From Bacilli bacterium (lineage in GTDB: Bacteria; Bacillota_I; Bacilli_A; RFN20; CAG-826), in NCBI GenBank assembly GCA_024408495.1, contig JAKSUY010000008.1:1-39515 (forward strand): a DNA stretch of 39,515 nucleotides, written 5' to 3'. The notes beneath the pieces were generated by a model. That model saw nothing but the letters and a program-made list of their open reading frames with translations. It was not told where the DNA came from and searched no databases. This document shows positions 1 through 39,515 of this stretch, one piece after another; position 1 is the stretch's first letter; each line of letters opens with the position of its first letter. The translations under genes were made by a program, and so were the position numbers.

Positions 1-1694
1 GTGCCTACATCATGTTTGGTGGCGACTAATTGTTGTCTTAAAGTGTCAATATCAATGTAGCATGATAAACTTACAAAAAATATCTTTAAACTAGAACCGA
101 CCATGCTTCCAGAACCGGTAAGATCTATATAATAAGGGGTAGAAGAATTATCATTACCTATTTCAGCGCTATAAGTTCCCGATAATATTAAAGTCGTTAG
201 TCCAAGGTCATGATTAAAAATTTCTTGATCGAGACCTTTTTGATTTTTTAGTTTGCCTCCACAACGTCCATAACCTCCAGCATATTTACTTTCCAAGTCA
301 TCTGGAGAAATTAACGATATCGCTTTTATATATATTTTTTTAATATAAAAAGGTACTTGCGCTATGCTATGAAAAGACACTTCTTTACCCTTTTCGCTAC
401 TTGAACACGAATCTCTAACACTGGTTTCGCTCTTTTTTACTATCGTTACATCGGCATTTGGGTAAACAATTTTTTCATCCCATTTAGCGTATATTGTCGA
501 ACCGGTTTCAATTACATTAGGAGAATTATCATCTTCTTCTAAAGGCTTTGTATACTCTTTATCTAAATACCATCCTCCAAATGAATATTCATCACGGTCT
601 AGTCCATTAGCGCTATTAGGATTATAGAAATCCTTTTCTTCACCTTCTTGAGCGATATTAGATACCTTAACTGGATCTTTTCCATCGATACAATAATCTA
701 AATAAATATTATCGAACACCGATGAATCAAGAATTCCTCCATCAGCATCAAAATGTACATTTACTTCACTTGCATCGTAGTCTAAAGTAATTGTTCTATC
801 ACCTGAAGATCCAACTTCAATCGAAGTTATTGGATTTTTGTTTTCATCTAAATAATTATTAAAAGTAAAACCAGAATAATCATCTAATATATTTTCATCA
901 AATGTAACTTTATCATTAATCGTGTAAGTTGTCGGATTTGGGTTATCAATATCCTCCGGAAAGTTAACATAAGTTATTTTAAAAGTATCATCAAAAAGCG
1001 GATATACATCAATATCTTTATGTTCTTCGCTAGAAATAGAAGTTATTGGTATGGTGCGACTTTCATCTAAAAACCACCCTCTAAATTGATAATTAGTTCT
1101 AGTCGCATCTTTAAAAGATTCAATTCCAGTTCCGTAAGTGTAACCTTTTGGATTAGGATTTGTATCTCCTTCTTTCATATCGTGATAATTTATTTTGTAA
1201 GTTTTAGGAGTGAATTTAGAATATAAAGATAAATCAGTAGTGGGAATATCATTGAAGTTATACTTATGAGTATAAGTTTTTTCTTTATACCAGTCGGCAA
1301 AGTCATAATAATCTCGATATGGATCAGTAGGCTTAATAACCTTATCTCCCTCTGGTACTAAATCTTGCTTATATAGTGATTCATCATAGTTATAAAAAGA
1401 GGCAACGTGGGCATAACGAGCATATAAAACTAAATTGCTTGTTACTGGTGAATTGAAATCATATGGTTCATCATTAAAAGAACTGTCTTTATACCATTTA
1501 TAAAATTGAAGATTTTCTTTTGTCGGTTTATCTGGTTCGACTGCTTTATCTCCTTCTTTGATTGTTTGTGTTTCAACAAAACTTCCAAAATTAGTGTTAA
1601 AAGATACTGTATAATACTTAACTTCAGGTTTGTTGCAACTATTCATCGTTAAACATAGTGATAACGAAGCGGATAACAAAAATATTTTTTTCAT
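1..1694 (-). CDS. Lipoprotein with InlB-type B-repeats (partial, runs off left edge)
   Basis: An open frame of about 564 codons reads leftward from ATG 1694-1692 with no stop before the window edge, so the C-terminus is missing. The N-terminus is a lipoprotein signal: MKK, a hydrophobic stretch, and a cysteine at residue 20 (TMNSC). Repeats follow in which a Tyr-Thr-Val/Ile strand leads to GW or KWY plus D/E and then LYA or IYAKW. This is typical of the Listeria-Bacteroides (InlB B-repeat, Flg_new) domain found in surface proteins. At least five such units can be read before residue 400; the rest is not recognised. The protein is probably anchored to the outer face of the membrane. No Shine-Dalgarno is seen; a TATTAT -10 ends seven bases before the ATG, suggesting a leaderless mRNA. 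The ligand is unknown. Confidence 0.8.
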   Translation of the reverse strand, partial: MKKIFLLSASLSLCLTMNSCNKPEVKYYTVSFNTNFGSFVETQTIKEGDKAVEPDKPTKENLQFYKWYKDSSFNDEPYDFNSPVTSNLVLYARYAHVASFYNYDESLYKQDLVPEGDKVIKPTDPYRDYYDFADWYKEKTYTHKYNFNDIPTTDLSLYSKFTPKTYKINYHDMKEGDTNPNPKGYTYGTGIESFKDATRTNYQFRGWFLDESRTIPITSISSEEHKDIDVYPLFDDTFKITYVNFPEDIDNPNPTTYTINDKVTFDENILDDYSGFTFNNYLDENKNPITSIEVGSSGDRTITLDYDASEVNVHFDADGGILDSSVFDNIYLDYCIDGKDPVKVSNIAQEGEEKDFYNPNSANGLDRDEYSFGGWYLDKEYTKPLEEDDNSPNVIETGSTIYAKWDEKIVYPNADVTIVKKSETSVRDSCSSSEKGKEVSFHSIAQVPFYIKKIYIKAISLISPDDLESKYAGGYGRCGGKLKNQKGLDQEIFNHDLGLTTLILSGTYSAEIGNDNSSTPYYIDLTGSGSMVGSSLKIFFVSLSCYIDIDTLRQQLVATKHDVG

Positions 1695-1701
1695 CTATCT
1701 A

Positions 1702-1707
1702 ATAATA
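1702..1707 (-). promoter_or_regulatory. Extended -10 promoter for a leaderless lipoprotein mRNA
   Basis: On the minus strand TG-T-TATTAT is followed by seven bases and then ATG (1694-1692). An extended -10 at this distance would start the transcript at or within a base or two of the start codon. No -35 is obvious, as is usual for extended -10 promoters. The layout matches that upstream of ychF (14004). Confidence 0.5.
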
Positions 1708-1811
1708 ACATAATCCGTTAAATGAAGGAAAACGGACTCACTAGTGTAATTCCTACTACGTATTATAGGATGTTGAAGAAGATAGAGAGTAAGAAGAAAT
1801 AAGTATTTCTT

Positions 1812-2102
1812 TTAGATGCAGAAGGCGGGGGCGACAGCGAGAGCAGATTCATTAACGCAGCGATCAGTAGCAAACTGCCCTTCTGTAAAGATAAACCACG
1901 CAGATAAATTATCAATATGTTCCCCAGTGTCTAGAAAAGGTGAGCGAAGCCAGGCTTCTCCGCCTCCTGTTTTATCGACTTTATAGTTATATCCTGCAAA
2001 ATTATAAACTCTCCCTTTATAAGTTTGGGCACTTGGGATTTCAGATATAGATTCATATATTTCAGCGCCTTTTATTTGTTTTTTAATTCTTATTTCCTCT
2101 GC
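1812..2102 (-). pseudogene. C-terminal part of a DUF6273 domain, cut off by an in-frame TAA
   Basis: After the TAA at 2105-2103 the same frame stays open for 96 more codons to a TAA at 1814-1812. The tail contains GEAWLRSPF, then AWFIF and finally VAPAFCI. These are the hallmarks of the end of DUF6273 domains (WLRSP ... RPAFxI), whose beginning lies in the upstream open frame (LFLLSPAEMG). The two parts therefore belong to one original gene of about 435 codons. The tail has no start codon or ribosome binding site of its own near its beginning. A nonsense mutation is the simplest explanation; readthrough or a sequencing error are alternatives. Confidence 0.75.
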
Positions 2103-3122
2103 TTATTTAGAATGGCCTTCGTATAGAGAATATGTAACGGTATGGGGTTCTTCTTGCTCGTGACCGATTCTTCCCATTTCAGCAGGCGAAAGTAAGAATA
2201 ACTTATCATTAACGACTTGTTCTTCCCAACCCTCTTCTGGTTCTAGATTCTTATTCCAAATATTTATATATTTAGCAGGCGTTTTTAATATTCCTTCTTC
2301 AGTTAATTCATCGGGAAGCATTTCTAATACTGACTTATCAGTATATAGACCACCTGGCTCATTTGACCAAGAAGTCGCGCCTTTCTTTGCCCATAAGATG
2401 TGACCATTGCCGGTTTTAGTTAGAGCCTTACGAACAGATGAATCTAAAAAATTATAGTTAGAGCCTTTTTCGGCATCAGTGTCATCCCATTGAGTCGCGA
2501 TTGAATAACCTTGATCGTCGCAGATAGAATTTACAAATTCAAAAGTAATGCCGATGACTTTATTAGGATCGGGGTTGCCTCCGCCTTTTGGTAATTCGGT
2601 GTAATCTTGATTAAAACCAATTATTCTAACCGTTTGATAGATGTTGCCGCTTTGATGCTTTAATTGAACTTTCTTTTCTTCTCCGAGAGTAAAATACTTG
2701 TCTGCTAGTCCAGAAGTAGATATTTCATTAATCTCTGACCAACTGCATTCCTCTAATGTTTTAATGGTACCAACTGCAGTAATAGTTAAATTATCAATTA
2801 CCGGAATAAATAGTTCTCCAGTAATAGTATTGTATTCATAATCAACATCTTCGTTTGCGTTTGTCTTTTTAACATTTACTAACGATTTAAGAGGTTTTCT
2901 TCCTTCTTTTCCCTCAAGATAAAACTTAGCATAAGTTGTGTATGAGGGAGAAGGGATAATTTCAACACTTGTGATTTCATTTTTGCTTTCATCATACGCT
3001 TTACAATCAATACAATTAAAAGTGAGAGTGTAAGTAGTGACAGGACTAGGTGTTGGTTTACTACAACTCGCTAATAGAGAAATTGCCATTAATGGCATTA
3101 GTAATAATCCTAATTTTTTCAT
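2103..3122 (-). CDS. Lipoprotein with CxxC domain and truncated DUF6273 domain
   Basis: The start is placed at ATG 3122-3120 because GAGGT lies seven bases upstream and the protein then begins MKKLGLLLMP with a clean lipobox LLASC (Cys20). An ATG nine codons earlier has no ribosome binding site. Residues 30-125 form a domain with CIDC (Cys37/Cys40) that resembles the whole of the small lipoprotein at 22225-22572. From about residue 128 on lies a DUF6273 domain, a module common at the C-terminus of Firmicutes surface proteins, of unknown function. The frame stops at TAA 2105-2103 inside this domain, and the missing end follows in the same frame. The product is therefore probably truncated, and function is not predicted. 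Confidence 0.7.
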   Translation of the reverse strand: MKKLGLLLMPLMAISLLASCSKPTPSPVTTYTLTFNCIDCKAYDESKNEITSVEIIPSPSYTTYAKFYLEGKEGRKPLKSLVNVKKTNANEDVDYEYNTITGELFIPVIDNLTITAVGTIKTLEECSWSEINEISTSGLADKYFTLGEEKKVQLKHQSGNIYQTVRIIGFNQDYTELPKGGGNPDPNKVIGITFEFVNSICDDQGYSIATQWDDTDAEKGSNYNFLDSSVRKALTKTGNGHILWAKKGATSWSNEPGGLYTDKSVLEMLPDELTEEGILKTPAKYINIWNKNLEPEEGWEEQVVNDKLFLLSPAEMGRIGHEQEEPHTVTYSLYEGHSK

Positions 3123-3140
3123 ATTTAAAACCTCGTTTTT

Positions 3141-3146
3141 ATTATA
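3141..3146 (-). promoter_or_regulatory. -10 element upstream of the DUF6273 lipoprotein
   Basis: The minus strand reads TATAAT here, about 19 bases upstream of ATG 3122. The GAGGT ribosome binding site lies between, so this gene would have a short ordinary leader. The -35 is not convincing. Confidence 0.45.
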
Positions 3147-3179
3147 CACAAAAAAGACAAAGAAGTTATTTCTGTATGT

Positions 3180-3256
3180 TGATGCTGCCTCACCCTGACT
3201 GCATCATCGTGAGGGATCTTGTTCCGTGTTTGAGTTGATAAACACCTAAGCACGGA
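3180..3256. repeat. Interleaved inverted repeats (possible pseudoknot and competing hairpins)
   Basis: TGATGC (3180-3185) pairs with GCATCA (3201-3206), and CCTCAC (3188-3193) pairs with GTGAGG (3209-3214). The two helices interleave as in an H-type pseudoknot. Next, TCCGTG (3223-3228) pairs with CACGGA (3251-3256), while GTGTTT (3226-3231) pairs with AAACAC (3240-3245). The last two share bases, so only one can form at a time. The element sits upstream of the minus-strand lipoprotein and to the right of the conjugation-gene remnant. I do not recognise it as a known RNA family. Confidence 0.4.
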
Positions 3257-3333
3257 GTTTGTGTTGGGTTTATTGGGTTATTCCTATTATTTTAATAATT
3301 TAAATAATGAAAATATGTTGGATAATTTTGTCC

Positions 3334-3594
3334 TTATTCTCTATGTAGAATAAGAGACTCTTCCTTTTCTATATCCTTTAAGGATACATGGAAGGAGATG
3401 CGTGTAGTAGCGTCCGCCATAAGTAACGCATCTCCTTGTCCTGCCATCGATAAGAAATCTATTTCTTCCTCAGTTAATGCTCCGATGGTACTCTTTGAGT
3501 ACATAGTCTTTACTTGGTCGATGTCATCAGGTTTTAATCCGAATAAGAATGTGTATTGTTAGTTTTAATAACTGCAGTGGCTTTAGTGATTGTG
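3334..3594 (-). pseudogene. Remnant of the C-terminus of a VirB4/TraE-type conjugation ATPase
   Basis: On the minus strand, 75 codons read from 3558 to the TAA at 3336-3334. They contain FLFGLKPDDIDQVKTMYSK, LTEEEIDFLSMAGQGDALL and a short tail. This matches the C-terminal end of the VirB4-like ATPases of Gram-positive integrative and conjugative elements. Another frame just upstream (3594 to about 3562) reads ITKATAVIKT, which continues the same protein with a frameshift near 3560. There is no start codon or ATPase core. This is a decayed end of a mobile element, which suggests that one once sat here or recombined at this spot. Confidence 0.65.
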
Positions 3595-5265
3595 TTATAT
3601 TTCTGGAATATATTCAACCATAGATTTAGTAAATGATTTTATAATTCCAACAATTCCTAGTATTACACAGGTAATGCTAGCTATAAGAAGTATTATGTCT
3701 TGATCTTTTAAGAATATTGGGCATATAACTCCAACTGCAATTATTAATAGACCTTGAAGCAATTTAAAGAGCCATGTTTTATATCTATATTTCTTTAATT
3801 CAAATGATCGAATTATATCGATAAATCCGTATATACCTAAAATACCGACTATGTAGTATAGTCCAAAGGACAATTTTATTAATAAAACAAGAAACGCTAA
3901 TAAGCCTAAGTCCATTAGCAAGAATGAATTAATGAAAATTTTACCACCGCCTATCATGTGCCTGGCGCTGGTTAAATAATATATAAATTTTATAAATCCT
4001 TTTGCGGTAATAATAGTACCTACTAGATAACAAACGACTAAGAAGTCATCCGGAGAAGGTAAAACAAAAATTAAAATTCCGATTAAAATCAGTAATAAAC
4101 TTTTAAAATTTTTAAATGATTTATTAATTAAGTTATCGGTGAATGCGCGAACACGATGGTCAATATGTTTTTCTAGCTTTTTTAATGGATTCCTTTTCTT
4201 ATCAATTGAGTAACCGGCTAATCTATTTTTACTTTCCACTATTCTGCTTGTAACCATTTTCTTTTGTTTTACTGCATGCGATATAAAAGAGTTGAAATCC
4301 GTTTTACTTCTATCTTTAGCGTTTGTATATTCTTTAACATATTTTTGATCATCAAAATCATTAATAGTAGCGCCGGCTAATTCACACGCAAATTCTTTCC
4401 AATCCTTTTCCGATGTTAATTGTCTTTTACTTAAAATTTCTTCTACTTTCTTTTTATATTTATTAATTGGATCATATTCGTTTAATTTAAATTCGCTATT
4501 CTCATTTCTAAAATATTTTAAGGCATACACCATTTGGCAGAAAGCCTTCATAAAATCTGAAGGATTATCTTTTATAATTTCATTATATCCATCCCAAGCA
4601 GGCATATATTTATATTTAATAAAACTTAAATCCGCGATGTGTCCAATACGTCCATGGCCAATATTCATCACACTATTTTCACTAGGCATATACATGGAGT
4701 TTTGGTACTTGTGTTCATCTATATTTTCTAGGCGTTTTGGATTAGGCGATAAGTTTATTTGGCATTCTTTACCATTTAATATTTCGTAAATATGAGTGTT
4801 GGTATCATTTATAACTAAAGATGGGGTTCCCGCAAAATTTTGATGCGCCCAGGTATCGGTTAATACGTGCATTGCGATTCCAATCGCTTCTAAAGAACTA
4901 TTTTTTGCTAAGTTAACTGTATCAATAAGCAATTGGCTGTTCGGTTTACAAATTAATCGATATTTTGATTTATAATTTCTACCACCTTTTTTAACTGGAG
5001 CGTATAAGTCTCCTGGTAAAAAATGAAATGAAGACCAAATTCTTGTTATTTCTCTTAAGCCAAAAATATCGGTTTTAAAATCTGCTAGTTCAAAAAGAGA
5101 TTGGGTAGTCGTAGCCGAAATAGGAGCGCCACACTTTTTAAGTAACGTATGCGTGCAGAAGTCTACAAAGCAAGAACTGTATGCTATTTTTTCAGCTTCA
5201 TTATTAGAATATCCAGCAATTAAGGAAGCGCAATAAGCGGCATAATAATGAAAATCAGCATTCAT
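3595..5265 (-). CDS. DUF6765 family protein with C-terminal membrane domain
   Basis: A 556-residue protein. The N-terminal half begins DFHYYAAYCASLIAGYS, characteristic of DUF6765, and includes ITRIWSSFHFLP (about 73-84) and MHVLTDTWAHQNFAG, whose His133, Asp137 and His141 form a HxxxDxxxH pattern. That pattern resembles part of the metal site of zinc-dependent phospholipase C/P1-nuclease folds; this likeness is my inference. Residues roughly 405-545 hold about six hydrophobic segments like a DUF308/HdeD-type membrane domain. It is the last gene of a three-gene unit; its start overlaps the end of the upstream membrane gene by 11 bases. The stop lies directly against the VirB4 remnant. The role is unknown; a membrane-bound lipid-acting enzyme is possible. 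Confidence 0.75.
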   Translation of the reverse strand: MNADFHYYAAYCASLIAGYSNNEAEKIAYSSCFVDFCTHTLLKKCGAPISATTTQSLFELADFKTDIFGLREITRIWSSFHFLPGDLYAPVKKGGRNYKSKYRLICKPNSQLLIDTVNLAKNSSLEAIGIAMHVLTDTWAHQNFAGTPSLVINDTNTHIYEILNGKECQINLSPNPKRLENIDEHKYQNSMYMPSENSVMNIGHGRIGHIADLSFIKYKYMPAWDGYNEIIKDNPSDFMKAFCQMVYALKYFRNENSEFKLNEYDPINKYKKKVEEILSKRQLTSEKDWKEFACELAGATINDFDDQKYVKEYTNAKDRSKTDFNSFISHAVKQKKMVTSRIVESKNRLAGYSIDKKRNPLKKLEKHIDHRVRAFTDNLINKSFKNFKSLLLILIGILIFVLPSPDDFLVVCYLVGTIITAKGFIKFIYYLTSARHMIGGGKIFINSFLLMDLGLLAFLVLLIKLSFGLYYIVGILGIYGFIDIIRSFELKKYRYKTWLFKLLQGLLIIAVGVICPIFLKDQDIILLIASITCVILGIVGIIKSFTKSMVEYIPEI

Positions 5266-5737
5266 TGTCTTGCTCCTTTAGCGTTTTTGATAACTTAATT
5301 ATTGTAATTACTGAATATAAATTTCTAAAAGAGAAATAAAGAAATAGTATATCTTCTACAAAAATAACTGAAGTCATAATATCAAATCCGGATTTAATGA
5401 TGACAGTGGCGATGTTAATAGCTGCACAAGTTAGCGCAAACACAGATAACAAGATAGAAAGCACTAGGATTTTGGTGCCAATTGCTTTATTTCCTCTTCC
5501 TATTTTCGAGAAAATTAAACCGGTGGTTACACAAAAAACAAGCTCTACAAGAACGAATATAATATAGGCAAAAGCATATGGGTCATTTACACTCTCGACC
5601 GCTGAAGGGATACTCCAGTTTAAATAGATGATTCCTTTTACAAAGTCCCACAAAACCAAAATAATGATGGCATATCCTGTGGTGGTGAGGATATCTCTAC
5701 ATTTCCTCATTTTTTTCTTGGCTAATGTAAAATCCAT
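5255..5737 (-). CDS. Four-helix integral membrane protein, unknown function
   Basis: A 160-residue protein that I do not recognise. It has a short basic start (KKKMRKCR) and then four hydrophobic stretches of about 20 residues (roughly 17-37, 55-75, 88-110, 118-140). It ends in a charged tail. It lies between the DUF2974 lipase (12 bases upstream) and the DUF6765 protein (11-base overlap downstream), so the three are almost certainly co-transcribed from the promoter upstream of 6849. It may be a membrane partner of one of its neighbours. Confidence 0.6.
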   Translation of the reverse strand: MDFTLAKKKMRKCRDILTTTGYAIIILVLWDFVKGIIYLNWSIPSAVESVNDPYAFAYIIFVLVELVFCVTTGLIFSKIGRGNKAIGTKILVLSILLSVFALTCAAINIATVIIKSGFDIMTSVIFVEDILFLYFSFRNLYSVITIIKLSKTLKEQDNEC

Positions 5738-5748
5738 ATATGTCTATA

Positions 5749-6849
5749 TTAATACTCGTTAGGATGCTTAAGATAATATATTTGCGATTCGCTCCAAATT
5801 TTCATGAAAAGCAAAGCAGATTTAGATAAACGCTTTCTAGTTGCTTTTGAATAGCCAAAGTGTTTGCCAATGAACGTTCTAAATTTAATGGCTAATAAGC
5901 GAAATCTATAACTAAAACTGGAATTGATGCCCCCTAAGGCATTAATTATCTTCTCAATCATAAATTCACATTCTTCTATGCTCAACTGATCAATCCATAA
6001 AATTAAAGTACGCCGACGAATTTTAACTCTTCTAGATTCTTTTTCTAAAAACTTAAAATTGTCATTCTTGTTGATAACCCAAGTATAGGGATTATGTTGT
6101 AAAAAATGGACACTTTTAGCTTTGACTACTAATTTATTTTTCGGTGTGTGGAATAGACAACCTACAATATCATCTCTCGGCACAAATTGAATAATTTTGT
6201 TTTTAACTCGTTGATATCCGTTTGTATAAAAAATTTTATTATTTCTAAATCCAGGGCCATCAAAAACATATGCTTTATCGATGCGTCTTTGTATTTCGGG
6301 TCTAGATTGAATAGAGGTGAACATAGCGAGATTGCCACCTTTAGAATGTCCACATAACGAGAATGTTCCATTAATTTTTTTGCTAACATAATTAACATAA
6401 TTAAGCGCTTCAATTTGCGAAGGAACTACATTTCTAATAGCAAGCATTAAATCTTCTTTCCATCCTACTAAAGTTAAATCGGTACCACGAAAACAAATAA
6501 ACGGATGATAATTAGGAACAATCAATGTTATGGCAAAAAATTGAATGGTATTTAATTTATCATGTACTTTATGTATATATTTAATCGAAATATCTTGGTA
6601 ACGTTTTTTGTACTTTAAAAGGCGTATTATTTTTTCGTTAGATTTAGTGATAAATTCTCCATCACATAATTTAACAATCATGTCATCCGGAATGTCTTTG
6701 ATAAATAGCGATTTTTCTTTATTACTAGGTTTTAACAATTCAAAATTCAAATACGAAAGAATGGTTAGTATAAGAGCATCAACATTATTAAAAGACTTAT
6801 CTATAAAAGACAGGTGACCGAAAGCTTTAATGTAGCCAATAATGTTCAT
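5749..6849 (-). CDS. DUF2974 (Mbeg1-like) alpha/beta-hydrolase, putative lipase
   Basis: A 366-residue protein. FRGTD (about 119) is the oxyanion-side motif of class 3-type lipases. CGHSKGGNLA carries the nucleophile elbow with Ser169, YVFDGPGF is the family motif after it, and FVPRDDIVG probably carries the catalytic Asp. This combination is typical of DUF2974/Mbeg1-like hydrolases. No signal peptide is seen, so it is probably cytosolic or membrane-associated. It is the first gene of the unit with the membrane protein and the DUF6765 protein. There is no Shine-Dalgarno; TG-T-TAAAAT ends six bases before the ATG, which suggests a leaderless mRNA. The substrate is unknown, with a membrane lipid or acyl ester the likely class. 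Confidence 0.8.
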   Translation of the reverse strand: MNIIGYIKAFGHLSFIDKSFNNVDALILTILSYLNFELLKPSNKEKSLFIKDIPDDMIVKLCDGEFITKSNEKIIRLLKYKKRYQDISIKYIHKVHDKLNTIQFFAITLIVPNYHPFICFRGTDLTLVGWKEDLMLAIRNVVPSQIEALNYVNYVSKKINGTFSLCGHSKGGNLAMFTSIQSRPEIQRRIDKAYVFDGPGFRNNKIFYTNGYQRVKNKIIQFVPRDDIVGCLFHTPKNKLVVKAKSVHFLQHNPYTWVINKNDNFKFLEKESRRVKIRRRTLILWIDQLSIEECEFMIEKIINALGGINSSFSYRFRLLAIKFRTFIGKHFGYSKATRKRLSKSALLFMKIWSESQIYYLKHPNEY

Positions 6850-6855
6850 AAGTAA

Positions 6856-6861
6856 ATTTTA
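6856..6861 (-). promoter_or_regulatory. Extended -10 promoter of the lipase operon, leaderless layout
   Basis: The minus strand reads TG-T-TAAAAT, then six bases (TTACTT), then ATG 6849-6847. Transcription would begin at about the start codon. No -35 or ribosome binding site is seen. Confidence 0.5.
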
Positions 6862-6973
6862 ACACGTAAAATATGAATTTTATATATTATATAAAAGTTA
6901 ATTGTTTTATTATTACATATTAAAAGTTTATCTAATAATGCATAACGTTTATTCATTTATCTAATAAATAGAG

Positions 6974-6979
6974 TATACT
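6974..6979 (+). promoter_or_regulatory. -10 element upstream of fhs
   Basis: TATACT lies 22 bases before the fhs start and is followed by GGAG at 6991-6994, seven bases before ATG 7002. The -35 near 6951 is weak. The 152-base gap back to the lipase gene is very AT-rich and holds the two divergent promoters; I see nothing else in it. Confidence 0.45.
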
Positions 6980-7001
6980 ATTTATTAATTGGAGTTTATT
7001 T

Positions 7002-8618
7002 ATGGCACTAAAAAAGATATATGAAATCGCTAAAATCGCGGGGATTCCTGAGAAATATGTTGAACCATACGGTTTTTATAAAGCAAAAATCAGCATGGAT
7101 TATTACGAGAAGATTAAAAAGAATCCTACTGGTAAATTAGTATTAGTGACTGCGATTACTCCTACTAAAGCGGGTGAAGGTAAAACCACCACTTCTATCG
7201 CTTTAACGGAAGGTTTAGGCAAGATTAAGCAAAAAGCGATGCTTTGTTTAAGAGAACCTTCGTTAGGTCCAGTATTTGGTATTAAAGGCGGTGCGACTGG
7301 TGGAGGATTAGCAAGTATTGCTCCAGTTGAAGAAATTAATCTTCACTTTACGGGTGATATGCATGCTTTAACTTCTAGCATTAACTTAATCAGTGCAATT
7401 ATTGATAATCATATTTTCCAAGGCAATGAATTAAATATTGACCCTAATAAAGTAGTTTGGACTCGTGCATTAGATATGAATGACCGTGTACTTCGTGATA
7501 TCACCGTTGGACAAGGCGAAAAGAATGGAGTGGTGCGTAATGATCACTTCGTAATTACAGTTGCAAGTGAAATGATGGCAATTATGTGTTTAGCGAAAGA
7601 TGAAAAAGATTTCTTAAATCGCGTGAACAATATATTAGTTGCATACACTAAAGCAGGTAAGCCTGTATATTTAAAACAATTAAAAATCTCGCATGCAATT
7701 ATGAAATTAATGAGAGATGCGTTAAAGCCTAATTTAGTGCAAACGCTTGAGAATAATCCAACTTTAGTACATGGTGGACCGTTCGCGAATATCGCACATG
7801 GTTGTAATTCCATTATGGCATTAAAGCTTGCAACTAAGATGGCTCCAGTAGTAGTCACCGAAGCCGGATTCGGTGCGGACTTAGGTGCCGAGAAATTTTT
7901 AGACATTTGCGCTCGTGAAGCCGGATTAAACGTGGATGCCGTTGTTGTAGTCGCAACCATTCGCGCTCTTAAGATGCATGGTGGACAATCCTTAGAAAAG
8001 ATTACTGATGAAAATGTAAAAGCATTAAGCATTGGCATTGAAAACTTAAAGACGCACTTAGAGAATATGAAGAAGTATGGTCTACCAATTGTTGTCGCCA
8101 TTAACCATTTTGCAAACGATCATCAAAGCGAAGTCGATTATCTCACTAAGTGGTGTAAAGAAAATAAATATGAAGTCTCTTTCCTTGATGGATTTATGAA
8201 AGGCGGTAAAGGTTCGGTCGATTTAGCAAAGAAAGTTATGAATACTTTAAAGACTAAGAAATCTAAATACCATCCTTTATATTCCTTAAAGAAACCCGTT
8301 AAAGAAAAGATTGAAATCATTTGTAAAGAAATATATCGTGCTGGAAAAATTAAATATACTCCAAAAGCCTTAGAGCAAATTAAACGTTATGAAAAACTTG
8401 GTTATGGTGATGCCTATGTTTGTATGGCAAAGACCCCTCAATCCATTACCGATGATCCAAATGTATTAAATGCTCCTAAAGGATTTACGATTACGATTCG
8501 TGAAGTTAATTTAAGTGCTGGAGCGAACTTTATCGTTTGTCTAACTGGCAAAATATTAACCCTTCCTGGATTACCAAAAGTTCCCGCTGCAGTAAAAATG
8601 GAAGATAAACCTTATTAA
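7002..8618 (+). CDS. fhs: Formate--tetrahydrofolate ligase
   Basis: Catalyses ATP-dependent formylation of tetrahydrofolate to 10-formyl-THF, which supplies one-carbon units for purines and initiator tRNA. At 538 residues it is close to the usual 555. The nucleotide loop TPTKAGEGKTTT (53-64) and EPSLGPVFGIKGGATGGG (about 85-102) are nearly invariant in the family. Later motifs such as VTEAGFGADLGAEKF, VVVATIRALKMHGG and the C-terminal MPGLPK-like LPGLPKVP are also present. The start has GGAG seven bases upstream. The stop overlaps the start of the DUF951 gene by one base, so the two are co-transcribed. Nothing unusual is seen in the active site. Confidence 0.97.
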   Translation: MALKKIYEIAKIAGIPEKYVEPYGFYKAKISMDYYEKIKKNPTGKLVLVTAITPTKAGEGKTTTSIALTEGLGKIKQKAMLCLREPSLGPVFGIKGGATGGGLASIAPVEEINLHFTGDMHALTSSINLISAIIDNHIFQGNELNIDPNKVVWTRALDMNDRVLRDITVGQGEKNGVVRNDHFVITVASEMMAIMCLAKDEKDFLNRVNNILVAYTKAGKPVYLKQLKISHAIMKLMRDALKPNLVQTLENNPTLVHGGPFANIAHGCNSIMALKLATKMAPVVVTEAGFGADLGAEKFLDICAREAGLNVDAVVVVATIRALKMHGGQSLEKITDENVKALSIGIENLKTHLENMKKYGLPIVVAINHFANDHQSEVDYLTKWCKENKYEVSFLDGFMKGGKGSVDLAKKVMNTLKTKKSKYHPLYSLKKPVKEKIEIICKEIYRAGKIKYTPKALEQIKRYEKLGYGDAYVCMAKTPQSITDDPNVLNAPKGFTITIREVNLSAGANFIVCLTGKILTLPGLPKVPAAVKMEDKPY

Positions 8619-8803
8619 TGAATTACGACTTAGGTGATATCCTTGTTTTAAAGAAACCTCATCCTTGTTTTAAGCGTAGTAAAGAATTCGAAGTTGTTCG
8701 GATGGGCGCAGATATCCGCATTAAGTGTTTAGGGTGCGGTAAGACGTTTCTTTTGCCGCGCGCAGAATTAGAAGAAAAAATCGAAAAAGTAATTAAAAAG
8801 TAA
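8618..8803 (+). CDS. DUF951 family small zinc-finger-like protein
   Basis: A 61-residue basic protein. It has the family pattern GDIL.LKKPHPC, then WEV-like FEVVRMGADIRIKCLGCG, then LPR and a charged C-terminus. Cys18, Cys38 and Cys41 with neighbouring histidine could bind zinc or a nucleic acid. This is a short family found throughout the Firmicutes (YyzM-type), of unknown function, often beside ychF or folate genes. The start codon shares an A with the fhs stop (TAATG), so translation is probably coupled. It is the last gene of the fhs unit and is followed by hairpins. Confidence 0.85.
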   Translation: MNYDLGDILVLKKPHPCFKRSKEFEVVRMGADIRIKCLGCGKTFLLPRAELEEKIEKVIKK

Positions 8804-8807
8804 ATTC

Positions 8808-8833
8808 TATATTTATATAGTTATATAAATATA
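8808..8833. repeat. Perfect 12-base AT inverted repeat after DUF951
   Basis: TATATTTATATA (8808-8819) and TATATAAATATA (8822-8833) are exact reverse complements separated by GT. The repeat sits five bases after the stop codon. It has no T-run, so it may protect or weakly end the fhs transcript. Confidence 0.4.
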
Positions 8834-8841
8834 TAAAAATA

Positions 8842-8864
8842 AGTGAGAATTTCACTCATTTTTT
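8842..8864 (+). terminator. Rho-independent terminator of the fhs unit
   Basis: AGTGAG (8842-8847) pairs with TTCACT (8851-8856) with one G-T pair around a three-base loop. A run of six T at 8859-8864 follows. The stem is short but the T-run is clear. It separates fhs-DUF951 from the toxin-like locus. Confidence 0.5.
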
Positions 8865-8932
8865 ACTAAGTACATATATAAGGGGGATACTGCGCGTATG
8901 CACTTTATCTTTCCTAGGTGCCCACCCTTTCA

Positions 8933-8956
8933 CTCCTTGGTGCTGCAACAAAGGAG
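8933..8956 (+). promoter_or_regulatory. Hairpin that can hide the toxin-like ribosome binding site
   Basis: CTCCTT (8933-8938) is complementary to AAGGAG (8951-8956), the core of the Shine-Dalgarno for the peptide at 8963. The loop of 12 bases contains CAACA, which recurs at 9054-9058, in the short RNA predicted from the opposite strand. Sequestered ribosome binding sites are usual in type I toxin mRNAs. Confidence 0.4.
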
Positions 8957-8962
8957 GAGAGC

Positions 8963-9028
8963 GTGCTCGATACCGTTTTGCTCTTAGTGGTTATGACGTT
9001 GCTGATTGAGTTAATCTCGCGAAGGTAA
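8963..9028 (+). CDS. 21-residue hydrophobic peptide, putative type I toxin
   Basis: GTG start at 8963, stop TAA at 9026-9028. The peptide begins MLDTVLLLVV, continues with MTLLIEL and ends ISRR. It is a single membrane-spanning segment with one acidic residue near the front and a basic tail, as in small toxins and holin-like peptides of the Firmicutes. The ribosome binding site AAAGGAGGAG is among the strongest in the window and only six or so bases from the GTG. A hairpin follows the stop by six bases. The gene is too short for ordinary gene calling. Being a toxin is an inference from its shape and surroundings, not from a recognised family match. Confidence 0.5.
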   Translation: MLDTVLLLVVMTLLIELISRR

Positions 9029-9030
9029 TG

Positions 9031-9053
9031 AAAAAGGACGGCCATCCCGTCCT
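9031..9053 (-). terminator. Hairpin terminator shared by the toxin-like locus
   Basis: AGGACGG (9035-9041) pairs perfectly with CCGTCCT (9047-9053) around a five-base loop. On the minus strand the stem is followed by five T (9035-9031), so it best ends a leftward RNA. It also closes the plus-strand peptide transcript. Confidence 0.6.
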
Positions 9054-9070
9054 CAACACTAAGCGAAATA

Positions 9071-9099
9071 ATGATAGCACCTCGTAGGAGTTTTGTAAA
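9071..9099 (-). promoter_or_regulatory. Promoter for a putative antisense RNA
   Basis: On the minus strand TTTACA (9099-9094) and TATCAT (9076-9071) are separated by exactly 17 bases, one of the best -35/-10 pairs in the window. Transcription would start near 9064 and reach the hairpin at 9053-9035 after only about 30 bases, or read through into the peptide gene as an antisense RNA. Confidence 0.55.
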
Positions 9100-9113
9100 G
9101 GGGCGAGTGCCGA

Positions 9114-9133
9114 CCCGGGCCGTGAGGTCCGGG
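9114..9133. repeat. GC-rich hairpin before the ABC transporter operon
   Basis: CCCGGGCC (9114-9121) pairs with GGTCCGGG (9126-9133), with one G-T pair, around the loop GTGA. There is no T-run. It is followed directly by GTTAA-A-TTAAC (9134-9144) and then the start codon at 9148. It may structure the leader of the ABC operon or belong to the adjacent RNA locus. Confidence 0.4.
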
Positions 9134-9147
9134 GTTAAATTAACAGT

Positions 9148-11205
9148 ATGTATAGATTAGTAAATGTTAGTAAATCGTATGGAAAAGGAAGTAATGTAGT
9201 TAACGTTTTAAAAGAAGTTAACTTGTCTTTTCCTCAAACAGGCTTAGTGTCGATTTTAGGTAAGTCTGGAAGTGGCAAATCCACTCTTTTAAACATTATT
9301 ACAGGATTAGATAAGCCTACTGGTGGAAAAATTTATTTTCTTAATAGAGATTTAAATAAATTAAGTGGAAGAGAAAAGAAAAATTATCAAAGCCAAACGA
9401 TAGGAGTATTGTTTCAGCATTTTAATTTATTTAATGATTTGAATTGTTTAGATAATGTTATGTTACCTAGTTTAGTAAGCGGAAATGATAAAGAAGATAG
9501 CAAAACGAAAGCCGCTAATCTATTTAAAAAATATCACCTCGAGCATTTAATGAACCAAAAATATGAAACGTTATCGGGTGGAGAAAAACAAAGAGTCGCA
9601 TTGTTAAGAGCTTTAATTAATCAACCAAGAATAATTATCGCAGATGAACCGACCGGTGCCTTAGATAGCCGAAATAGTGTTTTCATTATGCAAGAATTAA
9701 AAACTTTAGCAAAAGACCACCTAGTAATAGTGGTCACACATAATGAAGCTCTTATCAGGGACTATGAGGATTATCGTATAAGTATTGTTGATGGCAAAAC
9801 TAGCGAATTAGAAATTAAGTTTAATGCTAGATATGAAGAGAAGAAAATTGGCAAAATAAAATTTAATGCAATTTCTCGTTTTATCAAACTGCACTTAAAT
9901 AAACATAAAGTAAGAAATGTTATCGTCGCCAGTTCAATCGCGTTTTCTTCATTGTGTTTACTGATTTCGCTTGGATATATTAACGGAGCGAAAGCATCGG
10001 TCGATAATTATAAAAAACAGTCACTTCTATATACGTATGCTACAGTTGCAAAGAAGAGTAAAGTAGAAGTTCCTGATTCGCCCATTGTTATTTCTAAATT
10101 AACTAGGCCTACTTTAGATGATATTAGTTTTTTAATCGATGACATACCTTCTTTGGTAGTGGCGAATAATTACCAAATTGTTTTTCCATCCGCGCCAACG
10201 TTTAATTTTGATAATAAAAATATTAGCGATATTGAATTTGCTCCAGTCTACGATTTTTCATTATTTAAAAATCTATTTGTTAGCGGTGTATCCCCGCAGC
10301 AAGATAACTTTCTCGAGGTAGCAGTGAATGAAGAATTTACTCGGCGTTTTGGTTATGGTAATCAAGGCATAATAAATCACATATTTAATTTAGATTCTCT
10401 AAGCGAAATGAACAATAAAACCCCTACAGGCAAATCTATTAAAGATGAGATTTATTTTAATCAGAAAGTAAAAATTGTTGGAGTTGTTAAGGAGTTTGCT
10501 TATTTAAATACTCCTCGAGTCTATTACCCCTATCTTGGTTTAAAAAAAGTTCTTAGTAATTTCATACTTTTAAATTATTCAAAAGATGTAGGACATAATG
10601 TCACAGTTGAAAAAATGGTTAATGATGCTAGTGAAGAAGATGCTAATAGTGGTTATTGCTATAACTTATTTATTAATAATCTGAGCGAAGTTAATCAGCT
10701 TTATAAATTTAAAGAAGAATATGATCAACTAGGCACATTTGATATTGTCTCAACTAGTTTTACCATCTCTTCTTCGTATCAAGAAATGACTGATATTATC
10801 TCAACTTCTTTAATTGCGTTTGTGATTATTGCAATAGTCGGAGCAATTTTTATTATTGTTATTACCGCCTATTCTAATTTCACCCAAAATAAAAAAGAGA
10901 GTGCTATATTGTCAATTATCGGAACTAATAAACTGGCTATTTTTAACATTTTTAATATAGAGAATTTGATTGTTGCTGCTTTTGCTATATTTGCTTCATT
11001 CTTATTGTCAATGCCGGTTGCTTTAATTATTAATTCGATTATTGAGAAAGCGTTTCGTTTAAGCAATCTAATCGTTATCCCGTTTTTATCTTATATTCCG
11101 TTTGTAATTTTATTAGCAGCTTTTGCTTTATCTATATTAGCGACCATGGTTCCGTTTTTGTTTTATGAAAATGGTTTTATTGTTGAGGAATTAAAAGACG
11201 AATGA
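9148..11205 (+). CDS. ABC transporter, fused ATPase and FtsX-like permease
   Basis: A 685-residue protein. Residues 1-225 are an ATP-binding domain of the MacB/LolD class: Walker A GKSGSGKS (38-45), signature LSGGE (142-146), Walker B IIIADE (162-167) and the H-loop in VVTHNEAL. A hydrophobic segment at about 258-278 starts the permease. A large outside domain follows, then three helices near 565-675, the FtsX/MacB layout. Such fusions usually act in lipoprotein or peptide handling or peptide resistance rather than nutrient import; the substrate here cannot be told. No clear ribosome binding site is seen. The stop overlaps the next gene by four bases (ATGA), and that gene is a similar fusion, so the two probably form a heterodimer. 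Confidence 0.85.
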   Translation: MYRLVNVSKSYGKGSNVVNVLKEVNLSFPQTGLVSILGKSGSGKSTLLNIITGLDKPTGGKIYFLNRDLNKLSGREKKNYQSQTIGVLFQHFNLFNDLNCLDNVMLPSLVSGNDKEDSKTKAANLFKKYHLEHLMNQKYETLSGGEKQRVALLRALINQPRIIIADEPTGALDSRNSVFIMQELKTLAKDHLVIVVTHNEALIRDYEDYRISIVDGKTSELEIKFNARYEEKKIGKIKFNAISRFIKLHLNKHKVRNVIVASSIAFSSLCLLISLGYINGAKASVDNYKKQSLLYTYATVAKKSKVEVPDSPIVISKLTRPTLDDISFLIDDIPSLVVANNYQIVFPSAPTFNFDNKNISDIEFAPVYDFSLFKNLFVSGVSPQQDNFLEVAVNEEFTRRFGYGNQGIINHIFNLDSLSEMNNKTPTGKSIKDEIYFNQKVKIVGVVKEFAYLNTPRVYYPYLGLKKVLSNFILLNYSKDVGHNVTVEKMVNDASEEDANSGYCYNLFINNLSEVNQLYKFKEEYDQLGTFDIVSTSFTISSSYQEMTDIISTSLIAFVIIAIVGAIFIIVITAYSNFTQNKKESAILSIIGTNKLAIFNIFNIENLIVAAFAIFASFLLSMPVALIINSIIEKAFRLSNLIVIPFLSYIPFVILLAAFALSILATMVPFLFYENGFIVEELKDE

Positions 11206-13961
11206 TTACTTTAAAGAATATTAGTAAGCGCTATAAAGAAAATGTTATTAACGATTTCTCTTATACATTTCCTAACACCGGATTAATCGCAATTATCGGT
11301 GATAGCGGCTCTGGTAAATCTACCTTATTAAATATTATTAGTGGTGTTGACAATAACTATACTGGTAATTTGCGTATTGATGCTATCAATATTAAGCTGC
11401 TTAACGAAATAGAGAGTTCCACTTTTCGTTTAAATAATATCGGATATGTGTTTCAAGATTTTCGTCTATTAAATTTATTAAGTGTTTTCGACAACGTTGT
11501 TTTTAATTTAGATGCTACATCATCGTTATCTAAGGATGCCAAAAATAAACTAGTGGAAAATGCTTTAAAATTTGTTGGTTTAGAGAAGAAAAAGAAAATT
11601 GCAATAAATAAATTATCAGGAGGAGAAAAACAAAGAGTAGCGATTGCGCGCGCTATAGTGGCATCACCTAAATATTTGCTTTGCGATGAGCCGACTGGTA
11701 ACCTTGATGATAAAAATGCGGTTGCGATATTTTCTTTGCTTAAAAAATATAGCGAAACTCATTTAGTGATTTTAGTGTCGCATGATCAAGAAAAGACTGT
11801 TAAATACGCGGATGAGATAATTTATTTAAAAGACGGGAAAATAAATCATATTGAAAGACTTAACGAAATAAAAACGGCTGAAACTCCACAGTTAAACATC
11901 AATAAGAAAAATAATATCTCGCTTTCTTGGGAGCTACGTTTCCGCTCTGGTAAAAAGAAAATTCAAGAAAAGAAATTTCGCTCAATTTTCACTAATCTTA
12001 TTTCTTCAATTTCTCTTTTAGCCCTAGGCATAGGTGTAATTGTTACTACTTCCTTGAGAAATCAAATCGTTTCCTCGTTTGCTAATTTAATTAATCCTAA
12101 TCAAATAATTGTTACAAAGAAGAGCACAAATCCTAATCCATACACAAGCTACATTTCTACCGATGAAACAGTAGTCAAAAGAATTTACGAAGAATATAGC
12201 GAATATATGTATGGAATAGGTGTTATTTATTTAAATAATTTTTCTCAGCATTTTACAGATCGAGATCAAGTTTACATTGAACTGAACGGAAGGAAGGTTG
12301 TTTTACCATCTTATCATTCTGCTAAATTTAATTCTTATGTGTGGCAAGAAGAATGTACATCGGACATATTCTTCCCAGATTTAAAAGAAAAATTAGAAAT
12401 TAACGAAATAGTTTTAGGATTAACTTATAGCGATATGCGTAGTTTATGTCGTCAAATAGGTTTAGCCGCTGAAACCTATCAAATTTTAGGTAGTTATTTA
12501 GCCACCCACGATGTCTCGCTTTATTTAGGAATCGATAATATGAGTTGGCAATACGAAAATGATATCGTATTCACTTTAAAAAGTGTTTACCCTTCTTCTG
12601 AACCAGAAATTTACCACACTGATAATTTTTTTAACCAACATGTTTTTGAAATTGAAGCACAGATGCCTACTACCTTAGATATCATGAGCGAGCCAGAAAA
12701 ACCATGGACATTAAAAAAAGTGTTTACCTTTCATCTAGCGGAAGCGCCTTCTTATTTTGTTGAAAAAATTCAATATGATAAAAAATACGATGATATTTTA
12801 ATCGAAAGTGCTCAAAATTTTTTAGAAGACTCATGCATCGCTACCGGTACTTGTCCAAGTAATATAGTTTTTGTTTTTACGTTAGACAAAAATGCGGTTG
12901 ATATATCAGATATTATTACTTTTAAAAAAATAACACCCCGAATCAAAAGCTTTTACTTGTCCACTATTAGTGGCTATCAAATGCATTCATCGGGTATGAT
13001 AACGGGATTTAGCAATAATATAGCTTTTTCTTTTGATGAAGATAAAGCATTTGCGGTAGGTGACTATTTTTCTAAGCAAATAGAGGGTGATATGCAAGAA
13101 TTTCCCGGTACAGCTATTGGTGGTGTGACGCGTTTTAATCAAAAACCAGTTTTGTTTTCAAGCGATCTAGAACAAATTAGTATTGGTGATTTGCCAAATA
13201 ACTACAACGAAATAGTAATATCTACTGGTTTAGCTAAATATCTTGGAATAGAAAAACCGATTTATGAAGATCTTTATTATTCAATTTATTCACCAACCTT
13301 AGAGGAAGTAATTCTCAACAAATTTAAAGTAGTAGGAATAGTTGAAGAAGAGAAGAATTATATTTACCATTATCCATTATTTTCTATTTCATTTTTTCGT
13401 GATAAATTAGGGGTATCTTCATTTAATTTAGTGCCGACTAGCATGGTGGTTAATCTATTAGATGACACCAATGTTGATTTATTAATGGCGGACCTATCAG
13501 CTTCTTTCAAAGAATATAATTTCTCATGCCCTCTTGAAGAAATTGGTGCAACGGTTGATGAAACAATGAATTATGTCACTAGCATAGCAATAATCTTCTC
13601 ATGCATTGCCTTAGTAATAACTACTTTATTGTTAGCGCTAATTAGTTACCTTAATACCATTGAAAGTAAAAACGAAATCAATCTTTTAAAGCATTTAGGT
13701 CACAATCATAAATCCATTAATGAATATATCGTTTCTCACTCTTTAGTAATGAGTATTATTACAACATTTATTGCTGTAATTGAACTAATGATTTTTCAAG
13801 TCTTTTTATCATTATTTCTAGGCAATTTTTTTGGTGTATCTGCATCGTTAACCATCAATGCTTTACCGTTTTTTATCATAATTATTGTCGGATTATTTTT
13901 GCCGACCGTCATTAGTTATTTAGTTAGCAATATTACACTAAAGAAAATGATAAAAAGTTAA
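11202..13961 (+). CDS. ABC transporter, fused ATPase and permease (second subunit)
   Basis: A 919-residue partner of the preceding gene, overlapping it at ATGA. The ATPase domain (1-225) has Walker A GDSGSGKS (33-40), LSGGEKQRVAIARA and LLCDEPTGNLDD with the H-loop in VSHDQEK. A first membrane segment at about residue 263-285 is followed by an unusually long outside region of some 520 residues. Three helices lie at about 790-915. The outside domain is about twice that of the first subunit, which suggests it binds the substrate or a lipoprotein partner. Both halves have intact ATP sites. The substrate is not known. The gene ends 42 bases before ychF. Confidence 0.83.
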   Translation: MITLKNISKRYKENVINDFSYTFPNTGLIAIIGDSGSGKSTLLNIISGVDNNYTGNLRIDAINIKLLNEIESSTFRLNNIGYVFQDFRLLNLLSVFDNVVFNLDATSSLSKDAKNKLVENALKFVGLEKKKKIAINKLSGGEKQRVAIARAIVASPKYLLCDEPTGNLDDKNAVAIFSLLKKYSETHLVILVSHDQEKTVKYADEIIYLKDGKINHIERLNEIKTAETPQLNINKKNNISLSWELRFRSGKKKIQEKKFRSIFTNLISSISLLALGIGVIVTTSLRNQIVSSFANLINPNQIIVTKKSTNPNPYTSYISTDETVVKRIYEEYSEYMYGIGVIYLNNFSQHFTDRDQVYIELNGRKVVLPSYHSAKFNSYVWQEECTSDIFFPDLKEKLEINEIVLGLTYSDMRSLCRQIGLAAETYQILGSYLATHDVSLYLGIDNMSWQYENDIVFTLKSVYPSSEPEIYHTDNFFNQHVFEIEAQMPTTLDIMSEPEKPWTLKKVFTFHLAEAPSYFVEKIQYDKKYDDILIESAQNFLEDSCIATGTCPSNIVFVFTLDKNAVDISDIITFKKITPRIKSFYLSTISGYQMHSSGMITGFSNNIAFSFDEDKAFAVGDYFSKQIEGDMQEFPGTAIGGVTRFNQKPVLFSSDLEQISIGDLPNNYNEIVISTGLAKYLGIEKPIYEDLYYSIYSPTLEEVILNKFKVVGIVEEEKNYIYHYPLFSISFFRDKLGVSSFNLVPTSMVVNLLDDTNVDLLMADLSASFKEYNFSCPLEEIGATVDETMNYVTSIAIIFSCIALVITTLLLALISYLNTIESKNEINLLKHLGHNHKSINEYIVSHSLVMSIITTFIAVIELMIFQVFLSLFLGNFFGVSASLTINALPFFIIIIVGLFLPTVISYLVSNITLKKMIKS

Positions 13962-13990
13962 GATTATCTTTTATAAAAAATAATTATTGT

Positions 13991-13996
13991 TATAAT
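13991..13996 (+). promoter_or_regulatory. Extended -10 promoter of ychF, leaderless layout
   Basis: TG-T-TATAAT, a perfect extended -10, is followed by seven bases and then ATG 14004. Transcription would start at the A of the start codon or one base before. No ribosome binding site is present. Confidence 0.6.
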
Positions 13997-14003
13997 TATT
14001 GCT

Positions 14004-15110
14004 ATGGCATTAAAAGCAGGAATTGTCGGTTTACCAAATGTAGGGAAGTCTACCCTTTTTAATGCTATTACAAATAGCCATGCTGAAGCCGCTAATTATC
14101 CTTTTGCGACTATTAATCCAAATACTGGAGTAGTCATAGTTCCTGATCATCGACTCGATTATTTAGCAAAAGCTTTTAAGCCTAAGAAAACGATTTATGC
14201 AACATTTGAATTCTATGATATTGCTGGTTTAGTGAAAGGCGCATCTAAAGGAGAAGGTTTAGGTAATCAATTCTTAGCTCATATTCGTGAATGTGATGCC
14301 ATTGTAGAAGTTGTTCGTTGCTTTGAAAGCGCTGATATTATTCATGTTGAAGGGAACGTTAACCCCAAACGAGATATCGAAACTATTAATCTTGAACTTG
14401 CCTTGGCGGATTTAGATACCGTTAATAAGCGCTTGAGCAAAGTTGAAACTAAAGCGCGTATTCAAAAAGATAAAGAATCAATTGCGGAATATAATGCTTT
14501 AAAGAAGGTAGTTGAACCATTAAGCCAAGGTCAATCAATACGCCAGCTTGAATTTACTGAAGATGAATTTAACTATTTATTTAAAGAATTACATCTTCTT
14601 TCACTTAAGCCAATTATCTATGTCGCTAATGTCAGCGAAGAGGATTATGCAAACTTAGAAAATGCTACTCATTTAAAAGCTGTACAAGAAATCGCGAATA
14701 AAGAAAAAGCCGAAGTAATTCCAGTTTCTTGTGAAATTGAATATCAAATTTCAACTCTTCCAGTTAACGAAAGAGGAGAATTCTTATCATCGCTTAATCA
14801 AACTGAATCTGGTTTAGATAAATTAGTAAAAGCTTCATATAAGCTGCTTAACTTATCCACCTTCTTTACTGTAGGCGAAGATGAATGTAGAGCTTGGACT
14901 TTCACTAATGGTATGTTAGCGCCTGATTGTGCAGGTATTATTCATACTGACTTTAAACGTGGCTTTATTAAGGCCGAAGTTTATTCATATAGTGATTTTG
15001 AGCAGTTCGGTAGTGAGCAAGCCATTAAAGAGAATGGAAAACTCAGAATCGAAGGGAAGGAGTACGCATTTAAAGATGGCGACATTGTCTTCTTTAAATT
15101 TAATGTTTAA
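14004..15110 (+). CDS. ychF: Redox-regulated ATPase/GTPase YchF (Obg family)
   Basis: A 368-residue universally conserved P-loop protein that binds ribosomes and hydrolyses ATP. The first residues MALKAGIVGLPNVGKSTLFN contain the P-loop (GLPNVGKS). G2-G3 features include YPFATINPN and YDIAGLVKGASKGEGLGNQFLAHIRE. The C-terminal TGS domain (about 285-365) includes FFTVGEDECRAWT, FKRGFIKAEVYSY and a terminal GDIVFFKFNV. The length equals that of the family. The start is fixed by the promoter placed just upstream and by strong conservation of the N-terminus. It heads a run with ispF, argS, rpoE, fba and cysQ. Confidence 0.96.
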   Translation: MALKAGIVGLPNVGKSTLFNAITNSHAEAANYPFATINPNTGVVIVPDHRLDYLAKAFKPKKTIYATFEFYDIAGLVKGASKGEGLGNQFLAHIRECDAIVEVVRCFESADIIHVEGNVNPKRDIETINLELALADLDTVNKRLSKVETKARIQKDKESIAEYNALKKVVEPLSQGQSIRQLEFTEDEFNYLFKELHLLSLKPIIYVANVSEEDYANLENATHLKAVQEIANKEKAEVIPVSCEIEYQISTLPVNERGEFLSSLNQTESGLDKLVKASYKLLNLSTFFTVGEDECRAWTFTNGMLAPDCAGIIHTDFKRGFIKAEVYSYSDFEQFGSEQAIKENGKLRIEGKEYAFKDGDIVFFKFNV

Positions 15111-15112
15111 TT

Positions 15113-15586
15113 ATGTATCGCATCGGATTTAGTAAAGATATTCATAAATTAGGAAAGGGCCGCAAACTTATGCTTGCAGGCGTTCATATTCCTTTTGATA
15201 AAGGCGAACTCGCCCATAGCGATGGCGATGTGATTATTCACGCTGTAGCTGAAGCGATGTTGGGAGCAGCTGCACTTGGTGACTTAGGAACTTTCTATCC
15301 TACCAATGATAAAAAATATAAAAACATTGCTAGTAAAGAAATATTAATCGATACCAATAAGCGCATTCATAAATTAAAATATCAAATTGAAAATGTCGAT
15401 GTGAGTGTGGAGCTTGAAAGGCCAAAACTTGCTCCTTATATAAATAAGATGAAAAATAATTTAGCAAAAATTTTAAAAATCAAATCGAATCAAGTGAGCA
15501 TTAAGGCAAATACCAATGAAGGTTTATGCGCGACAGGGAAAGGAGAAGCGATTATTGCATATGCAATAGTCTTATTAAAAAAATAA
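15113..15586 (+). CDS. ispF: 2-C-methyl-D-erythritol 2,4-cyclodiphosphate synthase
   Basis: Fifth enzyme of the MEP isoprenoid pathway; it cyclises CDP-methylerythritol phosphate with loss of CMP. It has 157 residues, the usual size. The zinc ligands are Asp9 and His11 (SKDIH) and His43 in HSDGDVIIHA. LGAAALGDLGTFYPTND and the terminal TNEGLCATGKGEAI correspond to the family's GDIGxHFPDxD and TTEKLGFTGRxEG motifs, the last somewhat divergent. It starts two bases after ychF without a Shine-Dalgarno, so translation is probably coupled. It indicates that isoprenoids are made by the MEP route, although no other gene of the route is in the window. Confidence 0.95.
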   Translation: MYRIGFSKDIHKLGKGRKLMLAGVHIPFDKGELAHSDGDVIIHAVAEAMLGAAALGDLGTFYPTNDKKYKNIASKEILIDTNKRIHKLKYQIENVDVSVELERPKLAPYINKMKNNLAKILKIKSNQVSIKANTNEGLCATGKGEAIIAYAIVLLKK

Positions 15587-15587
15587 C

Positions 15588-17210
15588 ATGGCAATTGAAT
15601 TAACTTTAAAAGAAGAAATTAATAAAGCACTTAAAAAATTAGGTGTTGTTTTTGAAACAAATAACATTACTATAGATCATTCTAAGGATCCGAGCCATGG
15701 AGATTATGCCTCTAATATTGCTTTTAAAGTAAATAAAGATTTAGGTCCGACTCCAATCGAGACCGCTAATAAGATTATTGAAGCGCTTGATAAAAAAATA
15801 TTTAATAAAGTTGAAGTCGCTAAGCCCGGTTTTATCAATTTCTTCTTAAAGAGTGATTTAGTTACATCGGCTATTGAAGAAATCGTGAGGCTTAACAAAA
15901 AATACGGCGCAGGTGAAAAGAAAGAAGAAAAAATTAACATTGAATTTGTAAGCGCGAATCCCACAGGTCATCTTCATGTTGGTCATGCTCGTTGTGCTGC
16001 TTATGGTGATTCATTAGCACGTATTATGGAATTTGCGGGTTATCAAGTTACTCGTGAATATTATATTAATGATGCCGGCAATCAAATCGCTAATCTAGGC
16101 GAATCAATATATCAAAGATATATAGAATTATTTGGCGAAAAAGCCAAAATTCCTGAAGACGGATATATGGGAGAAGATGTAAAAGAAATTGCTAAATCAT
16201 TTAAACAAAAATATGGTAATTCTTTATTAGAACATACCAAAGAAAATCTAAACAAGATGACTAATGAAGGAAAAGCCTTAGAACTTGAAAATATTAAGAA
16301 AGATCTCGAATTATTTAGAGTTAAATTTGATGTCTATAGTTCGGAGACTACGATTAGAAATAGTGGCGCGATTGAAAAAGCGCTCAAAGAATTAGAACCA
16401 CATATTTATGTTGATGGTGGTGCTAAGATTCTTAGAACCACTGAATATCTTGATGATAAAGATCGTCCGATTGTTAAGAGCAATGGTGATTATACTTATT
16501 TCCTACCGGATATTGCTTATCACTACAACAAATTAAGCCGTGGGTTTGATTATTTGATTGATGTTTTAGGTGCTGATCACCATGGTTACGTTAATCGCAT
16601 GAAAAGCGCGCTAATGATGAAAGGTTATAAAAAAGAAACTCTTGATGTTCCGCTTGTTCAAGTTGTGCGCTTAATGGATAAGGGCTTGGAAGTCAAAATG
16701 AGCAAACGTACTGGCAATGCAATCACGTTGAGAGAACTTTGCGAAGAAGTTGGGGTCGATGCGGTTAGATATTTCTTTGTAGCAAGAAGCAACACTTCTC
16801 ATCTTGATTTTGACTATGCGGTCGCGAAGTCGAAAACCAATGATAATCCAGTTTACTATGCAATGTATGCTCACGCTCGCTTGCATAATGTTCTTGAACT
16901 CGCAAAAGGAATGAAAGTCGATTATTCTGGCAAACTCTTAAAAGAAAAAGCTGAGCTTGATATTTTAAAAACTTTGCAAGAGTTTCCGCATGTTATTCAA
17001 ACGGTGGCAAAATCTCACGAAGTTCATAAATTAACAATTTTTATACATTCACTAGCAACTTTAATTCATTCATTCTATAATGAATGTCGCATAGTAAATA
17101 AAGAAAGTCTTGAATTAACCGCTAATCGCTTAGGATTAGTTGAAGCAAGCAAGATTGTCTTGTATAATGCTTTAAGTTTAATTGGAGTTAATGCTCCAGA
17201 TAAAATGTAA
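15588..17210 (+). CDS. argS: Arginyl-tRNA synthetase
   Basis: Class I aminoacyl-tRNA synthetase that charges tRNA-Arg. It has 540 residues, slightly below the usual 550-570. The N-terminal Add1 domain covers residues 1-105. FVSANPTGHLHVGHAR carries the HIGH-type motif (HVGH 130-133), and KMSKRTGN carries the KMSKS loop (370-374). The C-terminal helical anticodon-binding DALR domain ends with SLIGVNAPDKM. It starts one base after ispF with no ribosome binding site. rpoE follows after 11 bases with its own AAGGAG. Confidence 0.96.
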   Translation: MAIELTLKEEINKALKKLGVVFETNNITIDHSKDPSHGDYASNIAFKVNKDLGPTPIETANKIIEALDKKIFNKVEVAKPGFINFFLKSDLVTSAIEEIVRLNKKYGAGEKKEEKINIEFVSANPTGHLHVGHARCAAYGDSLARIMEFAGYQVTREYYINDAGNQIANLGESIYQRYIELFGEKAKIPEDGYMGEDVKEIAKSFKQKYGNSLLEHTKENLNKMTNEGKALELENIKKDLELFRVKFDVYSSETTIRNSGAIEKALKELEPHIYVDGGAKILRTTEYLDDKDRPIVKSNGDYTYFLPDIAYHYNKLSRGFDYLIDVLGADHHGYVNRMKSALMMKGYKKETLDVPLVQVVRLMDKGLEVKMSKRTGNAITLRELCEEVGVDAVRYFFVARSNTSHLDFDYAVAKSKTNDNPVYYAMYAHARLHNVLELAKGMKVDYSGKLLKEKAELDILKTLQEFPHVIQTVAKSHEVHKLTIFIHSLATLIHSFYNECRIVNKESLELTANRLGLVEASKIVLYNALSLIGVNAPDKM

Positions 17211-17221
17211 GGAGAAATCTT

Positions 17222-17566
17222 ATGGCAAAAAAAGCAATGATTGAATACGCATATGAAGTGATGCAAGATAAAAAAAGTATCAGTTTTTCTACACTTTGGG
17301 CAACCGTTAGCAAAAAAGCTGAGCTCACTGATCAAGAAAAAGAAAAAGCGTTACCAAATTTTTATACACAGTTATCGCTCGATGGTCGCTTTGTGGCTCT
17401 TGGCAATAACAAATGGAGTCTTCGCGATCGTTTGCCTTATGAAAAGGTTCACGTTGATTTAAGCGATTTCTATAATGATTTAGAAGAAGAAACCGAAGGC
17501 GATGATGACGAAGAAAATGAAACTAAAAAAGAAGAAGTTCCCGCTGAAGAAGGGGCTAATCTATAA
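17222..17566 (+). CDS. rpoE: DNA-directed RNA polymerase subunit delta
   Basis: A 114-residue protein. Residues 1-85 form the HARE-HTH domain (helix-turn-helix with FSTLWATVSKKAEL, then FYTQLSLDGRFVALGNNKWSLRDR). The tail is highly acidic, rich in Glu and Asp (residues 88-114), but shorter than that of Bacillus delta. Delta binds core polymerase of Bacilli, speeds recycling and tunes promoter choice by initiating NTP. AAGGAG lies upstream of the ATG. As in Bacillus, it stands close to the aldolase gene fba, although pyrG, usually in between, is not here. It is good evidence for class Bacilli. Confidence 0.93.
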   Translation: MAKKAMIEYAYEVMQDKKSISFSTLWATVSKKAELTDQEKEKALPNFYTQLSLDGRFVALGNNKWSLRDRLPYEKVHVDLSDFYNDLEEETEGDDDEENETKKEEVPAEEGANL

Positions 17567-17587
17567 CTTATATTAAGGAGGTTAAAT

Positions 17588-18493
17588 ATGAGTATTAAAG
17601 ATTTCAAAACAGTGTTTACTGGTCGTCCAGTAACTCATTTCGTAAGCATGAAGGAAATGCTTATTAAAGCACGTGCAGGTCACTATGCTGTTGGTCAATT
17701 TAACATCAACAACATTGAATGGATAGGTGCAATTTTGGATAAAGTTCAAGAGTTAAAAGCTCCCGTTATCCTTGGCGTTAGCGAAGGCGCTATGAAATAT
17801 ATGGGTGGCTGGCATACTGTTGTTGGCGCGGTTGAAGGATATATTCGTGATAAGAAAATCACAGTTCCAGTGGCAGTTCATCTTGACCATGGTTCATCCT
17901 ATGATGCTTGTAAAGCAGCGATTGATGCTGGTTTTTCAAGCGTAATGATTGATGCGAGTAAATTCCCATTAGAAAAGAACATTGAAATTGTTAAGCAAGT
18001 TGTTCAATATGCACATAGCCGCGGCGTTTCAGTTGAAGCTGAACTCGGTCACGTTGGTGGACAAGAAGATAACGTTGTTTCTCAAGGCGTTATTTATGCC
18101 GATCCTGCTGAATGCGTTAAATTAGTAAAAGAAACTAATGTAGATTGTTTAGCACCAGCTTTAGGTAGTGTTCATGGTCCATACCATGGTGAACCAAAGC
18201 TTGGTTTTGCAGAAATGGAAAAGATTAATAATCTATTAGGCATTCCGCTTGTTTTACACGGCGGCTCAGGTATTCCTGATGAACAAATTCGTAAGGCCAT
18301 CGATCGTGGTACGGCAAAAATTAACGTTAATACTGAATGCCAACAAGAATGGACAAAGATTGTTCGTGATGTCTTAACGAAAGATGATAAAGTCTATGAT
18401 CCACGTAAAGTCATTGGACCAGGTAAAAAAGGTATTGCTAACGTTGTCACTACTAAATGTGCAATCTTTGGTTGCAATAATAGAGCTGCCTAA
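17588..18493 (+). CDS. fba: Class II fructose-bisphosphate aldolase
   Basis: Zinc-dependent cleavage of fructose 1,6-bisphosphate into two triose phosphates in glycolysis and gluconeogenesis. It has 301 residues. [11 protein letters not shown] carries catalytic Asp100 and zinc ligand His101. [21 protein letters not shown] and [10 protein letters not shown] hold the other metal and phosphate sites, and INVNTECQ follows. AAGGAGG six bases before the ATG is a strong ribosome binding site, in line with high expression. A tagatose-bisphosphate aldolase is possible by sequence alone, but the position next to rpoE supports the glycolytic enzyme. The stop overlaps the next start by one base. Confidence 0.93.
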
Positions 18494-19269
18494 TGTGGGA
18501 AAAACAATTAGCGGTTGCCATTAAAGCTGGCGAACTAGCTAAACGAGCGATTCTAGAAATTTATAAAACCACTTTTAAAGTAGAAATTAAAGAAGATAAA
18601 TCTCCGGTTACTGCCGCAGATAAGAAATCTGATCAAATCATTTCTGAATATTTAAAACAGGCTTACCCCGAGTACGCTATTTTAACCGAAGAAAGCAAAG
18701 ATGATAGTAGTCGCCTTAATAATGATTTTGTTTGGATTGTTGATCCGCTTGATGGTACTAGTAATTTTGTTGAGAAGAATGATGAATTTACAATTAATAT
18801 CGCTTTAATTCACAAGCATAAAGTTGTGGTGGGTGTAGTAATTATTCCAATTACCGGAGAGATTTACTACGCAACCAATCACGGCGGAGCATTTTATTCA
18901 ATTAACGGAAAGATAAAAGAAATTCATGTTTCGCGTAATACGAACGCAATTCGCGTTTTATTATCGCGTTCTCATCATAGTAAAAAAGAAGAAGCTATCC
19001 TTGCTAAATATGGATCAAAAATCGCTGATAAAAAGTACGTTGGTGCAGCAATTAAAGCTTGTTTGATTGCTAGAGGTGAAGCCGAATTATCAATCGGTTT
19101 AAACGATAAGACAAAAGAATGGGACAGTGCCGCTCCTCAAATTATTTTAAAAGAAGCCGGTGGATTATTTATCGAACCAAACGGAACTTGGATTACCTAT
19201 AATAAAAAAGACACGACTAATAGGAATGGTTATGTCATGTCTAATAAACGCAAAAATATTTTGCTTTAA
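18493..19269 (+). CDS. cysQ: 3'(2'),5'-bisphosphate nucleotidase CysQ-like (inositol monophosphatase family)
   Basis: A 258-residue magnesium-dependent, lithium-sensitive type phosphatase. Metal-binding motifs: TEES (Glu66-Glu67), WIVDPLDGTSNF (Asp84, Asp87) and EWDSAAPQIILKEAGG. KEDKSPVTAADKKSD near residue 34 and the F.NEF-like NDEFTINIAL match CysQ more than inositol monophosphatase. It probably removes phosphate from pAp left by sulfate activation or acyl-carrier maturation. The start shares an A with the fba stop and has no ribosome binding site. The gene converges on the DtxR-type regulator, the two stops sharing TTAA. A plain inositol phosphatase remains possible. Confidence 0.8.
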   Translation: MWEKQLAVAIKAGELAKRAILEIYKTTFKVEIKEDKSPVTAADKKSDQIISEYLKQAYPEYAILTEESKDDSSRLNNDFVWIVDPLDGTSNFVEKNDEFTINIALIHKHKVVVGVVIIPITGEIYYATNHGGAFYSINGKIKEIHVSRNTNAIRVLLSRSHHSKKEEAILAKYGSKIADKKYVGAAIKACLIARGEAELSIGLNDKTKEWDSAAPQIILKEAGGLFIEPNGTWITYNKKDTTNRNGYVMSNKRKNILL

Positions 19270-19631
19270 TTTTTAGTTAATTTACTTATTGCCTTTAAGG
19301 TTTCATCACTAATGACATGTTCGATTTTGCAACAATCGATTTCAGCAATCTTTTCATTAACACCTATAGAAATTAAAAACTTTTTGATTGTCATATGTCG
19401 GTGATAAATGTTCTTTGCAAAAATCCGACCTTTTGGTGTAAAAGTTGCGTCGGAATAAGTCGATTTCGTGATATATCCTAAATTAGCTAAGCGCTTTAAA
19501 GCACGCGTTACCGCAGGCTTACTTACGCCTAAATGTTTAGCGATTGCGTTAGAGTGGATGCGGCCTCCTTTTATCTCTAAAACGAAAATTGCTTCTAAAT
19601 AATCTTCTAATGAGCGACTTAGTTTTGCCAT
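19266..19631 (-). CDS. DtxR/MntR-family metal-dependent repressor
   Basis: A 121-residue repressor when started at ATG 19631-19629; an ATG nine bases upstream is the alternative. The chosen start gives MAKLSRSLEDYLEAIF, typical for the family, and a TATTAT -10 ends seven bases before it. Winged helix: IHSNAIAKHLGVSKPAVTRALKRLANLGYI. The dimer and metal part contains DCCKIEHVISDET. The Cys-x-x-Glu-His pattern is like DtxR (Cys102, Glu105, His106) rather than MntR, which has Glu there. That suggests iron sensing. The SH3 domain of long DtxR proteins is absent. It is divergent from feoAB, which it probably represses when iron-loaded. Confidence 0.88.
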   Translation of the reverse strand: MAKLSRSLEDYLEAIFVLEIKGGRIHSNAIAKHLGVSKPAVTRALKRLANLGYITKSTYSDATFTPKGRIFAKNIYHRHMTIKKFLISIGVNEKIAEIDCCKIEHVISDETLKAISKLTKN

Positions 19632-19638
19632 CCTCTTC

Positions 19639-19644
19639 ATAATA
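19639..19644 (-). promoter_or_regulatory. -10 element of the DtxR-type gene, leaderless layout
   Basis: The minus strand reads TATTAT here, seven bases before ATG 19631. This supports the shorter start of the repressor. Confidence 0.4.
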
Positions 19645-19670
19645 CATTGTTAATTGAATAATTACAATTT

Positions 19671-19723
19671 AAGTTGACTATCAATCGGCGATGATTAAAA
19701 TATAATTGTTAACCTAAGTTAAC
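19671..19723. promoter_or_regulatory. feo promoter and metal-repressor operator
   Basis: TATAAT at 19701-19706 is the likely -10 of feoA. GTTAACCTAAGTTAAC (19708-19723) is a 16-base inverted repeat lying over the expected transcription start. A related AAGTTGACT stands upstream at 19671-19679, and AAGTTAACT at 19716-19724 repeats it. The boxes resemble the sites of DtxR/SloR-type repressors (TTAGGTTAAC half-sites). TTGACT at 19674-19679 would be a -35, but the spacing to TATAAT is 21. It lies between the divergent regulator and feoA, so it probably controls both. Confidence 0.55.
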
Positions 19724-19727
19724 TTTT

Positions 19728-19997
19728 ATGAAAAAAACTAAGCGCGTTCTTTTACATAGCGGTGAAGAAGGTCATCTCAGCGATTTGCGTCGTGGACAAA
19801 AATGTATTGTCCTTAATTTTCATAATGATAACGCGGCTCTTCGTCGGCGCTTGTTAGATATGGGTATTACAAAAGGCGTTATTATCGAAATTAAAAAAAT
19901 CGCTCCTTTAGGTGACCCGATTGATATTCGGTTACGTGGCTATGAATTATGTATACGTAAGTCTGACATGGAGGGAATCGATATTCGCGTCTTATGA
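19728..19997 (+). CDS. feoA: Ferrous iron transport accessory protein FeoA
   Basis: A small SH3-like protein of 89 residues. It contains LRRGQKCIVLNFHNDNAALRRRLLDMGITKG, followed by KKIAPLGDPIDIRLRGYELCIRKSDMEGIDI, the standard FeoA pattern. FeoA docks on FeoB in the cytosol and is needed for ferrous iron uptake. The N-terminal 17 residues are a short extension. It overlaps feoB by four bases (ATGA). There is no clear ribosome binding site; the leader predicted from the -10 is only about 15 bases. The palindrome just upstream suggests iron repression. Confidence 0.93.
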   Translation: MKKTKRVLLHSGEEGHLSDLRRGQKCIVLNFHNDNAALRRRLLDMGITKGVIIEIKKIAPLGDPIDIRLRGYELCIRKSDMEGIDIRVL

Positions 19998-22036
19998 AAT
20001 TAGCGTTGTTCGGGAATCAAAATTCAGGTAAGACTTCTCTTTTTAATGCGCTTACAGGTTCTAATCAAAAAGTTGGTAATTGGCCAGGTGTAACTATTGA
20101 CCGCGTTGAAGGTTATATAAAAAAATATAATTCAACCATTGTTGATTTACCTGGTGTGTATTCTTTATCTCCTTATACAAGTGAAGAAGAAATATCTCGT
20201 CGTTTTGTTTTAGATGAGAAAATTGATTTGATTATTAATATTGTTGATGCAACTCAATTAGAAAGAAGTTTGTATTTGACCACTCAATTGCTTGAATTAG
20301 ATGTTGATGTTGTAATTGCTCTTAATATGTACGATCTTCTCCAACATAAAGGCATTACGATTAATGTTAAAAAACTTGAAGAAGAACTAGGCGCGACCAT
20401 TATCCCGATATCCGCTAAGACTGGTGCGGGAATTAATCGTCTTAAGGATAGAATTTTTAAAAGGAGATACAAAAGGAATAAACACAAACCAATTTATCCA
20501 GATGATGTAGAAGATTTTATCCAACAAGTCGCAAATGAATATAAATATATACAACCTACAGGGAATGGTAAACTGCATAAACGCTTTGGCGCAGTAAAGA
20601 TTTTGGAAGAAGACCGCGATTATCGTATTTTAATGGATGAGAAATTAAAAGCAGCACATCTTGCGCTTGAACAAACTTACGAAATGGATGGAGAACAATT
20701 AGTTGCATCTCTTCGTTATGACTATATCGTTCGCGTAAGAAGAAAATGTGTGCACTATCAGAAACGCCAAGAAACAAGAACCGATAAAGTTGATCGTATT
20801 TTCTTAAATAAATTTTTAGCAATTCCGATTTTTATTTTAATTATGGCAATCGTTTACTTTGTGTCGATTTCGCTTGTAGGGGGATTGACTTCTAGTTTAA
20901 TCGATGCTGCTTTTAATGGCGCTGAACATTTAACCATTTACATCGGCACTCGTCCGATTGTTTTTGATCAAGGGGCAACCGGACTAGGACCGCTATTAGC
21001 TAATTGGTTATACGGGCTTAACGCTTCTCCTTGGGCGGTTCATTTACTTACCGATGGAGTCATTGCGGGAGCTAGTGCAGTAATTTCGTTTGTTCCGCAA
21101 TTGATCGTGTTATTCATCTGCCTTAGTATTCTTGAAACAACTGGCTATATGTCTCGTATTGCTTTTTTCCTTGATCGTGTATTCCATAAAATCGGCTTAT
21201 CTGGCAAATCATTAATTCCGTTTATTGTGGGGGCTGGATGTAGTGTCCCTGGTGTGATGAGTACACGAATTATCGAAGATGAAAATGAAAAAAAAGCGAC
21301 TATTGCACTTGTGCCTTTCATTCCTTGCAGCGCTAAGTTGCCGATTATTTCATTAGTGTGTGCAACCTTTTTCCCAACTTGGGGTTTCGCTCTTGCTTTG
21401 CTTTTTTATCTAATGGCAATCGTTATTATATTTGTAGCGGCATTAATCATTAAAAAAACTTTTAAACAAAAAGAGCATTCAACTTTCATTAGCGAACTTC
21501 CAAGTTATAAAGTTCCGAGTTTTAAATATGTTGTGCGTGATGTTGGAGATAAAACTTGGGAATTTATCAAACGTGCAGGCACAATTGTAGTATTTTTCTC
21601 AGTCATTGTTTGCGTGCTCGCATCATTCACATGGAACTTCCAGTACATCGATGGCGTTATTTATCAAATTGATGATTCAATGTTAGCAGGCATCGGTAAC
21701 GCTTTCGCCTGGTTCTTTTATCCGATGTTGGGTTGCCAGTGGAATTGGGCGGCAAGTGTATCTGCAATCCAAGGTCTAATCGCTAAAGAACAGGTTGTTT
21801 CTTCGATTCGGGTTATTGAGGCATCAGGTGGAGCTAGCCTATTTAATAGTTTTACGCCTTTAACCGCTTTTGCTTATGCAACGTTTAATTTATTCTCAAT
21901 CCCTTGTATTGCAACTATTTCCACGATGCATGCTGAACTTAAATCAGTTAAGAAGGTAATTTTAATTATGGTTATGGAATTATTAGTGGCATGGATAATT
22001 GCATCGCTAATTGGCGTATGGGGGATGATGTTATGA
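19994..22036 (+). CDS. feoB: Ferrous iron transporter FeoB
   Basis: A GTP-binding membrane protein that imports Fe(II). It has 680 residues, near the usual 650-780. G domain at the start: GNQNSGKTSLFNALTG (P-loop), NWPGVTIDRVEG (switch I) and DLPGVYSLSP (G3), with NMYD as the G4 motif. A helical domain follows to about residue 265. The membrane part begins at KFLAIPIFILIM and includes the two Gate motifs, with GAGCSVPGVMSTR and the paired FIPCSAKLPI. Eight or so hydrophobic segments are visible. It is translationally coupled to feoA and to the Cys-rich protein downstream by ATGA overlaps. Confidence 0.96.
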   Translation: MKLALFGNQNSGKTSLFNALTGSNQKVGNWPGVTIDRVEGYIKKYNSTIVDLPGVYSLSPYTSEEEISRRFVLDEKIDLIINIVDATQLERSLYLTTQLLELDVDVVIALNMYDLLQHKGITINVKKLEEELGATIIPISAKTGAGINRLKDRIFKRRYKRNKHKPIYPDDVEDFIQQVANEYKYIQPTGNGKLHKRFGAVKILEEDRDYRILMDEKLKAAHLALEQTYEMDGEQLVASLRYDYIVRVRRKCVHYQKRQETRTDKVDRIFLNKFLAIPIFILIMAIVYFVSISLVGGLTSSLIDAAFNGAEHLTIYIGTRPIVFDQGATGLGPLLANWLYGLNASPWAVHLLTDGVIAGASAVISFVPQLIVLFICLSILETTGYMSRIAFFLDRVFHKIGLSGKSLIPFIVGAGCSVPGVMSTRIIEDENEKKATIALVPFIPCSAKLPIISLVCATFFPTWGFALALLFYLMAIVIIFVAALIIKKTFKQKEHSTFISELPSYKVPSFKYVVRDVGDKTWEFIKRAGTIVVFFSVIVCVLASFTWNFQYIDGVIYQIDDSMLAGIGNAFAWFFYPMLGCQWNWAASVSAIQGLIAKEQVVSSIRVIEASGGASLFNSFTPLTAFAYATFNLFSIPCIATISTMHAELKSVKKVILIMVMELLVAWIIASLIGVWGMML

Positions 22037-22212
22037 GTGTTGCTGATATTGTAATTATTGTAATCGTTTCACTATTTATGTTATCAATCATTTTCTTTGC
22101 ATTTATTTATCCGCGTTTTATTAAACATCGTAAGGGTTGTGATTCGTGTCCTGCCGGTAAATACCAAAAGATTAAAAGAGCTTTTAAAGACTATCACAAG
22201 AAAAATAGATAA
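22033..22212 (+). CDS. FeoB-associated Cys-rich membrane protein
   Basis: The start is placed at ATG 22033, which overlaps the feoB stop as ATGA; a longer frame from 21991 has no support. The 59 residues have a single membrane helix (5-27), then YPRFIKHRKG, then CDSCPAGK (Cys36, Cys39) and a basic end. This is the family of small Cys-rich proteins found after feoB (FeoB-associated, P12-like), which may take the place of FeoC. The CxxC could bind iron near the transporter's inner mouth, but that is not proven. Confidence 0.85.
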   Translation: MSVADIVIIVIVSLFMLSIIFFAFIYPRFIKHRKGCDSCPAGKYQKIKRAFKDYHKKNR

Positions 22213-22224
22213 AATATATAAGGT

Positions 22225-22572
22225 ATGAAAAAATTATTAATGCCATTTATCCTTTTGCTAACTATTCCTTTTAGCGCCTCTTGTATTAAAGAAATAACAT
22301 TCGATGTAATTGTAACGTGCCAAAATTGTCGTTATGAAAAAATAAAAGACAAAGCGGTGTTTGGTAAAACTTATGAAATTAAGTTAATACCCAATGAAGG
22401 CTTTTCGCTTTATATACTAGATGGCGTTATTAATGTAAGTACTGCAACTACTGGAGATATCACATTTTTATTAAGCGATGCACAATACAATGAAGATACT
22501 GATATTCTTAGCATTCCTGGAGATTACGTGAATAGCCAAATTACTATAGTTGCGAATGGACAAATTGAATAA
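22225..22572 (+). CDS. Small lipoprotein with CxxC domain
   Basis: A 115-residue protein. Signal peptide with lipobox FSASC (Cys20). The mature part begins FDVIVTCQNCRY (Cys32, Cys35) and continues with YEIKLIPNEGFSL, DITFLLSDAQYNEDT and LSIPGDYVNSQITI. The same order of motifs occurs in the N-terminal domain of the DUF6273 lipoprotein at 2103-3122 (CIDC, then YNTITGELFIPVIDNLTIT). The family is otherwise unknown to me. It sits 12 bases after the feo operon and just before a pseudouridine synthase, so it may be read from the feo promoter. That position hints at, but does not show, a metal-related role. Confidence 0.7.
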   Translation: MKKLLMPFILLLTIPFSASCIKEITFDVIVTCQNCRYEKIKDKAVFGKTYEIKLIPNEGFSLYILDGVINVSTATTGDITFLLSDAQYNEDTDILSIPGDYVNSQITIVANGQIE

Positions 22573-22574
22573 TT

Positions 22575-23498
22575 ATGAATAAAAACAAAAGAAGATTTGA
22601 ACACCATCATCGCTCTTCACCGGTGCTTTTTAATTTTAAAATTGCCAGTGAAGACCGATTACTAAATTTTCTTTATACCCATATCCAAGTGATTCCTCGT
22701 GGCAAAATTAAATCGATGCTCGAACATCATCAAGTGTTAGTAAACGGGGTTGCTATTACTCGTTTTGATTATCTATTAAGCAAAGAAGATATTGTAAAGA
22801 TTGTTAAAACTTCTTTTAAAGATACACGAAGCAACAAACTTCCTTTTAACATTCTTTATGAAGACAAAGATTTTATTGTAGTCGATAAACCTAGTGGATT
22901 ATTAACGGTTGCAACTGATAAAGAAAATCGTCGCACCGCTTATCGCTTTGTCAGCGATTATGTTTCACTCCGTGACAAGCATGAACGAATCTATGTTGTC
23001 CATCGCCTTGATGAAGATACATCAGGAGTTTTAGTGTTTGCTAAAGATGCTCGTTTAAAAGATGCACTTCAGCTATCTTGGCAAAAGTTAGTGAGTAAGC
23101 GCGGATACTATGCGATAGTAGAAGGGAGAATGCGTGATCACGAAGGAACGCTCGTGAATTATTTAAAGAAAAGTAAAATCAATCTTGTATATGTTACTGA
23201 TGACAAAGTAAATGGAAAACGAGCAGTTACCCACTATAAAGTAATTAACGAAAATAATGATTATAGCTTGTTAAATATTACAATCGACACCGGTCGACAA
23301 AATCAGATTCGTGTTCAATTAGGGCATATTAATCACTATGTGATTGGTGATGATAAATATGGTGAACCATCTAATCCTATTCATCGTTTGGGATTACACG
23401 CATATTTATTAGAGTTCAGGCATCCTTATAATAATAAGGTAATGAGATTTAACTCCCCAATTCCTAAAGAATTTCAAACTTTATTTCCTAAGAAATAG
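22575..23498 (+). CDS. RluA/RluD-family 23S rRNA pseudouridine synthase
   Basis: Converts specific uridines of rRNA to pseudouridine. It has 307 residues. The S4 RNA-binding domain (about 25-80) includes RGKIKSMLEHHQVLVNG. The catalytic part contains FIVVDKPSGLLTV, then VVHRLDEDTSGVLVFAKD with catalytic Asp146, RQNQIRVQ and HRLGLHAYLLEFRHP near the end. These features place it in the RluD class, but which of several Firmicutes paralogues it is, and which uridine it modifies, cannot be decided. It starts two bases after the small lipoprotein gene without a ribosome binding site. Confidence 0.88.
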   Translation: MNKNKRRFEHHHRSSPVLFNFKIASEDRLLNFLYTHIQVIPRGKIKSMLEHHQVLVNGVAITRFDYLLSKEDIVKIVKTSFKDTRSNKLPFNILYEDKDFIVVDKPSGLLTVATDKENRRTAYRFVSDYVSLRDKHERIYVVHRLDEDTSGVLVFAKDARLKDALQLSWQKLVSKRGYYAIVEGRMRDHEGTLVNYLKKSKINLVYVTDDKVNGKRAVTHYKVINENNDYSLLNITIDTGRQNQIRVQLGHINHYVIGDDKYGEPSNPIHRLGLHAYLLEFRHPYNNKVMRFNSPIPKEFQTLFPKK

Positions 23499-23546
23499 AA
23501 AAAAATTAATGCAAGCATAGCAATAATACTTTAAAATAAACATACT

Positions 23547-25106
23547 ATGAAAAAATGGGGAAAGATTCTTCTTGATGCTTTATTGTCTACCGCGCCTGTA
23601 ATCCTTATTGTCCTTATTTTGAATTTATGCGGTGTAGCACCATTTAACGATAATATGAATCTAATGTTTTTATTTGGTTCATTGCTTCTTTTCTTTGGCG
23701 TTGCGCTTTTCTCAATTGGTACCGAAAACGCGATGAGTAAAATCGGTGAAATCGTTGGCGCAAATATGACCAAGCAAAAGAACTTTATTGCTTTAATTTT
23801 AATCGTCTTCCTATTAGGAATATTTGTCACCATTGCTGAACCTGATTTATCGGTTTTAGCGTCACGCTTACCAATTCAAAATTATTTATTTATTGCATTG
23901 GTAGGAGTCGGAGTTGGTATCTTCCTTGTAGTCGGCGTTATCAGAATTTTATGGCAAAAGAGTTTGAAGGTTTGGTTGCTCGCGTTCTATGCATTAATTT
24001 TTGCTCTAGCAATTTTAGTCGATGAGACATTTGTACCTTTGACTTTTGATAGCGGTGGCGTTACTACTGGTCCGGTCACAGTTCCATTTATTCTTGCGTT
24101 AGGTGTTGGTATTGCTACTTCTCGTGCTGGTAAATCAAGTAACGCTGACTCATTTGGCTTGACTGCTTTTTGCTCTATTGGTCCATTACTTGTTGTGCTA
24201 ATTTTTGGCCTATTTATGGGAAAACTACAAATGAATGTAAAACCAACAAATACAGTGCTCCCAGTTGGTCAAGCCTTGTTTAATGCGCTAAAAGATCAAT
24301 GCATTAATGTATCTATAGCAATGGCGCCAATTATTCTATTCTTCTTTATATATAACGCAGTATTTGTTCATTTACCGAAGAAACAAATTCTTAAAATTAT
24401 TGTTGGTTTAGTCTATACATATGTTGGTCTAGTTTTATTCCTAACTGGTGTAGAAGGTGCCTTTACACCAATCGCTGACTTTGTTGGTATATCATTAGCA
24501 AACAAAGAAATTTGGATGCTACTTTTAATTGCAGCAGTAATTGGCTTTGTGGTTGTACTTTGTGAACCTGCTGTTCAAGTATTGGTTAAACAAGTTGAAC
24601 AAGTAAGTGATGGCGCGATTAAAAAGTCAACGATGCTAATAGCTTTATCGGTTGGTATCGCGTTAGGTGTTATGCTAGCGGTCATTCGTATTGTTTATAA
24701 TTTTTCGATTTTCTATTATGTAGTCCCAGGCTATATCTTAGCTTTAGGATTAACTTTTGCAGTTCCAGATATTTATGTTGGCATCGCGTTTGATTCAGGT
24801 GGTGTCGCTAGCGGTCCAATGACTAGTGCGTTTATCCTTCCTTTCACTTTAGGTGTTGCACGTCAATATTACATGAGTGCTCATCCAGGTGGTTGGGATG
24901 CACCTACTCCTGAACAATTGCAAGAACTCGGTAATTTTGTTTTAACACGTGCATTTGGCACAGTTGCAATGGTTGCAATGATGCCCCTAATTGTTATTCA
25001 AATACTTGGTCTTAACGCAACACTTGAAAAACAATACAACCTTCGTCTTGCCCGTAAACTTGTCGCTGAGAAAGACGATAATCAGATTATTCACTTTGGA
25101 GCATAA
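23547..25106 (+). CDS. DUF1538 duplicated integral membrane protein
   Basis: A 519-residue protein with about 12-14 hydrophobic segments. It consists of two homologous halves: FDSGGVTTGP at residue 167 is repeated as FDSGGVASGP at 415. ENAMSKIGEIVGA and EGAFTPIADFVGI also correspond, as do TIAEPDLSVLA and VLCEPAVQVLV. This is the DUF1538 family in a fused double form, probably an inverted-repeat transporter. The function is unknown. Two PII-like genes follow directly, and PII proteins commonly gate transporters, so regulated transport of a nitrogen-containing or similar solute is a reasonable inference. A TAAAAT at 23532-23537 may be its -10. Confidence 0.85.
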   Translation: MKKWGKILLDALLSTAPVILIVLILNLCGVAPFNDNMNLMFLFGSLLLFFGVALFSIGTENAMSKIGEIVGANMTKQKNFIALILIVFLLGIFVTIAEPDLSVLASRLPIQNYLFIALVGVGVGIFLVVGVIRILWQKSLKVWLLAFYALIFALAILVDETFVPLTFDSGGVTTGPVTVPFILALGVGIATSRAGKSSNADSFGLTAFCSIGPLLVVLIFGLFMGKLQMNVKPTNTVLPVGQALFNALKDQCINVSIAMAPIILFFFIYNAVFVHLPKKQILKIIVGLVYTYVGLVLFLTGVEGAFTPIADFVGISLANKEIWMLLLIAAVIGFVVVLCEPAVQVLVKQVEQVSDGAIKKSTMLIALSVGIALGVMLAVIRIVYNFSIFYYVVPGYILALGLTFAVPDIYVGIAFDSGGVASGPMTSAFILPFTLGVARQYYMSAHPGGWDAPTPEQLQELGNFVLTRAFGTVAMVAMMPLIVIQILGLNATLEKQYNLRLARKLVAEKDDNQIIHFGA

Positions 25107-25108
25107 TT

Positions 25109-25546
25109 ATGTCGAAATTTAAATTAAGAAATTTTCTCAGCTTAAGAAAAATCATGCCGCAACAATCGAAGAAAAAGTTTGATCCTAAACGCGTTGATCA
25201 TTTAAAAATGGGTATTATTTTAGTTAAAAAAGGTCATGGCGTTGCAATTAATAATTTATTATTTGACCATGGTGTTGCTATGAGTTTACTTCTTTATGCC
25301 GAAGGCGCTAGGCAAAAATATGTTGCTGATATCTTAGGCGGTGAAGAACAACGTATTGAAGCAATTATCGCTATCATGAATGAAAAGAAAATAAAAGAAA
25401 TTAAATCCGTACTACAAATGCGTTTTGATATTAGCAAAGATAGCGTTGGCGCTATGTTAGTTTTTGATATCAAATCAATGGCGGGCATTCTCGCTTATAA
25501 ATATTTAGCAGATTTTGGAGGAGCATCAAAAAATGGCAACAAATAA
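25109..25546 (+). CDS. PII-like protein next to DUF1538 (first copy)
   Basis: A 145-residue soluble protein. After a basic N-terminal stretch of about 35 residues it has the ferredoxin-like pattern KMGIILVKKGHGVAINNLLFDHGVAM, then a loop, then EEQRIEAIIAIM and AMLVFDI. It is weakly similar to the PII gene that follows and lacks the typical PII T-loop motif. It starts two bases after the DUF1538 gene and overlaps the next gene by 14 bases. It is probably a regulator that trimerises with or beside the second copy. The assignment rests on fold-like pattern and position. Confidence 0.65.
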   Translation: MSKFKLRNFLSLRKIMPQQSKKKFDPKRVDHLKMGIILVKKGHGVAINNLLFDHGVAMSLLLYAEGARQKYVADILGGEEQRIEAIIAIMNEKKIKEIKSVLQMRFDISKDSVGAMLVFDIKSMAGILAYKYLADFGGASKNGNK

Positions 25547-25889
25547 AAAGAAAGCAGCTAAGACTACAAAGCCACAAAAGCAAAAGGCACTAGCCGATGC
25601 GGTTTTTTGTATCGTTAATCGTGGATTCACTGATTTAGTAATGGTGGCCGCTCGTAAGGTTGGTGTTACTGGAGGTACTGTACTGCACGCTCGTGGGACT
25701 GGTAGTGACCAATTTAAGAAGTTCTATGGAATTTCGGTTACACCTGAAAAAGAAATTGTTATGATGGTTGTTAAAAGTGATATTACTGACAAAGTTCTAT
25801 TAGCAGTTAATGAAGCGGCTGGATTAGATAGTCCAGGTCAAGGCATTGCATTCGCGTTACCAGTTACCGATTACGTAGGTACGCGTTAA
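25533..25889 (+). CDS. P-II family signal protein (second copy)
   Basis: The start is ATG 25533, preceded by GGAGGAG nine bases upstream; this gives 118 residues. The first 24 residues are Lys/Ala-rich. The core has FCIVNRGFTDLVMVAARKVGVTGGTVLHARGTG, the conserved PII strand and nucleotide loop, then FKKFYGI and PEKEIVMMVV. The T-loop is short and has no uridylylated Tyr in the classical position that I can recognise. It probably binds a nucleotide and controls the DUF1538 membrane protein. Its stop and that of rsmI on the other strand share TTAA, with no terminator between them. Confidence 0.85.
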   Translation: MATNKKKAAKTTKPQKQKALADAVFCIVNRGFTDLVMVAARKVGVTGGTVLHARGTGSDQFKKFYGISVTPEKEIVMMVVKSDITDKVLLAVNEAAGLDSPGQGIAFALPVTDYVGTR

Positions 25890-26737
25890 TTACCGTGATA
25901 GATTGAATAAACTTTATTCTTAGGCAAGTTGAGTAAATCGCTTGCCTTTTTTATTGCATCTTTGGTAGACATGCCCATATTAGTGAAATTACGAATTAAA
26001 TTAACAATTTCTTTTTCTTCAGGCATCTTCGTTATTTCTTCGTTATTGCCTTCAACAACAATAACCATTTCACCTTTTAATGTTTCTTTATCAAGAGTTA
26101 AGAATTCTTCTAGATTGCCTCTAATAAATTCTTCGTGAAGCTTACTGATTTCACGTGCAATGCATGCTTTACGACTGCCGAGAACCTCATGCATGCACTT
26201 TAAAGTTTTGTCGATACGATGAGGCGCTTCATAGAAAATTAATGTTTCCTGACGTTTATATAGTTTTCTTAACTCTTCTTTTTTAACGCTGTCTTTTGCG
26301 TTTAAGAAGCCATGGAAGTAGAAATGGTCGGTTGGTAGTCCACTCGCAATTAAAGCGTTTAACGCAGCATTTGGGCCACTAATTGGTGAAACGTTAATAT
26401 CATTTATTAAGCATTCTCTCACGAGAATATATCCTGGATCAGAAATACAGGGCATACCTGCATCAGACATATAAGCTACTTTGTAGCCTTCTTTTAATAA
26501 ACGGATTGCTTCTTTAGTTGCCATTGCTTCATTATGTTCGTGACAGGAAATAAAGCGCTTCTTGACTCCGCATAGATTAACTAATTTAGAAGAAACACGA
26601 GTGTCTTCACAAAAGATGTAATCAACTTCCTTTAATATATCAAGTGTACGAGTTGAAAGTTCTTTTAAGTTGCCGATTGGGGTTGCAACTAAATATAGGA
26701 TCGGTTTCTTACTTGAGAAATTGGAATTACGAATCAT
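25886..26737 (-). CDS. rsmI: 16S rRNA (cytidine1402-2'-O)-methyltransferase
   Basis: Uses S-adenosylmethionine to methylate the ribose of C1402 in the decoding centre. It has 283 residues when started at ATG 26737-26735, which shares a base with the upstream stop (TAATG); a longer frame to 26791 would run into ricT. KPILYLVATPIGNLKELSTR opens the tetrapyrrole-methylase fold. DYIFCEDTRVSSKL and MSDAGMPCISDPG are the SAM-site motifs. SGPNAALNALIASGLPTDHFYFHGF follows. It is the last gene of the dnaX-to-rsmI operon and converges on the PII gene. Confidence 0.95.
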   Translation of the reverse strand: MIRNSNFSSKKPILYLVATPIGNLKELSTRTLDILKEVDYIFCEDTRVSSKLVNLCGVKKRFISCHEHNEAMATKEAIRLLKEGYKVAYMSDAGMPCISDPGYILVRECLINDINVSPISGPNAALNALIASGLPTDHFYFHGFLNAKDSVKKEELRKLYKRQETLIFYEAPHRIDKTLKCMHEVLGSRKACIAREISKLHEEFIRGNLEEFLTLDKETLKGEMVIVVEGNNEEITKMPEEKEIVNLIRNFTNMGMSTKDAIKKASDLLNLPKNKVYSIYHGN

Positions 26738-27534
26738 TACTTTTTGATGTCGCTTAATTTGATAAAGGCGATACCCTCCGGTCCTTCGCATTTAACAGTT
26801 TTACTTACAATATTAAATCCTAATACTTTATAGGTTACTTTATCTTTCTTAATAGTAGAGCCGATTGGGGGATAATCCTTTGCTTCGCGTGTATAAGTTT
26901 CGTCTTCGAATAATAAACAGCACATTAATTTGCCACACGAACCAGAAAGTTTGGCATTGTTAAGTGAAAGTTGTTGATTCTTGGCACGATTAATTGAAAT
27001 GCCGTCAAAATTCTTTAAGAAAGATAAACAGCATAATTCACGTCCACAAGGACCTACGCCTCCGGTAGCTCTTGCTTTATCTCGTGCACCAATTTGGTGG
27101 AACTCGATTCTTGTATGTAATCTTCCTGCTAATATTTTTAACAATTCGCGGAAATCTACCCGGCCATCTGCGGTGTAAATTAAAGTTAATTTACTGGCAT
27201 CTAAAACATATTCAGCACCTAAGAAACTCATTCCAAGTTTTAATTGATCAGATTCTTCTTGGGCGATTTTTAGCGCATCTTTTGCGCGCTTAAGATTATC
27301 ATTATAAATATGAACTTCAGTCGAAGTTGGACGACCGATAATTGTTGAAACATCAATTTTGCTAGTGAAGGATTCTATATTAGAAGGTTCACTTGCGACT
27401 ATGCCCATTTCTTCTCCACGTTCGGTGTTAATTAAAACCTGATCACCAATTTTTAAGTTATCAATATCAGTAGCGAAAAGGGTGGGTTTACTTAACCGCG
27501 AATATTTAACTTGAACAAGATACTTTTTAACCAT
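26737..27534 (-). CDS. ricT: PSP1-domain protein RicT (YaaT)
   Basis: A 265-residue protein with the PSP1 domain. Conserved cysteines occur in GGVGPCGRELCCLSFL and SGSCGKLMCCLLFED. In Bacillus RicT forms, with RicA and RicF, an iron-sulfur complex that helps RNase Y mature mRNAs and influences sporulation and competence. Here ricA and ricF are not in the window. The usual Bacillus neighbours yaaQ, yaaR and yabA are also missing from the cluster. It lies between holB (one base upstream) and rsmI (one-base overlap). The cysteines make an iron-sulfur link plausible. Confidence 0.9.
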   Translation of the reverse strand: MVKKYLVQVKYSRLSKPTLFATDIDNLKIGDQVLINTERGEEMGIVASEPSNIESFTSKIDVSTIIGRPTSTEVHIYNDNLKRAKDALKIAQEESDQLKLGMSFLGAEYVLDASKLTLIYTADGRVDFRELLKILAGRLHTRIEFHQIGARDKARATGGVGPCGRELCCLSFLKNFDGISINRAKNQQLSLNNAKLSGSCGKLMCCLLFEDETYTREAKDYPPIGSTIKKDKVTYKVLGFNIVSKTVKCEGPEGIAFIKLSDIKK

Positions 27535-27535
27535 A

Positions 27536-28510
27536 TTACTCCTTGGTGAGATAAATCGATAAATGTTCGAATATGCTAGGGATACTAACGTTAGAATCGA
27601 TTTTGCGTCTTAATGTAATTAATTCTAATAAACTAGATTCAACGTGTGGCATTGCCATCGCTAATTCATTAATAATTTTATCATAACTAGTTAAGAATAT
27701 CTTTTCCCCGTTCTTTTTTCTTATCACATCCTCAAGCACGCTAGTGAGCATATCAAGGAAAACCCGGGCTTGTTGCTTAGTAGTAATATTTTTAATTACT
27801 TGGCTTTCAGCAATGTAAAGTAAATCTTTTTTGTTATTAATGTTACTAACGTATGCATTCAGACATTCTTTAGTGGTTGCATATTCTTCATCGCTAATCA
27901 CATCTTTAATTTTATTAGCATCATTATAGAAATAAGAAAGCAGTTCTACATCATCACTGGGTAGATTTAAATTTGCGCATTCTTTAATTACATCTTCGCG
28001 TGGCGTAAGCCGGAGGACTAATTTCTGGCTTCTAGAAACAATTGTTGGTAATACTCTTGATTCGTTTTGCGTGGTTAAAATCGCATAGGTATCTTTACCA
28101 GGTTCTTCAAGAAATTTTAATAAAGCATTAATTGAAGTTGGTAGCAATGTTTCAATTAAATGGATGATATAAATAACCTTGCCTTTGTTTTCAACTGCGG
28201 TTTTAGAAAAAGTTGAAATAATCCGGTCAATATCTTCTCTCTTTATTTGCCCTTCTTCTGCATCTTCTACAATTAAATCTGCGTATTGATTGTTTTCTAC
28301 ACGCATACAAGTAATGCAATTCTCACACGCTAACGGGTTAGGATTGTCGCATAGAAGAGACTTTGCTAAATATAGTGCAGTTTCTTTTAATGGGGTTCCA
28401 GTTTCTCCAACTATTAAATATGCATGAGATAATTCGTTGTTTTTAAGAGCGTTTAAAAACGTTTGGTAAAGTAAGGGCTGCTTAGTTTTTAAATATTCTT
28501 TGATTTGCAT
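27536..28510 (-). CDS. holB: DNA polymerase III subunit delta prime
   Basis: A 324-residue clamp-loader subunit, about the usual length. The P-loop is degenerate (GETGTPLKET, 35-44), as usual for delta prime, which does not hydrolyse ATP. A zinc finger is formed by Cys54, Cys62, Cys65 and Cys68. LKFLEEPGKDTYAILTT and SRSQKLVLR match sensor 1 and neighbouring motifs of the AAA+ fold. The C-terminal domain is poorly conserved. Its start overlaps the stop of tmk by one base, and ricT starts one base after its stop, so this is a tight operon. Confidence 0.93.
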   Translation of the reverse strand: MQIKEYLKTKQPLLYQTFLNALKNNELSHAYLIVGETGTPLKETALYLAKSLLCDNPNPLACENCITCMRVENNQYADLIVEDAEEGQIKREDIDRIISTFSKTAVENKGKVIYIIHLIETLLPTSINALLKFLEEPGKDTYAILTTQNESRVLPTIVSRSQKLVLRLTPREDVIKECANLNLPSDDVELLSYFYNDANKIKDVISDEEYATTKECLNAYVSNINNKKDLLYIAESQVIKNITTKQQARVFLDMLTSVLEDVIRKKNGEKIFLTSYDKIINELAMAMPHVESSLLELITLRRKIDSNVSIPSIFEHLSIYLTKE

Positions 28511-29130
28511 TATTTCTTTAAGCGCTTTTTAATAACGCGATACACATTTTTAACAACTTCTTCGGGAGATTTGCTTGCATCAATAACAACTATTCTTTTA
28601 GGATAACGCTTTGCTAAAGCTAAAAAATTCTTTCTTACTTCGTTATGATATGATAGACGTTCTAAATCCAAACGATTAACTTCACGTCCTTTATTTTTAT
28701 TAATTCGTTTTAATCCTAATTTAGGACTAATATCAAATAAGAAAGTTATGTCAGGCCAAGTCCCTTCGGTGGCGAACAAATTAACTTTTAAAACGTTATC
28801 AATGCCAAGTTTTCCCGCTCCTCCTTGGTAAGCAAGGGAGGAATCTAAATAGCGATCACAAATAACAATGTTGCCCTTCTTTAAATTTGGCCAAACGGTT
28901 TCAACTAAGTGTTGTCTGCGACTAGCAGCGAACAATAAAGCTTCCGTCCGTTTATCCATCTTGGTATTTGCTTTGTCTAAAATAACATTACGGATGTCTT
29001 CGCTAATTCTTGGTCCGCCAGGTTCACGTGTTAAAACCACTTTGTATCCATCTTTTTGTAGTAATTTAGTAACGGCTTTAATGGCAGTGGTCTTCCCGCT
29101 TCCTTCTCCGCCTTCAAAAGTAATAAACAT
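28510..29130 (-). CDS. tmk: Thymidylate kinase
   Basis: Phosphorylates dTMP to dTDP with ATP. It has 206 residues, the normal size. FEGGEGSGKTTAI (P-loop, 4-16), TREPGG (37-42), DRYLDSSLAYQG (about 93-104) with the DRY motif, and the lid region are all in place. It is part of the dnaX-ybaB-recR-tmk-holB order typical of Bacilli. One base separates its start from the end of recR. Confidence 0.96.
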   Translation of the reverse strand: MFITFEGGEGSGKTTAIKAVTKLLQKDGYKVVLTREPGGPRISEDIRNVILDKANTKMDKRTEALLFAASRRQHLVETVWPNLKKGNIVICDRYLDSSLAYQGGAGKLGIDNVLKVNLFATEGTWPDITFLFDISPKLGLKRINKNKGREVNRLDLERLSYHNEVRKNFLALAKRYPKRIVVIDASKSPEEVVKNVYRVIKKRLKK

Positions 29131-29131
29131 A

Positions 29132-29728
29132 TTAAATCTTTTTCCTTCCTTCTAATGCTTTCATAATGGTCATTGAATCAGCGTAATCGATATGACCGCC
29201 CATAGGTAAACCATAAGCGAGCCTAGTAACAGTTACATTTTTCTCTTCTAATAATTTAGCGATATATAATGCGGTAGTTTCACCTTCAATCGTTGGATCA
29301 GTTGCAATAATTACTTCTTTAATTCCTTCTTCGCTCACGCGTTTAATTAAAGAAGCAATATTTAAATCTTCAACGCCTACACCTTTAATTGCACTAATCA
29401 CACCATTAAGAACGTGATAAACACCATGGTATGAATTTAATTTTTCAAAGTTATAAGCGTCTTTTGCATAAGATAAAACAATTATCGTTGAATGATCACG
29501 AGTGGTGTCTTTACAAATTTCGCACCCATCGTCTTCCATATATAAGCCACATTGTGGGCATTGTTTTATTTTCTTTTTAACATCAAGTAAGGCATCAGAA
29601 AATTCTTTAATCGTCTCTTCATCCATGTTTAAAGTTGCATACGCCATTCTTTCTGCGCTTTTTCTTCCAACGCTAGGAAGACGAGCATATGAGTCAATTA
29701 AACGATTAATGGACTTGAGATCTTTCAT
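29132..29728 (-). CDS. recR: Recombination protein RecR
   Basis: Part of the RecFOR machinery that loads RecA at gaps. It has 198 residues. The helix-hairpin-helix region RLPSVGRKSAERMAY (17-31) is followed by a Cys4 zinc finger (Cys57, Cys60, Cys69, Cys72). A Toprim domain (about 80-175) holds IIVLSYAKDAYNFE, then GVISAIKGVG and EVIIATDPTIEGETTALYI. The C-terminal RLAYGLPMGGHIDYAD motif is also normal. Its start overlaps the ybaB stop by one base. Confidence 0.97.
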   Translation of the reverse strand: MKDLKSINRLIDSYARLPSVGRKSAERMAYATLNMDEETIKEFSDALLDVKKKIKQCPQCGLYMEDDGCEICKDTTRDHSTIIVLSYAKDAYNFEKLNSYHGVYHVLNGVISAIKGVGVEDLNIASLIKRVSEEGIKEVIIATDPTIEGETTALYIAKLLEEKNVTVTRLAYGLPMGGHIDYADSMTIMKALEGRKKI

Positions 29729-30027
29729 TACATTCCGATTCCTTCTTTTCTTCCAGTTAATCTAAGATTAATCTCTTCTTCAGCAGCTTTGATTTGTTCG
29801 TGGGCTTCATTAATTGCTAACACGATCATATCCTGAACCATTTCTTTATCTTCTTTTAGGGCGTTATCATCAATGTTTACTGATTTGATTGATTTGTTAC
29901 CTAAAACAGTAACTTTAACCGCGCCGCCTTTTTCAATAACGAATTCTTTACTCGCTAATTCTGCTTTAGCTTTTTGAAGTTCGCGCTGAATTTTTTGCGC
30001 TTGCATTAACATTGCTTGCATGTTCAT
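29728..30027 (-). CDS. ybaB: YbaB/EbfC family nucleoid-associated protein
   Basis: A 99-residue DNA-binding protein that forms dimers. MQAQKIQRELQKAKAELASKEF is a helix with the family pattern. It is followed by VEKGGAVKVTVLGN-like strands and KMVQDMIVLAINEAHEQIK, another helix. In Bacillus the equivalent gene also lies between dnaX and recR. The start is three bases after dnaX with a weak ribosome binding site. Confidence 0.95.
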   Translation of the reverse strand: MNMQAMLMQAQKIQRELQKAKAELASKEFVIEKGGAVKVTVLGNKSIKSVNIDDNALKEDKEMVQDMIVLAINEAHEQIKAAEEEINLRLTGRKEGIGM

Positions 30028-30030
30028 AAA

Positions 30031-31647
30031 TTAATTCTCCTTTATAATTACTTCTTCTTTAGGTGGCAATTTATTTACCTGGCGAAGATTTAAAAATAAT
30101 TTTCTTAAGCGTACTTCTTCTCCACGACTAAGCGCGTAGACAAAGACTTTCCGCTTTACGATTGCTTCAACAATTGAAGCAATATTAGCTTGATTAGTTT
30201 TAATATTTACTTTGTAAGCTAAACGTTCAAAATCAAAATTGAGTAACAAAACATGCTTACAAATGACATATGGCGTTGCGTCTAATAATAAAGTAGCGTA
30301 TTTACCAATCTTTGGATCACTTACTAATGGTGATAAATGCATATTCCAACGATTTAATAAATCCATTCTTTCTTCTTTATTACCGCTAACCATTAATTTA
30401 ATAATCGTATCATCATCGAGTTTATTAGTGTCCCCTTCAATATCTAATTGCTTATCTTCTTTTAAACTGACCTTAATGTCTTCGTATTTTTCTTTTGCCT
30501 TAACTGGGTCTTTTTTAACATCAGTAAAAATAGTAGCAGGCGTTACATGCGATAATTTTTCATCTTCTGTCGGCTCTAAAGTAATTAATTTAAGTAAAGT
30601 AATTTCGAATAAGCTCCTTGGATTAGAAACAACTTTAAAGTCGGCTTCGGCTTTAATAAGAATAGTAATCATCTCGTTTAATTGACGAGGAGAAAATAAA
30701 CCTTCTAATTTTTTTAATTCAGTTTCTTTTAATGTGAACATTAAGTCTACTTCTTTAGTGGTGTGATAAATAAGTAAATCTTTTAAGATATCAAGTAAAG
30801 ATACGGTTAAACGTTTAATATCAACCCCAGCTTCTAAGAAATGATTGCTTCTAGTTAACACTCCGTTTGTATTCTTTTTAGCGATATCTACTAATAAATC
30901 GACTTTCTCTTCAAGTGAAGCGATTCCAAATAAATCTAAAACATCTTTTTCTACTAATTTCTTATTTGAATAAGATAAAGCTTGATCAAGCATCATTAAT
31001 GCATCACGCATTCCGCCATCAGCAATACTTACAATTGGGGTTAATGCTTTCGCATCATAAGTTACACCCTCTTTATCTAAGATTCCCATTAAATATTCAG
31101 TGATTGCATGATCTTCAATTTTCGCAAAGTCATAACGTTGGCAACGTGAAAGAATAGTTGGTAATACTTTATGCGGTTCGGTAGTTGCTAAAATAAAAAT
31201 CACGTGCGCGGGCGGTTCTTCTAATGTTTTAAGAAGAGCGTTAAATGCACCAGAAGTCATCATATGAACTTCATCAATAATATAAACTTTGTATTTTCCT
31301 TTAATAGGTGCGAATTTGCATTTTTCAATTAATGAACGTACTTCTTCCACGCCGTTATTACTAGCAGCATCGATTTCAATAATATCTGGATGAGCGTTCT
31401 TATTTGCGCTTAAGCAATTATCACATTCATTACAAATCTCACCATTACCTTTTTCGCAGTTAATCGCTTTTGCAAATAGTTTTGCAGTTGTAGTTTTACC
31501 AGTTCCTCTAGGACCCGTGAATAAATAAGCATGAGAGATTTTCCCCGTTTTTAAAGCGTTGCTTAAAGTTTGGACAATGGCTTTTTGCCCTGCGACTTCA
31601 TTAAATGCTTTAGGGCGATATTTACGATATAAGACTTTATATGACAT
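30031..31647 (-). CDS. dnaX: DNA polymerase III subunits gamma/tau
   Basis: A 538-residue AAA+ clamp-loader ATPase. P-loop GPRGTGKT at 45-52; zinc-binding Cys64, Cys72, Cys75 and Cys78; Walker B VYIIDEVHMM; sensor 1 FILATTEPHK; SRC finger ILSRCQRYDF. Domain III follows. The C-terminal part beyond about residue 370 is Lys/Glu-rich and then a tau-like domain. No frameshift slip site is obvious. It is the first gene of the rsmI-directed operon. A TG-C-TAAAAT promoter (31663-31668) lies 15 bases before the ATG, giving a leader of under ten bases with no Shine-Dalgarno. Confidence 0.96.
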   Translation of the reverse strand: MSYKVLYRKYRPKAFNEVAGQKAIVQTLSNALKTGKISHAYLFTGPRGTGKTTTAKLFAKAINCEKGNGEICNECDNCLSANKNAHPDIIEIDAASNNGVEEVRSLIEKCKFAPIKGKYKVYIIDEVHMMTSGAFNALLKTLEEPPAHVIFILATTEPHKVLPTILSRCQRYDFAKIEDHAITEYLMGILDKEGVTYDAKALTPIVSIADGGMRDALMMLDQALSYSNKKLVEKDVLDLFGIASLEEKVDLLVDIAKKNTNGVLTRSNHFLEAGVDIKRLTVSLLDILKDLLIYHTTKEVDLMFTLKETELKKLEGLFSPRQLNEMITILIKAEADFKVVSNPRSLFEITLLKLITLEPTEDEKLSHVTPATIFTDVKKDPVKAKEKYEDIKVSLKEDKQLDIEGDTNKLDDDTIIKLMVSGNKEERMDLLNRWNMHLSPLVSDPKIGKYATLLLDATPYVICKHVLLLNFDFERLAYKVNIKTNQANIASIVEAIVKRKVFVYALSRGEEVRLRKLFLNLRQVNKLPPKEEVIIKEN

Positions 31648-31662
31648 AAAATAATTACTATT

Positions 31663-31668
31663 ATTTTA
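31663..31668 (-). promoter_or_regulatory. Extended -10 promoter of the dnaX operon
   Basis: The minus strand reads TG-C-TAAAAT. The predicted transcript begins about nine bases before ATG 31647, too short for a normal ribosome binding site. Confidence 0.4.
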
Positions 31669-31739
31669 GCAAATTATTTATCATTATGTCGTAAGTATTT
31701 AAAGTTGAGAGATTTTCAGGGCTTTAAAAATAATTATCA

Positions 31740-31745
31740 TATAAT
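31740..31745 (+). promoter_or_regulatory. -10 element of the suf operon
   Basis: TATAAT lies 39 bases before the sufC start at 31785. The -35 is unclear. No Rrf2 or Fur-type box was recognised in the 137-base divergent gap shared with dnaX. Confidence 0.4.
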
Positions 31746-31784
31746 TAGACATTTTCTTTTGTCCTATTAAAATAAAAAGTGATT

Positions 31785-32594
31785 ATGAAAAAGTTAGTAA
31801 TTAAAAATCTTTATGTAACCGTTGATAACAAAAAGATCTTAAACGGAGTCAACCTCACTATTAACAAAGGCGATAATATCGCCCTTCTAGGACCGAATGG
31901 ACATGGTAAATCAACATTATTTATGTCGATTATGGGTCATCCTAAATATCAAATTACTCAAGGTAGCATTACCTTTAATAATAAAGATATTAAGAAACTT
32001 AGTGTCGATGAAAGAAGTAAATTAGGTATTTTTTTAGGTTTACAAAATCCAAGCGAAGTACCTGGCGTTAATAATAGCGATTTCCTAAAAAACATTATGA
32101 ATGTAAGAAGAGATAAACCGATGTCACTTTTTACTTTCTACAAGGAATTAGAGAAAGCTTATCAAGATATGGAAATGCCGTTTGAATTCGCGAATCGTAA
32201 TTTAAATGAAGGCTTTTCGGGTGGAGAAAAGAAACGTAACGAAATCTTACAAATGTTACTGCTTAATCCAAAACTTGCAATGCTTGATGAAATTGATTCA
32301 GGTTTAGATGTAGATGGAATTAATCAGGTTGCGAAAATGATTAACAAGAAACATAAAGAAGGCACTAGCTTATTAGTGATTTCTCATTACGCTAGATTAT
32401 TTAATCTAATTAAGCCTAATCGAGCGGTAGTGATGGTAAATGGGAAGATTGTTCTTGATGGCAAACCCGATTTAATTAAACGTATTGATAAAGAAGGATA
32501 TGAATGGATTAAGAATGAATTAAAAATTGAAATTAATAAAAAGGAAATTCATTCAATAGGAACCTGCGCAACCAAAGTTGCCTTGAAAAAATAA
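31785..32594 (+). CDS. sufC: Fe-S cluster assembly ATPase SufC
   Basis: The start is ATG 31785, giving MKKLVIKNLYVTVD; a GTG two codons upstream is less likely. 269 residues, an ABC-type ATPase that works with SufB and SufD on the scaffold. Walker A GPNGHGKS (36-43), signature FSGGEKKRNEILQ and Walker B AMLDEIDSGLDVDG are the SufC forms, and VISHYARL carries the H-loop. The last 20 residues extend slightly past the usual end. It is the first gene of the suf operon, and its stop overlaps sufD by one base. Confidence 0.95.
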   Translation: MKKLVIKNLYVTVDNKKILNGVNLTINKGDNIALLGPNGHGKSTLFMSIMGHPKYQITQGSITFNNKDIKKLSVDERSKLGIFLGLQNPSEVPGVNNSDFLKNIMNVRRDKPMSLFTFYKELEKAYQDMEMPFEFANRNLNEGFSGGEKKRNEILQMLLLNPKLAMLDEIDSGLDVDGINQVAKMINKKHKEGTSLLVISHYARLFNLIKPNRAVVMVNGKIVLDGKPDLIKRIDKEGYEWIKNELKIEINKKEIHSIGTCATKVALKK

Positions 32595-33298
32595 TGAATA
32601 TTAAAGTGAAGCCTAACGAAAATAAGGAAATCTTAGTGAAAGATAATTCTTCCATTAATTTTTCTGTTAGCGAAAACGCTTCACTTATTTTAAAGTTCGT
32701 TTTTTTCTCGCCAGTTAAAAATATCGTAATTAACGGTGAGCTTAAGAAGAAGGCCAAATTAAAAGCGATTGTAGCGGATTTTTCAAACGGCGAAGCGAAA
32801 ATGAATGCAAAAATTTTATTAAAAGAAGAAGGCGCGGATGCGACTTGGGATTTAGCGTCACTCGCGACAAAAAAAGACAAGAAAGAATTTGATATTTCCT
32901 TTATTCATAATAAGGGTAATACAAAAGCGGATATGAATAATTATGGGGTTGCACTTAATGCATCGCGTCTAGTATTTTCAGGTACTAATCATATTCAAAA
33001 AAAAGCTAAGAAAAGTAACACTAATCAAAATGCGAAGATTATCGTTTTTGATAAAGATGCAAGCGGGAAAGCGAATCCAATTTTACGGATTGACGAAAAT
33101 GATGTTATAGCAAGCCACGCTGCAGTTGTCGGTCGATTAAATGATGAACATCTTTTCTACTTAAAATCGCGCGGATTGACTGAAGAAGAGGCTAAAGCTT
33201 TAATCGTGAGTGGTTACTTAAAACCAATCGCTAAAAACTTTGATGCTAATATTCAAAACAAGATTAACAAAATGATTATGGAGAAATGTCATGTATAA
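32594..33298 (+). CDS. sufD: Short SufD-type Fe-S scaffold subunit
   Basis: 234 residues, about half the usual SufD of 420-440. It keeps the beta-helix core (VSENASLILKFVF, FDISFIHNKGNTKAD) and the conserved C-terminal end, ASHAAVVGRLNDEHLFYLKSRGL followed by EEAKALIVSGYLKPI. The N-terminal helical part is missing. In SufBCD complexes the cluster is thought to form at the SufB-SufD interface using a SufD His; a His is present in ASHAAVVG. Position between sufC and sufS supports the assignment. It overlaps sufS by eight bases. This may be a minimal form common to this lineage. Confidence 0.85.
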   Translation: MNIKVKPNENKEILVKDNSSINFSVSENASLILKFVFFSPVKNIVINGELKKKAKLKAIVADFSNGEAKMNAKILLKEEGADATWDLASLATKKDKKEFDISFIHNKGNTKADMNNYGVALNASRLVFSGTNHIQKKAKKSNTNQNAKIIVFDKDASGKANPILRIDENDVIASHAAVVGRLNDEHLFYLKSRGLTEEEAKALIVSGYLKPIAKNFDANIQNKINKMIMEKCHV

Positions 33299-34514
33299 CA
33301 TAAAAGAGATTCGTAAAGATTTTCCAATGCTAAAAAAGAAGATGCAAAATCATCCACTTGTTTTTCTTGATAACGCTTCTACTACTTTTAAACCTAAAGC
33401 AGTGATTGATGCGATTAATAATTATTATGTAAATGAAACGAGTAATTCACATCGCGGTGACTACGATCTTTGTTTTCATATAGACCAAGAACTTGATGAT
33501 ACCCGCAAAGTAGTTGCTGAATTTCTTAACGCTAAAAAAGAAGAAATTGTTTTTACTTCAGGTGCATCTATGTCAATTAATTTAGTAGCTTATGGTTATG
33601 CGATGAAACATCTAAAGAAAGGTGATGAAATTCTTTTAACTGAATCAGAGCATGCTTCTAATATTTTGCCTTGGTTTAAAGTGCAACAGACTGTTGGTGT
33701 GAAAATTAAATTCATCCCATTAACTAAAGAAGGAAGACTAACTTTAGATAACGTGAAGAAATCGATTACTAATAAAACTAAGATTATTGCCGTCGCTCAA
33801 ATCACTAATGTATTAGGATATTTAGCGCCAATTAAAGAAATGACTAAATTAGCACATCAAAAAAAGATTATTGTGGTGGTGGACGGTGCTCAATCAGTCC
33901 CACATCGTTTAACTGATGTAAAAGATTTAGACGTTGATTTCCTTTCCTTTAGCGCACATAAGATGTGCGGGCCAACCGGCATTGGCGTTTTATATGGTAA
34001 ATATGAATTATTAAAGAAAACTGACCCTACTTTAACCGGCGGAGGAATGAACGTAGATTTTTACACTGATGGAAAGGTTACTTACTTTGACCCACCAGCA
34101 CGATTTGAGGCTGGGACACTCAATCTAGCAGGCGTCTATGGACTTAAGGCTGCTATTAAATATTTAACTAAGATTGGGATGAATAATATCGAAAAACACG
34201 AAAAAGAATTGCGAGACTATTTAATTAAAGAATTAAAGAAAAATAAGGATGTCATTATTTATAATGAACACGCTGAATCAGGAATTGTTACGATTAATAA
34301 AAAGAATGTTTTTGCACAAGATGAAGCGACGTTCTTAAATAGTCGTGGAATTGCGGTAAGAAGCGGGCAACACTGCGCAAAGATTTTAAATGGTTTCTTA
34401 AATACTCCAGCTACAGTTCGCATATCTTTATATTTATATACCAGCAAAGAAGATATCGATGAATTAATTAAAGCTTTAAAAGAAGGAGATTATCTCAATG
34501 CCTATTTCGCTTAA
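33291..34514 (+). CDS. sufS: Cysteine desulfurase SufS
   Basis: PLP enzyme, 407 residues, that takes sulfur from cysteine and passes it to SufU. FLDNASTTFKPKAVIDA near the start, VVDGAQSVPH, and SFSAHKMCGPTGIG with the PLP lysine Lys224 are class II desulfurase features. RSGQHCAKIL carries the catalytic Cys362. The ribosome binding site GGAG precedes the start. It overlaps sufD by eight bases and sufU by 17. Confidence 0.95.
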   Translation: MYNIKEIRKDFPMLKKKMQNHPLVFLDNASTTFKPKAVIDAINNYYVNETSNSHRGDYDLCFHIDQELDDTRKVVAEFLNAKKEEIVFTSGASMSINLVAYGYAMKHLKKGDEILLTESEHASNILPWFKVQQTVGVKIKFIPLTKEGRLTLDNVKKSITNKTKIIAVAQITNVLGYLAPIKEMTKLAHQKKIIVVVDGAQSVPHRLTDVKDLDVDFLSFSAHKMCGPTGIGVLYGKYELLKKTDPTLTGGGMNVDFYTDGKVTYFDPPARFEAGTLNLAGVYGLKAAIKYLTKIGMNNIEKHEKELRDYLIKELKKNKDVIIYNEHAESGIVTINKKNVFAQDEATFLNSRGIAVRSGQHCAKILNGFLNTPATVRISLYLYTSKEDIDELIKALKEGDYLNAYFA

Positions 34515-34932
34515 CAATGAAATGATGCGTCAAATCATCATGGATCATTATCAAAATCCACAACACAAAAAGACTCCTAAGAAAGGATATGTTTCAATTC
34601 ACTCAAAAAGTGAAAATTGTATCGATGACATTAACGTTTATTTAAAATTAGAAAAAGGAAAAGTTAAGGATTGCTTGTGGAATGGTATAGCGTGTACAAT
34701 TTCGACCGCTAGTACGGATATTATGTGCGAACTAGTGATTGATAAGACCGAGAAGGAAGCGCGTTACATCATTGAACAATATTTAAAAATGATTCATGAA
34801 GAAAAGTTTGATGAAGAAATATTAGGTGAAGCAATCGCCTTTATTAATACCAGCAAACAAGCCGCGAGAATTAAATGTGCGACTATCGGTTGTAATGCAA
34901 TTAAGGATATTATTGATGGTAAAGGAAAATAA
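34498..34932 (+). CDS. sufU: Zinc-dependent sulfurtransferase SufU
   Basis: A 144-residue partner of SufS that accepts its persulfide. Zinc ligands: Cys41 and Asp43 (NCIDD, where most have CGD), Cys66 ([10 protein letters not shown]) and Cys127 (RIKCATIG). [16 protein letters not shown] near the start is typical. AAGGAG nine bases before ATG 34498 decides the start, although the gene begins inside sufS. The SufU-type insertion between the two halves, compared with IscU, is present. The end overlaps the next gene by 17 bases. Confidence 0.93.
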
Positions 34933-36877
34933 GGATTTAACAAAATTATCATTAGAGGAACTATGGAAACTATTTCCCATTGTTTTAGTTAAACATAAAA
35001 ATCAATGGAAAGAATATTTTCTTGAAGAAAAAGAAATATTAGAGAAACTTCTTTCTTCTTTGTCTTTAGTTAGAATTGAGCATATTGGAAGCACGGCTAT
35101 TAATAATATTGTTTCTAAACCTACAATAGACATTATTGTTGAACTAAAAAACACTGATGACTTTAGTAAAGTAACAGACATTTTAAAAGCCAATAATTAT
35201 ATTTTGATGCATTTAGAAAAAGATAGACTTATTTTTAATAAAGGATATTCTACAAAAGGCTTAAAAGAAAAAGCTTTTCATATTCATATTCGAAAAGAGA
35301 ATGATCATGATGAATTATATTTTAAACAATATTTAATTAAACATCCTGAAGTGGCGAAAGAATATGAAAAACTCAAACTATCCTTAATGGAAAAATTTAA
35401 ATATAATCGTGATGCTTACACTGATAAAAAAGGAAAATTTGTAAAAAAGTATACAAAACTAGGAAAAGAAGAATTTAAAAATAATCTGATGAATTTAAAT
35501 CTTGATAATTATAAATATGGTTTTAAGGATAAAGATACCGCAGTTTTAAAAACACCTAAAGGATTAAATGAAAATATTATCCGGGAGATTTCTCGTCTTA
35601 AGCATGAACCGAAATGGATGTTAGATTTTCGTTTAAAGTCCTATGAAGCATTTAAACGTTTACCTATGCCTAGTTTTGGTCCTGATTTATCCAATTTAGA
35701 TTTCAACTCTTATACTTATTTTATTCGCCCTAGCGAAAAGGTCGAACGTAAATGGGAAGATGTTCCACAAACCATTCGCGATACGTTTAAGAAGATTGGT
35801 ATTCCAGAAGCGGAACAGAAATATTTAGCAGGTGTTACCACTCAATATGATAGCGAAGCGGTTTACCACAATATGCTTAAAGAAGTTGAAGATAAAGGCG
35901 TAATCTTTTTATCAACCGATCAAGCATTACAAATGTGTCCAGAAATAATGAAGAAATATTTTAATACCGTTGTGCCTTATACTGATAATAAATTCGCTGC
36001 GCTTAACGGTGCGGTGTGGTCAGGCGGTTCATTTATTTATGTTCCTAAAGGTGTGAAATTAGAAAAGCCACTTCAATCCTATTTTAGAATTAATAACGAA
36101 AAATCTGGTCAATTTGAAAGAACTTTAATTATTGTTGATGAAGGTGCAGATGTTCATTATATTGAAGGATGTACCGCTCCAATATACTCAAAAGATTCTT
36201 TGCACGCAGCGGTAGTAGAAATTGTAGTCTTGAAAAACGCAAAGTGCCGTTATTCAACCGTACAAAATTGGTCCACTAATATCGTTAACCTAGTTACTAA
36301 ACGCGCTAGTGTTTTTGAAAACGGAAGCATGGAATGGATTGATGGCAATATTGGTTCGCTCGTTAACATGAAATATCCAGCATGTTTATTAAAAGGTAAC
36401 GGCGCCAAAGGAACTTGTATTTCGATTGCGGTTGCTAGTAAAGGTCAACACCAAGATGCTGGTGCACGCATGATTCACCTAGCGCCTAACACTCATTCAA
36501 CTATTATTTCTAAATCAGTAGTACATGATGGAGGAGTGGCTAATTATCGAGGAACCGTTCGTCACAGTAAATTAGCGAGTAATTCTTCAAGCCATGTTGA
36601 ATGCGATACATTAATTCTTGATGACATTTCTAAATCTGATACGATTCCAAATAACGAAGTGATTAACCATACGAGTTTTATTGAACACGAAGCTACAGTT
36701 AGCAAGATTAACGAAGATCAGCTCTTCTATCTAATGAGTAAAGGGATGAGCAAAAAGGATGCGACTCAATTAATCATTATGGGATTTATTGCTCCGTTTT
36801 CACGTGAACTTCCGATGGAATATGCAGTTGAACTAAATCAGTTAATTAAACTCGATATGGATAAAAGTATCGGTTAA
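34916..36877 (+). CDS. sufB: GrpB-like nucleotidyltransferase domain fused to SufB
   Basis: ATG 34916 has AAGGA eight bases upstream and gives 653 residues. Residues 1-185 are a GrpB/UPF0157 domain: [22 protein letters not shown] (from 52) is the signature, followed by FHIHI and a basic C-terminal part. Residues 195-653 form a full-length SufB, beginning YKYGFKDKD and with [53 protein letters not shown] and a terminal [13 protein letters not shown]. The cluster-related Cys in EGCTAP is present. The junction has no stop. An internal ATG at 35489 (Met192) could start a SufB alone, but no ribosome binding site is seen there. SufB is the main Fe-S scaffold of the SUF system. Confidence 0.9.
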
Positions 36878-36927
36878 AATATTAAAATTTTTTTACAATT
36901 CTTTCTTATAATTTAATTTTTATTATG

Positions 36928-36933
36928 TATAAT
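36928..36933 (+). promoter_or_regulatory. -10 element of the DUF2188 gene
   Basis: TATAAT is followed by a short leader with AGGAG before ATG 36955. No good -35 is seen in the T-rich sequence upstream, which also contains the end of the suf operon. Confidence 0.4.
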
Positions 36934-36954
36934 AAATTTAACAGGAGAAAAAAT

Positions 36955-37338
36955 ATGGCAAGAAAAGAACACCATGTCGTCCCTAACAAAAAAGGTGGAT
37001 GGGATGTAAAAATCAACGGTGCTGGTCATCGTACTTACCATACGCGTAAGAAATCTACAGCCGTGAAAAAAGCGCGTGCTATTTCTCGTCGTCATGGTAG
37101 TGAACTAGTTGTTCACAATTCCAAAGGCAGAATTGAAGTGAAGAATTCACATCCAGTTCCAACCAAGAGACGCAAAAAAGCTAAAAAAGCAAAGCGTACC
37201 ATTAAGCGTAAGGTTAAAAAAACTAAACGCCCAGTGAAAAAGGTAAAGCGTTCAGTAAAGAAAAAAGCAAAGCGCCCAGTAAAAAAAGCAAAGCGCGTTG
37301 TTCGTAAGGCCAAAAGAAAGAATCGTCGTAGAAGATAA
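36955..37338 (+). CDS. DUF2188 protein with histone-H1-like lysine-rich tail
   Basis: The start ATG 36955 is preceded by AGGAG seven bases upstream; a longer frame from 36925 begins inside the promoter. 127 residues. Residues 5-62 are a DUF2188 domain (HHVVPNKKGGWDVKINGAG, then STAVKKARAISRRHGSELVVHNSKGRI). From residue 68 the protein is almost only Lys, Arg, Ala, Val and Pro, with units such as KKAKRPVKKAKR and KKTKRPVKKVKR, like the tail of histone H1 and of bacterial HU-H1 fusions. It probably binds DNA or RNA without sequence preference. A -10 TATAAT (36928-36933) lies just upstream. Confidence 0.8.
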   Translation: MARKEHHVVPNKKGGWDVKINGAGHRTYHTRKKSTAVKKARAISRRHGSELVVHNSKGRIEVKNSHPVPTKRRKKAKKAKRTIKRKVKKTKRPVKKVKRSVKKKAKRPVKKAKRVVRKAKRKNRRRR

Positions 37339-37348
37339 TTCTTAGCAT

Positions 37349-37585
37349 ATGCGAAAGATTCTATTAATTGCTAGCGTTGTTTTAATGTCCGTTGGCGTGA
37401 TTATATTCTTAGTAGCTGTCGGGATAGATGCTAGTAGCGGAATTAACCCTCTTCCACACATAAACTATATGTGGGCGGGGTTAGGAATCTTTTTAGCCGG
37501 GCTCGTAACTCTCATAGTTTGGTTCTATTTAAGAACTTATCTAAAACGAAAGGAAGCCGAGAAAAATAATATTAAAAGGGGCTAA
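37349..37585 (+). CDS. Small two-helix membrane protein, unknown function
   Basis: A 78-residue protein. The first helix spans about residues 4-25 (ILLIASVVLMSVGVIIFLVA). A short loop with Pro and Trp comes next, then a second helix at about 42-66. The C-terminus is basic (LKRKEAEKNNIKRG). I do not recognise a family. It lies 10 bases after the DUF2188 gene and before a strong terminator, so it is the last gene of that unit. The stop codon is part of the terminator stem. Confidence 0.6.
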   Translation: MRKILLIASVVLMSVGVIIFLVAVGIDASSGINPLPHINYMWAGLGIFLAGLVTLIVWFYLRTYLKRKEAEKNNIKRG

Positions 37586-37602
37586 ATTATTAGCTCCTTT
37601 TT
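37574..37602 (+). terminator. Rho-independent terminator after the DUF2188 unit
   Basis: AAAAGGGGCTAA (37574-37585) pairs with TTAGCTCCTTTT (37590-37601) over 12 positions with one G-T pair and a four-base loop, and ends in a T-run. It overlaps the stop codon of the small membrane protein. Confidence 0.85.
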
Positions 37603-37607
37603 CTTAG

Positions 37608-37636
37608 TAAAAAAGAAAAGCACCTTTGTGGGTGCT
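37608..37636 (-). terminator. Terminator of tRNA-Gly
   Basis: On the minus strand AGCACC and GGTGCT (37636-37631 with 37624-37619) form a hairpin 10 bases past the tRNA 3' end. TTTTCTTTTTT follows to 37608. It ends the leftward tRNA transcript. Confidence 0.8.
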
Positions 37637-37646
37637 ATAATTTTAC

Positions 37647-37720
37647 TGGAGCAGGTGACGGGAATCGGACCCGCATAACTACCTTGGCAAGGTAGTGTTC
37701 TACCACTGAACTACACCTGC
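37647..37720 (-). tRNA. tRNA-Gly (anticodon GCC)
   Basis: 74 bases including an encoded CCA (37649-37647). The acceptor stem GCAGGTG pairs with CACCTGC. The D-arm is GTTCAGTGGTAGAAC, the anticodon stem CTACC with GGTAG around TTGCCAA (anticodon at 37688-37686), and the T-arm CGGGTCCGATTCCCG. All arms pair. It is transcribed from a good -35/-10 promoter between it and gltX and ends at its own terminator. Confidence 0.96.
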
Positions 37721-37736
37721 AAATGAGTGCCGTATT

Positions 37737-37765
37737 ATTATAAATAAAGTATAATAAGTATTCAA
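37737..37765 (-). promoter_or_regulatory. Promoter of tRNA-Gly
   Basis: On the minus strand TTGAAT (37765-37760) and TATAAT (37742-37737) are 17 bases apart, close to the consensus. The start would fall near 37730, about 10 bases before the tRNA. Confidence 0.75.
37750..37755 (+). promoter_or_regulatory. Possible -10 of gltX
   Basis: TATAAT lies 24 bases before ATG 37780, inside the divergent tRNA-Gly promoter, so the two promoters overlap. A weaker TATTAA at 37767-37772 ends seven bases before the ATG. No Shine-Dalgarno is seen. Confidence 0.4.
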
Positions 37766-37779
37766 GTATTAAAAATTTT

Positions 37780-39435
37780 ATGGACAAACAAATTGAATTA
37801 GCAGAATTAATGTTTCCTGAAATTAAGGAAACAATCAATGATCTTGAGGCGAAATACCCGCCTCGTAATTTAATTGAGTCTGCAGAGATAACTCGCTTTG
37901 CGCCTTCTCCAACTGGATATTTACACACTGGAAGCTTGTTTACTTCTTTAGTGAGCTATTATTTGGCGAAGTCCACCAAAGGCGTTTTCTTTGTGCGCTT
38001 AGAAGACACAGATACGAAGCGCGAAATTAAAGGCGCAGGTGAAGCGCTAATTAAAGAATTAAAGAACTTTAATATTACACCGATGGAAGGATATGGCACC
38101 GATCAGGGTCGTTATGGTCCTTATGAACAAAGTAAACGCGCTAACATTTATAAAACCGTTATTAAAGAATTAGTAAAGCAAGGTTTAGCATATCCCTGTT
38201 TCTGCAGCCCGGAAGAATTAGACGAAATTCGTCAAGTTCAGGAAAAAACTAAACAACTTCCTGGCTATTATGGTAGTTATGCTAAATGTCGTTATTTAAG
38301 CGCAGAAGATGCAATTAAACTAATTAAAGAGGGTAAACCCTATGTTGTGCGTTTCCGTAGCAACGGCAATCACAATAATAAAATTCGTGTTCACGATGAA
38401 ATTCGTGGTGATATTGATATTAGCGAAAATGAATTAGACGTCGTTATTTTAAAAAGTGATGGACTACCAACTTATCACTTTGCGCACGTGGTGGATGATC
38501 ACTTAATGAAAACCACAACCGTTACTCGTGGTGAAGAATGGATATCTTCTCTTCCAATTCATTTAGAGATGTTCAAAGCATTAAAGTGGAAGGCTCCTAA
38601 GTTTGCACACTTACCCTTAATCAATAAATTAGATAATGGCAATAAGCGTAAATTAAGTAAAAGAAAAGATCCCGAAGCGGCGGTTACTTATTTCTTCGAA
38701 GAGGGATACCCTACCGAAGCAGTTCTTGTTTATTTAATGAGCATCGCTAATTCCAATTTTGAAGAATGGATGATTGTAAATAAGAGTTTTGATTTAGATA
38801 AATTCCCATTTTCGATTCATAAGATGAGTCTTGATGGTGCTTTATTTGATTTAGATAAATTAGCGTATTTCTCAAAAGAATTTTTAGCGCACTTAACCGC
38901 AGATGAAATAAGTAAACGCGCTTTAGCTTATGCCGAGAAATATGATCCTAAATTATTAGCGCTTATTAATAAAGATGTTAACTATTTCACTAAAATCATG
39001 AACATAGAACGTGATAAAGAAAATCCAAGAAAAGATTATGCTAAATTTAAGGATATTTATAATATTGTCCGTTTCTTCTATGATGATGAATATAATGAAA
39101 TAATTAAAAATGGTTATCCGTTTAATCCAAATATTAAAAAAGAAGTAATCGCTAATGTATTAACTGATTTTATGAACACCAATGATTATTCACTTAATGA
39201 ACAAGATTGGTTTAATACGGTTAAAGCTTTAGGCGAGAAATACGGTTTTGCCAGCGATAGAAAAACCTATAAAGCAAACAAAGATAAATATTTAGGAATG
39301 GTAAGTGATGTAGCGGAAATAATTCGGATTGCCTTAACGGGTAATAGGAATTCACCAAATCTATATTACGTTTTGCACATTCTTTCAAAAGAGACAATAA
39401 ATAATAGAATTAAACAAGCAATCAGCGTAAAATAA
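37780..39435 (+). CDS. gltX: Glutamyl-tRNA synthetase
   Basis: Class I synthetase, 551 residues. The first 37 residues (LAELMFPEIKETINDLEAKYPPRN) are the N-terminal extension found in a large Firmicutes branch of GluRS. RFAPSPTGYLHTGSL follows, with HTGS (49-52) as the HIGH motif. VRLEDTDTKRE, the zinc-region FCSPEELDEIR, and KRKLSKRKDPEA with the KMSKS-type KLSKR (291-295) are intact. The C-terminal half carries the anticodon-binding helices. It is followed after nine bases by a tRNA-Glu gene, its own substrate, without a promoter or terminator between them. Confidence 0.95.
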   Translation: MDKQIELAELMFPEIKETINDLEAKYPPRNLIESAEITRFAPSPTGYLHTGSLFTSLVSYYLAKSTKGVFFVRLEDTDTKREIKGAGEALIKELKNFNITPMEGYGTDQGRYGPYEQSKRANIYKTVIKELVKQGLAYPCFCSPEELDEIRQVQEKTKQLPGYYGSYAKCRYLSAEDAIKLIKEGKPYVVRFRSNGNHNNKIRVHDEIRGDIDISENELDVVILKSDGLPTYHFAHVVDDHLMKTTTVTRGEEWISSLPIHLEMFKALKWKAPKFAHLPLINKLDNGNKRKLSKRKDPEAAVTYFFEEGYPTEAVLVYLMSIANSNFEEWMIVNKSFDLDKFPFSIHKMSLDGALFDLDKLAYFSKEFLAHLTADEISKRALAYAEKYDPKLLALINKDVNYFTKIMNIERDKENPRKDYAKFKDIYNIVRFFYDDEYNEIIKNGYPFNPNIKKEVIANVLTDFMNTNDYSLNEQDWFNTVKALGEKYGFASDRKTYKANKDKYLGMVSDVAEIIRIALTGNRNSPNLYYVLHILSKETINNRIKQAISVK

Positions 39436-39444
39436 TATTCACGT

Positions 39445-39515
39445 GGTCCCATGGTCAAGCGGTTCAAGACGCAACCCTCTCAAGGTTGAATCCCGGGTTC
39501 GATTCCCGGTGGGAT
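39445..39515 (+). tRNA. tRNA-Glu (anticodon CTC), cut by the window edge
   Basis: 71 bases are visible. The 5' acceptor GGTCCCA pairs with TGGGAT plus the next, unseen base. D-arm GTCAAGCGGTTCAAGAC, anticodon arm CAACC-CTCTCAA-GGTTG with anticodon CTC at the centre, and T-arm CCGGGTTCGATTCCCGG. It reads GAG codons; a second tRNA-Glu with TTC must exist elsewhere. It lies nine bases after gltX and is probably on the same transcript. The final acceptor base, discriminator and CCA are outside the window. Confidence 0.88.

What the first reader, a model, noticed from the sequence alone, without database searches (positions are those of the whole stretch)
36955..37338. DUF2188 domain joined to a histone-H1-like tail
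A small domain of unknown function (residues 5-62) carries about 60 residues of Lys/Arg/Ala/Pro/Val repeats. Such tails bind nucleic acid in H1-like proteins of some bacteria. With rpoE delta and YbaB also encoded nearby, this could be a lineage-specific nucleoid protein. The coding repeats at DNA level (AAAAAAGCAAAGCG recurring) could also vary in number between strains.
Basis: partly seen in the sequence, partly recalled or inferred. Interest (0 to 1): 0.5.

Follow-up and report, generated by a model that had tools for sequence, protein, structure and literature searches.

The report
DUF2188 protein with H1-like tail
A small gene in an uncultured bacterium joins a common domain of unknown function to a 61-residue tail made almost entirely of positively charged residues, which selection keeps charged, so it is probably a DNA- or RNA-coating protein that arose in this one lineage.

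Summary
Window 36955-37338 encodes 127 residues: a DUF2188 domain (6-66, PF09954, E 4e-15) and a 61-residue tail that is 62% Lys+Arg with no Asp or Glu (net +38). A sister species (G004, a horse-faeces Bacilli MAG) has the same gene, place and length. The domain evolves as slowly as SufB and GltX; the tail's sequence drifts about eightfold faster (dN 0.25 against 0.03). Yet its length, net charge (+38, +39) and lack of acids are kept, which neutral simulation never reproduced. So the tail is real and selected for charge.

It is very narrow: 2 of 291 distinct DUF2188 proteins read here have such a tail, both from this species pair, and two congeners lack the gene beside sufB. The domain resembles the tail-less DUF2188 type of phages, plasmids and many phyla, but has lost that type's conserved NQ and the end of DSHGND.

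Best reading: a lineage-specific, H1-like polycation that coats nucleic acid, most likely DNA. Binding is inferred, not shown. Repeat-number variation is not seen in the two copies, and the rpoE/YbaB neighbourhood is uninformative. It is a new domain combination of a known kind of protein.

The parts
36918..36936 (+). Probable own promoter: extended -10 (TATGTATAAT, core 36928-36933) inside a 19-base stretch identical in G004
   Evidence: Both intergenic sequences printed; the surrounding bases differ. Against: the consensus scan, which needs a -35 box, does not list it.
36943..36947 (+). Ribosome-binding site AGGAG, 7 bases before the ATG
   Evidence: Sequence; AGGAG also precedes the G004 gene
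36955..37338 (+). Whole gene, 127 codons plus stop
   Evidence: full-length copy in G004 (L037:3986-4369)
36970..37152 (+). DUF2188 domain, residues 6-66, predicted strand-strand-strand-helix-strand-strand
   Evidence: PF09954 E 4.1e-15 (place); AlphaFold2 pLDDT 85
37153..37335 (+). Lys/Arg tail, residues 67-127, net +38, no acidic residue
   Evidence: Composition and selection tests
37216..37296 (+). Tandem repeat in the tail-coding DNA, period 21 (3.7 copies) or 24
   Evidence: Tandem Repeats Finder score 79; three exact 14-mers at 37183, 37261 and 37282
37349..37585 (+). Downstream 78-aa membrane protein, probably in the same transcript (terminator-like hairpin at 37619-37636); no Pfam family at E 0.001
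   Evidence: a 70-aa homologue follows the gene in G004

Best explanation
The gene encodes a small cytosolic protein of histone-H1-like design that coats nucleic acid, made in one lineage of uncultured Bacilli. A DUF2188 domain of the mobile type became joined to a low-complexity Lys/Arg tail. The tail binds phosphate backbones by charge, without sequence preference, and probably becomes helical on contact, with its non-basic residues on one face. The globular head adds bulk, self-association or a partner contact. The most likely target is chromosomal DNA, as an accessory nucleoid protein beside HU. Shown: the domain, the tail, selection on the tail's composition, the narrow distribution, and HU in the same genome. 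Inferred: binding of nucleic acid (about 0.8), DNA rather than RNA or another polyanion (about 0.55 overall), helix on contact, and the role of the head.
For: The tail is 62% K+R with no D/E. Between G000 and G004, 19 of 61 tail residues differ, yet length (61), K+R (38, 39) and net charge (+38, +39) are kept. Neutral substitution of 54 tail bases put stops in 4849 of 5000 runs with mean net charge 16.6 (largest 29); with 19 amino-acid changes and stops barred, 0 of 2000 runs reached +39. The head has dN 0.03 against dS 1.5, like sufB and gltX. Non-basic residues recur at lag 7 in both tails (p 0.003; 0 of 2000 shuffles; not corrected for the 15 lags tried). No membrane helix was predicted in the AlphaFold2 model and none is evident in the sequence. 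An own promoter and a good ribosome-binding site are likely. Tails of this design bind DNA: AlgP KPAA peptides in vitro (PMC9239181, passages) and Hc2 (PMC2848022, abstract).
Against: No binding or localisation data. A polycation would also bind RNA, ribosomes or polyphosphate. The head gave no significant match to any solved structure. HU is present in all 5 genomes searched, so compaction does not require this protein. Three congeners have no hit to it. Codon usage gives no sign of high expression (CGT/CGC 15 of 21 Arg codons against 176 of 289 in 22 window genes, p 0.49).
Confidence: 0.55

Rival explanations
1. The tail binds RNA: the protein is a ribosome-associated or RNA-chaperone factor, not a nucleoid protein.
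For: Basic extensions are common in ribosomal proteins (recalled). The tail is Arg-rich as well as Lys-rich (14 and 19 Arg of 61). The charge test fits any polyanion.
Against: The neighbours are sufB, a membrane protein, tRNA-Gly and gltX, not ribosomal genes. The gene is restricted to one species pair, unlike core ribosomal proteins. Nothing tested here excludes it.
Confidence: 0.22
2. The tail tethers the DUF2188 head or a partner to DNA, polyphosphate or granules, as proposed for AlgP and PhaF, rather than compacting DNA.
For: AlgP uses an H1-like tail to position polyphosphate granules (PMC9239181, passages). In many Bacilli relatives DUF2188 sits at the end of a membrane-anchored protein, so the head may have its own ligand.
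Against: No polyphosphate or granule gene was looked for; no ligand of DUF2188 is known from the papers seen.
Confidence: 0.12
3. A phage- or plasmid-derived DUF2188 protein kept for dealing with mobile elements, the tail holding it on DNA.
For: The nearest heads are in phages and plasmids (18 and 40 records), in early or regulatory regions where annotated. The best solved-structure match is the anti-CRISPR AcrIF5, at Z 6.0 only.
Against: The AcrIF5 match is weak (Foldseek E 0.19 with the full model, 1.2 with the head) and such Z values are common. The gene lies among housekeeping genes, with no phage gene beside it.
Confidence: 0.07
4. The tail is a neutral repeat expansion at the end of the gene, with no function.
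For: There is a tandem repeat in the tail DNA, and the tail changes fast (dN 0.25).
Against: Synonymous change exceeds amino-acid change (dS 1.0). Length, charge and lack of acids are kept, which the neutral simulation does not reproduce. The repeat is not detected in G004 although the composition is kept.
Confidence: 0.04

Closest known systems
DUF2188 (PF09954; phrog_3220), mobile tail-less type ending ...DSHGNDPxPPKG
   Same: Head of 61 residues, 36-57% identical to phage, plasmid and genome copies; W16, R41, E50, H54, G58 and I60 kept
   Different: Near-invariant N46, Q47 and D64 are R, H and N here, and the GND after SH is missing; a 61-residue basic tail is added
Chlamydial H1-like proteins Hc1 and Hc2
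   Same: Lys-rich repetitive polycation design (Hc2: pentamers in 36-residue elements; PMC2848022, abstract)
   Different: No Pfam match of the protein or its tail to a histone family; here the basic part follows a globular DUF2188 head and the period is near 7
AlgP/PhaF-type proteins with KPAA tails
   Same: A head plus an H1-like disordered C-terminal tail; KPAA peptides bind DNA in vitro (PMC9239181, passages)
   Different: AlgP's head is helical and its tail (154 aa of KPAA repeats) is Ala/Pro-rich; this tail is 62% K+R and shorter. G079's L031 tail is nearer to the KPAA kind
HU with Lys-rich tail (HupS/HupB, actinobacteria; recalled, listing)
   Same: A globular domain plus a basic low-complexity tail on a nucleoid protein
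   Different: The head here is DUF2188; this genome's HU is a separate gene of 91 aa
DUF1508/UPF0339
   Same: Possibly the same fold: phage DUF1508 models at probability 1.00 and 0.90, E 0.07 and 0.18; UPF0339 SO3888 Z 3.5, and two chains I recall as that family Z 3.5-3.7
   Different: No sequence match at Pfam E <= 1; the scores are weak and the function is also unknown

Membership tests
DUF2188 (PF09954) | Sequence match above Pfam's gathering score over the whole domain | tested here: met
   56.1 bits against a cut-off of 22, profile positions 1-62 of 62
Mobile-type DUF2188 (informal group used here) | Conserved NQ at 46-47 and the end DSHGNDPxPPKG | tested here: not met
   R46, H47, N64, and SH followed directly by P, although the head clusters with this type (support 0.90, 18 members)
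Linker histone and H1-like families (H1, Hc1, Hc2) | Sequence match to one of their Pfam models | tested here: not met
   Pfam-A scan of the protein at E <= 1 and of the tail at E <= 10 lists no histone family; HMMER's composition filter may hide weak matches
H1-like design (what it works like, not a family) | Low-complexity basic tail without acidic residues, kept by composition rather than sequence | tested here: met
H1-like design (what it works like, not a family) | Binds DNA and associates with the nucleoid | not testable with these tools
   Needs binding and localisation experiments
AcrIF5 anti-CRISPR | Shared fold | tested here: inconclusive
   VIA-align Z 6.0, 59 residues, 15% identity; Foldseek E 0.19 (full model) and 1.2 (head; chain 7f45_P)
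DUF1508/UPF0339 | Shared fold | tested here: inconclusive
   Z 3.5-3.7; phage models E 0.07 and 0.18

The most novel reading that the evidence does not exclude
DUF2188 is itself a nucleic-acid- or nucleoid-related domain that repeatedly gains basic disordered tails: the Lys/Arg tail here, an AKP-rich tail in G079, and short Ser/Arg/Lys tails in two other families of the order. This lineage would then show an H1-like chromatin protein being built, within one genus, from a mobile-element domain and a tail of which only the charge is conserved.
Probability: 0.2. Interest if true: 0.6.

Novelty: new variant of a known kind. Interest (0 to 1): 0.35.

Why it matters
DUF2188 is common (168 of 392 genomes in the phylum sample), yet in the papers whose passages I saw it is only a table entry. 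A copy joined to a tail whose conserved property is charge gives a handle on what the domain does. It is also a compact case of an H1-like bacterial protein arising within one genus: not beside sufB in two congeners, present in a sister pair, with the head frozen and the tail drifting under a charge constraint. If it only turns out to be one more basic nucleoid protein, the interest is modest.

Tried and rejected
Repeat-number variation: the two known copies have the same length. A donor of the tail elsewhere: the tail alone matched only G000 and G004 of 58 genomes. A profile of the two copies matched 9 of 395 genomes of the class; only this genome matched full length, G030 matched positions 3-99 and has its own Thr/Lys/Pro-rich tail, the rest matched the head (G004 is not among the matches, so it was presumably not drawn). 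Viral contigs: 0 relatives with P0001 and with A5; 26 with A1. tblastn against phages (18 records) and plasmids (40 records) matched the head only; BLAST masks low complexity, so that says nothing about tails, and I read the proteins of four of those records. tblastn matches reaching residues 78-121 in eight genome loci (L224, L225, L239, L253, L256, L258, L265, L274) looked like tails but run past stop codons in all but L258, whose tail is 25-32 residues with 22-28% K+R. Codon usage as a sign of high expression: not significant; my first count had sufB out of frame and was redone. Solved structures by sequence: only designed proteins, E 0.015 or worse. Fold search: nothing at E <= 0.001 in the PDB; an AP2 domain (Z 3.9) and RNase H (Z 3.4) stand among many unrelated rows; the one viral match at E <= 0.001 has no name. 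A ribosomal-protein yardstick failed because L22 was not found in this MAG.

Limits: this genome is 85% complete with 6% contamination, and only two tailed copies are known. The neutral simulation takes its spectrum from fourfold sites of sufB and gltX and ignores indels and alignment error. The loci were gathered by similarity, not at random. Seven low-scoring matches (frames of 61-89 aa) were not fetched, and only matches that came with loci or were fetched were read. In the tally, loci that may use another code were read with the standard code. The mobile set in the tree was fetched by similarity to this protein, so its clustering is biased towards that result.

Full report
What is there. 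Window 36955-37338 (+) is a 127-codon gene with AGGAG seven bases before its ATG. Residues 6-66 are DUF2188 (PF09954, E 4.1e-15; phage family phrog_3220, E 2.8e-16). Residues 67-127 are 24 Lys, 14 Arg, 8 Val, 5 Ala, 4 Pro, 3 Thr and one each of Ile, Ser and Asn, with no acidic residue. The tail also holds the two top-scoring tandem repeats of the window.

Where it sits. It lies between sufB upstream and a 78-aa membrane protein, tRNA-Gly and gltX downstream. G004 has the same order. In congener G001 and in family members G010 and G009, sufB is followed by a gene that I read as mnmG; in congener G002 a reversed small membrane protein follows (names by eye). G001 also has a second, 70% identical sufB match. 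G003 (66% complete) has no sufB match, and its gltX has another upstream neighbour. Among 224 genomes of the family and 279 of the order, only G000 and G004 match over the full length, and G001-G003 have no match. So the gene is specific to this pair in what was searched; gene loss in the congeners is not excluded. A 19-base stretch with an extended -10 is identical upstream of both copies while the bases around it differ, which suggests an own promoter; the consensus scan, which needs a -35 box, does not list it.

Selection on the tail. Between G000 and G004 the head has dN 0.03 and dS 1.5, similar to sufB (0.034, 1.08) and gltX (0.021, 0.86); the tail has dN 0.25 and dS 1.0. Of 61 tail residues 19 differ, yet both tails have 61 residues, no D or E, 38 and 39 K+R and net charges of +38 and +39. 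Neutral substitution of 54 tail bases with the spectrum of fourfold sites put stops in 4849 of 5000 runs and gave a mean net charge of 16.6 (largest 29). With 19 amino-acid changes and stops barred, the mean was 26.6, and 0 of 2000 runs reached +39. Basic and non-basic residues recur at lag 7 (p 0.003 here, 0 of 2000 shuffles in G004), with smaller signals at lags 4 and 11 (p 0.007-0.024) and at lag 3 (0.040, 0.053); 15 lags were tried and the values are uncorrected. This is a helix-like stripe. No tandem array reaches score 40 in G004, so composition, not the repeat, is what is kept.

How rare it is. From 355 loci I took 291 distinct DUF2188 proteins. Two have a tail of at least 30 residues with at least 35% K+R and at most 10% D+E, and both belong to the pair G000/G004. 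Nine more have weaker charged tails: L031 (G079, AKP-rich with Glu), L045 (G030), five short Ser/Arg/Lys tails in two other families of the order (L023, L040, L043, L050, L056), and L258 and L271 from named genomes. Of the 80 loci kept from 292 in the genome collection, the only strictly tailed one is G004's. None of the 31 phage, plasmid and viral-contig proteins printed has a basic tail. In Bacilli relatives a frequent design is the reverse: a membrane anchor or basic N terminus, a charged linker, then DUF2188 at the C terminus. The second DUF2188 protein of this genome (L002:652-1686) is of that kind.

Origin of the head. Its closest heads are in phages (40.9-50.8% identity in 17 of 18 records, 37.7% in the other), plasmids (36-52%, 40 records) and scattered genomes, rather than in its own family. 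A FastTree of 182 domains puts the pair in a clade of 18 with 15 mobile-type proteins and one from the order (support 0.90), on a stem of 0.69. The mobile set was fetched by similarity to this protein and the domain is short, so this is only suggestive. The near-invariant N46, Q47 and D64 are R, H and N here, and the GND of SHGND is missing; the head is itself net +13.

Fold. AlphaFold2 models the head as three strands, a helix and two strands (mean pLDDT 85), and the tail as one helix over residues 71-126 (block means 76-92); such models of charged low-complexity sequence often show a helix whether or not it forms alone (recalled). Solved structures gave nothing significant: AcrIF5 Z 6.0, UPF0339-type chains Z 3.5-3.7, an AP2 domain Z 3.9. 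Phage DUF1508 models match at E 0.07 and 0.18. This names no function.

Mechanism. Most likely the tail neutralises nucleic-acid phosphates without sequence preference and becomes helical on contact, and the head adds bulk, pairing or a partner. Comparable tails bind DNA: AlgP KPAA peptides in vitro (PMC9239181, passages) and Hc2 (PMC2848022, abstract). A jumbo-phage paper repeats that Hc1 compacts DNA and also reports effects on transcription and translation in its references (PMC12619734, passages), which fits RNA binding as well. DNA is favoured here because the known proteins of this design that I could check act on DNA; that step is inference. HU is present beside it, so it would be an accessory, not a replacement.

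Literature. 'DUF2188' is in 7 papers and 'PF09954' in 1 of the library. Passages seen in three of these eight are table entries without function; the other five were seen as listings only. Searches for H1-like bacterial proteins listed none whose title or abstract start describes DUF2188 with a basic tail. This is a statement about those searches only.

Noticed in passing
window 34826-36877 (+): A GrpB domain (PF04229, residues 51-211, E 6e-39) and SufB (SUFBD_core, residues 420-654) lie in one 683-aa open frame; in sister G004 sufB stands alone (465 aa, L037:2523-3920). Either a GrpB-SufB fusion or a GrpB gene that lost its stop beside an internal SufB start.
   Followed up: partly
L009/L049 (G021), L062 (G047), L065 (G067); also G506:C2 and G601:C1: Three DUF2188 genes or domains next to each other in one genus (g18), one at the end of a larger protein; two genomes of another genus also have three adjacent matches.
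   Followed up: no
L285-L296, L301, L303 (family f11): Many small genomes with a TGA inside the frame (mycoplasma-like code 4, my reading) carry DUF2188 proteins of about 75-95 aa near-uniformly within one genus (g61), so the domain survives genome reduction.
   Followed up: partly
L298, L300, L304, L306-L325: In families f9 and f12 DUF2188 usually sits at the C terminus behind a membrane anchor or a basic N terminus (such as MCFFRKRR) and a long charged linker.
   Followed up: partly
L031:1321-1770 (-), G079: A different DUF2188 protein with a 60-residue AKP-rich tail (40% K+R, 13% acidic), nearer to the AlgP KPAA kind: an apparently independent gain of an H1-like tail in the same order.
   Followed up: partly
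L002:50-1686 (G000:C11): The genome's second DUF2188 protein, membrane-anchored, directly follows a gene that looks by eye like a SpoIIE-type phosphatase.
   Followed up: no
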